A stretch of 64,000 nt of DNA, taken from the NCBI GenBank assembly GCA_014799505.1, contig JAAVHV010000008.1, positions 25,722 through 89,721 on the forward strand. Direction: 5' to 3'. The position numbers and the translations under genes were made by a program. Shown in pieces: positions 1 to 64,000 of this stretch (its first letter is position 1; every line of letters starts with the position of its first letter). The DNA comes from Clostridiales bacterium (GTDB taxonomy: Bacteria; Bacillota; Clostridia; Oscillospirales; Oscillospiraceae). The notes under the pieces were generated by a model. The model was not told the DNA's origin. It ran no database searches and saw only the letters and a program-made list of their open reading frames with translations.

Positions 1-309
1 CAGCCCGCCCTGCTCTCCCACAAAATCGTCACGGAGCTGCTGCGGGAAGAGCTGGGCTTTGACGGCGTGGTCATCACCGACAGCTTGAAAATGCAGGCCA
101 TGACCGACCACTACGGCAGCGGCGACATCGCTGTGAGGGCCATCCAGGCGGGGGTGGATCTGCTGCTGTGCCCCCAAAACCTGGAGGAGGCCGTCAATGC
201 CCTCACCCAGGCGGTGGAGGATGGCACCGTCACCCAGGAGCGGCTGGACGAGAGCGTGCTGCGGGTACTGCGGCTGAAGATCGACCGGGGCATCATCCCC
301 ACAGAATAA
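1..309 (+). CDS. Beta-N-acetylhexosaminidase (GH3), C-terminal part
   Basis: This is the 3' end of a glycoside hydrolase family 3 gene that runs in from the left edge; about 102 residues are visible. The segment GFDGVVITDSLKMQAM carries the GH3 nucleophile aspartate in the TDSLKM motif, followed by the usual AIxAGVDLLL segment and a helical tail ending LRLKIDRGII. This form of the motif fits NagZ-like enzymes that release N-acetylglucosamine from peptidoglycan fragments. The N-terminal part, including any lipoprotein signal and the His-Asp general acid/base loop, lies outside the window, so specificity (NagZ or another GH3) is inferred. A terminator follows directly. Confidence 0.85.
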   Translation, partial: QPALLSHKIVTELLREELGFDGVVITDSLKMQAMTDHYGSGDIAVRAIQAGVDLLLCPQNLEEAVNALTQAVEDGTVTQERLDESVLRVLRLKIDRGIIPTE

Positions 310-311
310 GG

Positions 312-346
312 AACGGCCCGGAGGGGGCGCCCTCCGGGCCGTTTTG
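312..346. terminator. Bidirectional intrinsic terminator
   Basis: A 14-bp GC-rich stem (AACGGCCCGGAGGG and its complement) closes on a short GGCG loop and is followed by TTTT on the plus strand. The minus strand ends in AA...TT-rich sequence. It lies between the convergent GH3 gene and spoIIE and can serve both. Confidence 0.85.
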
Positions 347-2665
347 TCATGTTCTCACGTCCAACTTGATGGCGATGACCGTGCGGTCGTCCCCGCTGCC
401 CGAGCGCTCGCCGCTCTCCCGCAGCACCTGGGCCGCCAGCGCCTGGGGGGACAGCCCGTCGAAGTCGGCCAGCAGCCCGCGCACCCATCGGTCGTCCTTG
501 CCGGTGGTCACCCCGTCGCTGACCAGCAGGACGCAGTCCCCCGCGTCAAGCGACAAGGGAAAGGCGTCCGGCCCCGCCATCGCCCCCGCGGCCACCCCCG
601 CCGGCAGGGACTCGCCGCAGAGCCGCTCCACACTGCCGCCCCGGCGGAGATAGGTGGGCGCCGCCCCCAGCTTGTACACCGCGCTGGTCCCGCTGAACAG
701 GTCGATCTGGAGGAGATCCACCGTGGTGAATCCCCCCTCCTCCTCGCCCCGGAGGGCCAGGGCCTCGCCCACGGTGGTCAGCGCCTCCTCCGGCTCCAGC
801 CCCGCCCGGAGGAACTTCTCCATCAGACGCAGGGCCGTCTCGCTGTCCTCCCGGGCGGCGGGGCCGCTGCCCATGCCGTCGCACAGCAGGAAGTTCAGCT
901 TGCCGGAGTCGTCCTTGAACCACACCCCCGCGTCGCCGCTGACGCTCTGGCCCTGGCGGTCCGCCCCCGCCACCCCGGCAATGGCCATCAGGGGCTCCTT
1001 TTGGGTCAGGCGGGCGTATCCCCGGCAGCTGTCCGCGTCCCGCAGGGGACAGCCCAAAATGGCGGACAGGCGCCCGATCTCCCCCTCCCGGCTGAGCTGC
1101 TCCGCACCGGCGCCCTCTACCTCCAATTGCAGGTGGCCGTACTGGTCGGCGTACACCGTGCACCGGCCCTCCAGCCCCAGGGCGGCCAGACGCTGCTTCA
1201 CCAGCCGCTGGCGGCGCACGTCCACCGCCGGCTCCTGGGCCAGCTCCACCGCCGCCCGATCCAGCACCGAGGCCATGTGGCCGTACTGGGCGCACACCGC
1301 CGCCCGGCTCTCCCGCACCCGGCTGTCATACCGCCGCCGGCAGAGCAGGGCGGACAGTTCCCCATTGGCGGCCACCAGAAACGTCTCAAACCGGATGCAC
1401 CGGCTGGAGAAGTGGGGCGGGAAGTCCTCCAGCGCCCCCGCCCCCCGGTCCAGCATGGGGGTGAGCGCGTCGGCCAGGGCGGTCTTGGTGACCTGGTACT
1501 CCCGCTGCCAGCACCGCTCCTTCTGCTTGCACTTGACGCACACCCGATCCGCCGCCCGGTCGAAGATGCGGGCCGCGTCCCCGTCATTGGGGGCGGCTGG
1601 GGCCTGGAACGCCGTGCGCAGCCCCCCGGACACCGCCCGGAACGCCTCGGCGGTCTGCTTCAGGCGGTCGGCGGCAAATTTGCGGGCGTGGACGCTCTCC
1701 TCCTCTGGCTCCTCCTGGCGCACCAGGGCGGACAGCCGCCGGAGGAGCTTGTCCGGCAGCAGGAGGAATACGGCCGTCCCCGCCGCCAGCTCCCAGGCCG
1801 CGGCGCTCCCCGGCCCCAGCTCCCACGTCCACAGGATGGCCGCCGCCCCGCTCAGGGCATAGCCCGCGGCGCACATCAGGCGGCTCTGCTTCACAAAAAT
1901 CCCCGCGATCAGCCCCGGCAGGGCATAGACCAGGGTATAATAGGTGGGCAGTCCGGCGGAAAAGCCCATGGCCAGCCCCGCCGCCACCCCGGCGGCGGCC
2001 CCCAGGCCCACGCCGCCTTTCCATGCGGCGATAAGTACAATGGGCACGCACAGCACCCGGCCCAGCGAGTAGTCCCCCGCCACCGTCACCCGGGTGAGGG
2101 TCATCATCAGCGTAGCGGCCAGGGCGGCGCCTCCCGCCATCTGCCGCACCGAGATATCCCCTCCGGGGCGGCGCTTCTCCCAAAGATCGAACGCCTGACG
2201 GTACAGGTACACCGTCCCGTATGTGAGTACCACCTCGGTGATAAAGCCCACCGCCGATCCCCTGCCCCACCCGGCGGCGGACTGGTAGACAAAGCCCACC
2301 ATACCGTTGAGGGCGGCGGCTACGGTTGGCATAAACCAGGGGCGGTGGTAGATCTCGAACTCCCCCATGGCCAGGGCCACGGCGCACACCATCATGGAGG
2401 CGGCGATGTAGCGCAGGCCCTCCACCACCCCCCGGAAGGACAGGTAGCCCAGCGCCGCGCCCAGCAGGGCCGCGAACCCCTCCATCCCCGGCTGGCACAC
2501 CCCTACCAGCGCCAAGGCGAACAGGGAGTGCCCTCCCATCAGCTCCGCCCCCGCCAGCACTGCCGAGAGCAGGAAGCGCACCCCGCAGTCGGACAGCCGC
2601 ATGATCATCGGTACGGGCAGGCTTCGTCTCTGCTTTTCCCGTTTGGTTCCCTCGTTTGCCGTCAT
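347..2665 (-). CDS. spoIIE: Stage II sporulation protein E, PP2C-type phosphatase
   Basis: SpoIIE dephosphorylates the anti-anti-sigma factor SpoIIAA in the forespore and so activates sigma F; it also acts at the asymmetric septum. The 772-residue protein has a long N-terminal membrane region (about residues 20-310, many hydrophobic helices), a central linker with a CVKCKQKERCW cysteine segment, and a C-terminal PP2C domain. That domain carries the metal-binding motifs LLCDGMGSG, LVSDGVTTG and GSGDDRTV. The start is placed at the second in-frame Met because GGAGGG lies 7 nt upstream; an ATG 14 codons earlier has no such site. A TATAAT hexamer lies upstream on the minus strand (2735-2740), but I see no clear -35. 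Length matches the family (about 800). Confidence 0.93.
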   Translation of the reverse strand: MTANEGTKREKQRRSLPVPMIMRLSDCGVRFLLSAVLAGAELMGGHSLFALALVGVCQPGMEGFAALLGAALGYLSFRGVVEGLRYIAASMMVCAVALAMGEFEIYHRPWFMPTVAAALNGMVGFVYQSAAGWGRGSAVGFITEVVLTYGTVYLYRQAFDLWEKRRPGGDISVRQMAGGAALAATLMMTLTRVTVAGDYSLGRVLCVPIVLIAAWKGGVGLGAAAGVAAGLAMGFSAGLPTYYTLVYALPGLIAGIFVKQSRLMCAAGYALSGAAAILWTWELGPGSAAAWELAAGTAVFLLLPDKLLRRLSALVRQEEPEEESVHARKFAADRLKQTAEAFRAVSGGLRTAFQAPAAPNDGDAARIFDRAADRVCVKCKQKERCWQREYQVTKTALADALTPMLDRGAGALEDFPPHFSSRCIRFETFLVAANGELSALLCRRRYDSRVRESRAAVCAQYGHMASVLDRAAVELAQEPAVDVRRQRLVKQRLAALGLEGRCTVYADQYGHLQLEVEGAGAEQLSREGEIGRLSAILGCPLRDADSCRGYARLTQKEPLMAIAGVAGADRQGQSVSGDAGVWFKDDSGKLNFLLCDGMGSGPAAREDSETALRLMEKFLRAGLEPEEALTTVGEALALRGEEEGGFTTVDLLQIDLFSGTSAVYKLGAAPTYLRRGGSVERLCGESLPAGVAAGAMAGPDAFPLSLDAGDCVLLVSDGVTTGKDDRWVRGLLADFDGLSPQALAAQVLRESGERSGSGDDRTVIAIKLDVRT

Positions 2666-2761
2666 GGCGCATCCCTCCGTGGTCAAGTCATAAGTACAAA
2701 GTTCCATATTATGGTAACTCCGTCATTATAGGCCAGGCCCATTGGAAAAGGCAGTCGGAAC

Positions 2762-2790
2762 TTGCCTTTTGCGCAAAGAAATGCTATGAT
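2762..2790 (+). promoter_or_regulatory. Sigma-A promoter of dusB operon
   Basis: TTGCCT (2762-2767), 17-nt spacer, TATGAT (2785-2790). It lies 34 nt before the dusB start codon. Confidence 0.65.
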
Positions 2791-2823
2791 ATAAAATCAT
2801 TTTGATTAAACAAGGAGGGGCCC

Positions 2824-3819
2824 ATGAAAATCGGCAATGTGGAGCTGAATACCCGGCTGGCCCTGGGCCCCATGGCGGGGGTGACCGACCTGGCCTTCCG
2901 CACGGTGTGCCGGGAGCTGTCCGGGTGCTATACCGTGTCTGAGATGGTCAGCGCCAAGGCCCTGTGTTATGGGGACAAAAAGACCCCCACCCTGTTAAAG
3001 CTGGGGGAGGGGGAGCATCCCGCCGCCGTCCAGATCTTCGGCTGCGACGAGCCGTTTATGGAGAAGGGCGCGGCCCTGGCCCTGGAGGGCTCGGGGGCGG
3101 ACATCATCGACATCAACATGGGCTGCCCCGTCCCCAAGGTGGCAAACTCCGGGGACGGCTCCGCCCTCATGCGGGATCCGGACAAGGCCCAGCGCGTGGC
3201 GGCGGCGGTGGTGCGGGGGGCAGCGGGGAAGCCCGTCACCGTCAAGTGCCGCCTGGGCTGGGACAAGGGCTCCATCAACTGCGTGGAGTTCGCAAAGCGC
3301 ATGGAGGACGCGGGGGTGTCCGCCGTGGCCGTCCACGGGCGGACGAAAACCCAGATGTACTCCGGCAGCGCCAACTGGGACTACATCCGGGAGGTAAAAA
3401 AAGCCGTGTCCATCCCGGTGATCGCCAACGGGGACGTGTTCAGCGCCCGCGACGCGGTGCGGATCTTGACCTATACCGGCGCGGACATGGCCATGGTGGG
3501 TAGGGGGGCCTTCGGCAACCCGTGGCTGCTGGAGCAGTGCGCCGCCGCCCTGGAGGGAAAAGAAATCCCGCCCCTGCCCCCGCTGTCAGCGCGGATGGAC
3601 ACGGCGGCGCGGCAGTTCGAGCTGGCCCTGGCCCACAAAGGGGAGAAGATCGCCTGCCTGGAGATGCGCAAGCACCTGGCCTGGTATCTCAAGGGCGTGC
3701 CCTACGCCTCCTACTGGAAGGAGCGGGCCTGCAAAATTTCCACCCCAGAGGAATTCCATCAGGTGGTCGCCGGCATCAAGCGGGATCTCTCCGACCCGGA
3801 GGAAGCAGTTCATGGGTAA
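2824..3819 (+). CDS. dusB: tRNA-dihydrouridine synthase
   Basis: FMN-dependent enzyme that reduces uridines in the tRNA D-loop. The 331-residue protein has the TIM-barrel start [15 protein letters not shown], the catalytic-cysteine motif [10 protein letters not shown] (Cys101), the [11 protein letters not shown] segment and the FMN phosphate loop IANGDVFS...[10 protein letters not shown], all as in the DusB group. Its length is normal. The start ATG has AGGAGGGG directly upstream. It is the first gene of a three-gene unit: its end overlaps the next gene by 8 bp, so translation is probably coupled. Confidence 0.95.
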
Positions 3820-4486
3820 GTGCAAGCTTTCCGAACTCACCGCCGCTTTTTTGGCAGTGGAGGGCATTTTATACGTCTCTTTCCTGCACATGGATCTCAC
3901 CGGCTATGGTGGGGACACAGTCCCCGTCAAATACGCGGGTATCCTGCTGTGCCTGGCCTTCGCCCTGCTGTGCGCCCTGCGGGGCGGCGACTGGTTGGTT
4001 CCCATTGCCCTGGCCCTCACCGCCGGGGCGGACTGGTTCCTGCTGGTGCGAAACGACTGCTACGCCCTGGGGATCGTTCTGTTTTTGTGCGTCCAGACGG
4101 TCTATTTTCTCCGCCTGCGCCGCGCCGGGGCGGGGAGCGGCTATTTCCTCCGCTGCGGACTGGCCCTGGGGGCGGGGCTGGCGGTGTACGCCGCCGGGAT
4201 GGCCACCCCACTGAACCTGCTGGCGGCGCTGTACTTCTCCCAGCTTTTGTCCAACACCGCCCTGGCCTGGACGATGAAGGGCAAACCCTGGCGGCTGTTT
4301 GCCCTGGGGCTCACCCTGTTCGTGGGGTGTGATGCCTGCGTGGGGCTGTTCAACGCCCTGCCTGCCGCGTCTCCCCTGTTCCCCGCCGCGTCCGTGGGGA
4401 TGTGGCTGTTCTATCTGCCCTCCCAGGTTCTCATCGCCCTGTCCGCCCTGCCCGAAAAGGAGGTATCTCATGAAGAAAACCAGTAA
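3812..4486 (+). CDS. YhhN-like integral membrane protein
   Basis: A 224-residue protein with about eight hydrophobic helices and almost no soluble part. The segment [33 protein letters not shown] resembles the conserved core of the YhhN family (TMEM86/lysoplasmalogenase-like), which has an Asp-rich motif followed by a GxxxFxxxQ helix. Lysoplasmalogenase activity is known for animal members; for this bacterial protein function is unknown. It overlaps dusB by 8 bp and the next membrane gene by 17 bp, so the three form one operon. The family call is from recall of motif style only. Confidence 0.6.
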
Positions 4487-5135
4487 ACCCCTCTCCATCC
4501 TCCTGGCCGTCATGATGGCCCTGGCCCTGCTCACCGGAGCTATTGCCGCGCCCATCCTGTGCCGCCCCTTTTACTATGCCCACATCGGCCCGCTGGCGCT
4601 GGAGGAGCGCACCGGCCTGACCCAAGATGAGATCAAAACCGCCTACGGCGAGATGCTGGACTACTGCCTGGGCCAGCGCCCCGATTTCTCCACCGGCGTG
4701 CTGAAGTGGTCTGACAGCGGCAGGAGCCACTTCACCGACGTGCGGGGGCTGTTCCTGCTGGATCTGACCGCGCTGGCCTGTTCCCTGGGGCTGCTGGCGG
4801 CGCTGGCTTACCTGATCTGGCGGGGTCGGATGAGGCCCGCCCGCCTGCTGGGCCGGGGGCCCGCCTTCTGGGCGGGGGCCGGACTGGGTGGCGTGTTCCT
4901 CCTCATCGCCGCCCTGGCCGCCCTGGATTTTGACCGGGCCTTCGTGGTGTTTCACGCCCTGTTTTTCCCCGGCAAGGACAACTGGCAGTTTGATCCCGCA
5001 CAGGATCAGATCATCAACATCCTGCCCGAAGCGTTTTTCCGCGACTGCGCCATCCTGATTTTGGCCATCCTGGTGCTGGGCTGCGCCGCCCTCATCGCGC
5101 TTGACCTCACCCGCACAAAATCAAAGAAAATTTAG
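4470..5135 (+). CDS. Lit/TIGR01906 (DUF1461) family membrane protein
   Basis: A 221-residue membrane protein: a helix at residues 7-27, an outside segment, then three further helices. It has the features of the TIGR01906/DUF1461 family: a GRSHFTDVRGLFLLD motif before helix 2, and a FHALFFPGKDNWQFDP...INILPEAFF segment between helices 3 and 4. Members characterised in Enterococcus and Bacillus (Lit) move an acyl chain within lipoproteins to make lyso-form lipoproteins and depend on two conserved histidines, which fit HF in the first motif and FH in the second. Whether this homolog has that activity is inference. The start ATG is at 4470 with AGGAGG 6 nt upstream. Its stop codon touches the lexA SOS box. 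Confidence 0.7.
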   Translation: MKKTSKPLSILLAVMMALALLTGAIAAPILCRPFYYAHIGPLALEERTGLTQDEIKTAYGEMLDYCLGQRPDFSTGVLKWSDSGRSHFTDVRGLFLLDLTALACSLGLLAALAYLIWRGRMRPARLLGRGPAFWAGAGLGGVFLLIAALAALDFDRAFVVFHALFFPGKDNWQFDPAQDQIINILPEAFFRDCAILILAILVLGCAALIALDLTRTKSKKI

Positions 5136-5147
5136 AACGAACGTTTG
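5134..5147 (+). promoter_or_regulatory. LexA-binding SOS box of lexA
   Basis: AGAACGAACGTTTG fits the Gram-positive SOS pattern CGAAC-N4-GTTYG except for its first base. It overlaps the -35 hexamer of the lexA promoter, as expected for autorepression. The same 13 bases (AGAACGAACGTTT) recur on the opposite strand in the uvrB promoter at 37055-37067. Confidence 0.8.
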
Positions 5148-5173
5148 ACATTTCGAACGCTCTGTGTTATAAT
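5145..5173 (+). promoter_or_regulatory. Sigma-A promoter of lexA
   Basis: Consensus TTGACA (5145-5150), 17-nt spacer, TATAAT (5168-5173). Transcription would start near 5180, which leaves a leader of about 260 nt filled mostly by a MITE-like element. Confidence 0.85.
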
Positions 5174-5188
5174 GCTGACATGAGCTGA

Positions 5189-5349
5189 GGAAGGGCTGAT
5201 TAAATCGCCAAAAGCGATTTGCGAGAAATTTTGCGGCCACAAGGAGGCGTGATTTTGCGGGCATACTTGTGTGTATGGCAAAAAATCACAACGAACTTGT
5301 GGCGCAAAAGGGCCGCAAAGCGCCGCAGGCGCATTTAATCAGTGCTTCC
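5189..5349. repeat. MITE-like element with terminal inverted repeats
   Basis: The ends GGAAGGGCTGATTAAAT (5189-5205) and ATTTAATCAGTGCTTCC (5333-5349) are inverted repeats matching at 15 of 17 positions. Further nested complementarity lies inside: GCGGCCACAAG near 5233 with CTTGTGGCGC near 5296, and AAATCGC/GCGATTT. The 161-bp unit has no coding potential and sits between the lexA promoter and its start codon. The size and end structure suggest a non-autonomous mobile element or a structured repeat. No second copy is seen in the window and I could not define a clear target duplication. Confidence 0.5.
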
Positions 5350-5438
5350 CTAAGATACGCCTGTTGCAGACCGTAAGGCACAGCCGAAAACGTTCAGCGT
5401 CCCCCCGTCACGGGACGACTTTGGAAGGAGCTTGCACC

Positions 5439-6041
5439 ATGGCTAAATTGACCCCAAAACAGCAGCAGATCTACGACTATATCCTGGCCTTTGCCGATGA
5501 ACACGGCTATCCCCCCTCGGTGCGGGAGATCGCCGAGGCCGTGGGGCTGAAGTCCCCCGCCACCGTCCACTTCCACCTGAAGGGCCTGCGGGAGGCGGGC
5601 TGCATCTCCCAGGCCGAGGGCAAGACCCGGGCCATCACCATCACCGACCCCGCCCACGGCCGCAAAGATCAGGTGCCCCTGGTGGGTTATGTGGCGGCGG
5701 GTTCCCCCATTCTGGCACAGGAGAACATCGAGGAATACCTCACCTTTGACACCGGCGGCCTCACCGGAGAGCACTTCGCCCTTAAGGTTCGGGGCGAGTC
5801 CATGATCGAGGCGGGCATACTCCCCGGCGACCTGGTGGTGATCCACCAGCAGCATCTGGCCCGCAATGGCGATATCGTGGTGGCGCTGTTCGAGGACGAG
5901 GCCACCGTCAAGACCTTCCGCCGGGAGAGCGACGGCCACATCTGGCTTTATCCCGAGAACTCCAGTCCGGAATATCAGCCCATCGACGGCGAGGGCTGCT
6001 CCATCCTGGGCCGTGTGGTGGCGGTCATCCGCCGCTATTGA
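5439..6041 (+). CDS. lexA: LexA repressor of the SOS response
   Basis: A 200-residue transcriptional repressor that cleaves itself when RecA is activated by DNA damage. Residues 1-70 form the winged HTH (PSVREIAEAVGLKSPATVHFHLKGL). The Ala87-Gly88 cleavage site lies in GYVAAGSP. The catalytic dyad is Ser121 (RGESMIEAG) and Lys158 (ATVKTF). Length is typical. The ATG at 5439 is chosen because GGAAGGAG lies upstream and the protein then starts MAKLTPKQQQIY like its relatives; the longer in-frame extension runs into the MITE-like leader. It is autoregulated through the box at 5134-5147. Confidence 0.97.
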   Translation: MAKLTPKQQQIYDYILAFADEHGYPPSVREIAEAVGLKSPATVHFHLKGLREAGCISQAEGKTRAITITDPAHGRKDQVPLVGYVAAGSPILAQENIEEYLTFDTGGLTGEHFALKVRGESMIEAGILPGDLVVIHQQHLARNGDIVVALFEDEATVKTFRRESDGHIWLYPENSSPEYQPIDGEGCSILGRVVAVIRRY

Positions 6042-6066
6042 CCCGTCCCCCGTATGTTACCGTCAG

Positions 6067-6096
6067 GCGCCCCCGCTTTCATGGAAGCGGGGGCGC
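6067..6096 (+). other. Hairpin downstream of lexA
   Basis: A 12-bp stem GCGCCCCCGCTT / AAGCGGGGGCGC with a 6-nt loop lies 25 nt after the lexA stop. There is no T tract, so it may be a weak or factor-assisted terminator. Confidence 0.45.
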
Positions 6097-6136
6097 AAGC
6101 GCGTTAAGGGAAAGGGCTGAATCATATAAAAAAGGG

Positions 6137-6165
6137 TTGCAACTAAAACGGTTATAAGGTAAAAT
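6137..6165 (+). promoter_or_regulatory. Sigma-A promoter of malQ
   Basis: TTGCAA (6137-6142), 17-nt spacer, TAAAAT (6160-6165), about 118 nt before the malQ start. Confidence 0.6.
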
Positions 6166-6282
6166 AGTTAATTGCAAAAGGGATGGGTGTCCGCGGCCGT
6201 TGAGGCGTCGTCTGGCCGAGCCGGGCCGTGTTCCACGCCCGTCCGATTGACCAAAATCCATTGAGAAAGGGGATTTCACAAC

Positions 6283-7782
6283 GTGAGAACAGCGGGAATC
6301 CTGATGCCCATCTCCTCTCTGTCCTCTCCTTACGGTATCGGTACGCTGGGCGCGGCCGCCCGGGAATTCGCGGACTTTCTGGCGGCGGCGGGGCAGACCT
6401 ATTGGCAGGTTCTGCCCATCTGTCCTACCAGCTACGGCGACTCCCCCTATCAGTCCTTCTCCTCCTTTGCCGGCAACCCCTATTTCATCGACCTGGACGA
6501 TCTGGCGGCGGACGGGCTGCTGAAGCCGGACGAATACCAGGATCTGAACTGGGGCGGCAACCCGCAGAGCGTGGATTATGGCCTGATGTACATTACCCGG
6601 TATCAGGTGTTGAAAAAGGCGGCCCACCGTTTGCTGGCCAATCCGCCCCGTGAGTACAAAATGTTCTGCAAAACCTCCACCTGGCTGGACGATTACGCCC
6701 TGTTCATGGCCTTGAAAGATAAGCACGGCGGCGCGTCCTGGTTCACCTGGGAGCCGGACATCCGGCTGCGCCGCAAGTCCGCCCTGGCCGCCGCCCAAAA
6801 GGAACTGGCGGACGAGGTCGACTTCTGGAAAGCGGTCCAGTTCCTGTTCATCCGCCAATGGAACGCCTTAAAGACCTATGCCAACGGGCTGGGGATCTCC
6901 ATCATCGGCGACGTCCCCATCTATGTATCCGGGGACAGCGCCGACGTCTGGGCCAACCCCGATCAATTCCAGCTGGACGAGAACGGCCTGCCCACCGAGG
7001 TGGCGGGCTGTCCCCCTGACGGCTTCTCCGCCGACGGCCAGCTGTGGGGCAATCCGCTGTTCAACTGGGATCGGATGAAGCAGGACGGCTACCAGTGGTG
7101 GCTGCGGCGGATCGCGTTCCAGTTCCAGCTCTACGATACCCTGCGCATCGACCACTTCCGGGGCTTCGACGCCTACTACGCCATTCCCTACGGGGACACC
7201 ACCGCCAAAAACGGCCGCTGGCGTCCCGGTCCCGGCCTGGATTTCTTCAAGGCCGTCAACGCGCGGCTGGGCGAGCAGGATATCATCGCCGAGGATCTGG
7301 GCTTCCTCACCGACTCGGTGCGCGAGCTGCTGCGGGACACCGGCTATCCCGGCATGAAGGTGTTGGAGTTCGCCTTTGACAGCCGGGACTCCGGCAGCGA
7401 TTATCTGCCCCACTGCTATCCGACCCACTGCGTGGCGTATACCGGCACCCATGACAACGACACCATCCTGGGCTGGATGGCCACCGCCCCCAAAAAGGAC
7501 GTATCCTTCGCCAAGGCGTACCTCCGTCTGTCCGGCCGGGAGGGCTACCACTGGGGCATGATGCGCGGCGCCTGGGCGTCTCCCGCCGATCTGGCGATCA
7601 TGCAGGCCCAGGATCTGCTGGGCCTGGGCACCGAGGCCCGGATGAACATCCCCTCCACCCTGGGCGAGAACTGGAAATGGCGGGCTCTGCCCGGCGTATT
7701 TACCCCCCAGCTTGCCAAGCGGCTGTACCGGGAGATGCAGGTCTACCAGCGCCTGCCTAAGAAAGCGGTCAAAACCAAATGA
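6283..7782 (+). CDS. malQ: 4-alpha-glucanotransferase (amylomaltase, GH77)
   Basis: Moves alpha-1,4-glucan segments between maltodextrins in the cytoplasm during starch or glycogen use. The 499-residue protein has all GH77 hallmarks: the start GILMPISSLSSPYGIGTLG, the nucleophile Asp290 in LRIDHFRGFD, the acid/base Glu337 in IIAEDLGFLT and the transition-state Asp391 in TGTHDNDT. Length is typical for the bacterial enzyme. The start is GTG with GAAAGGGG about 8-12 nt upstream. No maltose transporter genes lie next to it, but a sugar-importer type ATPase gene is convergent just downstream. Confidence 0.96.
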   Translation: MRTAGILMPISSLSSPYGIGTLGAAAREFADFLAAAGQTYWQVLPICPTSYGDSPYQSFSSFAGNPYFIDLDDLAADGLLKPDEYQDLNWGGNPQSVDYGLMYITRYQVLKKAAHRLLANPPREYKMFCKTSTWLDDYALFMALKDKHGGASWFTWEPDIRLRRKSALAAAQKELADEVDFWKAVQFLFIRQWNALKTYANGLGISIIGDVPIYVSGDSADVWANPDQFQLDENGLPTEVAGCPPDGFSADGQLWGNPLFNWDRMKQDGYQWWLRRIAFQFQLYDTLRIDHFRGFDAYYAIPYGDTTAKNGRWRPGPGLDFFKAVNARLGEQDIIAEDLGFLTDSVRELLRDTGYPGMKVLEFAFDSRDSGSDYLPHCYPTHCVAYTGTHDNDTILGWMATAPKKDVSFAKAYLRLSGREGYHWGMMRGAWASPADLAIMQAQDLLGLGTEARMNIPSTLGENWKWRALPGVFTPQLAKRLYREMQVYQRLPKKAVKTK

Positions 7783-7784
7783 GA

Positions 7785-7819
7785 AGAGCGGCACGCCTGA
7801 GGCGTGCCGCTCTTTTTTC
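7785..7819. terminator. Bidirectional terminator, malQ / ATPase gene
   Basis: A perfect 13-bp stem (AGAGCGGCACGCC, TGA loop, complement) is followed by TTTTTT on the plus strand. It separates two convergent genes. Confidence 0.85.
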
Positions 7820-7833
7820 TTTGCTGTTTGGAA

Positions 7834-9024
7834 TTAGAACTCCAGATTCTTGCCGTCCTTGTCGAAGACATGGCACACATTGCCGCTGAAGGTCAGATTC
7901 AGCTTGTCGCCGGAGTGGTAAGAGTCGATGCGCTCACCATCGGCATCCATGGTGGGAACGATCACGACCACATCCTTGCCGTTGGCGTTGGCGTGGAAAT
8001 GAACCTCGCTGCCCATCAGCTCGGACACCTCGATAACGGCGGACAGGGTGTTGGCCGAATCCTTGGACAGCACCATGTGGCTGGGACGAACGCCCATGGT
8101 GACATCCTGCGCGGCCACCTTCTTGGCGGACAGATTCTTCTGCTTCTCCTCGGAGAGAACCACCTTGCAGCCGCCCACGGACACGGCGTACTTGCCGCCC
8201 TCGTTGACCAGCTTGGCGTCGAAGAAGTTCATCTGCGGGGTGCCGATGAAGCCGGCCACGAACAGGTTGGCGGGATGGTCGAACACCTCCTGGGGAGTGC
8301 CGATCTGCTGGATGAAGCCGTCCTTCATGATGACGATACGGTCGCCCAGGGTCATGGCCTCGGTCTGGTCATGAGTGACGTACATGAAGGTGGTGTTGAT
8401 CTTCTGGCGGAGCTTGATGATCTCGGCGCGCATCTGGTTACGGAGCTTGGCGTCCAGGTTGGACAGCGGCTCGTCCATCAGCAGCACCTTGGGCTCACGG
8501 ACGATGGCGCGGCCGATGGCCACACGCTGACGCTGACCGCCGGACAGAGCCTTGGGCTTACGATCCAGATACTGGGTGATGTCCAGGGTCTCAGCCGCCT
8601 CGCGCACAGCCTTGTCGATCTGATCCTTGGGCATCTTGCGGAGCTTCAGGGGGAATGCCATGTTCTCATACACGGTCATGTGGGGGTACAGAGCGTAGCT
8701 TTGGAACACCATGGCGATGTCGCGATCCTTGGGGGCGACGTCGTTCATCAGCTTGCCGTCGATGTACAGCTCGCCGCCGGAAATCTCCTCCAGGCCGGCC
8801 ACCATGCGCAGGGTGGTGGACTTGCCGCAGCCGGAGGGGCCGACCAGCACGATGAACTCCTTGTCCGCGATCTCCAGATTGAACTTCTGGACGGCGATGA
8901 CGCCCTCGTCCGTGACCTGCAGATTGGTCTTCTTCTCGGGCTCGCCCTTCTTCTTCTTCGCCTTCTTCTGGTCGCCGCTGTGGGGATAGATCTTCATGAT
9001 GTTCTTCAGGGACAAACCGGCCAT
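7834..9024 (-). CDS. Carbohydrate ABC importer ATPase (UgpC/MsmK type)
   Basis: Energises sugar importers of the CUT1 class. The 396-residue protein has Walker [11 protein letters not shown]-loop [10 protein letters not shown], signature LSGGQRQR, Walker [13 protein letters not shown] and switch His in THDQTEA, followed by a C-terminal regulatory OB-fold (about residues 235-396). Unlike the textbook MsmK, about 25 residues rich in Lys and Gln (around [13 protein letters not shown]) are inserted after the first beta strand. No permease or binding-protein genes lie beside it, so it is probably a shared ATPase for several transporters. The start follows the family pattern ([13 protein letters not shown]); no strong ribosome-binding site precedes it, so the exact start is less sure. 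Confidence 0.9.
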
Positions 9025-9160
9025 AAGTACCCGACTTTGATGGAGCGGCCTCCGCCATCTCCACCTCATTCCCGGACGCATATGTTCCGGGAACCTTGCG
9101 ACAGGTCTCCACACTGCCGCACCGCAAGTCGCAGCGGTATTTTTCCTCCTTTTTTCAGTA

Positions 9161-9192
9161 CCGCGGACTATTTGGAATGGAGTAGTCCGCGG
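9161..9192 (-). other. Leader hairpin upstream of the ATPase gene
   Basis: CCGCGGACTA (9161-9170) and TAGTCCGCGG (9183-9192) form a perfect 10-bp stem in the predicted transcript leader. A second dyad, TTCCCGGA / TCCGGGAA, lies at about 9069-9091, close to the start codon. No known riboswitch class is recognised. Confidence 0.45.
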
Positions 9193-9290
9193 CCCGTCAA
9201 TTTAGTGCGCCCGCAGGCGCTGGTATGGAAAAGCGGCCCATAAGCTCCGCCGGATCCATCATTATGGATGAACGCTATGGTACTGGTAAA

Positions 9291-9320
9291 AATATAGCAC
9301 GGCCAGTGTAGAATTGTCAA
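9291..9320 (-). promoter_or_regulatory. Sigma-A promoter of the ATPase gene
   Basis: On the minus strand, TTGACA (9320-9315), 18-nt spacer, TATATT (9296-9291). This gives a leader of about 260 nt containing two hairpins. Confidence 0.65.
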
Positions 9321-9446
9321 GGGAAAATGGGCCGGAATTTTGTCATTTTTGTTAGCGGCCTCTCATATTTTCCCAGTGTAATGCTCCGCTCTTCCCGTCT
9401 GGCAGATCCGCCACAAATTTTCACCTGAAATATGTCGCTTTATGGC

Positions 9447-9475
9447 TTGACGCAAGGGGTGGGAAACGATATAAT
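9447..9475 (+). promoter_or_regulatory. Sigma-A promoter of the hydrogenase gene
   Basis: TTGACG (9447-9452), 17-nt spacer, TATAAT (9470-9475). It is divergent from the ATPase-gene promoter. The rest of the 9025-9541 interval holds only these promoters and leader hairpins. Confidence 0.75.
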
Positions 9476-9541
9476 TCTGATAGGTTCGATAATTTTTTAA
9501 CAAATCATACTACTTTTCTAGTTTTTGGAGGAGAAGCTGTC

Positions 9542-11041
9542 ATGCGTCATTATGAAACTACCGTCCAGGAGCTGAAGGACAAGGTACTTACCGCCGTAGC
9601 CCGGCTGGCCTGGAACGACAAGCTCCAGGGCAACGACCTGCTGAACATCCCGGAGGAGATCGTCCCCGGTCCCGAGGCCCAGATGCGCTGCTGCATTTAC
9701 AAGGAGCGGGCCGTGGTCACCAGCCGGGTGAAGATGGCCATGGGCGGCGACCGGGCCAACCCCTCCCTGGTGGAGGTCATGCCCATCGCCTGCGACGAGT
9801 GTCCCGTCACCGAGATCAGCGTGGGCCCGTCCTGCCGGGGCTGTATCGCCCACCGCTGTATGGAGGCGTGCCCCAAGGGGGCCATCCGCATTGAGAACCA
9901 CCGCTCCGTCATCGACCACTCCAAGTGCGTGCTGTGCGGCAAGTGCATCCAGGCCTGCCCCTACGGCGCCATCACCAAGAACGTGCGCCCCTGCGAGCGC
10001 GCCTGCCCGGTCAAGGCCATCTCCATGGGCGAGGACCGCAAGGCCAGCATCGACGCCACCAAGTGCATCTCCTGCGGTGAGTGCGTCATCCAGTGCCCCT
10101 TCGGCGCCATCATGGACAAATCCTACATCGTGGACGTGATCCAGATGCTGATGGGCGCGGACAAGTGGGGCCTGCACGTGTACGCCATTCTGGCCCCCGC
10201 GTTCGTGGGCCAGTTCGACTGCACCCCCGGCCAGATGGTATCCGCCCTGAAAGAGATGGGCTTCTACGACGTGGGGGAGGTGGCCCTGGGCGCCGACCTG
10301 ACCGCCAAGGCGGAGGCCGCCGAGTTCGACGAGCGGGGCGGCGAGTCCATGACCTCCTCCTGCTGCCCGGCCTTCGTGGCCTACGTGGAGCGGCATATGC
10401 CCGACATGGTGCCCAAGGTCTCCACCACCCCCTCCCCCATGGTCATGCTGGGCCGGTACATCAAGGACCGGGACCCCCTGGCCCGGGTGGTATTCATCGG
10501 CCCGTGCGTGGCCAAGAAGCGGGAGTTCCATCTGGGCCGCACCCGCTCCTCCGTGGATCTGGTGCTCACCTTTGAGGAGCTGTACGCCATGCTGGCCGCC
10601 AAGGACATCGACGTGACCAAGATGCCCGAGGCGTCCCTGGACCACGCCAGCGGCTTTGGCCGCAGCTTTGCCGCCAGCGGCGGCGTGGCGGCGGCGGTGG
10701 GTCAGGCCCTGAAGGAGATGGGCAGCTCCGTAGAGGCCAAGACCCTGCCCTGCTCCGGCATTGAGGAGTGCAAGATGGCCCTGCTGAAGATGTCCAAGGG
10801 TGTGCTGCCCGAGAACTTCATCGAGGGCATGGCCTGCCAGGGCGGCTGCGTCCAGGGCCCGGCGGTCATCATGCGCAGCCCCAAAAACAAGGCCGAGGTG
10901 TCCAAGCACGCCAAGCAGGCGGGAGAGCGCACCATCAACGACGCCGTCAACAACGCCGGAGGCTCGGCGGAGCCCACCAGCAGCGAATCCAAGCCCGGCG
11001 GAGCTGTGGAGAAGAACCGGGTAGCCGTTGAACAAGCCTGA
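9542..11041 (+). CDS. Monomeric [FeFe] hydrogenase, group B type
   Basis: A 499-residue iron-sulfur protein. The N-terminal half holds three cysteine clusters (CDECP...CRGC...CMEACPKGA, CVLCGKCIQACPYGA, CISCGECVIQCPFGA), consistent with several [4Fe-4S] sites. The C-terminal half has the three H-cluster motifs: TSSCCPAF (about residue 271), PCVAKKRE (about 320) and EGMACQGGCVQGP (about 430). This order, with ferredoxin-like domains and no NADH-binding partner, fits group B monomeric [FeFe] hydrogenases of anaerobic Clostridia, which exchange electrons with ferredoxin. Direction (hydrogen production or uptake) is not evident. No maturase genes (hydE, hydF, hydG) lie nearby. The ATG follows GGAGGAGAAG; the gene is monocistronic. 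Confidence 0.92.
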   Translation: MRHYETTVQELKDKVLTAVARLAWNDKLQGNDLLNIPEEIVPGPEAQMRCCIYKERAVVTSRVKMAMGGDRANPSLVEVMPIACDECPVTEISVGPSCRGCIAHRCMEACPKGAIRIENHRSVIDHSKCVLCGKCIQACPYGAITKNVRPCERACPVKAISMGEDRKASIDATKCISCGECVIQCPFGAIMDKSYIVDVIQMLMGADKWGLHVYAILAPAFVGQFDCTPGQMVSALKEMGFYDVGEVALGADLTAKAEAAEFDERGGESMTSSCCPAFVAYVERHMPDMVPKVSTTPSPMVMLGRYIKDRDPLARVVFIGPCVAKKREFHLGRTRSSVDLVLTFEELYAMLAAKDIDVTKMPEASLDHASGFGRSFAASGGVAAAVGQALKEMGSSVEAKTLPCSGIEECKMALLKMSKGVLPENFIEGMACQGGCVQGPAVIMRSPKNKAEVSKHAKQAGERTINDAVNNAGGSAEPTSSESKPGGAVEKNRVAVEQA

Positions 11042-11075
11042 GTTTGAACCCCATCCCCCTTCCCTTGACAGGCAG

Positions 11076-11107
11076 AACTCCCCGGCGTCCGCGCCGGGGA
11101 GTTTTTT
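11076..11107 (+). terminator. Intrinsic terminator after the hydrogenase gene
   Basis: An 11-bp stem AACTCCCCGGC / GCCGGGGAGTT with a short loop, then TTTTTTC. Confidence 0.9.
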
Positions 11108-11140
11108 CATCAACCGCCCAGCCTTTTCCGAGCCAGGCCC

Positions 11141-11169
11141 TTGCAATCCCGGCATTTTTCCTATATAAT
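11141..11169 (+). promoter_or_regulatory. Sigma-A promoter of leuS
   Basis: TTGCAA (11141-11146), 17-nt spacer, TATAAT (11164-11169). The leader is only about 40 nt, too short for a T-box. Confidence 0.75.
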
Positions 11170-11214
11170 GTTTTGACTTCATAAATTCAATTCTCACCCA
11201 AGGAAGTGTTCACA

Positions 11215-13635
11215 TTGAAATACGATTTCGCCGCCATTGAGCCCAAATGGCAAAAGCGCTGGGAAGAGGCCAAGGTCTACGCCGCCGCCGACCACAGCGA
11301 CAAGCCCAAGTTCTATGGCCTCATCGAGTTCCCCTATCCCTCCGGCCAGGGGCTCCACGTGGGCCATCCCCGGCCCTACACCGCCATGGACATCGTCACC
11401 CGCAAAAAGCGGATGGACGGGTTCAACGTGCTCTTCCCCATGGGCTTCGACGCCTTCGGCCTGCCCACGGAGAACTACGCCATCAAGAACCACATCCACC
11501 CCGCCGTGGTGACCAAAAACAACATTGCCCGCTTTACCGAGCAGCTCAAGCGGCTGGGTTACGGCTTTGACTGGGACCGGGTGGTGGACACCACCGACCC
11601 CAACTACTACAAGTGGACCCAGTGGATCTTCCTCCAGCTCTATAAAAAGGGTCTGGCCTACAAGGCCACCATGCCGGTGAACTGGTGTACCTCCTGCAAG
11701 TGCGTCCTCGCCAACGAGGAGGTCGTAGAGGGCGTTTGCGAGCGCTGCGGCTCCCCCGTCATCCGCAAGGAGAAGAGCCAGTGGATGCTGAAGATCACCG
11801 AGTACGCCCAGCGGCTCATCGACGACCTGGACGACGTGGACTTCATCGAGCGGGTCAAGATCCAGCAGCGCAACTGGATCGGCCGCTCCACCGGCGCGGA
11901 GGTCACCTTCAAGGCCACCACCGGGGAGGACATCGTGGTGTTCACCACCCGGCCCGACACCCTGTTCGGCGCCACCTATATGGTGCTGTCCCCCGAGCAC
12001 GCTCTGGTAAAGGGCTGGCTGGAGGCGGGCAAGCTGAATAACGCCGACGAGGTCACCGCCTACCAGAAGGCCGCCGCCTCCAAGTCCGATCTGGAGCGCA
12101 CCGAGCTGAACAAGGAAAAGACCGGCGTCTGCCTGGACGGCGTGCGGGGCGTCAACCCGGTGAACGGCCGGGAGATCCCCATCTTCATCTCCGACTATGT
12201 GCTGGCCACCTATGGCACCGGCGCCATCATGGCCGTCCCCGCCCACGACGACCGTGACTGGGAGTTCGCCAAAAAGTTCGGCTGTGAGATCATCGAGGTA
12301 GTGTCCGGCGGCGAGGACGTGCAGAAGGCCGCCTTCACCGCCAAGGACGACACCGGCATCATGGTCAACTCCGAGTTCCTCAACGGCCTGACCGTCAAGG
12401 ATGCTATCCCCGTTATCACGAAATGGCTGGAGGAGAAGGGCATCGGCGAGGCCAAGGTGAACTACAAGCTGCGCGACTGGGTGTTCTCCCGTCAGCGCTA
12501 CTGGGGCGAGCCCATCCCCATGGTGAACTGCGAGAAGTGCGGCTGGGTGCCCCTGCCCGAGAGTGAGCTGCCCCTGCTGCTCCCCGACGTGGAGAGCTAT
12601 GAGCCCACCGACGACGGCGAGTCCCCCATCAGCAAGATGACCGACTGGGTGAACACCACCTGCCCCTGCTGCGGCGGCCCCGCCAAGCGTGAGACGGACA
12701 CCATGCCCCAGTGGGCCGGATCCTCCTGGTACTTCCTGCGGTATATGGACCCCAACAACGACCAGGCGCTGGCCTCCAAGGAAGCGCTGGACTACTGGTC
12801 CCCCGTCGACTGGTACAACGGCGGCATGGAGCACACCACCCTCCATCTGCTCTACTCCCGGTTCTGGCATAAGTTCCTGTACGACATCGGCGTGGTGCCC
12901 ACCAAGGAGCCCTACCAGAAGCGCACCAGCCACGGCATGATCCTGGGCGAGGGCGGCGAGAAGATGTCCAAGTCCCGGGGCAACGTGGTCAACCCGGACG
13001 ACGTGGTAAAGGCCTACGGCGCGGACACCCTGCGTCTGTATATCATGTTCATCGGCGACTTTGAGCAGGCCGCGGTCTGGTCGGACAACGCGGTGAAGGG
13101 CTGCAAACGATTCCTGGACAAGGTGTGGAACCTGGCGGAGAGCTGTTCGGACAGCCTGAACTACACCCGCGAGAACGAGGCGAGCATCCACAAGTGCATC
13201 AAGAAGGTGGCGGACGACATTGAGGCCATGAAGTTCAACACCGCCATCGCCGCCATGATGACCCTGGTGGGCGACTTCCAGAAGAACGGCTGCTCCAAGG
13301 GCGACATGAAAACGCTGGTCACCATGCTGTCCCCCTTCGCCCCCCATGTGGCGGAGGAGCTGTGGGAGATGCTGGGCGGCAAGGGCTTCGTGTGCCAGCA
13401 GCCCTGGCCCGCTTACGATGAGAGCAAGACCGTGGCCGACACCATCCAGATGGCCGTCCAGGTCAACGGCAAGGTGCGGGCCAACATCACCGTCCCCACC
13501 GGAGCGGACAACGAGGCCATTGTGGCGTCCGCCATGGCGGACGCCAAGGTGCGGAAGTTCACCGACGGCATGGCCCTGGTCAAGACCATCGTGGTGCCGG
13601 GGCGGCTGGTCAATCTGATTGTGAAACCGCAGTAA
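11215..13635 (+). CDS. leuS: Leucyl-tRNA synthetase
   Basis: Class I aminoacyl-tRNA synthetase charging tRNA-Leu. The 806-residue protein has the HIGH-type motif [11 protein letters not shown] near residue 47, a long CP1 editing domain (about 220-410, with the Thr-rich [12 protein letters not shown] motif), a zinc-finger-like CxxC pair, the KMSKS motif ([11 protein letters not shown], about residue 585) and an anticodon-binding C-terminal part. Size is normal for a bacterial LeuS. The start is taken as TTG at 11215, since AGGAAG sits 8 nt before it and the protein then begins [20 protein letters not shown] three codons earlier overlaps that site. A short membrane-protein gene follows at once. 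Confidence 0.95.
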
Positions 13636-13639
13636 GCAT

Positions 13640-13780
13640 ATGGGTACAAAATATATGCTGCTGGGCATCGTGCTGTGCCTGTGCGGGATCATATTGGCCG
13701 CTTTCCCCAGCCCCGTTGCTTGGGCCTTTGCGGGCGGCGGGCTGCTCCTGGCGCTCATCGGCCTGTACAAAGAGGGTTGA
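13640..13780 (+). CDS. Small two-helix membrane protein
   Basis: A 46-codon frame starting ATG 4 nt after the leuS stop. Its product begins MGTKYMLLGIVLCLCGI and has two hydrophobic segments (about residues 5-21 and 25-41) ending LYKEG. The ribosome-binding site is weak, so expression would rely on coupling to leuS. No family is recognised. The steady hydrophobic pattern with a charged tail supports a real small protein, but it could be chance. Confidence 0.45.
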   Translation: MGTKYMLLGIVLCLCGIILAAFPSPVAWAFAGGGLLLALIGLYKEG

Positions 13781-13836
13781 GGGGACGTCTAACAGCATCT
13801 GCCATCTGAAATCGCAAAATCCCCTATATTTTGCGG

Positions 13837-13865
13837 TTGACATTGGGACGGTTTTCACATATAAT
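13837..13865 (+). promoter_or_regulatory. Sigma-A promoter of rpsU
   Basis: Perfect consensus TTGACA (13837-13842), 17-nt spacer, TATAAT (13860-13865), about 78 nt before the start codon. This fits a highly expressed ribosomal gene. Confidence 0.9.
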
Positions 13866-13943
13866 AGTCCTGTTAAAGCCATCGTCAATGGCCCCTAAAG
13901 CATCCTGGAGTTAACCGGATGTTTCGGAGGGAGGGAAATATAG

Positions 13944-14129
13944 ATGTCCGAAGTTCATGTCCGCGAGGGCGAGTCTCTGGAGAACGCGCTGAAGCGCTTT
14001 AAGCGCAGCTGCGCCAAGTCCGGCGTTCTGGCCGAGGTGCGTAAGCGCGAGTTCTATGACAGCCCCAGCGTCAAGCGCCGCAAGAAGAGCGAGGCGGCCC
14101 GGAAGAACCGCAATAAGAAGTTCTATTGA
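13944..14129 (+). CDS. rpsU: 30S ribosomal protein bS21
   Basis: A 61-residue basic protein of the small subunit that helps mRNA recognition in initiation. It has the full family pattern: [37 protein letters not shown], then a lysine/arginine-rich tail. Length is typical of Firmicutes. GGAGGGAGGG lies upstream of the ATG. It has its own strong promoter and terminator and so is a single-gene unit. Confidence 0.97.
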
Positions 14130-14135
14130 TGATGA

Positions 14136-14167
14136 AGCAGCGTCCTGAAACGGGACGCTGCTTTTAT
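14136..14167 (+). terminator. Intrinsic terminator of rpsU
   Basis: AGCAGCGTCC / GGACGCTGCT stem with a short loop, followed by TTTTATTTT. Confidence 0.9.
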
Positions 14168-14207
14168 TTTCCCTGAGGCGTTCCCGTTGTAGGGCGTATA
14201 TAAATTG

Positions 14208-14235
14208 GAATATTTGCCCAAACTTGGCATAGAGT
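14208..14235 (+). promoter_or_regulatory. Possible sigma-E promoter of yaaL-bofA
   Basis: GAATATT (14208-14214) matches the sigma-E -35 pattern KMATATT. CATAGAGT (14228-14235) matches 6 of 8 bases of the -10 CATACAAT. The spacing is slightly short. A mother-cell promoter makes sense for bofA, but this is a weak call from pattern only. Confidence 0.3.
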
Positions 14236-14276
14236 TTGACAGAGGGTCGTGACCCCGTGAAAGGAAGGTGAAGCCC

Positions 14277-14525
14277 ATGGCAGAGGCAGTCCGTTCTAGC
14301 CGCAGGAAGGAGTTGGCGCGGCGGGAGGAGGAGCGCCGGCAGCTGATGGAGGGGATGCGGGAGACCCGCAATCAGCTCAACTGCGCCTACGCCCAGTTCA
14401 ACGCCTACAGCGATCCCGATCTGGTGGATTCCTGCGTCTATCAGATCAACGCCCTGCAAAGCCGTTACTCCTACTTCCTGCGCCAGATGAAGCTGCTGGA
14501 CGCCGCCCAGGAGGAGGCGGTGTGA
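14277..14525 (+). CDS. YaaL-like protein (DUF2508)
   Basis: An 82-residue, charged, helical protein rich in Arg and Glu (RRKELARREEERRQLMEGM), then a conserved-looking segment YAQFNAYSDPDLVDSCVYQINALQSRYSYFLRQMK. This fits DUF2508/YaaL, which in Bacillus subtilis also lies directly upstream of bofA. Function is unknown. The ATG at 14277 is chosen because AAGGAAGG lies 8 nt upstream; a GTG three codons earlier overlaps that site. Its stop overlaps the next start by 4 bp. Confidence 0.75.
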   Translation: MAEAVRSSRRKELARREEERRQLMEGMRETRNQLNCAYAQFNAYSDPDLVDSCVYQINALQSRYSYFLRQMKLLDAAQEEAV

Positions 14526-14773
14526 GCGGTTGGATCTGGTGGGCGGCAGGGGGACTGTTGCTTGTCCTGGCCCTCTGCCGCCGCCCCCTGGGCGCCCTGT
14601 GCCGTCTGATCGTCCGGTCTGGGATCGGGCTGGTGTTTCTCTGGCTGTTTCAGGGGCTGGGGACGCTGCTGGGCGTTACCCTGGGGGTCAATCTGCTCAA
14701 CGGCCTGGTGCTGGGCGCGCTGGGCCTGCCCGGCCTGGGCCTGCTGCTCCTGACCCAATGGGCCTGGAAGTGA
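14522..14773 (+). CDS. bofA: Pro-sigma-K processing inhibitor BofA family protein
   Basis: An 83-residue membrane protein with three hydrophobic segments. The C-terminal motif GVTLGVNLLNGLVLGALGLPGLGLLLL matches the BofA signature, in which a conserved Asn and a GxPG turn occur. In Bacillus, BofA sits in the outer forespore membrane and inhibits the protease SpoIVFB until late sporulation. It starts with GTG, overlapping the upstream yaaL-like gene by 4 bp, and ends at a terminator. Gene order and family agree, so the call is good, although the family is short and variable. Confidence 0.85.
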   Translation: MSGWIWWAAGGLLLVLALCRRPLGALCRLIVRSGIGLVFLWLFQGLGTLLGVTLGVNLLNGLVLGALGLPGLGLLLLTQWAWK

Positions 14774-14775
14774 GA

Positions 14776-14806
14776 GCCGTCCGGATCTGCCGGACGGCCC
14801 TTTTCT
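14776..14806 (+). terminator. Intrinsic terminator after bofA
   Basis: A 9-bp stem GCCGTCCGG / CCGGACGGC, 5-nt loop, then CCTTTTCT. Confidence 0.75.
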
Positions 14807-14862
14807 GTCTCATTTTGCCGATATTACTTTAACAATTATTTCACAAAATCAGCATTTGGGCG

Positions 14863-14892
14863 TTGAACTGATGGGAAGCCTTATGGTATAAT
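14863..14892 (+). promoter_or_regulatory. Sigma-A promoter of the DUF4015 gene
   Basis: TTGAAC (14863-14868), 18-nt spacer, TATAAT (14887-14892), about 90 nt before the start codon. Confidence 0.6.
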
Positions 14893-14982
14893 ATATTGCT
14901 TCTAATCATACCGCATGGCTGGCACAACGCCATCGAAATCCGATACCGCGCGGTCAGGCGCGGCGTTTGGAGGGAGTTCATC

Positions 14983-16080
14983 ATGGGCGGGCATAAGAAC
15001 CACTACGGATATCACGAATACCGGGGCCGGGGCGGCGGCCGGGGCCGGACGGTGCTGCTGTTCATCATCGCCCTGCTGCTGCTGCTGCTGGCGGCGGGCG
15101 CGGCGTTTTACGCCATGGTGGAGCTGGAGTATACCGACAACGGCGTGAAGATCAGCTGGCGAAACGGCCAAGAGGCCACGCCATCCCATCCTCCCGTTGC
15201 CTCCGACCCGCTGGAGATCGTCACCGGCCCGGTGGACGTCACTGTGGGACCCACAGAGACCGTGGAGCCCACCCCCACGCCTCCGCCGGAGCCTGAATAT
15301 CAACCCATCGCCGCCGTAACCGTGACCACGGCCCAGCTGCGCGGCGGCTCCGCCGCCCAGGCCGTGGCCGCCGCCGGGGGAAACGCCCTGGTGGTGGAGA
15401 TGAAAAACGTCAATGGCTACCTGGCCTGGCAGTCTCAGGCGGCTCTGGCCGCCACCATGGGAACCAACGCCGCTGACAACCTTACCGCTCAGGCGGTGCA
15501 GACCCTGGCTCAGACCACCGACCTGTACCTGGTGGCCAAGATCCAGTGCTTCCGGGATCCGCTGCTGGCCACCAATCGAATCGGATCCCTCATGACCAGG
15601 GGGGGCAATGTGTGGCACGATACACAGGGCATGGGCTGGTCCAGCCCCGCCAACCAGCAGGCGGCGGACTATCTGTCCACTCTGTGCCTGGAGCTGGCCG
15701 ACATGGGCTTCGATGAAATCCTGCTGGATAAGGCCGGTTACCCCAACTTCGGCGAGGTCAACGTGCTGGCCACCAGCGACAACCGCCCGGAGGATCTCTC
15801 CATCCCCGTGTCCGCCTTCCTGGAGCGCCTCTCCGGGGAGCTGGCCCAGCGCGGTGTGTGCCTAAGCGTGCTCACCGACGAGACGCTGCTGCCGGGGGAC
15901 GCGGTGCTCACCGGCCTGACCTCCGATGTGCTAGCCGGCCATGTGGGCCGGGTATGGCTGGACGGCAGCGCCAGCGCCCAGCAGTACAGCGCCCTGCTCA
16001 CCGCGGCGGGCTGGAGTGACACCGCTCCCCGGGTGGTAGCGAAAAACGCCCCCTTCGACGGAGGCAGCTGGTATCGCTAA
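14983..16080 (+). CDS. Membrane-anchored putative glycoside hydrolase (DUF4015)
   Basis: A 365-residue protein: a short basic Gly/Arg-rich cytoplasmic tail, one membrane helix (about residues 23-46), a Pro/Thr linker (PTPPPEP, about 100-107), then a TIM-barrel-like domain. The segments NALVVEMKNVNGYLAW, VAKIQCFRDPLLATN and ELADMGFDEILLDKAGYPNFG fit the DUF4015 putative glycosidase family, in which the last segment gives the acidic active-site residues. The substrate is unknown; a cell-surface polysaccharide is likely. The ATG follows GGAGGGAG. The gene is monocistronic, between its own promoter and terminator. Confidence 0.75.
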   Translation: MGGHKNHYGYHEYRGRGGGRGRTVLLFIIALLLLLLAAGAAFYAMVELEYTDNGVKISWRNGQEATPSHPPVASDPLEIVTGPVDVTVGPTETVEPTPTPPPEPEYQPIAAVTVTTAQLRGGSAAQAVAAAGGNALVVEMKNVNGYLAWQSQAALAATMGTNAADNLTAQAVQTLAQTTDLYLVAKIQCFRDPLLATNRIGSLMTRGGNVWHDTQGMGWSSPANQQAADYLSTLCLELADMGFDEILLDKAGYPNFGEVNVLATSDNRPEDLSIPVSAFLERLSGELAQRGVCLSVLTDETLLPGDAVLTGLTSDVLAGHVGRVWLDGSASAQQYSALLTAAGWSDTAPRVVAKNAPFDGGSWYR

Positions 16081-16085
16081 TACGA

Positions 16086-16119
16086 AAATCCCCCACCGCG
16101 TCGCGGTGGGGGATTTTTC
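16086..16119 (+). terminator. Terminator between DUF4015 and permease genes
   Basis: ATCCCCCACCGCG / CGCGGTGGGGGAT stem followed by TTTTTCC. It separates two convergent genes and may act in both directions. Confidence 0.85.
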
Positions 16120-16145
16120 CGCTCAAAGGCGGGGAGATCCTATCA

Positions 16146-17570
16146 TCACACGATCAGGAAGAACTTGATGAGGAACAGCGCGGAGATGACATAGGTCAGC
16201 ACAGACACGTCCTTGGCCTTGCCGGAGAACACCTTGATGACGGTGTAGGAGATCAGGCCCAGGCCGATGGCGTGGCCGATGGAGCTGGAGATGGGCATGG
16301 CGATGAGCATCAGCGCCACGGGCACCATCTGATCCATGTCGTCGAACTTCACGTTCTTCAGGCCCTGGAGCATCAGCACGCCCACGTAGATCAGGGCGGC
16401 GGAGGTGGCGGCGGCGGGGATGATGGCCGCGATGGGGGCGATGAACATACAGGCCAGGAAGATGATGCCGCAGGTCAGGGCAGTCAGGCCGGTGCGGCCG
16501 CCCGCTTCCACGCCGGAGGCGGACTCCACGAAGGTGGTGACAGTGGAGGTGCCGGTGCAGGCGCCGGCTACGGTGCCGATGGCGTCGGCCAGCAGGGCCT
16601 CCTTCATGTTGGGCATATTGCCCTGCTTGTCCACCATGCCGGCCCGGGAGGCGGTGCCCACCAGGGTGCCGATGGTGTCAAACATATCGATCATGCAGAA
16701 GGTAATGATCAGGGTAACCACGGTGAACACGCCGATGTCCATGAAGCCCTTGAAGTTGAACTTGAACAGGGTGGTGCTGGCCATATCGGCGAAGGGGGGG
16801 ATGAAGGAGGCGGTGGCCAGGGACTCGAAGGGATTGACCTTCAGGAAGGCGAAGGAGCCGATCCAGTAGATCACGGAGGCGGCCAGCATACCGATCAGCA
16901 CCGCGCCCTTGATGCCCTTCTTGGCCAGCAGGACGATGACGAACAGGCCGATGAACATGGTGGCCACGCTGAGCACCATGGCGGAGTAGCCGGAGCCCAT
17001 GGTGTCCCTGGCGGAGGAGGCGGTGAGCGCGCCGAAGAAGTCACGCATGACGTAGAACGGGCCGCCGTTCTCGGAGTAGATGCCGGCGTTGGAGCCGAAG
17101 CCGATGTTCATCAGCATCAGGCCGATGGCGGGGGCGATGCCCAGGCGCACGCCCAGGGGGATGGCGTCCACGATCTTCTCACGGATGTTGAGCAGGGACA
17201 GGGCGATGAACACGATGCCCTCCACGAGGATGATGACCAGCGCGGCCTGGAAGCAGGACGTATAGTCGTCCGACTTGGTGATGACCATGATGTTGGCCAC
17301 AACCACGGCGAAGAAGCTGTTCAGGCCCATGCCGGGGGCCAGGCAGAAGGGCTTGTTGGCCAGGAAGGCCATGGCAAACATACCGATGGCGGAGGCGATG
17401 CAGGTGGCCAGGAACACGCCGTTCCACAGGGGGGTGCCCACCGCGAAGCCGGTGAGCAGATTGGGGTTCAGGGCGATGATGTAGGCCATCGTCATGAACG
17501 TGGTGAGACCGGCCACGATTTCGGTGCGTACCGTGGTGCCGTTCTCCTTGAGCTTGAAAATTTTCTCCAT
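16146..17570 (-). CDS. NCS2 family purine permease (AzgA/PbuG-like)
   Basis: A proton-coupled nucleobase importer. The 474-residue protein has about 12-14 membrane helices. It shows AzgA-branch motifs: EIVAGLTTFMTMAYIIALNPNLL near the N-terminus, FCLAPGMGLNSFFA in helix 3, and a GxxTVTTFVESASGVEAGGRTGLTA segment in the second half. The AzgA branch takes up adenine, guanine or hypoxanthine. A guanine-type purine riboswitch with a terminator in its leader supports control by purine level and suggests guanine or hypoxanthine as substrate. The divergent gene encodes a purine-type phosphoribosyltransferase, so uptake and salvage are side by side. Confidence 0.93.
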   Translation of the reverse strand: MEKIFKLKENGTTVRTEIVAGLTTFMTMAYIIALNPNLLTGFAVGTPLWNGVFLATCIASAIGMFAMAFLANKPFCLAPGMGLNSFFAVVVANIMVITKSDDYTSCFQAALVIILVEGIVFIALSLLNIREKIVDAIPLGVRLGIAPAIGLMLMNIGFGSNAGIYSENGGPFYVMRDFFGALTASSARDTMGSGYSAMVLSVATMFIGLFVIVLLAKKGIKGAVLIGMLAASVIYWIGSFAFLKVNPFESLATASFIPPFADMASTTLFKFNFKGFMDIGVFTVVTLIITFCMIDMFDTIGTLVGTASRAGMVDKQGNMPNMKEALLADAIGTVAGACTGTSTVTTFVESASGVEAGGRTGLTALTCGIIFLACMFIAPIAAIIPAAATSAALIYVGVLMLQGLKNVKFDDMDQMVPVALMLIAMPISSSIGHAIGLGLISYTVIKVFSGKAKDVSVLTYVISALFLIKFFLIV

Positions 17571-17614
17571 AAAAAACTCCCTCTCCAGTATTTCCTTCAG
17601 TAAAATCGGGGAGG

Positions 17615-17655
17615 GAAAACAAAATCAGCCCGGAAACGAACCGTAATTCCGCGCT
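17615..17655 (-). terminator. Riboswitch-controlled terminator
   Basis: Read on the minus strand, GCGCGGAA and TTCCGGGC pair at 7 of 8 positions around a TTACGGTTCG-type loop, then comes TGATTTTGTTTT. It lies between the purine aptamer and the permease start, so ligand binding would favour termination. Confidence 0.65.
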
Positions 17656-17667
17656 TGTTTTTGCAGC

Positions 17668-17728
17668 CGGTAGTTGCCGGATAGGCCGACAGTAGAAACT
17701 CGGGACCCATTTCGCCCCAATTATACCG
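17668..17728 (-). promoter_or_regulatory. Purine riboswitch aptamer (guanine type)
   Basis: On the minus strand the 61-nt element folds as the purine aptamer. P1 is CGGTA/TACCG. P2 is GGGGC/GTCCC with loop GAAATGG. The J2/3 core GAGTTTCTACT matches the canonical AGTTTCTAC exactly. P3 is TGTCGG/CCGGCA with loop CCTAT. The loop GG (L2) and CC (L3) can make the usual kissing pairs. The specificity base before P1 3' is C (AAC-TAC), which means guanine or hypoxanthine; the U51 position is kept, which argues against the 2'-deoxyguanosine variants. A terminator follows. Confidence 0.88.
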
Positions 17729-17815
17729 AAGGATATTGAGTTGACAGGAGAATAATACCATAAATCCGGACGGAATTCTACAGTTTTTTTCTTTTCCGGA
17801 AAACTTCATTACATT

Positions 17816-17844
17816 TTGACAAGAAGGGACAGGGATAGTATAAT
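17816..17844 (+). promoter_or_regulatory. Sigma-A promoter of the phosphoribosyltransferase gene
   Basis: Perfect TTGACA (17816-17821), 17-nt spacer, TATAAT (17839-17844). The leader of about 110 nt carries a direct repeat. Confidence 0.85.
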
Positions 17845-17860
17845 GAGGTTCGTATAAATT

Positions 17861-17927
17861 ACAACGCGGAAGCGCGAAGCCGCGCGTCGCGAACAGGCGT
17901 AGCGTGACAACGCGGAAGCGCGAAGCC
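17861..17927 (+). repeat. Tandem 21-nt direct repeat in a mRNA leader
   Basis: The 20-mer CAACGCGGAAGCGCGAAGCC (with one A before it) occurs at 17861-17881 and again at 17907-17927, a 46-bp period. The spacer (CGCGCGTCGCG...) can pair with parts of it. No known riboswitch is recognised. Confidence 0.7.
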
Positions 17928-17961
17928 ACATATTTTATAATATAAGGAGAGATGAACTGCT

Positions 17962-18513
17962 ATGACCTATGAAATGACCGTAGCGGGCCTCAAGCGCCAG
18001 CTGCCCCTGTGTCCCATCAGCGACACCCTGATGATCGGCGCCTTTGTCATCTTCGGCGATGTGGAGCTGACCTGCGCCTGCGCCCGGGAGCTGCTGAAGA
18101 TCGCGCCGGAATTCGACTACATGGTGGCCCCCGAAGCCAAGGCCATCCCCCTGGTTCATGAGATGGCCCGGCAGAGCGGCCGGAACGACTACTTCCTGGT
18201 GCGCAAGAAGAAAAAAGCCTACATGAACGGCGTGTTTGAGGCGGTGGACCGCTCCATCACCACCGAGGGGGAGCAGAAGCTGTATATGGACGGCGCGGAC
18301 GCCAAAAAGATCCGCGGCAAGCGCATCCTTATCCTGGACGACGTGATCTCCACCGGCGGCTCGCTGGCGGCGGTGGAAAGCCTGGTGGAGCAAGCCGGGG
18401 GCACCGTGGTGGGCCGGATGGCCATTCTGGCCGAGGGCAACGCCGCCAAACGGGACGACATCCTCTTCCTGGAGCGGCTGCCCCTGTTCAACGCCGAGGG
18501 CAATCCGCTGTGA
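17962..18513 (+). CDS. Purine-type phosphoribosyltransferase
   Basis: A 183-residue type I phosphoribosyltransferase. The PRPP-binding loop ILILDDVISTGGS (about residues 118-130) is textbook, and the N-terminal half carries MVAPEAKAIPLVHEMARQ, a PPi-loop like that of adenine phosphoribosyltransferases, plus a KAYMNG-type flexible segment. It would make a nucleoside monophosphate from a purine base and PRPP in the cytoplasm. Base specificity (adenine, xanthine or guanine) cannot be fixed from sequence. Divergence from a riboswitch-controlled purine permease supports purine salvage. The ATG follows AAGGAGAG. No terminator is evident after it. Confidence 0.85.
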   Translation: MTYEMTVAGLKRQLPLCPISDTLMIGAFVIFGDVELTCACARELLKIAPEFDYMVAPEAKAIPLVHEMARQSGRNDYFLVRKKKKAYMNGVFEAVDRSITTEGEQKLYMDGADAKKIRGKRILILDDVISTGGSLAAVESLVEQAGGTVVGRMAILAEGNAAKRDDILFLERLPLFNAEGNPL

Positions 18514-18601
18514 CAGTTGTTCGTTTTCCTCATTTTTATGACGAACATATGTTTAAAATTTGAATAAATTAAAAATTTTTGTTCGATTTCTTGAAAACCA
18601 C

Positions 18602-18630
18602 TTTACATTTTCCAAAGGCCATGCTATGAT
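18602..18630 (+). promoter_or_regulatory. Sigma-A promoter of the transglutaminase gene
   Basis: TTTACA (18602-18607), 17-nt spacer, TATGAT (18625-18630). Confidence 0.6.
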
Positions 18631-18712
18631 GTCAGTGTAAGAGATCGGTCCCCCTATTTGGGAGGAGGGAGGCCGGATCCCCACCCTATATTTAAGAAAT
18701 GAGGTGTCAAGT

Positions 18713-19702
18713 ATGAACCTATGGAAACGGCTGCTTCCCCTGGCCTTGGCCTTGACGCTGCTGGCCGGCTGCGCGTCCACCGGCAATGATATATCGGATG
18801 ACGATATTTACACCAACCGTGTGGAGCTGCAGGAGGTCAACATCGAGGACGAGGCTGTCGCCATGTCCGACGCGCCCGCCGCGCTGAGCACCCTGCTGCT
18901 GCCCGTGGCCTCGGGCACGCAGGTGGAGAAAAACAGCCGGGCGCAGATCGACTACTCCAACATCAAAGACGGCTATGTGATGGTCAAATGCTCTTCCACC
19001 GGCAAAAAGCTGGTGGTGCAGGTGTTCGGCCCCTCTTACTCCGCAAACCAGACCAAGTATACCTATAACCTGAGCGCGGATACGTGGACTACCTTCCCCC
19101 TGTCCGACGGCAACGGCAGCTACAAGGTGACCGTGTACGAGAACACCACCGACAAGAAGTACGCCGCCCTGCTCACCGCCTCCTTCAACGTGACGCTGAA
19201 TGACGAGTTCGCCCCCTTCCTGCGGCCCAACCAGTACGTGGACTACGCCAACGCCCCCAAGGCCGTTGCCAAGGCTGCGGAGCTGGCCGGTAATGAGACC
19301 GACCCGCTCAAGCTGGTGGAGATCATCTACGACTACGTGGTGACCAACCTGACCTACGACAAGAAGCTGGCCGCCACCGTTAAGAGCGGCTATCTGCCCG
19401 TGCTGGACAACGTGCTGGCCAAGAAAACCGGCATCTGCTTTGACTACGCCAGCCTGATGACCGGGATGCTGCGCAGCCTGGGCGTCCCCTGCAAACTGGT
19501 GGTGGGCTACGCCGGAACGCAGTATCACGCCTGGATCAACGTCTGGTCGGAGGAGACCGGCTGGGTGAACGGCGCGGTCTACTTTGACGGCAGCGCCTGG
19601 CAGCGGATGGATCCCACCTACGCCTCCTCGGGCAAGCAGAGCTCGTCCATCATGAAATACATCGGCGACGGGAAAAACTACAACCCGATGTATTTGTACT
19701 GA
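18713..19702 (+). CDS. Transglutaminase-like domain lipoprotein
   Basis: A 329-residue secreted lipoprotein. The signal peptide ends in the lipobox LLAGC (Cys20). A beta-rich middle part leads to a transglutaminase-like core with the full triad: Cys242 (KTGICFDYAS), His272 (YHAWINVW) and Asp300 (RMDPTYAS). Proteins of this fold act as proteases, amidases or cross-linking enzymes; the substrate here is unknown, probably at the cell wall. ATG at 18713 is used because GAGGTG lies 6 nt upstream; the GTG three codons earlier is part of that site. The gene stands alone, with a promoter before and a terminator after it. Confidence 0.85.
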   Translation: MNLWKRLLPLALALTLLAGCASTGNDISDDDIYTNRVELQEVNIEDEAVAMSDAPAALSTLLLPVASGTQVEKNSRAQIDYSNIKDGYVMVKCSSTGKKLVVQVFGPSYSANQTKYTYNLSADTWTTFPLSDGNGSYKVTVYENTTDKKYAALLTASFNVTLNDEFAPFLRPNQYVDYANAPKAVAKAAELAGNETDPLKLVEIIYDYVVTNLTYDKKLAATVKSGYLPVLDNVLAKKTGICFDYASLMTGMLRSLGVPCKLVVGYAGTQYHAWINVWSEETGWVNGAVYFDGSAWQRMDPTYASSGKQSSSIMKYIGDGKNYNPMYLY

Positions 19703-19731
19703 GACCGGGGATAAAAATTTCAAAAAAGCCC

Positions 19732-19760
19732 TTTACGAATGGACGGGTTTGAATTAAAAT
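19732..19760 (+). promoter_or_regulatory. Possible promoter before the pilus-like operon
   Basis: TTTACG (19732-19737), 17-nt spacer, TAAAAT (19755-19760). The start point would fall inside the terminator stem that follows, so this may be chance or an attenuated start. Confidence 0.3.
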
Positions 19761-19793
19761 GGGTCTGTGGTATCCACAGACCCATTTTTTATG
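19757..19793 (+). terminator. Intrinsic terminator after the transglutaminase gene
   Basis: A 13-bp stem AAATGGGTCTGTGG / CCACAGACCCATTT with a TAT loop, then TTTTTTAT. It isolates the pilus-like operon from the gene before it. Confidence 0.88.
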
Positions 19794-19829
19794 ATACATC
19801 ACGCCATAGCGTGCAGATTGGAGCTTTAC

Positions 19830-20873
19830 ATGAAACATAACAGTATTTCTCACGGGGAGCTGTCCTCCCTGTGCCTGGAGCTGTCCATGCTGTTCCACTC
19901 CGGCGTGGGCACAGGGGACGCCCTGACCCTGCTGGCGGAGGAGAGCGACCCGGCTTACCAGGCGATGCTTACTGACATGGCCAGCCGGGTGGACCTCGGC
20001 TCCACCCTGTCCGCCGCCATGCGGGAGACAGGCCGCTTCCCCGCCTATGTCTGCGGACTGGTGGAGGTTGGCGAACGGGCCGGACGCACCGAGGAGGCCC
20101 TGGCCGCCCTGGCCCGGTACTACGAGCGCCGCGCCCGGCTGGACCGGCGGATCAAGAGCGCCCTGCTCTATCCGGCGGTGATGCTGCTGCTGATGCTGGT
20201 GGTCATCGGGGTGCTGCTGATGCGGGTCCTGCCCATTTTTGACGACGTGTACGCCTCCCTGGGCGGGAGGCTCACCGGCGTGGCCGGCGGTCTGCTGACC
20301 CTGGGGCGCTGGCTGGACGGAGCCATGCCCGTGCTGTGGGTGCTGATGGCCGCCGTGACGGTGTTCCTGGCCGCCTTTGCCGCCCTCCCCTCCTTCCGGG
20401 AGAAGCTCACCGCCCTCTGGCGCGGCAGCCGCGGCGACAAGGGCGTAGCCCGGAAGATGAACGATGCCCGGCTGGCCCAGGCCCTGTCCATGGGCATGGC
20501 CAGCGGAATGCCCGTTGAGGAGGCGCTGGAGCTGGCCTCCGGCCTGCTGGACGATGTGCCCCAGACCAAGGAGCGCTGTCTGGAGTGCCGCGCCCGCCTG
20601 GAGCAGGGGGAGCGCCTGGCCGCCGCCATGCGGGGAAGCGACCTGCTGCCCTCCCGGGCCTGCCGCCTGCTGGAGCTGGGCCAGCGCAGCGGCACCGGGG
20701 ACGCCGCCATGGAGAAGATCGCGGACGACCTGTCCGAGGAGAGTGAGGCCGCGCTGGAGGATCGGGTGAGCCGGGTGGAGCCCGCCCTGGTGCTGGTGTG
20801 CTCCATTCTGGTGGGGCTGATCCTGCTGTCTGTGATGCTGCCGCTGATGCACATCATGTCCGCTATCGGGTGA
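19830..20873 (+). CDS. Type II secretion/type IV pilus inner-membrane protein (GspF/PilC)
   Basis: A 347-residue integral membrane protein of the GspF/PilC/ComGB family, the platform protein on which pilins assemble. Two cytoplasmic four-helix GspF domains can be seen: residues about 5-125 (LCLELSMLFHSGVGTGDALTLLAEE...ALARYYERRARL) and about 205-320, each followed by membrane helices (about 112-140, 165-190, 322-345). Length is near the normal 350-400. ATG at 19830 is chosen for GGAG 8 nt upstream. It is the first gene of a six-gene unit ending in a PilT-type ATPase. Confidence 0.88.
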   Translation: MKHNSISHGELSSLCLELSMLFHSGVGTGDALTLLAEESDPAYQAMLTDMASRVDLGSTLSAAMRETGRFPAYVCGLVEVGERAGRTEEALAALARYYERRARLDRRIKSALLYPAVMLLLMLVVIGVLLMRVLPIFDDVYASLGGRLTGVAGGLLTLGRWLDGAMPVLWVLMAAVTVFLAAFAALPSFREKLTALWRGSRGDKGVARKMNDARLAQALSMGMASGMPVEEALELASGLLDDVPQTKERCLECRARLEQGERLAAAMRGSDLLPSRACRLLELGQRSGTGDAAMEKIADDLSEESEAALEDRVSRVEPALVLVCSILVGLILLSVMLPLMHIMSAIG

Positions 20874-20879
20874 CGGGCC

Positions 20880-21203
20880 ATGAGGAAACAGAAAGCCCCC
20901 TGGGGGGCCTTGCTCCGCGCCCTGCTGCTGCCCGCGATGATCGTGGCGGTGCTGGTGTTTTTCTCCACCGCCCTCAACAGCATCGAAAGCGGCCGCGGGG
21001 AGGAGAACAAGCGGCAGCTCGAGCAGGCCCTGCGCCGGGGCTGTGTGGCCTGCTATGCCGCCGAAGGGATCTATCCCCCCGACATCGACTATCTGAAGGA
21101 GCACTACGGCGTCCAGGTTGACGAGACGCAGTACGTCGTGTTTTACACGGCGTTCGCGGACAACCTGATGCCCGATATCACCGTTCTGGAGCAGACGCCA
21201 TGA
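20880..21203 (+). CDS. Small pilin-like membrane protein
   Basis: A 107-residue protein with one N-terminal membrane helix (about residues 12-33) and a soluble part containing RGCVACYAAEGIYPPDIDYLKEHYG. This last segment looks like the part of type IV pilins and pseudopilins where a processed peptide begins to curve into the globular head (AxxxYxxxxGxYPxxLxxL). No clear G-F/E prepilin cleavage site is visible, so processing by a prepilin peptidase is uncertain. It starts 7 nt after the GspF-like gene and overlaps the next gene by 4 bp. Confidence 0.6.
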   Translation: MRKQKAPWGALLRALLLPAMIVAVLVFFSTALNSIESGRGEENKRQLEQALRRGCVACYAAEGIYPPDIDYLKEHYGVQVDETQYVVFYTAFADNLMPDITVLEQTP

Positions 21204-21682
21204 GACGAAAGCAGATCCAACATCATATCGACGCGCTGGTCGCCCTGCTGCTGTTCGGGGTGTTCGCCGCGTGCGTCCTGGCGGTGCTGCTCACCGGGGC
21301 GGACGCCTACCGCCGCCTGACCCTGCGGGATCAGGAGGCCTCCACCCGGCGCGCCTGCACCCAGTACATCGCCACCAAGGTGCGGCAGTCCGACGCGGCG
21401 GACAACCTGTCGGTGGCAAACGTTCAGGGTGTCCCGACCCTGATCCTGGGTGGGGACGACGAATATGTCACCTACATCTATTGCTACGGCGGCTGGCTGC
21501 GGGAGCTGTACAGCTGGTCTGAACAGCCCATGTCCCCTGAGGACGGCCGGGAGCTGGTGCAGGCGGAGGCCCTTGACCTGTCCCTGGCGGACGGGCTGCT
21601 CACCGTCCGGGTCACCGACGCCCAGGGCAAAGAGGACACGCTGCTGCTGTCGCTGAGAAGCGAAGGGGGTGGGGCGTCATGA
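21200..21682 (+). CDS. DUF4860 domain protein, pilus-like operon
   Basis: A 160-residue protein with one N-terminal membrane helix (about residues 10-35) and a beta-rich outside part (LILGGDDEYVTYIYCYGGWLRELY). This pattern fits DUF4860, a family found in pilus-like operons of Clostridia. Function is unknown; a minor pseudopilin is plausible because of the single N-terminal helix and location. It overlaps its neighbours on both sides by 4 bp, so translation is coupled. Confidence 0.6.
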   Translation: MRRKQIQHHIDALVALLLFGVFAACVLAVLLTGADAYRRLTLRDQEASTRRACTQYIATKVRQSDAADNLSVANVQGVPTLILGGDDEYVTYIYCYGGWLRELYSWSEQPMSPEDGRELVQAEALDLSLADGLLTVRVTDAQGKEDTLLLSLRSEGGGAS

Positions 21683-22125
21683 AGAGCAAAGCCCCCCTGG
21701 CCATGATGGAGCAGATCGTCATGCTGCTGGTGTTCGCGCTGGCGGCGGCGCTGTGCCTCCAGGCCTTCGTGAAGTCGGATCAGCTGTCCAAGCGCAGCGA
21801 GGCCCGGGATCACGCGGCGGTGCTGTGCCAGAACGCGGTGGAAGTCCTGCGCTCGGCCAAAGGGGAGACGTGGGCCGTATCCGCGGCGCTGGACTATCCA
21901 TATCCTTATGGCTACACCCGGATGCCCCTGACTATCTACTATGATGATAACTGGGACGTGGTTTCGGAGACAGAAGGCGCCTACTGTCTGAAGGTGGAAC
22001 CTCTGGAGGACAGTGGAGTCCCCGGCCTGGGCAAAGGATATGTCGCGGTGACCGCGACGGGCACCGGCGAGATCCTGTTTGAGCTGGACGTCGCCTGGCA
22101 GGAGGAGGTGGGCGCCCATGGCTGA
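21679..22125 (+). CDS. Pseudopilin-like membrane protein
   Basis: A 148-residue protein with an N-terminal hydrophobic helix (about residues 9-30: MEQIVMLLVFALAAALCLQAF), then a polar helix and a beta-rich tail. The form recalls type IV pilin-like minor subunits, but the Gly before the hydrophobic stretch is missing. I do not recognise a named family. It lies in a run of overlapping genes between DUF4860 and the PilT-type ATPase. Confidence 0.55.
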   Translation: MKSKAPLAMMEQIVMLLVFALAAALCLQAFVKSDQLSKRSEARDHAAVLCQNAVEVLRSAKGETWAVSAALDYPYPYGYTRMPLTIYYDDNWDVVSETEGAYCLKVEPLEDSGVPGLGKGYVAVTATGTGEILFELDVAWQEEVGAHG

Positions 22126-22633
22126 GCGGAAAAAGGAGGGCATGGCCCCTCCCGCCCTGGGCGGCAGCTCATTGCTGGTGGCCTTCGCGGTGCTGGCCCT
22201 GACGGTGTTCGCCCTATTGAGCCTGTCCACCGTCCAGGCGGACGTGCGGCTGGCGGATGCCTCCGCCCAAGCGGTGGAGGACTACTACGCCGCCGACTGC
22301 CAGGCCCAGGAGATTCTGGCCCGCCTGCGAAACGGCGAGACGGTGGAGGGCGTAGAGAGCCTCATACCGTGGCAGCAGGGAGACGAGGCACCCTCCGTAC
22401 TCTCCTCGCCCCCGGGGACGGAGACCGGCTTCCCGCTGGATGACGAGTACCTCTACACCGCTCCGGCTGCGGCGTACGTGGGCTACACCGTCCCCATCTC
22501 AGATACCCAGGAGCTCCAGGTGGAGGTCATACTATACGGAGCGGACTATGAGATCCTGCGCTGGCAGGCCGTCCCCGTCGGCGAATGGGAGCCTGACGAC
22601 CACCTGAACGTCTGGGGCGGAGAAGAAGAATAA
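22118..22633 (+). CDS. Minor pilin-like membrane protein
   Basis: A 171-residue protein with a basic N-terminus, a membrane helix (about residues 16-40: SSLLVAFAVLALTVFALLSL) and a soluble outside part (SAQAVEDYYAADCQAQEILARL). This resembles PilX-like minor pilins, in which the first helix is followed by AxxxYxAExGxxxAxxxL. GGAGGAGGTG precedes the ATG at 22118, which overlaps the previous gene by 8 bp. Family is not certain. Confidence 0.55.
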   Translation: MAERKKEGMAPPALGGSSLLVAFAVLALTVFALLSLSTVQADVRLADASAQAVEDYYAADCQAQEILARLRNGETVEGVESLIPWQQGDEAPSVLSSPPGTETGFPLDDEYLYTAPAAAYVGYTVPISDTQELQVEVILYGADYEILRWQAVPVGEWEPDDHLNVWGGEEE

Positions 22634-22645
22634 GGAGCGGAAACC

Positions 22646-23704
22646 ATGGCAGAACTGTTAGATTATTTGAAGCGGGCGGTGGAGGACAGTGCCTCCGACC
22701 TGTTTATTGTAGCGGGCGGCCCGGTGTGCGAAAAGCTGGACAAGAAGCTGATCCCCATCGGCACGGACCGCGTCATGCCCAAGGACGCGGAGGAGCTGGT
22801 TACCCAGCTCTATGCCCAGGCCGGACGGCCCAGGGATGTCTTTTTGCAGGACGGGGACGACGACTTTTCCTTCTCCGTGCCCGGGCTGGCCCGGTTCCGG
22901 GTGAATACCTACCGGCAGCGCGGCTCCATGGCGGCGGTGGTTCGGGTGGTGGCCTTCGGCATCCCGGACTGGCAGTCCCTGCACATCCCGTCCCAGGTGA
23001 TGGAGCTGGCCGGCCTTACCCACGGCATGGTGCTGGTCACCGGCACGGCGGGCAGCGGCAAGTCCACCACCCAGGCCTGCGTCATTGACCGGATCAACCA
23101 GACCCGGAGCGGCCACATCATTACCCTGGAGGACCCCATCGAGTACCTCCACCGCAACGCCAAAAGCATTGTCTCCCAGCGGGAGATCTCCATCGACACC
23201 CAGGACTACCTCGCCGCCCTGCGGGCCTGCCTGCGGCAGGCCCCCGACGTCATCCTCCTGGGCGAGATGCGCGACCACGAGACCATCCGCACCGCCATGA
23301 CCGCGGCGGAAACGGGCCATCTGCTCATCGCCACGCTGCACACCAAGGGCGCGGTGAACACGGTGGACCGCATCGTGGACTCCTTCCCCAGCACTCAGCA
23401 GGAGCAGGTGCGCTCCCAGCTGTCCATGGTGCTGCGCACCGTAGTGAGCCAGCAGCTGCTGCCCGACAAGGACGGCGGCATGGTGCCCGCCTATGAGATC
23501 ATGCAGATGAACAACGCTATCCGCAGCCTCATCCGGGACAACAAGACCCACCAGATCGACAACGCCATCGCCGCCGGCGGGGCGGAGGGCATGATCTCCA
23601 TGGATCAGTCCATCCTGGCGCTGTACAAGGCGGGGAAAATCACCATGGAGACCGCGCTGGAGTACTCCGACAACCCCGAGCAGCTCCGGCGGCGGCTGGG
23701 CTGA
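22646..23704 (+). CDS. pilT: Pilus retraction-type ATPase PilT
   Basis: A 352-residue hexameric ATPase of the secretion superfamily. It has Walker A GTAGSGKST (about residue 132), the Asp box TLEDPIEYLH, Walker B VILLGEMRD, the His box LIATLHTKGAVNT and the PilT signature AIRSLIRDNKTHQI (canonical AIRNLIRE). These point to the retraction ATPase branch, not to PilB/GspE extension ATPases. No PilB gene is present in this operon, so this may be the sole motor here. It is the last of six genes; a GC-rich hairpin follows at about 23723-23752. Confidence 0.93.
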   Translation: MAELLDYLKRAVEDSASDLFIVAGGPVCEKLDKKLIPIGTDRVMPKDAEELVTQLYAQAGRPRDVFLQDGDDDFSFSVPGLARFRVNTYRQRGSMAAVVRVVAFGIPDWQSLHIPSQVMELAGLTHGMVLVTGTAGSGKSTTQACVIDRINQTRSGHIITLEDPIEYLHRNAKSIVSQREISIDTQDYLAALRACLRQAPDVILLGEMRDHETIRTAMTAAETGHLLIATLHTKGAVNTVDRIVDSFPSTQQEQVRSQLSMVLRTVVSQQLLPDKDGGMVPAYEIMQMNNAIRSLIRDNKTHQIDNAIAAGGAEGMISMDQSILALYKAGKITMETALEYSDNPEQLRRRLG

Positions 23705-23770
23705 ACACGGCTTCAAACATGAAAGCGCGCCCCCGGCAGATGTCCGGGGGCGCTTCGCATTGACAAAGTA

Positions 23771-23799
23771 TTGACAAACTCGGGGTCAAAGGGTAAAAT
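23771..23799 (+). promoter_or_regulatory. Sigma-A promoter of the SDR gene
   Basis: TTGACA (23771-23776), 17-nt spacer, TAAAAT (23794-23799). Another TTGACA lies 11 nt upstream. Confidence 0.75.
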
Positions 23800-23870
23800 A
23801 GCCATTACGTGAGACGCGGCGGAGAGCGCCGCGCGAACCATAAAATCGTAAAGAAAAGGAGAGTTACACT

Positions 23871-24608
23871 ATGCTGAAAAACAAGACTGCCGTCGTCACC
23901 GGCGGCACCCGGGGTATCGGCTTCGCCATTGTCAAGACCTATCTGGACAACGGCGCCAACGTAGTGGTGGCCGGCTCCCGCCAGGAGACGGTGGACAAGG
24001 CCCTGGCCCAGCTCACCCAGTACGGCGACCGGGTGATGGGCATCTGCCCCGACCTGTGCGACCCCGAGGCCGTGGGCGCGGCTTTTGCCGCCGCCAAGGA
24101 GAAGTTCGGCAGCCTGGACATTTTGGTGAACAACGCGGGCATCTCCTCCCGCACCAGCCTGTACGACTACACCGTGGACGAGTTCGGCAAGATTTTTGAC
24201 CTGAACGTGAAGGCGCTGTTTGTGTGCGCCCAGGCGGCGGCCCGGATCATGAAGGAGCAGGGCGGCGGTGTCATCCTCAACACCAGCTCCATGGTGTCCG
24301 AGTACGGCCAGCCCTCCGGCAGCGGTTACCCCGGCTCCAAGTTCGCCGTCAACGGCCTGACCAAGTCCTGGGCCCGTGAGCTGGGCAAGGATCATATCCG
24401 GGTGAACGCGGTGGCCCCCGGCGTCACCGCCACCGACATGGTGGCCGCGCTGCCCAAGGAGATGGTGGATCGCATCTCCGCCGGCATCCCCCTGGGCCGG
24501 GTGGGCCAGCCCGAGGACGTGGCCAACGCGTTCCTCTACCTGGCCAGCGACCAGGCCAGCTATGTCACCGGCACCGTGCTGAAGGTGGACGGCGCGACCA
24601 TGACCTGA
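23871..24608 (+). CDS. Short-chain dehydrogenase/reductase (FabG-like)
   Basis: A 245-residue classical SDR. It has the cofactor motif TGGTRGIG (residues 10-17), NNAG (LVNNAGISS), the catalytic Ser in LNTSSM, and the YxxxK pair in GYPGSKF, followed by a C-terminal VDGATMT. Such enzymes reduce 3-oxoacyl chains, sugars or steroids with NAD(P)H; FabG-like sequence does not fix the substrate. The gene is alone, outside any fatty-acid cluster, so a non-FabG role is as likely. AAGGAGAG lies upstream of the ATG. Confidence 0.88.
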   Translation: MLKNKTAVVTGGTRGIGFAIVKTYLDNGANVVVAGSRQETVDKALAQLTQYGDRVMGICPDLCDPEAVGAAFAAAKEKFGSLDILVNNAGISSRTSLYDYTVDEFGKIFDLNVKALFVCAQAAARIMKEQGGGVILNTSSMVSEYGQPSGSGYPGSKFAVNGLTKSWARELGKDHIRVNAVAPGVTATDMVAALPKEMVDRISAGIPLGRVGQPEDVANAFLYLASDQASYVTGTVLKVDGATMT

Positions 24609-24659
24609 GAAGCCGTTCGGCGCTCCGTCTTTCATCGCAAAAACTGACCGCACAACAAA

Positions 24660-24702
24660 ACCCGGGAACGGGGCCACAGGCCCCGGTCCCGGGTCTTTTT
24701 TG
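24660..24702. terminator. Bidirectional terminator, SDR / dpp operon
   Basis: A 16-bp near-perfect stem (ACCCGGGAACGGGGCC and complement, ACA loop), then CTTTTTT on the plus strand. It closes both the SDR unit and the convergent dpp operon. Confidence 0.9.
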
Positions 24703-24713
24703 CCAAAGCGCCC

Positions 24714-25439
24714 CTAATCCAGCGCCAGGGAAGCGTCCAGCAGCTTTTTTGTATAGGGGTGCTTGGGGTGGTCGTAGATCTCATCCACGTCCCCCATCTC
24801 CACGATCTCGCCCCCCGTCATCACCGCCACCCGGTCACACAGCTGGTACACCACCGCCAGGTCGTGGGAGATGAACAGGTAGGACAGGCCCAGTCTTTCC
24901 TTCAACTCCGCCAACAGACGGAGGATCTGGGCCTGCAAGGTCACGTCCAGCGCGGACACCGGCTCGTCCAGCACGATGAGCCTGCTGCCCTGGATCAGCG
25001 CCGCGGCGATGGCCACCCGCTGCCGCTGCCCGCCGGAGAGCTGAGCGGGCTTGCGGTTCAAATGCTCCTCCTCCAACCCCACCAGGGGCAGAAGCTCCGC
25101 CACTTTTTTGCGGCGCTGATTTTTGTCCTTCACCCCGGCGGCCCGGAGGGGCTCCTCCAAAATCCACCCCACCGTCTTGGCCGGGTTCAGCGAGCCGTAG
25201 GGGTCCTGGAACACCATCTGGGGCCGCCGGCTGTTGACGGTCAGCTCCCCGGTGATGTCGGTGACCATGCCCAGCACACACTTGGCCAGGGTGGTCTTGC
25301 CCGAGCCGGACTCGCCCACAATGCCCAGCACCTCGCCGGGGGCCAGCTCCACGGACACGTCCCGCAGCACCTGCTTGCGCTCCCTGCCCTTCCCGTACCA
25401 GCTACTGAGGTTTCGGACGCGAACAATGGGGTCACTCAC
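24714..25439 (-). CDS. Dipeptide/oligopeptide ABC importer ATPase (DppF-like)
   Basis: A 241-residue ATPase of the peptide/nickel importer class. Walker [11 protein letters not shown]-loop [12 protein letters not shown], signature LSGGQRQR, Walker [13 protein letters not shown] and switch His ISHDLAVV are all intact. It is short: the C-terminal oligopeptide-type extension with a Cys cluster, common in OppF/DppF, is missing, as it often is in smaller members. It is the last gene of the five-gene dpp operon and overlaps the upstream ATPase gene by 8 bp. Confidence 0.9.
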
Positions 25440-26241
25440 CCTTACCGCCCCCTCTCAGCTTCTTCCGCTTCGGCCGGGAGGCGATGAGCAGCTTGGTGTA
25501 ATCCTCCCGGGGGTGGTAGAACACGTCGTCCACCGGCCCCGACTCCACGATTTTTCCCTGCTTCATCACCACCACCCGGCCGCACAGCGCCTTGATGACC
25601 CCCAGGTCGTGGGAGATGAACAGGATGGCGGTGCCCTCCTTGCGGTTGATGTCCTTCAGCGTCTCCAAAATCTGGGCCTGGATGGTCACGTCCAGCGCGG
25701 TCGTCGGCTCGTCGGCGATGAGCAGCCGGGGCCGCAGCACCAACGCCGAGGCGATCATCACCCGCTGGCGCATTCCGCCGGACAGCTGGTGGGGGTACTG
25801 GCGGTATACCGCCTCTGGGTCGGGCAGGCCCGCCAGCGCCATGGCGTCAAGGGCACGGGCTTTCCGCTCGGCCGGGGACAGCTTTTCGTGGATGCGCAGG
25901 GACTCCTCCACCTGCTTTCCGATGCGCATGGTGGGGTTCAGGCTGGTCATGGGCTCCTGGAAGATGATGGACAGATCCCGGCCCTGGTACTGCCGCAGCT
26001 CAGCCCGGGACAGGGGCAGCAGATCTGTCCCCTCGAACAGGGCCTGGCCGCTCACCGTCACCGAGCTGCGGCGGATGAGCCCCATCAGGGCGTGGGCGGT
26101 CATGGACTTGCCCGAGCCGGACTCGCCCACGATGCCCACGATCTCCCCTTCCTCCATCTGAAGCGAAAAGCGGTCAACGGCCGTAAAGGGCTCTTGCCTA
26201 TCGGTGAACACCACCGACAAATCCCGGATATCCAGCATCAT
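25432..26241 (-). CDS. Dipeptide/oligopeptide ABC importer ATPase (DppD-like)
   Basis: A 269-residue ATPase pairing with the DppF-like protein. It has Walker [11 protein letters not shown]-loop [12 protein letters not shown], signature LSGGMRQR, Walker [13 protein letters not shown] and switch His ISHDLGVI. It ends shortly after the NBD in a basic tail ([11 protein letters not shown]) and lacks the full C-terminal extension. The start at 26241 makes an ATGA overlap with the permease gene upstream and is preceded by GGGGGTGG; a longer frame upstream lies inside the permease gene. Confidence 0.9.
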
Positions 26242-27044
26242 GACGCCACCCCCATCCGCTCCCGGATGCCCTCGCCCAGCAGGCCCACACCCAGGATGAG
26301 CAGGATCACCACCGCCGCCGGGAAAGCCGTGCACCAGGGCAGGGTAAAGAAATACCCCTGGGCGTCCTTGAGCATATAGCCCAAGCTGGGCTCCTGGGCG
26401 CTGACACCGATGCCCAGGTAGCTCATGGACGCCTCCGCCAACACCGCGTTATTAAACCCGATGGTCAATCCGGACAGTAATACCGGCCAGATGTTGGGCA
26501 GGATATGGACAAAGATGATCCGCAGGTCGGACACCCCCATCAGTCTGGCCGACTGGACGAAATCCCGATCCCGGTATTTAAGGAACTCCCCCCGGACAAG
26601 CCGGGCGAAGCTGGGGATAAACAGCACCCCCAGCGCCCCGATGACATTGTACTTTCCCGGCCCGGTGACCGCCAGCACCACCATGGCCAGCAGTACGCTG
26701 GGGAAGGCGGCGACGGCGTCGCACAGGCGCATGATGAGGGCGTCGGCCGCGCCGCCGTAGTAGCCGCACAGCGCGCCGATCACCAGCCCGCACACCGCCC
26801 CCACCGCCAGCACCGCCAGGGCGATGGTCAGCGTGGAGCCCGCCCCCTCCAGCGTGCGGGAGAAGACGTCCCGCCCAAAGGAGTCACAGCCGAACAGGTG
26901 CCGGAGGGAGGGCCTCCCGTTCCGGTCCCCGGCGCTCATGGCGGAGGGCGCATAGGGCGTCCAGAAGAAGCCCACGGCGATAAATATCAGCATACAGGCC
27001 GTCAAAACGATCCCGATGGTTAGATACCAGTTCTTTTTCCTCAC
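26238..27044 (-). CDS. Dipeptide ABC importer permease (DppC-like)
   Basis: A 268-residue permease with a first membrane helix (about 8-28), the conserved segment HLFGCDSFGRDVFSRTLEG, five more helices and the cytoplasmic coupling motif (RGEFLKYRDRDFVQSARLMG). This is the DppC/OppC layout. It starts with GTG, with GGGAGG from the end of the preceding gene as ribosome-binding site, and overlaps the DppD-like gene by 4 bp. Confidence 0.92.
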   Translation of the reverse strand: MRKKNWYLTIGIVLTACMLIFIAVGFFWTPYAPSAMSAGDRNGRPSLRHLFGCDSFGRDVFSRTLEGAGSTLTIALAVLAVGAVCGLVIGALCGYYGGAADALIMRLCDAVAAFPSVLLAMVVLAVTGPGKYNVIGALGVLFIPSFARLVRGEFLKYRDRDFVQSARLMGVSDLRIIFVHILPNIWPVLLSGLTIGFNNAVLAEASMSYLGIGVSAQEPSLGYMLKDAQGYFFTLPWCTAFPAAVVILLILGVGLLGEGIRERMGVAS

Positions 27045-27048
27045 AGCG

Positions 27049-27990
27049 CTACCTCCCGTCGATCCGGGGATCCATCACCCGGTAGAGCAGGTCGGCCAGG
27101 AAGTTGCACAGCACCACCACCCCGGCCAGCAGCACCACGATGGCCTGCACCACCGGGTAGTCCCGGTTGCCGATGGACGAGATGAGGATGCGGCCCAAAC
27201 CCGGGATGCTGAACACCTGCTCCACCACGATGGAGCCCGCCATGATGTCGCCGATGGCCATGGCCAGGAAGGTCACCACCGGGATCATGGCGTTGCGCAG
27301 CACGTGCCGCCACAGGGCGGAGCCCTGGCTGTTGCCCTTGCTGTAGGCGGTGCGGATGTAGTCCTGGCCCATCTCGCCCAAGATGGAGCCCCGCAGGAGC
27401 TTCACCGTCATGGCGCTCTTGGGCAGGGCAATAGCCAGGGCCGGGAACACCATAAACCGCAGGTGGGCCCCCAGCCCGTCCTCCAGGGGAACGTACTTTG
27501 GCTCAAACCAGTGGAGCACCAGAGCGAACAAGAACATCAGCCCCAGGCCCATGATGAAGTTGGGCACGGACATGGCGATCTGGGTGAGCACCGTCACCGC
27601 CCGATCCACGATCCCTCCCCGGTGTCGGGCGGCAATCAGGCCAAGAGGCAGGGAAATGACCACGATCAGCACAAAGGAGACGGCGGCCAGCACCAGCGTC
27701 ACCTTTGCCTGGGCGGCCACCAGCCGGGACACCGGCATATCGTATTTATAGGACTGGCCGAAGTCCCCGGTGACAAAGGCGGTCAGCCAGCTCCAGTACC
27801 GCTGATAAATGGGCTGATCCAGCCCCAGCTGGGTACGGAGAGCCAAGCGCTGCTCCTCGGTGGCCTCGATGCCCAGGATGGAGTCGGTGGGATCGCCGGG
27901 GATGACGGAAAAGGCCACAAAGGCCAGCACGCTCACCAGCAGCAGGGTGCCGATAAGCAGTCCCGCTCGTTTCAGCAAGGTTTTTCCCAT
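27049..27990 (-). CDS. Dipeptide ABC importer permease (DppB-like)
   Basis: A 313-residue permease with six membrane helices. It has the DppB/OppB pattern: an N-terminal helix followed by VIPGDPTDSILG, a periplasmic loop with LGLDQPIYQRYWSWL and the coupling motif DYIRTAYSKG, then FSIPGLGRILISSI. AAAGGGGGG lies upstream of its ATG. A long GC-rich palindrome lies between it and the binding-protein gene upstream. Confidence 0.93.
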   Translation of the reverse strand: MGKTLLKRAGLLIGTLLLVSVLAFVAFSVIPGDPTDSILGIEATEEQRLALRTQLGLDQPIYQRYWSWLTAFVTGDFGQSYKYDMPVSRLVAAQAKVTLVLAAVSFVLIVVISLPLGLIAARHRGGIVDRAVTVLTQIAMSVPNFIMGLGLMFLFALVLHWFEPKYVPLEDGLGAHLRFMVFPALAIALPKSAMTVKLLRGSILGEMGQDYIRTAYSKGNSQGSALWRHVLRNAMIPVVTFLAMAIGDIMAGSIVVEQVFSIPGLGRILISSIGNRDYPVVQAIVVLLAGVVVLCNFLADLLYRVMDPRIDGR

Positions 27991-28022
27991 GGGGCTTCCC
28001 CCCTTTCGATTTCATGGGAAAA

Positions 28023-28050
28023 GAGCGGGACGCCCGCGGGCGTCCCGCTC
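28023..28050 (-). other. Intercistronic palindrome after the dpp binding-protein gene
   Basis: A perfect 28-nt palindrome (arms GAGCGGGACGCCCG) is followed on the minus strand by TTTTCCC. It lies between the binding-protein gene and the permease genes. It can act as a partial terminator or an mRNA 3'-end stabiliser. Confidence 0.8.
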
Positions 28051-28056
28051 CTTCAA

Positions 28057-29724
28057 TTATTTGTAGCTGATCGTCGACATATCGATCACATAGGTGCGGT
28101 AGAAGGTGAAGCCGTCCAGTTCCGGCTTCATGACCACCAGGTCGCACAGATCCTGGATCCACAGGCTGGCCGCCTTCTCGTTGAGGATCTCCTCCGCCCG
28201 CTTGTACAGCGTGACCTGTTCCTCCTCATCGGTGGCAGCCATGGCGCGGGTCAGCACATCGTCGAACTCCTCATCTTGGAAATTGATGAAATTCTTCTGA
28301 TTGTCGCTCATGTACCGCACCAGCATCTCCCGGGCGGTCATGTCGTCGGCGGAGATGCCGCACACCGTAGTCTGGTAGTCCCGGCCCCGGTAGACGTCGG
28401 ACACCCAGCTCTCCCACTCCACCTGCACCAGCTCCGCGGTGATGCCCACCGCCTTGAGCTGCTCGATGATGACCTGGGCGGTATCCACGTGCTGGGCGTA
28501 GTTGGACGGGGCGGTGATGGTCATGGCAAAGCCGTCGGGATAGCCCGCCTGGGCCAGCAGCTCACGGGCCTTCTCCACGTTGGGGGCATAGTTCCCGGCC
28601 AGCTCGGGCATGAAATACTTCTCCTGGGCGGGATACATACTGGTGCCGGTGGGCACCCCCGCGCCGCCGCACACAAAGTCGATGATCTGGTCCACATCAA
28701 TGGCGCAGTACATGGCCTGGCGCACCAGCTCGTTGTCAAAGGGCTTCACAGCGTTGTTGATGTACAGCGCCTGCACCAGCTTCATGGTGTCCTCGTGGAC
28801 GGTGAACGCGTCCTTCACCTCGCCCTCCAGGCTGTTGGGCAGATGGACCACCATGTCCAGCGTGCCGCCCTTCAGGCCGACGACCATGGCGTTCACGTCG
28901 GGGACGATCTTGAAGGTGACCTTATCCAGCCTTGCCGCCTTCTCCTGGTTCCAGTAGCCGCTATACTTCTCCATCACCAGGCTGTCCTGGGGGGCGTAGG
29001 AGACAAATTTGAAGGGCCCGGTGCCGATCATGGTCTCGGTGATGGTGGGGCCGGAGTCCTTGGGGATGATGGCGGCGGTGAGGGCGTTGAGGAACTCCAG
29101 GCTGGGCTCGGCCAGGGTGATGACCACATGGCCGTCGTCGGTTGCCTCGATCCTGGAGACATTAGAAAACGCCGAGACCAGAGGCTTTCCATCGTTCTCC
29201 GATCCGGCGCAGCGTTCCAGGGAATAGACCACATCCTCGATGGTGACTGGATTTCCGTTGTGGAACGTGACGCCTTCCCGCAGGGTGAAGGTGTACGTTG
29301 TGGCGTCCGCGGAGATCTCATAGTCACTGGCGACGGCCGGGATCACCGAGCCGTCGGGGCCGGCCTTCACCAGTCCCTCGAAGATGTTGAACAAAACCTC
29401 ACGAATCCCCGCCGTTTTGGCCAGCTGGGGGTCGAGGTTGCTCAAATCCTGTGCGATACCTACCGTGACTGAGTTCCCGTTGGATCCCTTACTCCCTGTA
29501 CACCCGTACAGTGAAGCCGGCAGCATGGCGATGACTGCCAGCAGCAAAGCGGCCCGTTTGACGGGCATGGGCACTTTGCTTCTTCCTTTGGGTAACTCGC
29601 CCGATTGCGCAGATGCCGAGTCGTTCCCGCTGTGTCCCGTGCCTCCTGTGCATCCGCACAGTGAAGCCGGCAGCATGACGATAGCGGCCAGCAGCAAAAG
29701 GGCCCGTTTCTTGAGCTTGGGCAT
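28057..29724 (-). CDS. Peptide ABC importer binding lipoprotein (DppA-like) with duplicated signal region
   Basis: A solute-binding protein of the SBP family 5: TVGIAQDLSNLDPQ start, the TFTLREGVTFHNGNPVT motif and a GTGPFKFVSY segment are typical. The frame has 555 codons, but the first 50 are a second copy of the signal region. Residues 1-25 (MPKLKKRALLLL... LCGC) repeat as residues 51-75 (VPMPVKRAALLL...LYGC), each with its own lipobox and its own upstream AAAGGAAGAAGCAAA-type ribosome-binding site. Translation could start at 29724 or, from the second copy, at GTG 29574 or ATG 29568. Mature protein from Cys75 has the normal family size. It heads the dpp operon. Confidence 0.88.
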   Translation of the reverse strand: MPKLKKRALLLLAAIVMLPASLCGCTGGTGHSGNDSASAQSGELPKGRSKVPMPVKRAALLLAVIAMLPASLYGCTGSKGSNGNSVTVGIAQDLSNLDPQLAKTAGIREVLFNIFEGLVKAGPDGSVIPAVASDYEISADATTYTFTLREGVTFHNGNPVTIEDVVYSLERCAGSENDGKPLVSAFSNVSRIEATDDGHVVITLAEPSLEFLNALTAAIIPKDSGPTITETMIGTGPFKFVSYAPQDSLVMEKYSGYWNQEKAARLDKVTFKIVPDVNAMVVGLKGGTLDMVVHLPNSLEGEVKDAFTVHEDTMKLVQALYINNAVKPFDNELVRQAMYCAIDVDQIIDFVCGGAGVPTGTSMYPAQEKYFMPELAGNYAPNVEKARELLAQAGYPDGFAMTITAPSNYAQHVDTAQVIIEQLKAVGITAELVQVEWESWVSDVYRGRDYQTTVCGISADDMTAREMLVRYMSDNQKNFINFQDEEFDDVLTRAMAATDEEEQVTLYKRAEEILNEKAASLWIQDLCDLVVMKPELDGFTFYRTYVIDMSTISYK

Positions 29725-29739
29725 TTTGCTTCTTCCTTT
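29473..29739 (-). repeat. Tandem in-frame duplication, 150-bp unit
   Basis: Plus-strand bases 29473-29589 closely match 29623-29739 at an offset of exactly 150 bp (50 codons). The shared stretch covers a ribosome-binding site, start codon, signal peptide, lipobox and part of the linker. The copies have diverged at scattered positions, so the event is not very recent. Confidence 0.85.
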
Positions 29740-29808
29740 CCTGGGCAGTCCCGTGAGGGTTCTGCCTGCTGCATTTCTCGCAACTGTCTTTATTCAGTTG
29801 TCGGGCCT

Positions 29809-29836
29809 ATTGTAACATACTCCCTTGAAATTGCAA
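29809..29836 (-). promoter_or_regulatory. Promoter of the dpp operon
   Basis: On the minus strand, TTGCAA (29836-29831), 16-nt spacer, TACAAT (29814-29809). It lies about 85 nt before the start codon. Confidence 0.6.
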
Positions 29837-29846
29837 TAGGCAATTT
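29828..29846. promoter_or_regulatory. Candidate TetR-family operator on the dpp promoter
   Basis: AAATTGC-AATAG-GCAATTT is a perfect 7-5-7 dyad of 19 bp that covers the -35 hexamer. A second, looser dyad (GCCTATTG at 29805-29812 with CAATAGGC at 29834-29841) spans the promoter. The TetR gene lies directly upstream. Confidence 0.5.
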
Positions 29847-29957
29847 TCACAGCTTCTGTTCCTTCAGCCACAGCAGGAAGCTTTTCGCCATTTCCAGCTG
29901 CTTTTCGTCCATTCCCCGCAGATGGAGGCGGACGAAAGATAACTTCGTCCGCCCCTG

Positions 29958-30521
29958 TCAGCTTTCTTTATTTTTCTGGGACAGCCGCTCCATGGTGTAC
30001 TCCAGGCAGCCCCCCACCAGGATGTCAAAGTCGTCCATCCGCTCAATGACGCTGGAGGGCATTCCCCGCTCCACCCAGCTGAGCACGATGCTGGCCAGCG
30101 CCTGGGTCAGCACCTCCGACATGAAGCCGATCTGATCCTCCGTCACGCTGTACCTCTGTGCGGTCAGCCGGACGCGCGTTTCCACCAGGGGCGCGGCCCA
30201 CTGCCGGAGGTCGTGCTCCACATAGCTGCGCTCATACGCCCGGTAGACGTTAAGCACCACGGTGCGGTTTTCCCGCAGCAGGGTCAGCGTCTTTTCCAGG
30301 GCGGCCCGCCACTGATCCGGGCTGGGCGCTTCAAGCTGCTCCAAAAACCGCTGAATGCCATAGTCTACCACGCCGTACAAGTCGGAAAAGTGATAATAGA
30401 ACGCCTGCCGGGAGATGCCGCACTGCTCCACCAGCTCGGTGACGGTGATGTCGTCCAGCCGTTTGACCCGGAGCAGCCCGCCCAACGCTGTCATGATTTC
30501 ATCTTTGGTAGATTTTGGCAC
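29958..30521 (-). CDS. TetR/AcrR family transcriptional regulator
   Basis: A 187-residue regulator. The N-terminal HTH is clear: ITVTELVEQCGISRQAFYYHFSDLYGVVDYGI (about residues 22-53). The C-terminal part is helical and would bind a ligand; its pattern is that of the DhaS/TetR_C_11-like group. Start GTG at 30521 is chosen because AGAGAGGG lies 7 nt upstream and because longer in-frame starts lie inside or before the promoter (one ATG is part of the -10 hexamer). It probably controls the dpp operon transcribed just downstream on the same strand. Confidence 0.85.
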   Translation of the reverse strand: MPKSTKDEIMTALGGLLRVKRLDDITVTELVEQCGISRQAFYYHFSDLYGVVDYGIQRFLEQLEAPSPDQWRAALEKTLTLLRENRTVVLNVYRAYERSYVEHDLRQWAAPLVETRVRLTAQRYSVTEDQIGFMSEVLTQALASIVLSWVERGMPSSVIERMDDFDILVGGCLEYTMERLSQKNKES

Positions 30522-30552
30522 GTTTTTCCCTCTCTCTCCCGGTTTTTGGAGC

Positions 30553-30581
30553 ATTATACCGGGTTTCCCAAGGGTTCGCAA
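30553..30581 (-). promoter_or_regulatory. Sigma-A promoter of the TetR gene
   Basis: On the minus strand, TTGCGA (30581-30576), 17-nt spacer, TATAAT (30558-30553). It decides the GTG start of the TetR gene. Confidence 0.75.
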
Positions 30582-30703
30582 GGAAAGTTTCTTTACATTA
30601 TTTCTATTTTGTCAAAAAAACGGGTCGCTCCTTGCGCTGCCCCGCACAGCGGAAAAAGAATAGTAAGCCCCCGGCCGCGGCATACTGATGCGGGTGATAT
30701 ACG

Positions 30704-31069
30704 GTGAAAAAGGGAAATTCCAAAACTCTGTGGTACGCTCTGGCGGGCGGAGCCGCCGGGGTGGTCAACGGCTTTTTCGGCGGGGGCGGCGGCCAGGTGC
30801 TGGTGCCCATGCTGGCGGGTAAATGCGGCCTGGATCAGCGCCGCGCGTTCGCCACCTCAGTGGCGGTGATCGCGCCGCTGTGCGCCCTGTCCGCCGGGGT
30901 GTACTGGTTCCGGGGGCAGCTGGATCCGGTCATGGCGCTGCCCTATCTGGCCGGGGGGCTGGCGGGCGGCTGGGCCGGCGGAAAGCTGTTCAAAAAAATG
31001 TCCATGGTGTGGCTGCGCCGTGGGTTCGCCCTGCTCATCCTCTACGGCGGGGTCAAGGCGTTTTTATAA
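30704..31069 (+). CDS. TauE/SafE family exporter, half protein A
   Basis: A 121-residue membrane protein with four hydrophobic segments and a glycine-rich repeat NGFFGGGGGQVLVPML, the signature of one half of the TauE/SafE (DUF81) fold. Full-length members have about 250 residues with two such halves. It starts with GTG; the ribosome-binding site is weak. Its stop overlaps the start of the next gene by 1 nt (TAATG), and that gene encodes the other half. Substrate is unknown: sulfite, sulfonates and other organic anions are known for the family. Confidence 0.82.
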   Translation: MKKGNSKTLWYALAGGAAGVVNGFFGGGGGQVLVPMLAGKCGLDQRRAFATSVAVIAPLCALSAGVYWFRGQLDPVMALPYLAGGLAGGWAGGKLFKKMSMVWLRRGFALLILYGGVKAFL

Positions 31070-31425
31070 TGGACTGGCTCATTGCCGCTCTGGCCGGGGC
31101 GGTCACCGGGGTGCTGTCCGGCTTTGGCGTGGGGGGCGGCTCCCTGCTGCTCATCTACATGACCAGCTTTGCCGGGGTGCCCCAGGCCCTGGCTCAGGGC
31201 ATCAATCTGCTCTACTTCCTCCCCACTGCCGCCACCGCCCTGCCCGCTCACTTCAAAAACGGATACGTGGAAAAGCGGGTCCTTCTGCCCGCGATCGGAC
31301 TGGGGCTGATATGCTCCGCCCTCACCGCCTGGGCGGCCACCGCGCTGGACGTGGAAGTGCTGCGGAAGTGCTTCGGCGCGTTCCTCATCGTCATTGGTTT
31401 GCGGGAACTGTTCAAAAAAGGTTGA
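31069..31425 (+). CDS. TauE/SafE family exporter, half protein B
   Basis: A 118-residue membrane protein with the TauE/SafE repeat SGFGVGGGSLLLIYM and four hydrophobic segments, ending LREL FKKG. It starts ATG at 31069 in a TAATG overlap with half A. The two separate half-size genes probably make a heterodimer equal to one full transporter. Half B ends next to the promoter of the ZIP gene. Confidence 0.82.
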   Translation: MDWLIAALAGAVTGVLSGFGVGGGSLLLIYMTSFAGVPQALAQGINLLYFLPTAATALPAHFKNGYVEKRVLLPAIGLGLICSALTAWAATALDVEVLRKCFGAFLIVIGLRELFKKG

Positions 31426-31450
31426 TTTTGTCCAGCGTCCATGCTAATAT
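31422..31450 (+). promoter_or_regulatory. Promoter of the ZIP transporter gene
   Basis: TTGATT (31422-31427), 17-nt spacer, TAATAT (31445-31450). The -35 overlaps the TauE stop codon. Confidence 0.5.
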
Positions 31451-31453
31451 AGT

Positions 31454-31489
31454 GTCTGCCGGACGGGCCTTGCGGTTCGTCCGGCAGAC
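31454..31489 (+). other. Strong 5' leader hairpin of the ZIP gene
   Basis: GTCTGCCGGAC (31454-31464) and GTCCGGCAGAC (31479-31489) form an 11-bp perfect stem with a 14-nt loop. It lies at the predicted 5' end of the mRNA, 22 nt before the start codon. No known metal riboswitch is recognised, and there is no T tract. Confidence 0.6.
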
Positions 31490-31510
31490 TGTATTTAGGA
31501 GCGCGTATAC

Positions 31511-32296
31511 ATGAATCCTATCCTGTTCGTCATACTTTTGACCGCCGCCACCGGCGTGGGCGGTCTGGCCCTGGGCGGCGTGCTGGCAGCGCTGTTCAAG
31601 CGGGAGTCCCCCCGAGGGACCAGCCTGCTGCTCAGCTTCACCGCCGGGCTGATGCTGTCCATCGTGGCGCTGGATATGGTGCCCGAGGCCATAGAGGCCG
31701 CCCCCTGGCTGCCCATGGCGCCGCTGCTGTTGGTGGCGGGCTTCGCGGTCACTTACCTGCTCAACTGCTGGATCGACAAGAGCGCCCACCACCAGGACGA
31801 GGCCAACCCCCACCACTGCGCCTGCGGCCACCACGACCTGCACACCGCCGGCATCGTGCTGGCGGCGGCGGTGGCCCTGCACAACGTGCCGGTGGGCATG
31901 GCGGTGGGGGCCACAGTGGCGGTACAGGGCATCTGTCTGTCCAGCGTACTGGCGGCGGTGACCATCGGCCTGCACAACCTGCCCGAGGGCATGAGCATCG
32001 CCACCCCCCTCCTCCATGACGGCTCCAAAACCGTCTCCGCCATCGCCGTGGCGGCGCTCAGCGGCCTGCCCACGGTGCTGGGGGCGGTGGCGGGCTATTT
32101 CATCGGGGAGCAGGCCCCGGCGGCCCTTGCCGCGGCTCTGAGCCTGGCGGGCGGGGCTATGCTGTATGTGGTGTTTTTCGAGCTGCTGCCCGAGGCGGCG
32201 CTCCAGTGGAAGTCCCGCTGGCCCATCCTGGCCACCGTGCTGGGCTTTGCCCTGGGGGTGCTGCTCATCTTCAGCCACAGCCACCACAGCTTTTGA
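31511..32296 (+). CDS. ZIP family metal transporter
   Basis: A 261-residue membrane protein of the ZIP family (ZupT/GufA-like), which brings zinc or related divalent metals into the cytoplasm. It has about eight helices. The double metal-site motifs are visible: VALHNVPVGMAVG in helix 4 and IGLHNLPEGMSIA in helix 5. A His/Cys-rich loop (AHHQDE..PHHCACGHHD) precedes helix 4, as is common for metal sensing or capture. TAGGAG lies upstream of the ATG. The specific metal cannot be read from sequence. Confidence 0.92.
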   Translation: MNPILFVILLTAATGVGGLALGGVLAALFKRESPRGTSLLLSFTAGLMLSIVALDMVPEAIEAAPWLPMAPLLLVAGFAVTYLLNCWIDKSAHHQDEANPHHCACGHHDLHTAGIVLAAAVALHNVPVGMAVGATVAVQGICLSSVLAAVTIGLHNLPEGMSIATPLLHDGSKTVSAIAVAALSGLPTVLGAVAGYFIGEQAPAALAAALSLAGGAMLYVVFFELLPEAALQWKSRWPILATVLGFALGVLLIFSHSHHSF

Positions 32297-32336
32297 CCCC
32301 CTTTTTTAATGAGTTGTATTCATCAGGCGGAAGGAA

Positions 32337-32364
32337 TTGACAAAAAGCGTTGATTTGATATAAT
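32337..32364 (+). promoter_or_regulatory. Sigma-A promoter of the zinc-ribbon membrane protein gene
   Basis: TTGACA (32337-32342), 16-nt spacer, TATAAT (32359-32364). Confidence 0.75.
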
Positions 32365-32429
32365 GTAATATGGTTATATGATCCCACCGGCGGATGCCGG
32401 AAAAAAGTAGAGAGAGAGGTTTAAACACA

Positions 32430-33401
32430 ATGAAGTATTGCCAATTCTGCGGCAAGCAGCTGGAGGACGGCGCCCAGTGCACCTGCGAGGAGGCCCAGGC
32501 CGCCGCGCGGGCGGCAGAGCAGATCCCGCAGCCGGTTCCCCCGCAGCAGCCCCCTCAGTACTCCCAGCAGGTGCCTCCGCAGCAGGTTCCCCCGCAGCAG
32601 CCCCGGCAGCCGTCTGAAATGCAGCAAAAGGCAAAGGCGGCCGCCTCCGGCCTGTGGAGCTACTTAAAGTCCTATTTCGCCTCCCCCGCCCAGGCCGTCC
32701 AGGACTCCCTGGCGCGGCAGGACATGATGGTCAGCACCCTCCTCACCGTCATCCGGGTGCTGGCGCTGGGTCTGGCTATATTCGGCGTACTGCATAAGAT
32801 ATGCAGCACCGTCGTCTCCGCGATCAACGAGTATTCCTACAGCAGGGACGCCGTCAAGGTCAGCGCGCCCCTCTTTGAGAGCCTGCTGTACGGCGGACTG
32901 ATCGCGATCATCGGCATGGCTCTGTTTATCCTGGTGGTATTTGTCGCCGCCAAGGCCCAGAAGAGCACCCTCTCCCTGGGCGGCGCGTGGCAGGCCAGTG
33001 CCAACAACGGCGTGCTGACCACCGTCCTTCTGCTGCTGGCGTTCCTGCTGTCCTTCGTGTCCATCTCCATGGCGCTGACGTTCATCCTCCTGGCGGTGCT
33101 GTCCTCCATTATCTTCGGCGCCCTCTCCGTCCAGTACACCTGCCCCGGCTCCGACTCCGGCCTGTCCTGGCTGGTGTATTTCCTCGGCGCCGCTGTGGTG
33201 ATCTTCATCAGCTATAAGTTCTTCCCCACCCTGCTGTTCAAGGCGGCGGGCGGCATCAAGATGACCGTCGGAAAAGAATCCATGACCCTCGGTACCGCGA
33301 TGGATGAGGCGGCCAAGAGCTTCCAGAACGCGTTCAATGGCGCCTCCTTCGACGAGATTTTTGAGCAAATGATCGAGAGCGCCATGCGCTACGGCTTCTA
33401 A
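32430..33401 (+). CDS. Zinc-ribbon membrane protein of unknown function
   Basis: A 323-residue protein. The N-terminus is a half zinc ribbon (YCQFCGKQLEDGAQCTC, four cysteines), followed by a Pro/Gln-rich linker (residues about 35-62) and a region with about five membrane helices (about 100-130, 150-175, 195-240, 250-275). The C-terminus is amphipathic. Such zinc-ribbon/membrane proteins are common in Clostridia, often with unknown roles. No partner genes are near; it has its own promoter and terminator. ATG at 32430 follows AGAGAGAGG. Confidence 0.75.
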   Translation: MKYCQFCGKQLEDGAQCTCEEAQAAARAAEQIPQPVPPQQPPQYSQQVPPQQVPPQQPRQPSEMQQKAKAAASGLWSYLKSYFASPAQAVQDSLARQDMMVSTLLTVIRVLALGLAIFGVLHKICSTVVSAINEYSYSRDAVKVSAPLFESLLYGGLIAIIGMALFILVVFVAAKAQKSTLSLGGAWQASANNGVLTTVLLLLAFLLSFVSISMALTFILLAVLSSIIFGALSVQYTCPGSDSGLSWLVYFLGAAVVIFISYKFFPTLLFKAAGGIKMTVGKESMTLGTAMDEAAKSFQNAFNGASFDEIFEQMIESAMRYGF

Positions 33402-33425
33402 GCGCCGGCATATTTAAATCAAAAC

Positions 33426-33467
33426 AAAAAGCCCGCCTCCCCTGTCAGGGGGAGGCGGGCTCCTTTA
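33426..33467. terminator. Bidirectional terminator
   Basis: A 12-bp stem GCCCGCCTCCCC / GGGGAGGCGGGC. The minus strand reads into TTTTTGTTTTG (strong), the plus strand into TCCTTTATAA (weaker). It lies between two convergent genes. Confidence 0.85.
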
Positions 33468-33473
33468 TAACAT

Positions 33474-34241
33474 TTACATCATCTTCACAGTGAAGAACAC
33501 CGCCTGGGCAAACAGCCACGCCGCCAAAACATACAGCAGATAGTGGCTCGTGGACACGCCCAGGATCAGGGCCAGCACCATGGCCAGCGCCGCGACACCG
33601 CAAGTGATCCAGGTCATCATATAGTTGGAGCTGGGCGGAAGCACCCGAACGCGCCCCAGCTTTCCGTCGTTGTTCCGCAGCACAAAGGCCAGCGCCGCCG
33701 CAGCCGCCAGAATCACCCAGCCCCCAATGAAGCAGGCCATGATGACGCGGGGGTGAATCAGGTAATACCTTCCATAGAGCCAGACAGCCATCAAAGCGCC
33801 GCCGGTGAGGACTGCGTTATAGAAGAAGGGGCGCTGATAGAGGAAAAAGATGACGATCAGCACCGCCGCCCCCGCAGGCAGCATCAGGAGGATCTTTACA
33901 CCCTCGCTCCACATAAAGCGGCTGAGCATGGACACCAGCCACAGGCCCGCCGCAGCTGCGGTAATGGCCACGGGGAGCGTCAGGGGTCTGCCCATCCGGT
34001 GGTTCAGCACCGCCCAGACGATTCCGCCCACGGTGAGGACAACTCCCGCTATGCAGTATATCTTGAAGAAGTCCAACAGCGTTCCGGCGGGGATTCCGCC
34101 CCATTTCATGTCCACGTACACTTTTTTCAGCAGCAGCAGGAGCAGCTCCACCCCCACCGCGCCAGCCAGCCAGAGAAGCATCCGATTGAATATTCTATCG
34201 TCCTCGCTCTGGCGGCGCTCACGTTTTCCCTTCTCGAACAT
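33474..34241 (-). CDS. Multi-pass membrane protein of unknown function
   Basis: A 255-residue protein with a charged N-terminal tail (FEKGKRERRQSEDDRIFNR) and about eight hydrophobic helices; no soluble domain or known motif is recognised. The start ATG at 34241 is preferred to one two codons upstream, because AAAGGA lies 9 nt before it and only 3 nt before the other. It is transcribed alone from a consensus-like promoter toward a strong terminator. Confidence 0.7.
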   Translation of the reverse strand: MFEKGKRERRQSEDDRIFNRMLLWLAGAVGVELLLLLLKKVYVDMKWGGIPAGTLLDFFKIYCIAGVVLTVGGIVWAVLNHRMGRPLTLPVAITAAAAGLWLVSMLSRFMWSEGVKILLMLPAGAAVLIVIFFLYQRPFFYNAVLTGGALMAVWLYGRYYLIHPRVIMACFIGGWVILAAAAALAFVLRNNDGKLGRVRVLPPSSNYMMTWITCGVAALAMVLALILGVSTSHYLLYVLAAWLFAQAVFFTVKMM

Positions 34242-34352
34242 TGTCATCCGTCCTTTATCTTTAGATGGCCGCGCCCAGGGCTTCCGCCCGGCGCTCCCTG
34301 TTTCGTACAGCGGGACGTATGGGGATCGTACGCCCCCACGCGAACAGCTTAT

Positions 34353-34381
34353 AGTATATCAGAAACTTTCCCGCATTGCAA
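34353..34381 (-). promoter_or_regulatory. Promoter of the multi-pass membrane protein gene
   Basis: On the minus strand, TTGCAA (34381-34376), 17-nt spacer, TATACT (34358-34353). Confidence 0.65.
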
Positions 34382-34508
34382 CAACAAAAATCGTCGGGCT
34401 CCTCACTTTTCCCCTTCCGCGCAGGGCAAAAAGCTGGTATACTATAGGATAAGGAGCCGGCCGCGCTCCCTTGCCAAAAAATCCCCGAATCGGAAAGGAG
34501 TTTTTGAT

Positions 34509-34901
34509 ATGACTGACCAAGCCCTGGTGGATCTGGCCTTCACCATGCTGGAGCGCTCCTATGTGCCCTACTCTCATTTTCCCGTGGGCGCGGCCCTGCT
34601 GTGCCCCGACGGCGCCGTGTTCACCGGCTGCAACGTGGAAAACGCCGCCTACGGCTCGTGCATCTGCGCCGAGCGCACCGCCTTGGTGAAGGCCGTCAGC
34701 GAGGGGCACAGGGAGTTTACAACCCTGGCCGTGGTGGGAAAAAGCTCCGACTACTGCTGGCCCTGCGGCTCCTGCCGCCAGATGCTGTATGAGTTCGCCC
34801 CCGATCTCACCGTGCTGGTGGCCCGGGGGGACGGGGAGTATGTGAAACTCCCCTTGAAGGAGCTGCTGCCCCATGGCTTCGGCCCCAGCTCGCTGAACTG
34901 A
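34509..34901 (+). CDS. cdd: Cytidine deaminase
   Basis: Deaminates cytidine and deoxycytidine to uridine forms in pyrimidine salvage. The 130-residue protein has the CNVENAAYGSCICAERTA motif, with zinc ligand Cys53 and catalytic Glu55, and the second zinc motif PCGSCRQ (Cys86, Cys89). The size is that of the homotetrameric form. GGAAAGGAG lies upstream of the ATG. A TATACT -10 lies before it at about 34438, with no good -35. Confidence 0.95.
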   Translation: MTDQALVDLAFTMLERSYVPYSHFPVGAALLCPDGAVFTGCNVENAAYGSCICAERTALVKAVSEGHREFTTLAVVGKSSDYCWPCGSCRQMLYEFAPDLTVLVARGDGEYVKLPLKELLPHGFGPSSLN

Positions 34902-34904
34902 ATG

Positions 34905-34943
34905 GGAAAACCGAAGGGCCTCCGTGGACACGGAGGCCCTTCG
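34905..34943 (-). terminator. Terminator for the convergent 142-residue gene
   Basis: A 13-bp stem CGAAGGGCCTCCG / CGGAGGCCCTTCG; on the minus strand it runs into GTTTTCCC. It may also slow plus-strand transcription from cdd. Confidence 0.65.
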
Positions 34944-34947
34944 CCGT

Positions 34948-35376
34948 TTACAGGAAACGCTTCATTTCCTCAATGTTGGCCTGCTCGGTCTTGAGCAGTT
35001 TGTCCGCCAGTCGGCGCACGCCGTCGTCCTTCACATCGCAGTCCCGGATGGTGCGCAGGCTCTTGGTCACCCCCATGGTGGAGCCCTGGATCATCATCTC
35101 CGCGATGTTGGAGGCGGAGCGGTCTGTCATGGCCTTCATGGTGCTCATCATTTCAGAGGAAGCTTTTGCCACGGGGCCCAGCCCCTTTGGCGGCTCCCCC
35201 CGGGCCTGGAGCATGGATCCGGCGGCGCTTTGCAGCTTCTCATACTCGGTGAGCTGACTGTTCAGGGCGGACACCAGTCTGGGCTCCTCGGTGTACTTCA
35301 GCACCGACTGTATGCCCTCCTGGCCCATTTCGGCCGTCTGGTAGATGTGATTGAGCAGTTGGTTTTCGCTGAGCAT
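34948..35376 (-). CDS. Helical cytosolic protein of unknown function
   Basis: A 142-residue protein predicted almost fully helical, rich in Met, Gln and Glu, with no signal or membrane segment. Its form (LLNHIYQTAEMGQEGIQSVL...LLKTEQANIEEMKRFL) recalls four-helix ferritin-like or DUF2383-type proteins, but I do not see clear metal ligands. Start ATG at 35376 is used because GAGGTG lies 6 nt upstream; a GTG three codons earlier is part of that site. It lies downstream of the antiporter gene on the same strand, 58 bp away, and could be co-transcribed. Confidence 0.65.
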   Translation of the reverse strand: MLSENQLLNHIYQTAEMGQEGIQSVLKYTEEPRLVSALNSQLTEYEKLQSAAGSMLQARGEPPKGLGPVAKASSEMMSTMKAMTDRSASNIAEMMIQGSTMGVTKSLRTIRDCDVKDDGVRRLADKLLKTEQANIEEMKRFL

Positions 35377-35433
35377 TGTGATCACCTCAGCGTTAGTATA
35401 CCCGGAACGCCGCGGGAAAACCGCTCAAATCAC

Positions 35434-36723
35434 TTATCCAAATTGGATGGGAGCCTTGGGGGTGTTCTTCTTCCGGGCACTGGTCTTGCCCTCCTCGTGG
35501 ATCTCGCCGGCGGCGACAAGGGAGCGCTTGGTCAGCGCCGGGCCCACCAGCTCATACACCAGCACGGAGAACAGCACCACATTGCGCACCACCGCGCCGT
35601 CCGCCAGCTGCTGGGCGGTGAGGGCCATGCCCAGCGCCACGCCCGCCTGGGGCAGCAGGGTGATGCCCAAATGTTTTTTGATGCTTTCGCTGCACCCGGT
35701 GAGGGCGCAGCTGCCATAGGAGCCCAGGTATTTGCCCAGGGAGCGGAAGATGATATACACCACGCCGATGAGCAGCACCAGGGGATTGGCCAGGATCTTC
35801 AGATCCAGTTCTGCACCGGACAGCACGAAAAACAGCACGAACAGCGGGGTGGTCCAGCCGTCCACACGGGCCATCAGCTCCTCGGAGAAGTCGCAGATGT
35901 TGCAGAAGATGGTGCCGGTCATCATGCACACCAGCAACAGGCTGAAGCCGAAGTGGATGCCGCCCGCCTCAAACTCCACCATGGACAGCCCCACGGTGAG
36001 CAGCACAAAGCCGATGGAGATGGACAGGCGCTTGCTGCGGGAGTGGAAGTACTTCTCCACCCGGTACAGCACCCAGCCCGCCAGACAGCCCAGCACCAGG
36101 GAGAGCGCGATCTCGATCACCGGCTCCACCAGCACGGTGATGATGCTGATGGAACCGCTTTCCAGCGCCGCGGCTACGCCAAAGGAGGCGGAGAACAGCA
36201 CCAGGCCCACCGCATCGTCGATGGCCACCACCAGCAGCAGCAGCTTGGTCAGCGGACCGTCCGCCTTGTACTGGCGCACCACCATCAGGGTGGCGGCGGG
36301 GGCGGTGGCGGCGGCGATGGCGCCCAGGGTAATGGCGGAGGAGATGGAGATGAAGTCGGGGTTGATGAAGTGCAGCGCCACCAGGGCCGCGTCCACCAGG
36401 GCGGTGGTGATGACCGCCTGCGCAATGCCCACCGTGATGGCCTGTTTGCCCATGCTCTTCAGCTGCTCCAGGCGGAACTCGTTGCCGATGGTGAACGCGA
36501 TGAAGCCCAGCGCCACCTGGGAGATGATATCCAGGCTGGCCACCGACTCGGCGGTGGTGAAGCCCAGGGGCGCCAGCTGAAGCGCGCCCAGGCAGTAGGG
36601 GCCCAGCAGCAGCCCCGCCACCAGGTAGGCCGTGACGGCGGGGAGATTGAGCAGCTTGGCCAAACGGGACATCAGCAGCCCGCCTACCATGGAGAAGGAG
36701 AGCTGGATCAGGATCGTTTCCAT
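35434..36723 (-). CDS. CPA2-type cation/proton antiporter
   Basis: A 429-residue membrane protein with 12-13 helices in the Na+/H+ exchanger fold. It has the CPA2 features: LPAVTAYLVAGLLLGP near the N-terminus, LGFIAFTIGNEF (core helix), and an AIDDAVGLVLFSASFG motif with paired aspartates for ion binding. There is no C-terminal RCK/TrkA domain. The C-terminal tail is basic (KTSARKKNTPK). Ion (Na+ or K+) is unknown. The start follows GAGGTG 7 nt upstream; a longer upstream frame overlaps the leader. Confidence 0.88.
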   Translation of the reverse strand: METILIQLSFSMVGGLLMSRLAKLLNLPAVTAYLVAGLLLGPYCLGALQLAPLGFTTAESVASLDIISQVALGFIAFTIGNEFRLEQLKSMGKQAITVGIAQAVITTALVDAALVALHFINPDFISISSAITLGAIAAATAPAATLMVVRQYKADGPLTKLLLLVVAIDDAVGLVLFSASFGVAAALESGSISIITVLVEPVIEIALSLVLGCLAGWVLYRVEKYFHSRSKRLSISIGFVLLTVGLSMVEFEAGGIHFGFSLLLVCMMTGTIFCNICDFSEELMARVDGWTTPLFVLFFVLSGAELDLKILANPLVLLIGVVYIIFRSLGKYLGSYGSCALTGCSESIKKHLGITLLPQAGVALGMALTAQQLADGAVVRNVVLFSVLVYELVGPALTKRSLVAAGEIHEEGKTSARKKNTPKAPIQFG

Positions 36724-36803
36724 AAAAGACACCTCGATTATGATAAAAAAAGTGCGAACCCGTACTTGCGCCAACGGGCCCGCGTGGCTTTTGAGCGGTA
36801 CAC

Positions 36804-36832
36804 ACTATAGCACCTTAAACCGCAAAACGCAA
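36804..36832 (-). promoter_or_regulatory. Promoter of the antiporter gene
   Basis: On the minus strand, TTGCGT (36832-36827), 17-nt spacer, TATAGT (36809-36804). Confidence 0.5.
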
Positions 36833-36884
36833 GGCGGGATTGAGAAAAAAATAACGAAAATCCGCCCTTTTTCCCGGTCTGATT

Positions 36885-36913
36885 TTGGAAGGGTCCGGCC
36901 GGAACCCTTCCAA
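36885..36913. other. Intergenic hairpin
   Basis: TTGGAAGGGT and ACCCTTCCAA form a perfect 10-bp stem with a GC-rich loop, between the divergent antiporter and uvrB promoters. There is no T tract; role unknown. The rest of 36724-37108 holds only promoters and leader sequence. Confidence 0.4.
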
Positions 36914-36974
36914 GCGCTGTCCTTACGACGGATTTTCTTCATACAATCGAAAGATTTCTCCCCGCAAAAGCACC

Positions 36975-37003
36975 TTGCTGTCCGTGGACGGGCATGATAT
37001 AAT
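36975..37003 (+). promoter_or_regulatory. uvrB upstream promoter P1
   Basis: TTGCTG (36975-36980), 17-nt spacer, TATAAT (36998-37003). It has no SOS box and could give basal uvrB transcription. Confidence 0.55.
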
Positions 37004-37043
37004 AATATGCTTATTCTGATCGGATATTTGTCCAAAAACAGGG

Positions 37044-37072
37044 TTGACATATTAAAACGTTCGTTCTATGAT
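37044..37072 (+). promoter_or_regulatory. uvrB SOS promoter P2 with LexA box
   Basis: TTGACA (37044-37049), 17-nt spacer, TATGAT (37067-37072). The spacer contains AAACGTTCGTTCT (37055-37067), the exact reverse complement of the lexA SOS box AGAACGAACGTTT. LexA bound here would block RNA polymerase. Confidence 0.82.
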
Positions 37073-37108
37073 AAGAACAGGCTGTTGACTTGTTTCAGGA
37101 GGTGCGCT

Positions 37109-39079
37109 ATGCCCAAATTCGAAGTCGTATCGGAATACACCCCCAGCGGCGACCAGCCGGAGGCCATCGCCGCCCTGGCGGCGGGCATCGAGAACGGTTT
37201 GGACGAGCAGACCCTGCTGGGCGTCACCGGCTCGGGCAAGACCTACACCATGGCCAAGGTCATCGAGGCCGTCCAGCGGCCCACCCTGATCCTGGCCCAC
37301 AACAAGACGCTGGCGGCCCAGCTGTGCGCCGAATTCCGGGAGTTTTTCCCCAACAACGCGGTGGAGTATTTCGTATCCTACTACGACTACTACCAGCCCG
37401 AGGCGTATATCCCCCACACCGACACCTTCATCGAGAAGGACTCGTCCATCAACGAGGAGATCGACCGGCTGCGGCTGTCCGCCACGGCGTCCCTGCTGGA
37501 GCGGCGGGACGTGATCGTGGTGTCCTCCGTGTCCTGCATCTACGGCCTGGGCGAACCGGAGGACTATGGCAAAATGATGGTGGCCCTGCGGGTGGGGACG
37601 GTCATCAAAATAGAGGAGCTGCTGAAAAAGCTGGTGGCCATCCGCTACGAGCGCAACGACATCGCCTTTGAGCGCAATATGTTCCGGGTGCGGGGGGATA
37701 CCGTGGAGATCTGGCCCGCCTACTGGAAGGACACCGCCATCCGGGTGGAGTTCTTTGGGGACGAGATCGACCGGCTGTCCGAAATCAATGTGGTCACCGG
37801 AACCCCCATCCGGCGGCTGAACAACATCCCCATCTGGCCCGCCACCCACTACGTCACCCCCAAGGAGAAGATGGACGCCGCCATCCAGGAAATTTACAAG
37901 GAGATGGAGGAGCGGGTGGCCTTCTTCGAGAGCGAGGGCAAGCTCATTGAGGCCCAGCGCGTCAAGCAGCGCACCATGTACGACATCGAGATGATGCAGG
38001 AGCTGGGCTACTGCTCCGGTATTGAGAACTATTCCCGGGTCATCGAGGGCCGGCCGGTGGGCTCGCCCCCCCACACCCTGCTGGACTACTTCCCCAAGGA
38101 TTTCGTGCTGTTCATCGACGAGAGCCACGCCACCCTGCCCCAGGTGCGGGCCATGTTCAACGGCGACCGGGCGAGAAAGACCACCCTGGTGGAGTACGGC
38201 TTCCGCCTGCCCTGCGCCTTTGACAACCGGCCGCTGAAATTTGACGAGTTTGAGAAGCGGCTCAACCAGGTGGTGTATGTCTCCGCCACCCCCGGCGAGT
38301 ACGAGCGGGAGCGCTCCGGCCAGGTGGTGGAGCAGGTCATCCGGCCCACCGGCCTGCTGGACCCCAGGGTGGAGGTTCGTCCGGTGGACGGGCAGATCGA
38401 CGACCTGATCGGCGAGATCACCGAGCGTACCGCTCGGGACGAGCGGGTGCTGGTCACCACTCTCACAAAGAAAATGGCGGAGAGCCTTACCAGCTATCTG
38501 AAAAACGCGGGCATCAAGGTGCGGTATATGCACCACGACATCGACACCATCGAGCGCATGGAGATCATCCGGGATCTGCGGCTGGGCGAGTTCGACGTGC
38601 TGGTTGGCATCAACCTCTTGCGCGAGGGCCTGGACCTGCCGGAGGTGTCCCTGGTGGCCATCCTGGACGCGGACAAGGAGGGCTTCTTGCGCTCGGAGAC
38701 CTCGCTGATCCAAACCATCGGCCGGGCGGCCCGCAACGCCGACGGCATCGTGATTTTGTACGCCGACACCATCACGCCGTCCATGCGAAGAGCCATGGAC
38801 GAGACGGAGCGCCGCCGTGAAAAGCAGGACGCCTATAACCGCGCCCACGGCATTGTGCCCAAGACGGTGAAGAAGGCGGTGCGGGAGCTGATGGCGCTGT
38901 CCGGCGAGGAGAAGCCGGATTACAACGACAAGAACCTGTCCCAGATGACCAAGCTCCAGCGGATGGAGGCCATCGCCAAGCTGGAGAAGGAGATGAAGGA
39001 GGCGGCCAAGATGCTTGAATTTGAGGTGGCCGCGGCCCTGCGGGATCAGATCATCAAGCTACGGGGAGAGGGGAAGTAA
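37109..39079 (+). CDS. uvrB: Excinuclease ABC subunit B
   Basis: The damage-verifying helicase-like subunit of nucleotide excision repair, working with UvrA and UvrC. The 656-residue protein has Walker [11 protein letters not shown] (about residue 38), the beta-hairpin region [21 protein letters not shown], the DESHA box, helicase motifs VSATPGEYE and QTIGRAARN, and a C-terminal UVR domain ([24 protein letters not shown]). Length is normal. The ATG follows AGGAGG 6 nt upstream. It has two promoters, one of them SOS-controlled. Its 3' end overlaps the convergent 96-codon gene by 34 bp. Confidence 0.97.
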
Positions 39080-39336
39080 TCTGTTTCTTCTTGTCCATCT
39101 ATCAGGCCGGCGTACAGCATGAGGCCTGCTTTTATCCCATAGTAAAAGGCAAGGGTGCCCCAATTGAGTTTCAAACTGCCGATGTAGTCTTTCGCTGTCA
39201 GATTATCGTCCGGGGACAGCTTCTTTTCCACCTCAAGCCATGCCTCTTTCATGGTATGGTAGGCAGGGGCAAGGAGTATTTCGTCCATCCTCGGCTCCGC
39301 ATACCGCTCGTAGAGCCATTCATAAAAAGGGTTCAT
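39046..39336 (-). CDS. Small protein of unknown function, XRE-linked
   Basis: A 96-residue, mostly helical protein starting [20 protein letters not shown], with a central [28 protein letters not shown] segment that is moderately hydrophobic. No family is recognised. Evidence that it is real: GGAGG lies 7 nt before the ATG; a consensus promoter (39407-39379) precedes it; and a large dyad sits at its transcription start. Its base use is less GC-rich than that of neighbouring genes, and its end overlaps uvrB by 34 bp, which suggests later insertion of the small island. Confidence 0.65.
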
Positions 39337-39345
39337 ATGTAACCT

Positions 39346-39378
39346 CCAAATATACGATATTTATTATCGTATATTTGG
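39346..39378. promoter_or_regulatory. Large perfect dyad, likely XRE operator
   Basis: CCAAATATACGATA (39346-39359), TTTAT, TATCGTATATTTGG (39365-39378): 14-bp perfect arms. A further copy of the core TATACGAT lies at 39383-39390 inside the promoter. It sits between the divergent XRE gene and the 96-codon gene, at the latter's transcription start. Confidence 0.75.
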
Positions 39379-39407
39379 ATTATATACGATTTTGTAGATC
39401 GTGTCAA
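39379..39407 (-). promoter_or_regulatory. Promoter of the 96-residue protein gene
   Basis: On the minus strand, TTGACA (39407-39402), 17-nt spacer, TATAAT (39384-39379): full consensus, directly followed by the large dyad. Confidence 0.85.
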
Positions 39408-39423
39408 GTGGTGGTGAAAAATT

Positions 39424-39648
39424 ATGGAGTACAATTTAAATTTATTTGCGGAACGTCTGCGGGCATTGCGCAAGGGGCGAAAATTAAAGCAAAAAGAAAT
39501 GGCCGAATTGCTGCATTGTGCCGAACGAAATTACCAGCGATTGGAATATGGAAAGACCAACGTAACAGCGACGACCCTGATGTTCCTTTGCGATTATTTT
39601 AACGTCTCCGCCGACTATCTCTTAGGCCGCTCTGACCATAAGGAATAG
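39424..39648 (+). CDS. XRE family transcriptional regulator
   Basis: A 74-residue single-domain Cro/CI-type HTH protein. The HTH is LRALRKGRKLKQKEMAELLHCAERNYQRLEYGKTNVT, followed by TLMFLCDYFNVSADYLLGRSDH, the usual C-terminal part of this group. There is no sensing or multimerisation domain. It is divergent from the 96-codon gene across a 14-bp-arm dyad, so it probably represses that gene and perhaps itself. The coding sequence is more AT-rich than the flanking genes, as expected for a mobile-type regulator. Confidence 0.88.
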   Translation: MEYNLNLFAERLRALRKGRKLKQKEMAELLHCAERNYQRLEYGKTNVTATTLMFLCDYFNVSADYLLGRSDHKE

Positions 39649-39656
39649 GTGAAGTT

Positions 39657-40148
39657 ATGTCCAAACAAAAAGAGGAAAAAACCAACGTCATGCGGGTCTT
39701 AGACCAAAAAAAGATCCCCTACGCCGCCCACGTCTACCCGGTCGGTGACACAGCCCCCGACGGCGTGAGCGTCGCCCAAATGCTGGGCCAGGATCCCGCC
39801 GCTGTGTTTAAAACCCTGGTGGCAAAGGGGGCGTCCGGCGGGTACTACGTGTTCGACATCCCGGTGGCGGACACCCTGGACTTGAAAAAAGCGGCGAAAG
39901 CCGTAGGCGAGAAATCCATCGCCATGCTGCCGGCCCGCGAGCTGCTGCCCCTGACGGGGTACGTCCACGGCGGCTGTTCCCCGGTGGGGATGAAAAAGCG
40001 GTTTCCCACCGTGTTCCATGAGAGCTGTCTGGATCATGAAACCATCTGCGTCTCCGCCGGAAAAATCGGCTTCCAGGTAGAGGCGAAGCCTGCCGATCTC
40101 ATCGCCCTGGTGGGTGGGACGACGGCAGATGTGATCATGGAGGGATAG
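39657..40148 (+). CDS. ybaK: Cys-tRNA(Pro)/tRNA(Cys) deacylase YbaK
   Basis: Removes cysteine wrongly loaded on tRNA-Pro. The 163-residue protein has the YbaK/EbsC fold pattern: KTNVMRVLDQKKIPYAAHVYP, VFKTLVAKG with the catalytic Lys (about residue 53), and LPLTGYVHGGCSPVGMKK, the family signature GYxxGGxSPxG. Length is typical. It starts only 8 nt after the XRE gene, in a run of five tightly spaced genes reaching uvrA. Confidence 0.92.
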   Translation: MSKQKEEKTNVMRVLDQKKIPYAAHVYPVGDTAPDGVSVAQMLGQDPAAVFKTLVAKGASGGYYVFDIPVADTLDLKKAAKAVGEKSIAMLPARELLPLTGYVHGGCSPVGMKKRFPTVFHESCLDHETICVSAGKIGFQVEAKPADLIALVGGTTADVIMEG

Positions 40149-40152
40149 AGAG

Positions 40153-41115
40153 ATGACAGAGCAGTCCAACAAAATCATGGCCGAGATGCAGGTGCGCAAA
40201 TCCAAAAAGCAAAAGGAAAGCTTCCGCGCCTGGCTGTGCGGGGAGCTGGAGGCGGCGGGGTACGCCCCCACGGTGGAGAAGGGCCTCGCCGCCCGGAACG
40301 TAGTGGTGGGCGACCCGGACAAGGCCCAGGTGCTGCTCACCGCCCACTATGACACTCAGGCAGTGCTACCCATCCCCAACTTCATCACCCCACGCAATCT
40401 GTTTTTCTTCCTGCTTTACCAGATCGCCATCGTCCTGCCGCTGTTCATCGTGCTCGGCGTGGTGGAGGGCGTGCTCCTCTCCGTAGGAAACGCGCTGGGG
40501 GCAGGGGATACGCTGGCGGGCACATTGGTGCTGACGATCTTGATGCCTTTGACCTCCATGGGCATCTGCGTCTTTTTCATCTGGTGGATCCTGGACGGCA
40601 AAGCCAACAAACACACCGCCAACGACAACACCAGCGGCGTGCTCACGCTCGTGGAGACCGCCCTGGCCCTGCCCCCGGAGCACCGGGATCGGGTGTGCTT
40701 CGTGTTCTTCGACAACGAGGAGAAGGGAATGTTTGGCTCCGCCGCCTTTGCGAAGAAGCACAAGCAGGCGAAGAAGAAAACCACCGTACTCAACTTCGAC
40801 TGCGTGGGCGATGGGGACTCCATCCAATTCTTCCCCCAAAAAAAGCTGAAAAAGGACGAGGACGCCCTCCGGTGCATCGAGGCCGCCTTTCTCCCCGCCG
40901 GGGGCAAGGACGTGCAGGTGGTGCGCAGTTTCAGTATGTACCCCTCCGACAACGCCAATTTCAAGCGGGGCGCGGGCGTATGCGCGCTGAAACACAAAAA
41001 AATCGTCGGCTACTACATGGACCGCATCCACACCAGCAAGGACACTGTGCTGGACGAGGCCAACATCGCCCTGCTGCGGGACGGGGCCCTGCGGTACATC
41101 GCCGGGCTGGACTGA
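40153..41115 (+). CDS. M28-type metallopeptidase with membrane insertion
   Basis: A 320-residue protein with zinc aminopeptidase (M28) ligands: His65 (AHYDTQ), Asp158 (ANDNTSGV), Glu189/Glu190 (DNEEKG), Asp216 (NFDCVGDGD) and His293 (RIHTSKD). Between His65 and Asp158, where soluble M28 enzymes have a short loop, there are about 70 hydrophobic residues (about 78-150) that make two or three membrane helices. The catalytic domain is therefore tethered to the membrane through its own core. There is no signal peptide, so the active site is probably cytoplasmic. The substrate is unknown. Confidence 0.82.
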   Translation: MTEQSNKIMAEMQVRKSKKQKESFRAWLCGELEAAGYAPTVEKGLAARNVVVGDPDKAQVLLTAHYDTQAVLPIPNFITPRNLFFFLLYQIAIVLPLFIVLGVVEGVLLSVGNALGAGDTLAGTLVLTILMPLTSMGICVFFIWWILDGKANKHTANDNTSGVLTLVETALALPPEHRDRVCFVFFDNEEKGMFGSAAFAKKHKQAKKKTTVLNFDCVGDGDSIQFFPQKKLKKDEDALRCIEAAFLPAGGKDVQVVRSFSMYPSDNANFKRGAGVCALKHKKIVGYYMDRIHTSKDTVLDEANIALLRDGALRYIAGLD

Positions 41116-41131
41116 CAAGGAGGACAAATCC

Positions 41132-41515
41132 ATGAAATATGAATGGCTGGACAAATATCTGCTGGACAAGCCCGGCGCGGAGAAAGACTATAAGCTGGAA
41201 TGGGGCTGGCACCGCTACATGGTGCGGGGCAAGCTGTTCGCCGCCGTGTGCTCCCCCCGTGGGATGAAGGACGAGCGCTACAACGACCACGACCTGGTGA
41301 ACCTCAAGTGCGACCCCCGGCTGGCTGAGGCGTTCCGGGAGCAGTACCCCGAAATCCTCCCCGGCTTCTACTGCGATAAGCGGCTGTGGGTGGCCGCCCT
41401 GCTGGACGGGGAGCTGCCGGACATCGTATTGCGCGACCTGTGCGATATGTCCTACGAACTGGTGCTATCCAAGCTGCCCAAGTACGTGCAGAAGGAGCTG
41501 AAGGGCGATGGCTGA
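41132..41515 (+). CDS. MmcQ/YjbR family protein
   Basis: A 127-residue protein of the MmcQ/YjbR (DUF419) fold, a small alpha/beta domain with a CyaY-like shape and a possible DNA-binding role. Visible family features are KDYKLEWGWHRYMVRGKLFAAVCSP and a C-terminal LCDMSYELVLSKLPKYVQKEL (family: SYxLVxxxLPKK). No metal or active-site residue is clear. GGAGG lies upstream of the ATG. It overlaps the next gene by 8 bp. Confidence 0.82.
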   Translation: MKYEWLDKYLLDKPGAEKDYKLEWGWHRYMVRGKLFAAVCSPRGMKDERYNDHDLVNLKCDPRLAEAFREQYPEILPGFYCDKRLWVAALLDGELPDIVLRDLCDMSYELVLSKLPKYVQKELKGDG

Positions 41516-41810
41516 GCTTGGCCTCTATCCCTGCCCCTGCTGCGGGTATCTCACCTTTCCCGTCCTAAAGGAGGACGCAATCGCCTATATCTGCCCGGTG
41601 TGCTTTTGGGAGAACGACGTGTTTGACCCCGGCGAGGACGATCCCAGCGACGAGAACCGTGGCATGACCCTGCGCCAGGGCCGGGAGAACTTCAAGCAGT
41701 ACGGCGCGGTGCGGCCCGATCTGGTTCAGTATGTCCGTCCGCCCCGACCGGTCGAAATCCCACCCGGTTTGTCCGATTCTCACAACATTTCCAATGAAAG
41801 CAGGGGTTGA
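41508..41810 (+). CDS. CPCC family cysteine-rich protein
   Basis: A 100-residue protein. The N-terminus has two cysteine pairs in a zinc-ribbon-like form (PCPCCGYLTF and ICPVCFWENDVFDPGEDDPSDENRGMTLRQGRENF), the mark of the CPCC family. Function is unknown; members often occur next to toxins or small enzymes. It overlaps the MmcQ-like gene by 8 bp and ends just before the uvrA promoter. Confidence 0.85.
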   Translation: MAELGLYPCPCCGYLTFPVLKEDAIAYICPVCFWENDVFDPGEDDPSDENRGMTLRQGRENFKQYGAVRPDLVQYVRPPRPVEIPPGLSDSHNISNESRG

Positions 41811-41835
41811 CATTAAAAATTCGTTTCATTATTCT
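41807..41835 (+). promoter_or_regulatory. uvrA promoter with degenerate SOS box
   Basis: TTGACA (41807-41812), 17-nt spacer, TATTCT (41830-41835). The spacer holds AAAAATTCGTT at the same place where uvrB has AAAACGTTCGTT; its reverse complement AACGAATTTTT matches AACGAACGTTT of the SOS box at 9 of 11 positions. The LexA site is thus weak or vestigial. Confidence 0.6.
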
Positions 41836-41878
41836 ATAGTTCGGGCCCAAATTTTACAGATACTAAGGAGAAATATCC

Positions 41879-44707
41879 ATGCAGGATAAAATCGTCATCA
41901 AAGGCGCACGAGAAAACAACCTGAAAAACATTGACGTCACCATCCCCCGGGACAAGCTGGTGGTACTCACCGGCCTGTCCGGATCGGGCAAGTCCTCCCT
42001 GGCCTTTGAGACGCTGTACGCCGAGGGCCAGCGGCGGTATGTGGAGTCCCTGTCCTCCTACGCCCGGATGTTTCTGGGCCAGATGGAGAAGCCGGACGTG
42101 GACTACATCGAGGGGCTGTCCCCCGCCATCTCCATCGACCAGAAGACCACCTCCAAAAACCCCCGCTCCACCGTGGGCACGGTGACGGAGATTTACGACT
42201 ACCTGCGCCTGCTGTGGGCCCGGGTGGGCACCCCCCACTGCCCCAACTGCGGCAAGGAGATCAAGCAGCAGACCATCGACCAGATCATCGACCAGGTGAT
42301 GACCCTGCCCGAGGCCACCCGCATCCAGGTGCTGGCCCCCGTGATCCGGGGAAAGAAGGGCGAGCACAATAAGGTGTTCGAGGACGCGCGCAAGTCGGGC
42401 TACGTCCGCGTCCGCGCCGACGGCTCCTTATACGACCTCACCGAGGAGATCAAGCTGGACAAAAACAAAAAGCACTCCATCGAGATCGTGGTGGACCGTC
42501 TGGTCATCCGGGAGGACATCACCCGGCGGCTCACCGACAGCGTGGAGGTGGCCTCCAACCTGTCCGGCGGCATCGTGATCATCAACGTCCTGGGCGATGA
42601 GGAGCGGGATATCCTGTTCTCCCAGAACTACGCCTGCGAGGACTGCGGCGTGTCCATCGACGAGCTCACCCCCCGTATGTTCTCCTTCAACAACCCCTTT
42701 GGCGCCTGCCCCGCCTGCACCGGCCTGGGCAGCCAGATGAAAATAGACCCGGACCGCATCATCCCCAACCGTTCCCTGTCCATCCTGGAGGGGGCCATCA
42801 CCGCCTCCGGCTGGAACCACATCAAGTCGGACGGCATCTCCCGGATGTACTTTGACGCCCTGGCGAAAAAGTACCGCTTTAAGCTCACAGACCCGGTGGA
42901 GAAGCTGTCCGGCGAGGTGATGGACATCATCCTCTACGGCACCAAGGGGGAAAAGCTGACCCTGAACTACGACCAGCCCCGGGGCAAGGGCACGCTGTAC
43001 CAGCCCTTCGAGGGCATTGTGAACAACCTGGAGCGCCGCTACCGGGAGACCCAGTCCGACGCCATGAAGCGGGAGATTGAGGAGTGCATGAGCGAGTGCC
43101 CCTGCCCCACCTGCCAGGGCAAGCGGCTCAAGCGGGAGGCGCTTGCGGTCACTGTGGGGGGCAGCTCCATCCACGACTTCTGCGAGAAGCCGGTGGACGA
43201 GGCCCTGGCCTTCCTGGACACCGTCACCCTCACCGAGACGCAGAACATGATCGCCGACCAAATCTTGAAGGAAATCCGCTCCCGGCTGGGCTTTTTGCGC
43301 TCGGTGGGCCTGCAATACCTGACCCTGACCCGTCAGGCGGGCACCCTGTCCGGCGGCGAGAGCCAGCGCATCCGGCTGGCCACCCAGATCGGCTCCTCCC
43401 TGATGGGGGTGCTGTATATCCTGGACGAGCCCTCCATCGGCCTGCACCAGCGGGACAACGACCTGCTGCTGGGCACCTTGAAGCACCTCCGGGACCTGGG
43501 CAATACCCTCATCGTGGTGGAACACGACGAGGACACCATGCGGGCGGCGGACTACATCGTGGACATCGGCCCCGGCGCGGGCGTCCACGGCGGCCAGGTG
43601 GTGGCCTGCGGCACCGCCCAGCAGGTCATGGACACCCCCGGCTCCGTCACCGGCGACTATCTGGCGGGGCGGAAAAAGGTACCCGTTCCCGCAGAGCGGC
43701 GGCAGGGCAGCGGCCACACCCTCACCGTGCGCGGCGCGGCGGAAAACAATCTGCGGCACATCGACGTGAGCTTCCCGCTGGGAACGTTTATCGCCGTCAC
43801 CGGCGTGTCCGGCTCGGGCAAGTCATCGCTGGTGAACGAGATTTTGTACAAACGGCTGGGCGCGGAGCTGAACCGCACCAAGGCCCGCCCAGGCAAACAC
43901 GACGGCATGGAGGGCATCGAGCACCTGGACAAGGTCATCGCCATCGACCAGTCCCCCATCGGCCGCACCCCGCGGTCAAACCCCGCCACCTATACGGGGC
44001 TGTTCAATGACATCCGGGATCTGTTCGCCTCCACCCCGGACGCCAAAAGCCGCGGTTACGGCCCGGGCCGGTTCTCCTTCAACGTCCGGGGCGGGCGGTG
44101 CGAAGCCTGCTCCGGTGACGGCCTTCTCAAGATCGAGATGCACTTCCTTCCAGACATATACGTGCCCTGCGAGGTGTGCAAGGGCAAGCGGTACAACCGG
44201 GAGACGCTGGAGGTGCGCTATAAGGGCAAGAACATCCACGAGGTGCTGGAGATGACGGTGGAGGAAGCCCTGCCCTTCTTTGAGAATCTGCCCAAGCTGT
44301 ACAACCGGGTTAAGACCCTGAAAGAAGTGGGCCTGGGCTATGTGAAGCTGGGCCAGCCCTCCACCACCCTGTCCGGCGGCGAGGCCCAGCGGGTAAAACT
44401 GGCCACCGAGCTGTCCAAGCAGTCCACCGGCTCCACCATCTATATCCTGGACGAGCCCACCACCGGCCTGCACACCGCCGACGTCCACCAGCTGGTGGAT
44501 GTGCTCCAGCGGTTCGTGGACAACGGAAACACAGTGGTGGTCATCGAACACAACCTTGACGTCATCAAGACGGCGGATTATATTATAGATTTAGGGCCAG
44601 AGGGCGGCTCCGGCGGCGGCAGCGTGGTGTGCACCGGCACGCCCGAGCAGGTGGCCCAGTGCCCCGAGAGCTACACGGGCAAATATCTGAAAACGGTGCT
44701 GAAGTAA
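41879..44707 (+). CDS. uvrA: Excinuclease ABC subunit A
   Basis: The DNA damage sensor of nucleotide excision repair; a dimeric ABC-type ATPase. The 942-residue protein has two NBDs: the first starts [12 protein letters not shown] with signature [12 protein letters not shown] and Walker [12 protein letters not shown]; the second has [23 protein letters not shown] and [11 protein letters not shown]. Zinc-finger cysteines are present (CEDCG...[14 protein letters not shown]...CEVCKGKR). Length is normal. AAGGAG lies upstream of the ATG. It lies 2.8 kb after uvrB with an island and four small genes between. Confidence 0.97.
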
Positions 44708-44719
44708 AAGGAGCAGACC

Positions 44720-45208
44720 ATGGAGCTGAATCTGCAATGGCTGATGGAAACCATGATGGGGGAGTTCACCCTCACCGTGCTGTTTTCTATGATCCCGGTG
44801 GTGGAGCTGCGGGGGGGCATCCCCTTTGGCGTGACCCTGGGCCTGCCGGTGTGGGCCGCCTTTATCGCCGCCGTCATCGGCAACCTGATCCCCGTCCCCT
44901 TCATCATCGTCTACATCCGGCGGATCCTCCAGTGGATGCGGGAGCGGATCCCCAGGCTGAACCGGCTGGTGGACGCGCTGGAGCGTAAGGCCCATCTGAA
45001 AGGGCGGCGGGTGAGCAAGTACAAATACCTGGGGCTGGCCATTTTTGTGGCCATCCCCCTGCCCGGCACTGGGGCATGGACCGGGGCGCTGGCGGCAGCG
45101 TTCCTGGATATGCCATTGCGTCGCGCCCTCCCCTCGGTGATCGCCGGGGTGGTGACGGCGGGCCTTGCCATCAGCATTTTGACCTACGGAGTCGCCAGCT
45201 TAATCTGA
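44720..45208 (+). CDS. Small multidrug export protein family (PF06695-like)
   Basis: A 162-residue membrane protein with four helices. The motif SMIPVVELRGGIPFG, the basic loop (ERIPRLNRLVDALERKAHLKGRR) and FVAIPLPGTGAWTG match the family annotated as small multi-drug export protein. Evidence for drug export in this family is thin; the fold resembles DedA-like membrane proteins. It starts 13 nt after uvrA with AAGGAG, so it is probably co-transcribed with uvrA. A hairpin follows its stop. Confidence 0.8.
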   Translation: MELNLQWLMETMMGEFTLTVLFSMIPVVELRGGIPFGVTLGLPVWAAFIAAVIGNLIPVPFIIVYIRRILQWMRERIPRLNRLVDALERKAHLKGRRVSKYKYLGLAIFVAIPLPGTGAWTGALAAAFLDMPLRRALPSVIAGVVTAGLAISILTYGVASLI

Positions 45209-45209
45209 T

Positions 45210-45240
45210 TTCTTTCCCCGCCGCAGGCGGGGAAAGAATT
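45210..45240 (+). terminator. Hairpin after the uvrA unit
   Basis: A 13-bp perfect stem TTCTTTCCCCGCC / GGCGGGGAAAGAA with a GCA loop, followed by TTAAGC. The T tract is poor, so termination may be partial. Confidence 0.55.
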
Positions 45241-45265
45241 AAGCATAAACTGGGAGGAGAAAATC

Positions 45266-45853
45266 ATGTATCTCTATCTGGTGCGCCACGGCCAGTCCAC
45301 CGGCAATGAGCGGCAGCTGTTTTTCGGCGTGCGGGATTATCCCCTCACCGAGCTGGGCCGGGAGCAGGCCCGTCAGGCGGCGGACAAACTGAACGAGGTG
45401 GAATTTACCCACTGCGTGGCCAGTCCCCTGTCCCGGGCGTGGGACACTGCCATGATCTGCACCGAGGGCCGGTTCGTGGTTCCGGAAGCCTGCCCCGCCC
45501 TGCGGGAGCAGGACATGGGGGAGCTGGAGGGCTTGACCTGGGGCGCGGCGGAGGCCCGTTTCGGCGACCACATCGGCCGGCTCCTGTCGGACTGGTTCCA
45601 CACCACGCCCTCCGGCGGGGAACCGCCCCAGCAGATGATGGAGCGGGTGGGCGGCTGCGTGGATGAGTTGATCCGGCGGGACGCGGACACCCTGGTGGTG
45701 GCCCACAACGGCTCGCTGTCCCTCATCCTGCACCACCTGGGACTGGTGGGGGAACAGGATCTGCTCCGCCCGGACTGGTTCTTCCGCCACGGAACTTACT
45801 CCTCCATCCACATAGATGAAAACGGGGCGGAGCTGGTGTCCTTCAACCGGTGA
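45266..45853 (+). CDS. Histidine phosphatase family protein
   Basis: A 195-residue enzyme of the phosphoglycerate mutase-like histidine phosphatase group. The N-terminal RHG motif (LVRHGQSTGNE, catalytic His8), the ASPLSRAWDTA arginine motif, Glu in LREQDMGELEG and the second His in VVAHNGSLSL are all present. Possible roles include alpha-ribazole phosphatase (CobC-like), phosphoglycerate or sugar phosphate phosphatase; no cobalamin genes lie near, so substrate stays open. GGAGGAG lies upstream of the ATG. Confidence 0.9.
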   Translation: MYLYLVRHGQSTGNERQLFFGVRDYPLTELGREQARQAADKLNEVEFTHCVASPLSRAWDTAMICTEGRFVVPEACPALREQDMGELEGLTWGAAEARFGDHIGRLLSDWFHTTPSGGEPPQQMMERVGGCVDELIRRDADTLVVAHNGSLSLILHHLGLVGEQDLLRPDWFFRHGTYSSIHIDENGAELVSFNR

Positions 45854-45908
45854 CAAAAAAACGTCTGCCGCCATAGAATACCTCAGTTTCAATGAGGAGG
45901 CGGCGGAA

Positions 45909-46220
45909 ATGACGGAAGTCCTTCAATTTTTGGCGGTGCTGCTGGCGGCCTTCGGGCTGGTGAGCCTGGGGTGGCTGGCGGTAGGCGCGCTGCTGCTGCC
46001 GGGGGTGTGCCCCGCCCGGATGGTGATAGACGCAAAAGGGGACGGCGGCGGGTTGGAGCAGACCGTCAAAGCCCTGCTGTGGCTGCGGCGCACCGGACTG
46101 TGGTGGGGCGAGGTGGTCATTGAGGATCGCGGCCTGGACGAGGGCGGCGCGGCCCTAGCCCATGCCCTGGCGGAACAGAACGGCGTCCGCCTTTCTGGGA
46201 GCGGCCCGGATCACGTTTAG
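45909..46220 (+). CDS. Small single-helix membrane protein of unknown function
   Basis: A 103-residue protein with a long hydrophobic N-terminal region (residues 4-37, VLQFLAVLLAAFGLVSLGWLAVGALLLPG) and a soluble C-terminal part (ARMVIDAKGDGGGLEQTVKALLWLRRTGLWWGEVVIEDRGLDEGG). The soluble part has a beta-alpha-beta look, with nothing recognised. AGGAGG lies 8 nt before the ATG. The gene ends just before the parS-like palindrome. Confidence 0.65.
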   Translation: MTEVLQFLAVLLAAFGLVSLGWLAVGALLLPGVCPARMVIDAKGDGGGLEQTVKALLWLRRTGLWWGEVVIEDRGLDEGGAALAHALAEQNGVRLSGSGPDHV

Positions 46221-46223
46221 AAT

Positions 46224-46239
46224 CGTTTCACGTGAAACG
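46224..46239. promoter_or_regulatory. parS-like 16-bp palindrome (putative ParB site)
   Basis: CGTTTCACGTGAAACG is a perfect palindrome. Its central 14 bases GTTTCACGTGAAAC equal the core of the bacterial parS consensus TGTTTCACGTGAAACA; only the outer pair differs. It lies in an intergenic region, as most parS sites do. This is the only copy I see in the window. Confidence 0.7.
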
Positions 46240-46280
46240 TATGTTCTAATTTAATTGACAAAAGAAATGAGGAATGCACC

Positions 46281-46733
46281 ATGGAACTGAAGGAAGCACT
46301 GGCCAAACTGGCCGAACTGCAAAAGAAGCTGTACGCCTACCAGGCGGCGTCCTCCTCCCTGTACCTGGACGGCACCACCGTGGCCCCCAAGGACACCGCC
46401 GAGGGCCGGGGCGTGGCCCTGGGCATCCTGGCCGGGGAGCGCCACAAGCTGTTCTCCGCCCCCGAGGTGGGGGAGCTGCTGGACTTCCTGTGGGCGCGGA
46501 AGGATGAATTGGAGCACCCCGTCCGCCGCCAGGTGGAGGAGCTGCGCCGCTCCTACGCCCAGCTCACCCGCATCCCGGCGGATGAGTACATGGAGTATGC
46601 CATGCTCACCAACGAGGCCAGCGACGTGTGGCACCGGGCCAAGGAAAAGAGCGACTTTGAACTGTTCCGCCCGGTGCTGGAGAAGCTGGTGGCCTTCAAC
46701 ATCAAATGCGCCGGTTACTATGACAGCACCTAG
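46281..46733 (+). CDS. M32 carboxypeptidase, N-terminal fragment
   Basis: A 150-codon frame up to the first stop. It holds the helical N-terminal cap of the M32 fold (LAELQKKLYAYQAASSSLYLDGTT, then LRRSYAQLTRIPADEYMEYAMLTNEASDVWHRAKEKSDFELFRPVLEKLVAF). It has no active-site residues and would be inactive alone. AATGAGG lies a short way upstream of the ATG. See the pseudogene entry for the full locus. Confidence 0.6.
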   Translation: MELKEALAKLAELQKKLYAYQAASSSLYLDGTTVAPKDTAEGRGVALGILAGERHKLFSAPEVGELLDFLWARKDELEHPVRRQVEELRRSYAQLTRIPADEYMEYAMLTNEASDVWHRAKEKSDFELFRPVLEKLVAFNIKCAGYYDST

Positions 46734-46772
46734 GCTCCATAAGACGCCCTGCTCAACGAGTACGAGCGCGGG

Positions 46773-47777
46773 GTGGATATGAAGTATTTGGATCAGTTTT
46801 TCGCCACCCTCCGGGAGCGCATCGTCCCCCTTATCCACGCCATTGGGGAGAAGGAGCAGATCGATGACAGCTTCCTGTGGCGCCCCTATCCCGTGGAGGC
46901 CCAGCGGAAGTTCTCCGACTACCTCATGGAGGTGCTGGGGCTTGACCGCGCCCACTGCACCATCGGCGAGACGGAGCATCCCTACACTCTGGAATTCAAC
47001 AACAAGGACGTGCGCATCACCACCAATTATGACGAGGGCAATGTGAGCTTCTCCATGTACTCCGTCATCCACGAGGGCGGCCACGCCAAGTATGAGCTGG
47101 GCATCTCCGACGACCTCCAGTACACCTGTCTGGCCGGCGGCGTGTCCATGGGCGTCCACGAGAGCCAGTCCCGGTTCTACGAAAACCTGATTGGCCGCTC
47201 CAAGCCCTTTATTGAGGCCATCTTCCCCAAGATGCGGGAGTTCTTCCCCGAGCAGCTCGCCGACGTGACGGCGGAGCAGTTCTACCGCGCCGTCAACAAG
47301 GCCCAGCCCTCCCTCATCCGCACCGAGGCGGACGAGCTGACCTACTGCCTCCACGTCATGGTGCGCTATGAGATCGAAAAGCAGCTCATTGGCGGCACGC
47401 TGGCGGTCAAGGACGTGCCCGCCACCTGGAACCGGCTGTACAAGGAATACCTGGGCGTGGACGTGCCTGATGACAAGCGGGGCTGCCTCCAGGACAGCCA
47501 CTGGTCCGGCGGCTCCTTCGGCTACTTCCCCTCCTATGCCCTGGGCAGCGCCTACGGCGCCCAGATGCTGCGCAACATGGAGCAGGACATCGACGTGTGG
47601 GGCCCCGTCTCCAAGGGCGACCTGTCCCAGGTGTCCAATTGGCTGAGGGAAAAGGTTCATCAGTACGGCGGCCTGATGGAGCCCGCCGACGTGGTAAAGA
47701 ACGCCTGCGGTGACTTCGATCCCACCGTGTTTGCCGACTACCTGGAGAAGAAATACAGCGAACTGTACGGGCTGTAA
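46773..47777 (+). CDS. M32 carboxypeptidase, C-terminal fragment
   Basis: A frame of 334 codons from GTG at 46773, or 332 from ATG at 46779, which has GGGGTGG just upstream and could restart translation after the stops. It keeps the complete catalytic part, with zinc ligands and catalytic Glu in VIHEGGHAKYE and the second motif VHESQSRFYENLIG. If translated, it would lack the N-terminal cap that closes the active-site groove in known M32 enzymes. Function is doubtful. Confidence 0.6.
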   Translation: MDMKYLDQFFATLRERIVPLIHAIGEKEQIDDSFLWRPYPVEAQRKFSDYLMEVLGLDRAHCTIGETEHPYTLEFNNKDVRITTNYDEGNVSFSMYSVIHEGGHAKYELGISDDLQYTCLAGGVSMGVHESQSRFYENLIGRSKPFIEAIFPKMREFFPEQLADVTAEQFYRAVNKAQPSLIRTEADELTYCLHVMVRYEIEKQLIGGTLAVKDVPATWNRLYKEYLGVDVPDDKRGCLQDSHWSGGSFGYFPSYALGSAYGAQMLRNMEQDIDVWGPVSKGDLSQVSNWLREKVHQYGGLMEPADVVKNACGDFDPTVFADYLEKKYSELYGL

Positions 47778-47802
47778 TCGGGCACAAAATCAATCCAAAC
47801 CA

Positions 47803-47843
47803 CAAAACAGCACCCCTGAAGTCCTCTTCAGGGGTGCTGTTTT
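47803..47843. terminator. Bidirectional terminator
   Basis: An 18-bp perfect stem AAAACAGCACCCCTGAAG / complement, TCCT loop, with T tracts on both strands. It separates the M32 locus from the convergent response-regulator gene. Confidence 0.9.
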
Positions 47844-47846
47844 GCT

Positions 47847-49454
47847 CTATGGCTGCTGCCCCGCCCGGAACTTGGACGGCGAGATGCCGAAGTGCCGTTT
47901 GAACACATAACTGAAATAGTTTGGGTCGGCGTAGCCGATGCGCTCAGCGATGAGGTAGGTCTTTTCATCGGTGTCCTGGAGCATCCGGGCGGCCTGCTCC
48001 ATGCGCAGGTCGGTGACATAGGCAGTGAAGCTTTTCTGGGTTTCCCGCTTGAACAGGGTGGAGAAGTAGGCGGGGGACAGGTGGAGGTATGCGCACAGGG
48101 TCTCCACGCTCAGCTCCTTGTCGGCGTAGTGCCGCGCGATGAAGCTCTTGGCCCGCTCCACTGTTTTCCATGTGGAATCGCTGCGCTGGCGGTTGAGCCG
48201 CTCCCACAGCCGCAGGGCGCGCCCCAGCAGCCACTCCTCCAGCTCGTCCAGGGAGCGGAAGTCGGTGATGGACACCATACCGGTGAAGCCGGGGCCGAAA
48301 ATCTCCTCGATATCCGCCTCGCCGGCCCGGGCCATTCGGGTGAGGGCAGTGAAGACCTCCAGGAAGAACATATGGCTCTGCGGCAGAGACAGCCGGGCCT
48401 CCCGCACACGATCCACCTGTTGGTGGATGAGCTGGGCCACCTGCTCCCGGCTGCCCAGCTTGACGGCGGCGGACAGGGCCTGATGATCCGCCTCCTCCAG
48501 GGTGAGGCCGGCAGACCGTCTCGCCTCCAAGCCCCCGATGTAAAGCACCTGCTCCGCCCCCATGAGCACCCGGTAGTCCGTCGCCGCCGCAGCCCCCTCC
48601 ATAGATTTGTGGAGCAGCTCCGGGCCAGGGCAGGGCCGGCCCACCCCCACAAACAGGGTCATGCCCAGCAGAGGGACCGCCAGCGCGCACAGCCGCCCCA
48701 ATTCCTCTGTCAGCGGGTCGATCTGCCCCTCATCCCGCATATGCACCAGCAAAGCCACCATACCGTTGTAGCCCACGGCGCGCAGGGCGCACCTCGCCAG
48801 GGAGAAGCGCCGCTGGAAAAAGGACTGGATGGACACCGTCCGCAATTCGTCCCCATCCGCCTCGCCGGTTCCCTCCTGTGCGTCCGCCAGCACCAGCGCC
48901 GCCGTCCAGCAGCCCTGGGCCAGCTCGATCCCATACCGGGCGGCCTGATCCGCCACCTGCCCGGGGGGAATGCAGCCGTCCAGCAGCCGGGTGTAAAACA
49001 GCTCCCGCAGGATGGGCAGACCCTCCTCATACCGGCGGCGCAGGAACTCGATCTCCCGGCGCTCCTGCCGCTCCCAATCCAGCCGCTCCCGCAGCCGCTC
49101 CAGCGCGCCGCCCAACTCCAGGGCGCTGACGGGCTTCAGGAGGTATTCGAATACGCCCAGTCCCACCGCCTGCCGGGCGCACTCAAACTCGTCAAACCCG
49201 GAGAGCACCACCGTCTTGGTTTCGGGCAGCAGCGGCTTCAGCCTGCGGCACAGCTCCAACCCGTCCATGCGGGGCATTTTGATGTCGGTGAGCACCACGT
49301 CCGGGCGCAGCCGCTGGGCAAGTTCCAAGGCCTCGATCCCGTCGGCCGCGGAACCGGCCAGCTCGAAGCCAAGCTCCGCCCAGTTGATTTTGTGGCGGAT
49401 GCCCTCTCGGATCTCCTCCTCGTCATCCACCAGCAAAACCCGGTATCCTTCCAT
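47847..49454 (-). CDS. YesN-type AraC family response regulator
   Basis: A 535-residue regulator. The receiver domain (1-125) has the acidic pair (Asp10, Asp11), phospho-acceptor Asp57 in VVLTDIKMPRMDG and the switch Lys in FEYLLKPV. A long middle region of unknown fold follows (about 130-420). The C-terminal AraC-type double HTH (about 430-535) includes LSVETLCAYLHLSPAYFSTLFKRETQKSF and IAERIGYADPNYFSYVFKRHFG. Such proteins pair with LytS/YesM-type histidine kinases and control sugar transporters. No kinase gene lies nearby. Its place just downstream of mglBAC suggests control of that operon. Confidence 0.92.
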   Translation of the reverse strand: MEGYRVLLVDDEEEIREGIRHKINWAELGFELAGSAADGIEALELAQRLRPDVVLTDIKMPRMDGLELCRRLKPLLPETKTVVLSGFDEFECARQAVGLGVFEYLLKPVSALELGGALERLRERLDWERQERREIEFLRRRYEEGLPILRELFYTRLLDGCIPPGQVADQAARYGIELAQGCWTAALVLADAQEGTGEADGDELRTVSIQSFFQRRFSLARCALRAVGYNGMVALLVHMRDEGQIDPLTEELGRLCALAVPLLGMTLFVGVGRPCPGPELLHKSMEGAAAATDYRVLMGAEQVLYIGGLEARRSAGLTLEEADHQALSAAVKLGSREQVAQLIHQQVDRVREARLSLPQSHMFFLEVFTALTRMARAGEADIEEIFGPGFTGMVSITDFRSLDELEEWLLGRALRLWERLNRQRSDSTWKTVERAKSFIARHYADKELSVETLCAYLHLSPAYFSTLFKRETQKSFTAYVTDLRMEQAARMLQDTDEKTYLIAERIGYADPNYFSYVFKRHFGISPSKFRAGQQP

Positions 49455-49490
49455 CTAGGGCCCACCTCCTTCCCGCGCGCAGCTCCGCTT

Positions 49491-49530
49491 GGCGTTTTGC
49501 TCCGCAAAACGCCATCGCCCATGGGCGATG
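49491..49530 (-). other. Two consecutive leader hairpins before the response-regulator gene
   Basis: GGCGTTTTGC / GCAAAACGCC (49491-49500 and 49504-49513) and CATCGCCC / GGGCGATG (49513-49530) are both perfect. They lie between a minus-strand TATAAT at 49543-49538 (with a poor -35) and the start codon. Role unknown. Confidence 0.55.
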
Positions 49531-49569
49531 ATGACCCATTATATCACAGACGCGCGGCTCTGGAAATAG

Positions 49570-49604
49570 AAAATGTCCGCCCGCTTGAAGCGGACGGACA
49601 TTTG
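49570..49604 (-). terminator. Terminator of the mgl operon
   Basis: On the minus strand, AAATGTCCGTCCGC / GCGGGCGGACATTT pair at 13 of 14 positions and are followed by TTCTATTT. It lies 26 nt after the mglC stop. Confidence 0.8.
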
Positions 49605-49629
49605 AAGCTGTGATAATGGCTCTCTGCGC

Positions 49630-50646
49630 TTACTTCTTGGCCAGGTACTTGCGCAGGTCGAGGGCCACGGCCACGATGATGACCGCACCCTGGGCAATAT
49701 AGGTGTACGCGGGATCCAGGCGGAGGAACTGGAGGCAGATCTTCAGCACCTCGAACACCAGCACGCCCACCAGCACACCAGAGACCTTACCTACGCCGCC
49801 GTTGGCGGATACACCGCCGATGGTACAGGCGGCGATGGCTTCCAGCTCGTAGCCGTAGGCGGTGGCGGTGGATGCGCCGCCGGCCTTGGCGCCCACCAGG
49901 AAGCCGGCCAGGCCGTACAGGATGGAGGCCAGAACATAGATGCGGATGATGGTGGCGGGCACGTTGACGCCGGCCACCTGGGCGGCGTTCTCATTGCCGC
50001 CGATGGCGTACATATACTTGCCGTGGCGGGTCTTGTTGTAGAGGAACCAGATGAAAAGTCCTACAATAAAAGCGAAAATGGCCAGGTAGGGGATATAGTC
50101 CAGGAATTCAATGCCGGTGGCGGCCTTCAGGCTGCCGCTGGCCACCTGCCGGTAGCTCTCCTTGTAGCCGCCCATGGGCTGGTTCCCGGTGGTCACAGAG
50201 CAGATGCCGTACACCACCAGCTGCATACCCAGCGTGGCGATAAAGGGGGGGACCTTCAAAAACGCGATGATGGCACCGTTGATGGCGCCGAATACGGCCA
50301 TAACGGCCATAACGATGAGCATAGCGACGGGCCAGGGGATGTCGGGCAGATTGGGGAACATCTTGGACGCGTAGTCCATCTCCTGGAGCAGCATAGCGGA
50401 CACACAGGCGGCCAGGCCGACCTGGCGGCCCGCCGACAGGTCGGTTCCCTTGATGATCAGACAGCCGGACACGCCGCAGGCGATGATGAACCGGGGGGAC
50501 ACATTGATGATCAGGTTTTTCAGGTTGCTCTGGCTGATGAAGTTTTCCGAATTGAAAGCGGTGAACACCGCCAGCAGCAGGATCAGCAGAATGATCGCGT
50601 TATCGGATACAAACTTTTTGGGGTTGAACGATTTGATTCTCTCCAT
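49630..50646 (-). CDS. mglC: Galactose/methyl-galactoside ABC importer permease
   Basis: A 338-residue permease of the CUT2 class (RbsC/MglC-like), which forms the membrane channel as a homodimer. It has about ten hydrophobic helices, and the conserved features SGCLIIKGTDLSAGRQVGLAA, KVPPFIATLGM and the cytoplasmic loop RHGKYMYAIGGNENAAQVAGVNV, seen in the group. It is the third gene of mglB-mglA-mglC, 15 bp after mglA. AAGGAGGAG lies upstream of the start. The MglC call rests on the neighbouring galactose-type binding protein. Confidence 0.9.
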   Translation of the reverse strand: MERIKSFNPKKFVSDNAIILLILLLAVFTAFNSENFISQSNLKNLIINVSPRFIIACGVSGCLIIKGTDLSAGRQVGLAACVSAMLLQEMDYASKMFPNLPDIPWPVAMLIVMAVMAVFGAINGAIIAFLKVPPFIATLGMQLVVYGICSVTTGNQPMGGYKESYRQVASGSLKAATGIEFLDYIPYLAIFAFIVGLFIWFLYNKTRHGKYMYAIGGNENAAQVAGVNVPATIIRIYVLASILYGLAGFLVGAKAGGASTATAYGYELEAIAACTIGGVSANGGVGKVSGVLVGVLVFEVLKICLQFLRLDPAYTYIAQGAVIIVAVALDLRKYLAKK

Positions 50647-50661
50647 GTTTTTCTCTCCTCC

Positions 50662-52161
50662 TTACTCAAACTGGGTGGCCAGCGCCATAATATTCTCCTG
50701 GTTGGCGTCCTTGCCGTCGATGAAGCCGGTGACCCGCCCGTCACACATGACCATGACGCGGTCGGACATACCGATCAGCTCACCCATTTCGGAGGAGATC
50801 ATGATCACGCTCTTCCCCTTCTTGGCCAGGTCGGCAATGATGCAATAGATCTCATATTTGGCGCCCACGTCGATGCCGCGAGTGGGCTCATCCAGGATAA
50901 AGACGTCCGGATCACGGGCCAGCCAACGGCTGATCAGCACCTTCTGCTGGTTGCCGCCGGACAGGGATTGGATCTGGGTCTTGGAGGAGGGGGTCTTGAT
51001 GGACAGCTTGGCCACGTTGTCCTGCACCAGCTCCTCGATCTTCTTGTCGTCCAGCATGATGCCCCCGATGAGGTACTGGTTCAGGGAGGCAATGGACACA
51101 TTGTCCGCGATGGACAGCACCCCCAGGATGCCGGTGGCCCGGCGGTCCTCCGTGAGCATGGCGATGCCGGCGTCGATGGCGTCCTTGGGCTGGTTGATCT
51201 TCAGTTCCTTGCCCTGGTACGTAATCTTCCCGGCGGAGTGGCACCGCAGGCCGAACAGACCCTCCATCAGCTCGGTGCGCTGCGCGCCCACCAGGCCGGC
51301 CACGCCCAGGATCTCCCCTTTGCGGACGTTGAAGCTCGCATGGCGGAAGCTCTTGGGGTTGATGGAGGTGAAGTCCTCCACCTCGAACACCACCTCGCCG
51401 GGGGTGTTCGACCGCGTGGGATAGAGGTTGGACAGCTCCCGGCCCACCATCTTGGTGATGATGAAGTCGGTGGTCAGCTCTTTGGCCTCCCATGTGCCGA
51501 TGTACTGGCCGTCCCGCATGATGGTGACTTCGTCGCTGATGCGCAGGATTTCGTCCATCTTGTGGGAGATGTACACAATGGATACGCCCTTGCCGCGCAG
51601 CTCGTTTACGATGGTGAACAGCGCCTCCACCTCCGTTGCGGTGAGGGAGGAGGTAGGCTCATCCAGGATAAGCACCTTGCAGTCGGCGGACACCGCCTTG
51701 GCGATCTCCACCAGCTGCATCTGGGACACGCTGAGGGAGCCCAGCTTGGCCTTGGGATCAAAGTTCAGATGGACCTCCTCGAGCACCTTGGCCGCGTCCT
51801 CATACATCTTTTCATGATCCACGAGGAACCCCATTTTCATGGGATAGCGTCCCACATAGATGTTCTCGGCGATGCTCCGCTCGGGGATAGGCTGGAGCTC
51901 CTGGTGAACCATGGCGATGCCCCGGTGCAGGGCGTCCAGCGGCCCCCGGATGTGGACCGGCTCCCCTTCGTAGATCACTTCGCCCTCGTCCATGTGGTAG
52001 ATGCCGAACATACACTTCATCAGGGTTGATTTACCCGCGCCGTTCTCCCCCATCAGGGCGTGGACGCTGCCGGGGCGGAGCTTGAGCTGGGCATGATCCA
52101 GCGCCTTGACGCCGGGAAATGTCTTGACCACGCCGCGCATTTCCAAACGATATTCTGACAA
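50662..52161 (-). CDS. mglA: Galactose/methyl-galactoside ABC importer ATPase
   Basis: A 499-residue double ATPase typical for pentose/galactose importers. The first NBD is complete: Walker A GENGAGKST, Q-loop MVHQELQPIPERS, signature-like LSVSQMQL, Walker B VLILDEPTSSL. The second has a degenerate Walker A (GLVGAQRTEL), as in MglA/RbsA relatives, and a full signature SLSGGNQQK and FILDEPTRGID. The start is set at TTG 52161 because GGGGG lies 8 nt upstream and the protein then begins with SEYRLEMRGVVKTFPGV as in relatives; the longer frame upstream lies inside the hairpin spacer. Confidence 0.93.
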   Translation of the reverse strand: MSEYRLEMRGVVKTFPGVKALDHAQLKLRPGSVHALMGENGAGKSTLMKCMFGIYHMDEGEVIYEGEPVHIRGPLDALHRGIAMVHQELQPIPERSIAENIYVGRYPMKMGFLVDHEKMYEDAAKVLEEVHLNFDPKAKLGSLSVSQMQLVEIAKAVSADCKVLILDEPTSSLTATEVEALFTIVNELRGKGVSIVYISHKMDEILRISDEVTIMRDGQYIGTWEAKELTTDFIITKMVGRELSNLYPTRSNTPGEVVFEVEDFTSINPKSFRHASFNVRKGEILGVAGLVGAQRTELMEGLFGLRCHSAGKITYQGKELKINQPKDAIDAGIAMLTEDRRATGILGVLSIADNVSIASLNQYLIGGIMLDDKKIEELVQDNVAKLSIKTPSSKTQIQSLSGGNQQKVLISRWLARDPDVFILDEPTRGIDVGAKYEIYCIIADLAKKGKSVIMISSEMGELIGMSDRVMVMCDGRVTGFIDGKDANQENIMALATQFE

Positions 52162-52229
52162 TTCACGATCCCCCGTTTCTTTCTCCGCCTTTACCTCTGG
52201 CCTGACCGGGCAGGGCGGCGTTATATAAG

Positions 52230-52264
52230 GCGGGGTGCGTGCGCACAAGCGCCACGCACCCCGC
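52230..52264 (-). other. Intercistronic hairpin between mglB and mglA
   Basis: GCGGGGTGCGTG (52230-52241) and CACGCACCCCGC (52253-52264) form a perfect 12-bp stem directly after mglB. On the minus strand it is followed by CTTATATAA. It fits partial termination or mRNA protection for the binding-protein message. Confidence 0.75.
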
Positions 52265-52284
52265 AGAAGCAGCCGCTTCTAAAA

Positions 52285-53292
52285 TTAGTTCATAAAGTCG
52301 CCAACGTTATCGGGAGTAACCTTCACGTAGGGAACGTACACGCTCTGGTTGCCCTCAGAGTAGGTGGTGCCGCCCAGCAGCTTCTCCATCTGGTTGACAG
52401 CCTCGGTGGCCTGGCCCACGGCGTCGTTCAGCACGGTGCCGGTCATGTTGCCATTCTTCACCTCGTTCAGGGCCGCGTCCAGCGCGTCCACGCCCACCAG
52501 GTAGATGTCCTCGTTGACCTTGCGGCCCGCGGCCTGGATGGCCTGCAGGGCGCCGATGGCCATGTCGTCGTTGTTGCAGAAGATGACCTCGATCTGGTCA
52601 CCGAACTGAGCCAGATCGTTGGCGGCGATCTCCTGGCCGCGGTTACGGTCCCAGTCGCCGCGGGTGAGGTTGAGCTGCTCCACCTCAACGCCGGCGTCCT
52701 TCAGAGCCTTCACGGAGTACTCGGTGCGCAGCTGGGCGTCGATGTTCTCGGGGTCGCCCTGGATCATGATGTAGGAGACCTTGCCGTCGCCGTTGATGTC
52801 GCCCTTGTTGGCGGTGTCCAGGATCAGCTCGCCCTGGAAGGTGCCGGACTGGGCGGCGTCGCAGCCGACGTAGACCAGCTTGTCATAAGCGGCCATCTGC
52901 TCGGCGGTGGGCTCACGGTTAATAAGTACGGTGGGGATGCCGGCATCCTTCACGGTGCTGATGATCTGGTCGGCCGCAGAGGTCATGACCGGGTTGATGA
53001 TCAGCGCCTGGACGCCCTGGCTGATAAAGGTGTTGATCTGCTCGTTCTGCTTGGCCTGGTCGTTGTTGCCGTCCACGACGGAGACCTTGTAGCCCTTGCC
53101 CTCCAGGATCTCCTGGAGCGAGTTGCGGTAGGTGGTCATGAAGGCGTCGTCGAACTTGTAGATGCACACACCGATGGTGCCCTTCTCGCCATCACCGTCG
53201 GAAGTCTTGCCGCCGTCGTCCTTCTTGCTGCAGCCGGCGAACAGGGACATGACCATCAGGGCAGAGAGCAAGAGCGCAATGATCTTTTTCAT
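52285..53292 (-). CDS. mglB: Galactose-binding lipoprotein
   Basis: A 335-residue periplasmic-binding-protein-like lipoprotein (lipobox LFAGC, Cys21) with the type I sugar-binder fold. It has an EF-hand-like calcium loop DINGDGKVS (about residue 165), a feature of the galactose/glucose-binding protein MglB and absent in ribose binders. Further MglB traits are IGVCIYKFDDAFM at the start, ALIINPV, VIFCNNDDMAIGA and LVGVDALDAA. It heads the operon mglB-mglA-mglC. AATAGGAGGAAC lies before the ATG. Confidence 0.93.
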   Translation of the reverse strand: MKKIIALLLSALMVMSLFAGCSKKDDGGKTSDGDGEKGTIGVCIYKFDDAFMTTYRNSLQEILEGKGYKVSVVDGNNDQAKQNEQINTFISQGVQALIINPVMTSAADQIISTVKDAGIPTVLINREPTAEQMAAYDKLVYVGCDAAQSGTFQGELILDTANKGDINGDGKVSYIMIQGDPENIDAQLRTEYSVKALKDAGVEVEQLNLTRGDWDRNRGQEIAANDLAQFGDQIEVIFCNNDDMAIGALQAIQAAGRKVNEDIYLVGVDALDAALNEVKNGNMTGTVLNDAVGQATEAVNQMEKLLGGTTYSEGNQSVYVPYVKVTPDNVGDFMN

Positions 53293-53652
53293 TCTTATGT
53301 TCCTCCTATTGAAACTTTAGAATTTTCGGGAAAACTACGCTTCCCATATGGTCATTTTAACGGTTTTCGCCAGAGAAGACGATAGAAAATTCTTTGCTCA
53401 TCTATAAAAAAACTTTGCTTTTCTGTCTTATTTTGAAAAAGGACACCACTCAGAGGTCCGGGCCCCCCTCTGCGGCAGAGATGGAACCGGCATTTCTGCC
53501 AGGATCAGCGGCAGGTGCGTCACGTCAATTTTGCATATTATACAAAAACGCCGCAGGACAGCAGTCCCGAAGATTTTTGCTCGGAAAGAAGTTTACTCCT
53601 CCTTTTAGTAAGAGAATGTTGATTCTACTCCAACTAACATCACATACGGCAC
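53293..53652. other. Intergenic region with no recognised gene
   Basis: Divergent spacer between mglB and oppA, poorer in GC than the surroundings. It must hold the mgl promoter; the best minus-strand -10 is TAAAAT near 53355, but no good -35 is seen. I find no open frame with a ribosome-binding site and no known RNA. Confidence 0.4.
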
Positions 53653-53682
53653 TTGACTAAAGCGTTAAAGGTGGTGTATAAT
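53653..53682 (+). promoter_or_regulatory. Promoter of the opp operon
   Basis: TTGACT (53653-53658), 18-nt spacer, TATAAT (53677-53682). It gives a leader of about 165 nt with three hairpins. Confidence 0.65.
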
Positions 53683-53742
53683 GCATGATATGTTTTTGCC
53701 TCTTCGTTGCTCTTTTTATTGAGATAGGCATGAATATCCGTC

Positions 53743-53820
53743 ATCGGGCCTGGGCCCGATGGTTTCTCCCCGCGCGGGGGAGAAACTCGCTTTGGCGAAC
53801 ACAGGAAAAACCTGTTTGTT
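53743..53820 (+). other. Three-hairpin leader of oppA
   Basis: ATCGGGCC-TG-GGCCCGAT (53743-53760), TTTCTCCCC / GGGGGAGAAA (53763-53785), and AACACAGG / CCTGTTTGTT (about 53799-53820) follow one another in the leader. No known riboswitch is recognised. The last stem lies 33 nt before the oppA start. Confidence 0.5.
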
Positions 53821-53852
53821 CCAAATATATATTAATAGGAGGATAGCAAAAC

Positions 53853-56165
53853 ATGAAAAACGCAAAGAAACTGCTGGCTTTGCTGCTGGCGCTGGTGATG
53901 TGCCTCGGCATGCTGTCTGCTTGCGGCAGCAAGCCTAACAGCGATGCCGACCCCACCGCCACGCCCGACAGCAACGCCAGCGAGCCCGGCACTGACGAAC
54001 AGGGGCCCAAGCTGGACACCCTGACCGTCGGTACCAGTTACTTTGACGGCAAATTTTCCAGCTTCTTCTACACCAATGCCTATGAGAGTGACGTGCTGAG
54101 CTTCATCGTGGGCGGCATGTACGGCACGGACCGCGTGGGCGCCCCCGTTTTCAAGGCCCTCACCGGCGAGACCCGTGAGTATAACGGTGTGGAGTACAAG
54201 TATGAGAACGGCGTGTCCGACGTGGACGTGGTGGATAATCCCGACGGAACCGTTACCTACAAGTTCCAGATGCGCGAGGATCTGAAGTTCTCCGACGGTG
54301 AGCCCGTCACCATCGACGACGCCATTTTCTCCATGTACGTGCAGCTGGACCCCACCTTTGACGGCGTGTCCAGCCTGCCCTCCCTGCCCATCGTGGGTCT
54401 GGCCGAGTACCAGGGCTCCATGAAGAGCAAGTCCGCCGTGATCGCCGCCGCCGGCCGCGACAACACCGACTTCAGCAACTGGACCCAGGACGAGCAGGAC
54501 GCCTTCTGGGCCGCCGTGGCTGACGGCGGCGTGAAGTTCGTCCAGGGCATCGTGGACTACCTGGTCGATGCCGGCGCCAACAGCGCTGACGACGACCTGT
54601 CCGTGGTGGCTCCCAACTGGGGCTTCGAGCTGCCCGAGGGCGCTACCCTCGAGGACTGGTTCGTGGTCATCGGCGATGCCTACGGCTGGAACTTCTCCGC
54701 GATGGAGGCCGAGATCGGCAACTCTGACGCTCTGGCCGACCTGATCCCCGAGGACGTGTACGCCATGGCTACCCAGGGCGTCGTGGTGGGCGAGGACGTG
54801 CCCAATGTGTCCGGCATCGTCCGCACCGGCGACTACTCCATGGAAGTTACCCTGTCCGAACTGGACGTGCAGGCCCAGTACCAGCTGGGCATCACCATCA
54901 ACCCCATGCACTACTACGGCGATCCCGACCAGTATGACTACGACAACAACAAGTTCGGCTTCCCCAAGGGCGACCTGAGCATCGTGCGCGACAAGACCCC
55001 CTCCCCCATCGGCTTCGGCCCCTACACCTTTGTGTCCTGGGAGAACAACACCGTCACCCTGAAGGCCAACCCCAACTACTACCTGGGCGAGCCCAAGATC
55101 AAGAACATCGTTTTCCGTTCCATGGACGACAAGGACCTGATCCCCGCCCTGGAGGCCGGCACGGTGGACGTCGTCAGCCCCAGCTATAACAAGCAGGCCG
55201 TGGAGCAGATCACCAAGATCAACAACGGCGAGGGCGTCACCGGCAGCGTGATCACCACCCAGAGCGTGGCCAACCTGGGCTACGGCTACGCCGGCATCGC
55301 CGCCAAGAACATCAAGGTGGGCGACGACAGCGGCTCCGAGGCCTCCAAGAACCTGCGCAAGGCCATCTGCACCGAGGTGGCGGTCTACCGCAGCCTGGCC
55401 GTGGACTCCTACTACGGCAGCGAGCTGGCCAACGTCATCAACTACCCCATCTCCGACACCTCCTGGGCCGCGCCCCAGGTGACGGACGAGGGCTATCGTG
55501 AGGCTTTCTCCGTTGACGTCAACGGCGATCCCATCTACACCGACGGCATGAGCGCCGAGGAGCGCTACGCCGCCGCCCAGAAGGCCGCCCTGGGCTTCCT
55601 GGAGGCCGCGGGCTACACCGTCGAGGACGGTAAGGTCACCGCCGCTCCCGAGGGCGCCAAGATGGACTATGTGGTCACCGTGGTCGGCGCCGGTACCGGC
55701 GACCACCCGGCGTTCCTGGCTCTGAGCGAGGCCAGCAAGGCCCTGAATGAGATCGGCTTCAACCTGATCGTCAACGACATCAGCGACTTTGCCCAGATGT
55801 CCAACGCCGTCAACGCCGGCGAGGCGGAGATGTTCGCCATGGCGTGGAATGCCACCCCCGACCCCGATATGTTCCAGATCTACCACAGCCAGGGCGGCTC
55901 CAACGAGAAGAGCTACTGGGTGAAGGACGCGGAGCTGGATGAGCTCATCATGGCCGCCCGCAGCTCCAACGACCAGACCTACCGCAAGACCATCTACAAG
56001 GAGTGCCTGGACATCGTGGCCGACTGGGCCGTGGAGATCCCGCTGTATCAGCGCCAGAACGCCATCTGCTTCTCCACTGAGCGCATCAACATCGACACCC
56101 TGACCCCCGCGATCACCACCTACTGGAGCTGGTACAACGACATCGAGCAGCTGGAGATGAACTAA
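53853..56165 (+). CDS. oppA: Oligopeptide ABC importer binding lipoprotein (OppA-like)
   Basis: A 770-residue SBP family 5 lipoprotein (lipobox MLSAC, Cys23), followed by an Asp/Thr/Pro-rich linker. Typical features are VTYKFQMREDLKFSDGEPVTIDD, SPIGFGPYTFVSW and PDPDMFQIYHS near the end. It is much longer than the usual 520-600 residues. The extra part lies mainly between the first and second motifs (about residues 180-330), with charged helices (DNTDFSNWTQDEQDAFWAAVADGG). This suggests a special or large peptide ligand. It heads the opp operon. TAATAGGAGGATAG lies upstream of the ATG. Confidence 0.92.
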   Translation: MKNAKKLLALLLALVMCLGMLSACGSKPNSDADPTATPDSNASEPGTDEQGPKLDTLTVGTSYFDGKFSSFFYTNAYESDVLSFIVGGMYGTDRVGAPVFKALTGETREYNGVEYKYENGVSDVDVVDNPDGTVTYKFQMREDLKFSDGEPVTIDDAIFSMYVQLDPTFDGVSSLPSLPIVGLAEYQGSMKSKSAVIAAAGRDNTDFSNWTQDEQDAFWAAVADGGVKFVQGIVDYLVDAGANSADDDLSVVAPNWGFELPEGATLEDWFVVIGDAYGWNFSAMEAEIGNSDALADLIPEDVYAMATQGVVVGEDVPNVSGIVRTGDYSMEVTLSELDVQAQYQLGITINPMHYYGDPDQYDYDNNKFGFPKGDLSIVRDKTPSPIGFGPYTFVSWENNTVTLKANPNYYLGEPKIKNIVFRSMDDKDLIPALEAGTVDVVSPSYNKQAVEQITKINNGEGVTGSVITTQSVANLGYGYAGIAAKNIKVGDDSGSEASKNLRKAICTEVAVYRSLAVDSYYGSELANVINYPISDTSWAAPQVTDEGYREAFSVDVNGDPIYTDGMSAEERYAAAQKAALGFLEAAGYTVEDGKVTAAPEGAKMDYVVTVVGAGTGDHPAFLALSEASKALNEIGFNLIVNDISDFAQMSNAVNAGEAEMFAMAWNATPDPDMFQIYHSQGGSNEKSYWVKDAELDELIMAARSSNDQTYRKTIYKECLDIVADWAVEIPLYQRQNAICFSTERINIDTLTPAITTYWSWYNDIEQLEMN

Positions 56166-56213
56166 ACCCTGTTTCCCGCACCCGTATGCCGCAGCCCGTA
56201 TAGGCAAACGCAG

Positions 56214-56244
56214 AACGGAGGGGAGAGGCCTCTCTCCCCTCCGT
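56214..56244 (+). other. Intercistronic palindrome after oppA
   Basis: Perfect palindrome with arms AACGGAGGGGAGAG / CTCTCCCCTCCGTT, then T and CCC. It lies between oppA and the permease genes, as in the dpp and mgl operons. Confidence 0.75.
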
Positions 56245-56381
56245 TTGCCCTTATTGGAGAAAATGTGCCGCACGCGGACAAATGTTCCGATTTTGCTTGC
56301 CCGCGACCGGGACAGTTTCTGATTTCTGCCACCGCACACCGCCGGCCCCGGCGGAAAAACTATACCAAAGGGGGAACCACT

Positions 56382-57374
56382 ATGCGAAAGTTTATCATCA
56401 AACGCCTGCTGTTGTCCGTCGTCATCCTGTTTTTTGTGACCTTCATCATCTATGTGCTGATGCGCTGCCTGCCCACCAGCTACGTGGAGGCGCAGGCCAT
56501 CCGTCTGGCGCAGCAGCCGGGGTCCAAGTCCGTTGAGGAGTGGATGGCCCAGCTGAATGCCCAGTACGGCCTGGACCAGGACATCATCCCGGGCTTCTTC
56601 CAGCAGCTGGGGCATTTGCTGCGCCTGGATTTCGGCGACAGCTGGAAGTTCACCATCCCGGTGCTGGAGAAGTTCCGCCAGGTCATCTGGATCAGCTTCG
56701 CCATGGGCGCGATCTCCCTGGTGCTGGAGCTCATCATCGCCATCCCGCTGGGCATCATCGCCGCGACAAAGCAGTATTCCGCCACGGACTATACCATCTC
56801 CGCCGTGGCCCTGGCGGGCATCAGCTTCCCCACCTTCTTCTTCGCCACACTGCTCAAGCTGGTGCTCTCGGTGAAGCTAGGCTGGTTTGAGCTTAACGGC
56901 CTGCACTCCACTGCCGCCATCGTGGGCAACATGGGCGCGTGGGAGACCTTCATGGACGGGATCTGGCACATGATCATGCCCGTCACCACCCTGGTGATAC
57001 TGAGCATCGGCTCGCTGATGCGCTACACCCGCACCAATATGCTGGAGGTCATGAACGCCGATTACATCCGCACCGCCCGGGCCAAGGGCCTGGACGAGCG
57101 CAAGGTCGTCTACCACCACGCCTTCCGCAACACCCTCATCCCGCTGGTGACCATCATCGGCGGTTCGCTGCCGGGCCTGTTCTCCGGCGCCCTGATCACG
57201 GAGACCATTTTCGCCATCCCGGGCATCGGCAAGGTGTCCTATGACGCCATGGTGGCCGGCGACATCCCGTTCTCATTCTTCTACCTGACCTTTATGGCGG
57301 TGCTGACGCTGGCGGGCAACCTGATCGCAGACATTCTGTACGCGGTAGTAGATCCCCGCGTGCGCATCTCATAA
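56382..57374 (+). CDS. oppB: Oligopeptide ABC importer permease (OppB-like)
   Basis: A 330-residue permease with six helices: first helix residues 8-30, a loop with LNAQYGLDQDIIPGFFQQLGHLLRLDFGDS (family: LGLDxPxxxQYxxWLxxxxxGDLGxS), the coupling motif DYIRTARAKGLDERKVVYHHAFRN and FAIPGIGKVSYDAM. Length is normal. ATG at 56382 has AAAGGGGG upstream. The next gene starts 15 nt later. Confidence 0.93.
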   Translation: MRKFIIKRLLLSVVILFFVTFIIYVLMRCLPTSYVEAQAIRLAQQPGSKSVEEWMAQLNAQYGLDQDIIPGFFQQLGHLLRLDFGDSWKFTIPVLEKFRQVIWISFAMGAISLVLELIIAIPLGIIAATKQYSATDYTISAVALAGISFPTFFFATLLKLVLSVKLGWFELNGLHSTAAIVGNMGAWETFMDGIWHMIMPVTTLVILSIGSLMRYTRTNMLEVMNADYIRTARAKGLDERKVVYHHAFRNTLIPLVTIIGGSLPGLFSGALITETIFAIPGIGKVSYDAMVAGDIPFSFFYLTFMAVLTLAGNLIADILYAVVDPRVRIS

Positions 57375-57389
57375 GGAGGTGAACGAAAG

Positions 57390-58934
57390 ATGAGCAAGGA
57401 TATAGACAAGCGGGACGGCGTGCAGGAAGAGGAGCAGTATTCTCTGAATGACGACCGCCGCGTCAAGGTTCTCTCTCCCGGCCGCCTGGTGGCCAAGCGC
57501 TTTTTCCGCAACCGCCTGGCCGTTGTGGGCCTGACCATGCTGATAATCATGTTCCTGTTCTCCTTCGTGGGCGGCTGGATCGTCCCGTACAGCGAGGACC
57601 AGTTCTTTTACACCATGGAGTCCCAGAAAAAGGAGTACGCCGGTGTCACGGAGAACACCGAATACCGCTATCTCATCACCCCGGACCAGGAGCTGCCCAC
57701 GCTGGTGCGGGCCAACCTGGGCCTGGTGCTGGGCAAGGACGACGTGTTCCAATACAAGGGCGCGAACTATTACATTGAGGCCGTGGGCGAGGAGCTCTAC
57801 CAGATAACCGACGACGGGGGCACCCTGCTGGCCCTGGCCTACAAGGACATCATCAACCCCACCCAGTCCGGCGCCAGCCTCAGCTATGAGTTCAGCTATA
57901 ACGCCCTGATGACCTACGCACAGGGCGGCGGCAGCTTCCAGGCCGACGGCAAGGACTACGACATGACCGAGCACGGTGTCATCACCGAGAACGGCCAGGA
58001 TGTGGCCGACGTGGGCCGCATCATCGTCCAGTCCCGGATCAGCGGGCGCAGCATCCCCCAGACCTTTAAGGATCGGGTAGCCCAGGCCATCGAAAACGGC
58101 GAGACCGAGTTTACGCTGACGGTGGACGGCCAGGAGCGCGAGTACACCATGACCTACGACCCGGCCAAGCTGATCTACTCCGTGATGGAGGACACCCCCA
58201 CCCAGGTCTACGACAAGTACGCCGCCCCCAGCCGGACCCATCTGCTGGGCACGGAGGGGAACGGCATGGACGTGCTGACCCGCCTGATGTACGGCGGGCG
58301 CGTGTCACTGATCATCGGATTCATCGTCATTATCATTGAGACGAGCATCGGCGTCGTCATGGGGGGCATTTCGGGATATTTTGGCAGCTGGGTGGACAAC
58401 CTGATCATGCGTATCGTGGACATCTTCTACTGCATCCCCTCCATGCCGCTGATGATCATTCTGGGTTCGGCCATGGATGCCATGCGGGTGGATCCCCAGA
58501 TCCGGATGCTGTATCTGATGCTGCTGCTGGGCTTCCTGGGCTGGCCGGGCATCGCCCGCCTGGTCCGCGGCCAGATCCTCTCCCTGCGGGAGCAGGAGTT
58601 CATGACCGCCACCGAGGCCACCGGCCTGAGCGTGAAGCGGCGCATCTTCTGCCACCTGATCCCCAATGTCATCCCCCAGCTCATCGTCAACATGACCATG
58701 GGTCTGGGCTCCATCATCCTCACTGAGGCCACGCTGAGCTACCTGGGCCTGGGCGTCAAGTTCCCCTTCGCCTCCTGGGGTAATATTATCAACGAGGTCA
58801 ACAACTCCTATGTTCTGACGGAGTATTTGTGGGTATGGATTCCCGCGGGCATCTGCCTGCTGGTAACGGTCCTGGGCTTTAACTTCGTGGGCGACGGCCT
58901 GCGGGATGCCTTTGACCCGAAGATGAAGCGCTGA
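57390..58934 (+). CDS. oppC: Oligopeptide permease (OppC-like) with large extracytoplasmic insertion
   Basis: A 514-residue permease, against about 300 for normal OppC. The membrane part is typical: helix 1 (about 42-66), HLLGTEGNGMDVLTRLMYGG at about 283, five more helices and coupling motif EFMTATEATGLSVKRRIF. Between helix 1 and HLLGTEG lie about 215 residues instead of about 40. They are polar, probably outside the cell, and beta-rich (YRYLITPDQELPTL, YYIEAVGEELYQITDDG, FTLTVDGQEREYTMTYD). This domain may contact the enlarged OppA. No known domain is recognised in the insertion. Confidence 0.9.
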   Translation: MSKDIDKRDGVQEEEQYSLNDDRRVKVLSPGRLVAKRFFRNRLAVVGLTMLIIMFLFSFVGGWIVPYSEDQFFYTMESQKKEYAGVTENTEYRYLITPDQELPTLVRANLGLVLGKDDVFQYKGANYYIEAVGEELYQITDDGGTLLALAYKDIINPTQSGASLSYEFSYNALMTYAQGGGSFQADGKDYDMTEHGVITENGQDVADVGRIIVQSRISGRSIPQTFKDRVAQAIENGETEFTLTVDGQEREYTMTYDPAKLIYSVMEDTPTQVYDKYAAPSRTHLLGTEGNGMDVLTRLMYGGRVSLIIGFIVIIIETSIGVVMGGISGYFGSWVDNLIMRIVDIFYCIPSMPLMIILGSAMDAMRVDPQIRMLYLMLLLGFLGWPGIARLVRGQILSLREQEFMTATEATGLSVKRRIFCHLIPNVIPQLIVNMTMGLGSIILTEATLSYLGLGVKFPFASWGNIINEVNNSYVLTEYLWVWIPAGICLLVTVLGFNFVGDGLRDAFDPKMKR

Positions 58935-58949
58935 GAAAGGGGAAGAACG

Positions 58950-60107
58950 ATGGCTAAGAAAAACCATGAGGGCTACCTTTCCGGCAAAGAGGCCCGGCGC
59001 ATTTCTAAGGAAAACCGCCGCATCACCAACAAAATGGAGAAGCAGCGCAAGCGCAAAAACGTCCCTGAGAGCGAGTATCTCACCACCATGCACGACCCCA
59101 ACAACGCGGTGGAGTTCGATAATCTGCACACCTACTTCTTCACGGACGCGGGCACGGTCCGCTCTGTGGACGGCGTGACCTTTGAGGTCCCTATCGGCAA
59201 GACCGTGGGCGTTGTGGGCGAGTCCGGCTGCGGCAAATCGGTGACCAGCCTCTCCCTGATGCAGCTGCTCCAGCGGCCCCAGGGCCAGGTCGTGGAGGGC
59301 GAGATCCGTCTGAACCTGGGCGACAAGGCCTACGACGTGACCAAGATGCCCAACGAGAAAATGCAGAATCTTCGGGGCAATTATATCTCCATGATCTTCC
59401 AGGAGCCCATGACGGCTCTGAACCCGGTGTTCCGCATTGGCGACCAGATCAATGAGGTCATTGAGCTCCATGACGGCGAGGGCAAGAGCAAGAACGACAT
59501 CAAAGCCCGCTCCATCGAGCTGCTGGAAATGGTGGGCATCGCCAATTCCGAGGGCGTTTATCAGATGTATCCTCACGAGCTGTCCGGCGGTATGCGCCAG
59601 CGCGTTATGATTGCTATGGCTCTGGCCTGCAATCCCCGGATCATCATCGCCGATGAGCCCACCACCGCTCTGGATGTGACCATTCAGGCCCAGATCCTGG
59701 ATCTGCTGCGCCAATTGAAGGATCGGATCAATTCCTCCATCATGTTCATCACCCACGATCTGGGCGTGATCGCCGAGATGGCGGACTATGTGGTGGTCAT
59801 GTATGCCGGGCGCATTGTAGAAAAGGGAACCGCGGAGGAGATCTTCGCCCATCCCGCCCATCCCTACACCATCGGCCTGATGGCCTCCAAGCCTGTGGTG
59901 GGCAAGAAGGTGGATTCGCTCTATTCCATTCCCGGCAAGGTGCCCAACCCCATCAATATGCCCGACTATTGCTACTTTAAGGATCGCTGCGAGATGCAGT
60001 GCGAGGGGTGCGAGGGGGAGTATCCCCACGAGATAAGCATTTCTCCTACCCATAAAGTAAGCTGTTACCGCTACTATGAGGACAAGAAGGGAGGGGATCA
60101 GAAGTGA
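58950..60107 (+). CDS. oppD: Oligopeptide ABC importer ATPase (OppD-like)
   Basis: A 385-residue ATPase. After an unusual basic N-terminal extension of about 50 residues (rich in Lys/Arg: [24 protein letters not shown]) comes a full NBD: Walker [10 protein letters not shown]-loop [12 protein letters not shown], signature LSGGMRQR, Walker [13 protein letters not shown], switch His THDLGVI. The C-terminal oligopeptide region with its Cys motif ([14 protein letters not shown]) is present and may hold an iron-sulfur cluster as in some relatives. It overlaps oppF by 4 bp. Confidence 0.92.
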
Positions 60108-61144
60108 GCACACAGAAAGATTTGAAGAGCGATCTGCACATCTCCCATGATTTTGAGCCCGTGACCTACGATCCCCAGTATATCCTGATGGTCAACGCGC
60201 TTAAGAAGTATTTCCCCATCAAGGGCGGCCTGATGTCCAAAACCGTCGGTTATGTGAAAGCGGTGGACGGCGTCACCTTCAACCTGAAGCGGGGCACCAC
60301 GATGGGCCTGGTGGGCGAGTCCGGCTGCGGCAAGACTACCACCGGACGCACCATCCTACGTCTGTCCGGCCCTAAAACCAGCGGCCAGGTACTCTTTAAC
60401 GGGCAGGAGGTTTATGACCTGTCGCCGAAGGAGATGCGCGATCTGCGGACCAAAATGCAGATTATTTTCCAGGATCCGTTTTCTTCCCTCTCCCCCCGTC
60501 TCCCCATCGGTGAGATCATCGGCGAGGCTGTCCGGGAGCACAATCTGGTTCCGGCGGCAGAATTTGACGATTACATTGACCAGGTCATGGACAACTGCGG
60601 CCTCCAGCCCTTCCACAAAGACCGCTATCCCCACGAATTTTCCGGCGGCCAGCGCCAGCGTATCTGTATCGCCCGCGCCCTGGCTCTGAATCCCGAGTTT
60701 GTGGTGTGTGACGAGCCGGTGTCCGCGCTGGACGTGTCCATCCAGGCCCAGATCATCAACCTGCTGAAAGAACTCCAGGAGAAATACTCCCTGACCTATC
60801 TCTTTATCTCCCATGATTTGTCCGTGGTGGAGCACATCTCGAACACCGTGGGCGTCATGTACCTGGGGAATCTGGTGGAGTACGGCGAAACCGATGACAT
60901 CTTCCGCAATCCGCTGCATCCCTACACCGAGGCCCTGTTCTCCGCCATCCCTATCCCCGATCCCACGGCCAAAATGAACCGCATTGTGCTGGAGGGCTCC
61001 ATTCCCTCTCCGGCCAACCCGCCCTCCGGTTGTAAGTTCCACACCCGCTGCTCCCACTGCACCCAGCGGTGCAAGGAAGAGGCGCCTCGCCAGATTGAGG
61101 TGGAGCCCGGGCACTATGTGGTCTGTCATCTGTTTGACAAGTAA
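60104..61144 (+). CDS. oppF: Oligopeptide ABC importer ATPase (OppF-like)
   Basis: A 346-residue ATPase with a short N-terminal extension (about 25 residues), NBD with Walker [11 protein letters not shown]-loop [12 protein letters not shown], signature FSGGQRQR, Walker [13 protein letters not shown] and switch His ISHDLSVV, then the C-terminal oligopeptide region with a cysteine pair ([14 protein letters not shown]). It starts with GTG, overlapping oppD by 4 bp; GGGAGGGG lies upstream. It overlaps the next gene's ATG by 1 nt. Confidence 0.93.
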
Positions 61145-61425
61145 TGGCGAAAAAAGTTTATGACGATGACGACGGGCGCACCATCGCGGATATGAGCGGA
61201 ATCCAGCGTTCTCCTCTCTTTCTGCCTCGCCTGCCCAAGCGGGATCTCCCTGCCCCTCCGGCGCAGCCTGAACCTGAGCGTGACCGTCCATGGGAGATGT
61301 CGGAGCTAAGCCCTGAGGAGCGCCGGTGGTATATCCTGGGCGCACTGAAGGCCTCCATATTGGTTGCTCTGGCGTTCATCGGAGGGCTGGGACTGATTGT
61401 CCTGCTATTCTACCTATTTGCTTGA
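61144..61425 (+). CDS. Small tail-anchored membrane protein of the opp operon
   Basis: A 93-residue protein: an acidic start (YDDDDG), a Pro-rich middle (PRLPKRDLPAPPAQPEPERDRPW), a short helix (LSPEERRWYILGALK) and one C-terminal membrane helix (about residues 71-92). No family is recognised. It starts 1 nt within the oppF stop and ends at the operon terminator, so it belongs to the transporter unit. The acidic tail could contact the basic extension of OppD, but this is speculation. Confidence 0.65.
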   Translation: MAKKVYDDDDGRTIADMSGIQRSPLFLPRLPKRDLPAPPAQPEPERDRPWEMSELSPEERRWYILGALKASILVALAFIGGLGLIVLLFYLFA

Positions 61426-61463
61426 AAACTGCCGTCGGGCCAAGGCCCGACGGCAGTTTTTTC
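61425..61463 (+). terminator. Terminator of the opp operon
   Basis: AAAACTGCCGTCGGGCC / GGCCCGACGGCAGTTTT stem with a short AA loop, then TTTTT. Confidence 0.93.
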
Positions 61464-61521
61464 GTTTTTCCAGCAAAGGCCGGTCAGGCCGAAATCGCTG
61501 GAAAAAATTTTTGTTTCCCTC

Positions 61522-61550
61522 TTGACAGACACTACCATTCCTGCTACAAT
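61522..61550 (+). promoter_or_regulatory. Promoter of tRNA-Gly
   Basis: TTGACA (61522-61527), 17-nt spacer, TACAAT (61545-61550), 14 nt before the tRNA. Confidence 0.85.
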
Positions 61551-61564
61551 ATCTATTGTTCGTT

Positions 61565-61640
61565 GCGAGTGTAGCTCATCTGGTAGAGCGCCACCTTGCC
61601 AAGGTGGAGGTAGCGAGTTCGAGCCTCGTCACTCGCTCCA
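61565..61640 (+). tRNA. tRNA-Gly (anticodon GCC)
   Basis: A 76-nt cloverleaf. The acceptor is GCGAGTG / CACTCGC, the D arm GCTC...GAGC, and the anticodon stem CCACC / GGTGG with loop TTGCCAA (anticodon GCC). The T arm has TTCGAGC. The discriminator base is T, followed by an encoded CCA end. It has its own promoter and terminator. Confidence 0.97.
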
Positions 61641-61645
61641 CATTC

Positions 61646-61685
61646 GAAAGCCCCTGCCGAGTTTGGCAGGGGCTTTCAGTTTTTC
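61646..61685 (+). terminator. Terminator of tRNA-Gly
   Basis: A 13-bp stem GAAAGCCCCTGCC / GGCAGGGGCTTTC, then AGTTTTTC. Confidence 0.88.
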
Positions 61686-61708
61686 AAAACTGTGCGAGCC
61701 TTCGGCGA

Positions 61709-61839
61709 CCTACTTTCTGCTTGTGCAGAAAGTAGGCAAAGACACACTTAGGGAGCACCCGCCGGTTCGGCTTCGGGCCGCATGGCGGCCCTAGCTCACA
61801 GGCGGGTTTCCCCCTAAGAATCCCCCTGTTACGGGGGAT
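61709..61839. repeat. Nested-hairpin intergenic element
   Basis: A first stem CCTACTTTCTGC / GCAGAAAGTAGG (61709-61736, perfect 12 bp) is followed by three nested stems in one long arm: CTTAGGG/CCCTAAG (61747-61753, 61812-61818), ACCCGCC/GGCGGGT (61757-61763, 61801-61807) and GGGCCGC/GCGGCCC (61775-61781, 61785-61791). A final hairpin ATCCCCC/GGGGGAT lies at 61820-61839. There is no coding potential. It could be a repeated extragenic palindrome or a structured RNA. The rest of 61840-62013 shows nothing. Confidence 0.6.
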
Positions 61840-62013
61840 GCCCTATACGTCTGTCAGTCCATACCCTGCCGGCGCGTGCGGCTTTCACCCCAGCTCCCCC
61901 CATTTGCGCTGCCGCTTGTCTCTCGTGACTGAACCCGTTTGCCGCCCTCGGTTCTGCGCCTGGAAAGTGCGTCGAGCGACCTTGGTGTTTGAACAATTTC
62001 AGCAAATTCCCCA

Positions 62014-62042
62014 TTGCGTCCGGCCTGTGACGCTGATATAAT
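62014..62042 (+). promoter_or_regulatory. Promoter of ilvE with overlapping palindrome
   Basis: TTGCGT (62014-62019), 17-nt spacer, TATAAT (62037-62042). The -10 lies inside a perfect 15-bp palindrome CTGATATAATATCAG (62033-62047), a possible repressor site. Confidence 0.6.
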
Positions 62043-62077
62043 ATCAGTACTTTACATCGAAAAAGGAGCCGATCCTT

Positions 62078-63145
62078 ATGCTGGACATTAAAATCACCCG
62101 CGCCGAGACCCCCAAGCCCCAGCCCGACCCCGATACTCTGGTGTTTGGCAGAACCTTTACCGACCATATGTTCCTGATGAACTACGACGCTGGCCAGGGC
62201 TGGCACGACCCCCGCGTCGTCCCCTATGGCCCCCTGCCCTTTGAGCTGTCCTGCATGGTGTTCCACTACGCCCAGGAGATCTTTGAGGGCATGAAGGCCT
62301 ACCGCACCCCTGACGGCAAGGTGCAGCTCTTCCGCCCCTATGAGAACGCCAAGCGGATGAACTCCTCCTGCCGCCGGATGTGCATCCCCGAGATTCCCGA
62401 GGATGACTTTGTGCAGGCCGTCAAGACCGTGGTGGGCGTAGACCAGGCCTGGGTGCCCAACAAGGTGGGCACCTCCCTGTATATCCGCCCCTTCATCATC
62501 GCCACCGACAACGGCCTGGGCGTCCACGCCTCCCACAGCTATCTGTTCGCCGTCATCTGCTGCCCCGTGGGGGCCTACTACCCCGAGGGCATCAACCCCG
62601 TGAAGATCTACGTGGAGGACGAGGATGTGCGCGCCGTCAAAGGCGGCACCGGCTTCACCAAGTGCGGCGGCAACTACGCCGCCTCCATCCGCGCCGGGGA
62701 GCGGGCGGAGGAGCAGGGCTTCTCCCAGGTGCTGTGGCTGGACGGCGTCCACCGCAAGTATATTGAGGAAGTGGGCTCCATGAACGTCATGTTCAAGATC
62801 AACGGCACTGTTGTCACCCCGGAGCTCACCGGTTCCGTCCTCCCCGGCATCACCCGCAAGAGCTGCCTGGAACTGATCCGCAGCTGGGGCATCCCGGTGG
62901 AGGAGCGGCTCATCTCCGCCCAGGAGCTGTTTGACGCCGCCCAGGCGGGCACCCTGGAGGAAGCCTGGGGCACCGGCACGGCGGCGGTGGTGTCCCCCAT
63001 CGGCCTGCTGGCCTGGGAGGACCGCAAGGAGACCGTCAGCGGCGGCAAGATCGGCGAGCTGACCCAGAAGCTGTATGACACCCTCACCGGCATCCAGTGG
63101 GGCACTGTGGAGGACACCCGCGACTGGATCGTACCTGTGGAATAA
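62078..63145 (+). CDS. ilvE: Branched-chain amino acid aminotransferase
   Basis: A PLP-dependent fold-type IV enzyme that joins the last step of leucine, isoleucine and valine synthesis, or their breakdown. The 355-residue protein has the large BCAT form (type of eukaryotic and Bacillus YwaA enzymes): FGRTFTDHMFLMNYDAGQGWHDPRVVPYGP, EIFEGMKAYR, and GGTGFTKCGGNYAAS with PLP-binding Lys195, then EVGSMNVMF and LPGITRKSCLEL for PLP phosphate binding. AAAGGAGCC lies upstream of the ATG. No other ilv or leu genes lie in the window. Confidence 0.95.
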   Translation: MLDIKITRAETPKPQPDPDTLVFGRTFTDHMFLMNYDAGQGWHDPRVVPYGPLPFELSCMVFHYAQEIFEGMKAYRTPDGKVQLFRPYENAKRMNSSCRRMCIPEIPEDDFVQAVKTVVGVDQAWVPNKVGTSLYIRPFIIATDNGLGVHASHSYLFAVICCPVGAYYPEGINPVKIYVEDEDVRAVKGGTGFTKCGGNYAASIRAGERAEEQGFSQVLWLDGVHRKYIEEVGSMNVMFKINGTVVTPELTGSVLPGITRKSCLELIRSWGIPVEERLISAQELFDAAQAGTLEEAWGTGTAAVVSPIGLLAWEDRKETVSGGKIGELTQKLYDTLTGIQWGTVEDTRDWIVPVE

Positions 63146-63156
63146 ACAAACAAGTG

Positions 63157-63189
63157 GAAACCCCGGACGGCATGCCGTCCGGGGTTTTT
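63157..63189. terminator. Bidirectional terminator, ilvE / pyrG
   Basis: A perfect 28-nt palindrome AACCCCGGACGGCA/TGCCGTCCGGGGTT, followed by TTTGTT on the plus strand. It separates the convergent ilvE and pyrG genes. Confidence 0.9.
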
Positions 63190-63190
63190 G

Positions 63191-64000
63191 TTACTTCTGT
63201 TTCTTGGCCGCCCCAATAAACTCCCTAAACAGCGGATGGGCCCGGTTGGGCCGGGACTTCAGCTCCGGGTGGAACTGCCCCGCCACAAACCAAGGGTGAT
63301 CCGGCAGCTCCACCATCTCCACAAGCCGTCCGTCCGGGGACAGGCCAGACAGCACCAGCCCCGCCTTCGTCAGCGCCTCCCGGTACTCGTTGTTGAACTC
63401 GTAGCGGTGGCGGTGGCGCTCGTTGATCTCATTTGTCCCGTAAATAGACGCCGCCAGCGATCCCTCGGCCAGCCAGCAGGGGTAGCTGCCCAGCCGCATG
63501 GTGCCGCCCTTGGCCGTCACCCCCACCTGGTCGGGCATCAGGTCAATGACGGGATAGGGTGTCTGGGGCGCCAGCTCGCTGGAATGAGCCCCCGTCAGTC
63601 CGCACACGTTCCGGGCGAACTCCACCACCGCCATCTGCATCCCCAGGCAGATGCCCAGGAACGGGACTTTATTCTCCCTTGCGTAGCGGATGGCCTCGAT
63701 CTTGCCCTCAATTCCCCGGTCGCCGAAGCCGCCGGGCACCAGGATGCCCTGGGCCCCGTCCAGCAGCGCCTCCACCGTATCCGGGGTGACCTCCTCCGAG
63801 TTCACCCAGCGCACCTCCACCGACACGTCGTTTTCAATGCCGCCGTGGGTGAGGGCCTCCACCACCGACAGGTAGGCGTCGTGGAGGGCCACATACTTGC
63901 CCACCAGCGCGATGGTCACCGTCCCTTTGGGGTGCTTGGCCCGGTGGACCATGGTGGCCCACTCGGTCAGGTCGGGCATATGGCAGATCAGCCCCAGCCG
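63191..64000 (-). CDS. pyrG: CTP synthase, C-terminal glutaminase part
   Basis: The 3' half of pyrG; the gene runs out of the window at the right edge. CTP synthase makes CTP from UTP, ATP and glutamine. The visible 269 residues begin at the end of the synthase domain ([18 protein letters not shown]), then [22 protein letters not shown] and the class I glutamine amidotransferase domain: oxyanion loop [10 protein letters not shown], nucleophile Cys in GICLGMQ, and His/Glu in [11 protein letters not shown]. All key residues are intact. The N-terminal amidoligase part lies outside the window. Confidence 0.96.

What the first reader, a model, noticed from the sequence alone, without database searches (positions are those of the whole stretch)
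61709..61839. Nested multi-stem element after tRNA-Gly
Seen: three co-axial nested stems (7 bp each) in one arm of 72 nt, preceded by a 12-bp perfect hairpin and followed by a 7-bp one, all with GC-rich paired strands and unpaired loops kept apart. There is no frame and no clear promoter. Inference: either a repeated palindromic element of this lineage or a structured small RNA co-transcribed past the tRNA terminator.
Basis: seen in the sequence. Interest (0 to 1): 0.5.

Follow-up and report, generated by a model that had tools for sequence, protein, structure and literature searches.

The report
Leftover arm of hairpin-ended mobile repeat
The folded stretch after the glycine tRNA gene is a surviving end of a DNA repeat family that has spread through many gut Clostridia, usually as two facing copies that can flank small regulator genes; it matters because its hairpin ends evolve under a strict internal pairing rule and, in two genomes, it crowds around the replication origin.

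Summary
The fold is real and as described: a 12-bp hairpin (H1, 61709-61736), a 72-nt arm of three nested stems (61747-61818) and a 7-bp hairpin (61820-61839); RNA fold z = -5.7. It is not unique and not a tRNA-linked sRNA. It is one end ("arm", about 61698-61966) of a dispersed Clostridia repeat family missing from Rfam: 49 of 151 sampled genomes of the family, up to about 136 arms per genome. Intact units are two facing arms (about 560-640 bp), sometimes around XRE/DUF6809 genes (1.1-1.4 kb). At the orthologous tRNA-Gly/ilvE site, relatives show an empty site, the same solo arm, a hairpin-only remnant, a gene module without arms, or a nearly complete arm-XRE-arm element; the window holds a solo arm. 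H1 covaries almost only by full Watson-Crick switches, and its loop covaries with a downstream linker (78/78 pairs; 0 of 5,000 swaps as good). In two genomes units cluster around the origin (29 of 33 within 150 kb of dnaA; 14 of 17 on the parS contig). No mobiliser was found: RAYT transposase is absent from most carriers tested, and no target duplication is visible. Best reading: a new REPIN/MITE-like family; the window copy is defunct.

The parts
61565..61640 (+). tRNA-Gly (gcc), upstream neighbour, not part of the element
   Evidence: ARAGORN, Rfam RF00005
61646..61677 (+). tRNA terminator hairpin (13-bp perfect arms); left border of the insertion zone
   Evidence: inverted repeat I1; terminator-like hairpin also present in the empty relative G534
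61698..61966 (+). whole D1-type arm of the dispersed element (outer end at left, inner end GCGCCTGG at right)
   Evidence: conserved in aligned copies; gap 438 nt here versus 133 nt in empty G534
61698..61706 (+). outer mini-hairpin GCCTTCGGC at the outer terminus
   Evidence: fold; recurs as GCCTCCGGC or CCCTGCCGGG at outer ends
61709..61736 (+). H1, 12-bp perfect hairpin, loop TTGT
   Evidence: covariation in A2, 99.7% paired, 6 of 12 pairs changed on both sides
61722..61724 (+). H1 loop bases of the loop-linker pairing S2 (TGT with 61744-61746 ACA)
   Evidence: 78/78 Watson-Crick, 3 of 3 pairs covary; 0 of 10,000 and 0 of 5,000 swaps as good
61744..61746 (+). linker bases of S2, after CAAAG
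   Evidence: as for 61722-61724
61747..61818 (+). P2/P3/P4 nested arm (three 7-bp stems)
   Evidence: fold; P2 93.6% paired with two pairs changed on both sides
61820..61839 (+). P5 hairpin ATCCCCC/GGGGGAT
   Evidence: poorly kept across copies, 76.6% of cells paired
61863..61966 (+). distal conserved block of D1 arms (CCCTGCCGGCGCG...CCCCCCATTTGCGCTGCCGC...CTGCGCCTGG)
   Evidence: alignment of 32 arms

Best explanation
The feature is a solo, probably immobile, left (D1) arm of a non-autonomous mobile element. SHOWN: the family is dispersed in Clostridia, concentrated in the Oscillospiraceae. Its intact unit is two arms of about 250-300 nt facing each other, with an H1 hairpin at both outer ends, either abutting (about 560-640 bp) or flanking small XRE / DUF6809 genes. 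Site occupancy differs between close relatives, including at the window's own tRNA-Gly/ilvE site, where the window copy is most simply what remains of a larger element. INFERRED: the unit moves in trans through an enzyme that recognises the hairpin ends, most likely as single strands. H1 would be the structural mark and the loop-linker pairing an internal check of the end. When one arm or the cargo is lost, the rest stays in place as an inert intergenic hairpin array, as at the window site.
For: Copies at unrelated intergenic sites in the own genome and many relatives. Convergent pairs of constant size: 21 paired units in complete genome G168, units of about 640 bp that are 93-96% identical at three sites in G016. 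XRE + DUF6809 module between arms in L022, L006, L029 (= L191) and DUF6809 between arms in L183; XRE cargo of another type in L253. At the orthologous site: G534 empty (133-nt gap against 438), G528 same solo arm, G538 only H1 and the next stem strand, G015 DUF6809/XRE module without arms, in the orientation that would put a D1 arm on the tRNA side, G533 D1 arm + XRE + decayed right arm. degV-gntR site: paired unit in G016, solo arm in G022. Loop-linker covariation. H1 substitutions nearly all full Watson-Crick switches (1,722 WC, 6 G.T, 16 A.C, 20 other), fitting a DNA-level palindrome better than a wobble-tolerant RNA.
Against: No enzyme was found. Y1 transposases (RAYT type) are absent from G000, G002, G013, G016, G017, G021 and G022, which all carry arms. 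No target-site duplication is visible in G016 or G168 units, though these are not fresh insertions. No excision or movement was observed. Pair maintenance without wobble could also come from hairpin-templated repair rather than selection. G527 and G017 carry other sequence at the site, so its history is not a single simple insertion.
Confidence: 0.78

Rival explanations
1. The arm is a functional structured RNA (sRNA or 3'-UTR module) transcribed from the neighbouring gene, spread because it is useful as a terminator or mRNA-end stabiliser.
For: Strong fold, helix covariation and a pseudoknot-like loop-linker pairing. Arms within 35 nt of an upstream gene are nearly always co-directional with it (17 of 18). 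Some arms end in a terminator-like hairpin (L030).
Against: Overall orientation to the upstream gene is balanced, 38 to 33. Arms occur as facing pairs in which both strands would have to serve. The arm is missing at the same site in close relatives. G.U pairs are no commoner than A.C. No Rfam match.
Confidence: 0.12
2. It is an ordinary MITE: terminal inverted repeats of a classical double-stranded DNA transposase, with the stems incidental.
For: Inverted ends, short non-coding body, intergenic location, occasional cargo.
Against: No target-site duplication seen. No transposase between arms was found among the units read. The covarying hairpin and loop-linker pairing are hard to explain by end recognition through sequence alone, because the sequence varies while the pairing is kept.
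Confidence: 0.2
3. The units have a role in the origin domain (for example DNA topology, SMC or replication-fork handling) and are kept there by selection; the window arm is an outlying or relict copy.
For: 29 of 33 units within 150 kb of dnaA in G168, binomial p about 6e-25, one of them between dnaA and dnaN; 14 of 17 units of G016 on the contig holding all four parS sites, p about 4e-14. Arms lie beside parS sites in G022 and G021.
Against: In G083, G072, G010, G152 and G019 the copies are spread over many contigs. Many relatives lack the family altogether. Local hopping from an origin-proximal donor would give the same picture.
Confidence: 0.1

Closest known systems
REP/REPIN elements with RAYT (Y1) transposases (PMC3116915)
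   Same: Intergenic, palindromic, replicative unit is an inverted doublet, singlets are defunct remnants, copies dispersed and non-autonomous.
   Different: Arms are about 250-300 nt with several stems instead of a short REP; can carry XRE/DUF6809 genes; no Y1 transposase in most carriers tested; loop-linker pairing; origin clustering in two genomes.
MITEs and foldback elements
   Same: Short, mostly non-coding, inverted ends, many copies, presumably moved in trans.
   Different: No target duplication seen, end sequence varies while pairing is conserved, no parental IS identified.
IS200/IS605 ends (subterminal hairpins plus guide/cleavage-site pairing)
   Same: Hairpin at the end plus a short nearby sequence that base-pairs with part of it (comparison from general knowledge).
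   Different: The two ends are inverted to each other, pairing is loop to 3' linker rather than guide at the hairpin foot, and no TnpA was found in most carriers tested.
Stem-loop sequence families of bacterial genomes (PMC2267715)
   Same: Repeated intergenic stem-loop sequences, surveyed also in Clostridium tetani and C. perfringens.
   Different: The part of that survey's species table read here lists no Oscillospiraceae; no sequence of this family was found in the literature searched.

Membership tests
REPIN / REP | unit is an inverted pair of palindromic sequences in intergenic DNA | tested here: met
REPIN / REP | a RAYT (Y1) transposase in the same genome, flanked by the repeat | tested here: not met
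   PF01797 absent from 7 arm-carrying genomes of the genus, four of them 92-95% complete; G168 not tested
REPIN / REP | short REP of about 20-30 nt (size from general knowledge) | tested here: not met
   arms of about 250-300 nt
MITE | terminal inverted repeats, short non-coding body | tested here: met
MITE | target-site duplication | tested here: inconclusive
   none visible in G016 or G168 units, but no fresh insertion with a matched empty site was available
MITE | parent transposon with the same ends | tested here: inconclusive
   only XRE/DUF6809 cargo found among units read
Rfam structured RNA families | score above the family's gathering threshold | tested here: not met
Structured RNA in general | covarying helices | tested here: met
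Structured RNA in general | expressed transcript | not testable with these tools
   no RNA-seq available
Phage or plasmid element | copies in phage or plasmid records | tested here: not met
   no blastn match in either collection

The most novel reading that the evidence does not exclude
A new class of hairpin-ended bacterial mobile DNA, processed as single strands, in which each end carries its own base-paired identity tag (H1 loop to linker), which can carry XRE-type regulators as cargo, and which targets or is retained in the replication-origin region.
Probability: 0.22. Interest if true: 0.8.

Novelty: new variant of a known kind. Interest (0 to 1): 0.55.

Why it matters
The family is abundant in an important group of gut bacteria, yet it is not in Rfam and no literature on it turned up here. 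It offers a clean comparative system: the pairing rule between hairpin loop and linker points to recognition by base pairing, and the origin clustering in two genomes of different genera asks whether movement follows replication or whether the units do something there. It also gives a context for the uncharacterised DUF6809 family, part of which lies between these arms.

Tried and rejected
The Pfam call on the first bases of G168 failed because of stops; dnaA, dnaN and recF there were recognised by eye from the translations. The first gene-calling model picked antisense ORFs and was discarded for a retrained one. RNA-strand reading by wobble asymmetry: no support, G.T 6 and A.C 16 in H1, G.T 9 and A.C 19 in P2. 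A triplex reading of the mirror symmetry between H1 and the linker was considered and dropped, because informative copies (for example L140, L146) keep Watson-Crick pairing and lose the mirror. DUF6809 as a general partner: only 3 of 30 DUF6809 loci are flanked by arms. A strict 3'-UTR element: orientation balanced. Phage or plasmid origin: no hits. Literature: no description found in seven searches.

Full report
Observation. The described structure is present exactly where stated: a 12-bp hairpin, three nested 7-bp stems in a 72-nt arm and a 7-bp hairpin. Its predicted RNA fold is 5.7 standard deviations below dinucleotide shuffles, none of 200 as stable. There is no convincing gene and no Rfam family. 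The full 290-nt stretch is also more stable than shuffles, but less strikingly (z about -3.5 to -3.8; DNA on the plus strand, RNA on either strand).

It is a dispersed repeat. The own genome, a 65%-complete assembly of 1.86 Mb that sits near Pseudoflavonifractor/Flavonifractor as judged from the ilvE relatives, holds at least eight places with similar sequence. Among 40 relatives 11 match by blastn, with about 30 matches in G019 and none in many others. Aligned copies share a common layout: an outer mini-hairpin, H1, a CAAAG linker, P2 with inner stems, P5, then a well conserved distal block ending GCGCCTGG. The window feature therefore runs from about 61698 to 61966.

The unit is two facing arms. 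Copies often occur as convergent pairs with H1 at both outer ends. In complete genome G168 21 of 33 clusters are pairs, most 550-650 bp. In G016 three units of about 640 bp at different sites are 93-96% identical. Two arm types exist, D1 and D2. Where genes lie between the arms (L022, L006) the order is D1, DUF6809 (3' end towards D1), XRE regulator (3' end towards D2), D2; L029 carries the same gene pair between two D1 arms. Another unit in G016 carries a different XRE set between its arms. DUF6809 itself is much more widespread than the arms: 3 of 30 loci examined are flanked by them.

Covariation. On 26 aligned arms, H1 is 99.7% paired, six of twelve pairs change on both sides and none on one side only. 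P2 keeps 93.6%. The three loop-linker pairs (S2) are Watson-Crick in 78 of 78 cells and all three covary. No shuffle of 500 reaches the observed paired percentage, double changes or covariation score, and partner-slid controls are far lower. Taking each arm's own loop and linker against swapped partners, no swap does as well: 0 of 10,000 for 27 distinct combinations, 0 of 5,000 for 69 combinations that include other genera. These swap tests ignore relatedness, so the figures are not probabilities. Exceptions exist in G168, where arms with the loop GCTTGCCC or GTTTGCCC do not follow the rule well. H1 wobbles are rare and lean to A.C rather than G.T (16 against 6 among about 1,760 cells), so nothing suggests an RNA of this strand; a DNA hairpin, or hairpin-templated repair that keeps arms matched, explains it better.

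The window site in relatives. One search reads the tRNA-Gly to ilvE interval in close relatives. G534 is empty: terminator, then the ilvE promoter region, 133 nt against 438 nt in the window. G528 has the same solo arm. G538 keeps only H1, the linker and one strand of the next stem. G015 (the same sequence as L055) has the DUF6809/XRE module without arms, oriented so that a D1 arm would lie on the tRNA side, where the window has one. G533 has a D1 arm, an XRE module and a decayed right arm. G527 and G017 have other sequence there, and G022 no arm. A second site, degV-gntR, has a pair in G016 and a solo arm in G022. The simplest account is that complete elements inserted and then decayed piecemeal; the window copy is such a remnant. 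Whether all of these descend from one insertion is not settled.

Distribution. With covariance model R1, 49 of 151 genomes of the family and 40 of 106 genera match at E <= 0.001, with stricter filters and at most 22 candidates scored per genome, so counts are lower bounds. In the class, 11 of 341 genomes match at 1e-5, including several outside the family, one with ten matches, the most that could be scored. Phage and plasmid collections gave nothing. Fuller scoring gives up to 136 matches (G019) and 107 (G069).

Origin clustering. G168's record starts at dnaA-dnaN-recF. 29 of 33 arm clusters lie within 150 kb of it, against 10% expected, one of them between dnaA and dnaN; 23 stretches of 20 kb sampled elsewhere gave two weak hits. 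In G016 14 of 17 units lie on the 356-kb contig that carries all four parS sites. Other high-copy genomes do not show this clearly. The binomial p-values treat units as independent, which local hopping would violate.

Location. In G168 the units are intergenic, 14 between tandem, 5 between convergent and 1 between divergent genes. Over all arms read, orientation to the upstream gene is balanced, but those within 35 nt of it are almost always co-directional (17 of 18), as expected for insertions that spare promoters.

Mechanism. Dispersal, unit structure and site polymorphism are shown. Movement in trans, single-strand recognition of H1 and the role of S2 are inferred. The RAYT model was tested by searching Y1_Tnp: absent from seven arm-carrying genomes of the genus, present in only some others. 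No target duplication could be recognised. The element works like a REPIN, with singlets as remnants of inverted doublets (PMC3116915), but fails the RAYT and size criteria, so it is not filed as one.

Verdict. The window copy itself is an ordinary remnant; the family behind it, apparently undescribed, is of moderate interest, mainly for the pairing rule and the origin bias.

Noticed in passing
G168 (L217-L221, L227-L232); G016 contig C1: Units crowd around the replication origin (dnaA in G168, parS in G016), far above chance; cause unknown.
   Followed up: partly
G021, contigs C1-C20 and others: 43 parS-like 16-mers (at most one mismatch) scattered over many contigs, against 2-11 in the other genomes searched.
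   Followed up: no
L022:934-1489, L029:1922-2495, L055:2330-2896: Divergent DUF6809 / XRE gene pair, also found without the arms; DUF6809 is multicopy in several genomes of the genus, function unknown.
   Followed up: partly
L219, L220, L227, L230, L231, L232 next to units: A second repeated hairpin, GGGAGTGAC...GTCGCTCCCAC followed by T-rich sequence, recurs directly outside many G168 units.
   Followed up: no
L277 and L278, tRNA-Gly to ilvE interval: G527 and G017 share another inserted sequence at this site (GATTTCAATGCTCGGGC...CCGCACTCGC), possibly a further repeat family.
   Followed up: no
window 9019-9200 (-): malK-I RNA motif, 139 bits.
   Followed up: no
window 17651-17748 (-): Purine riboswitch aptamer just above the gathering score.
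   Followed up: no
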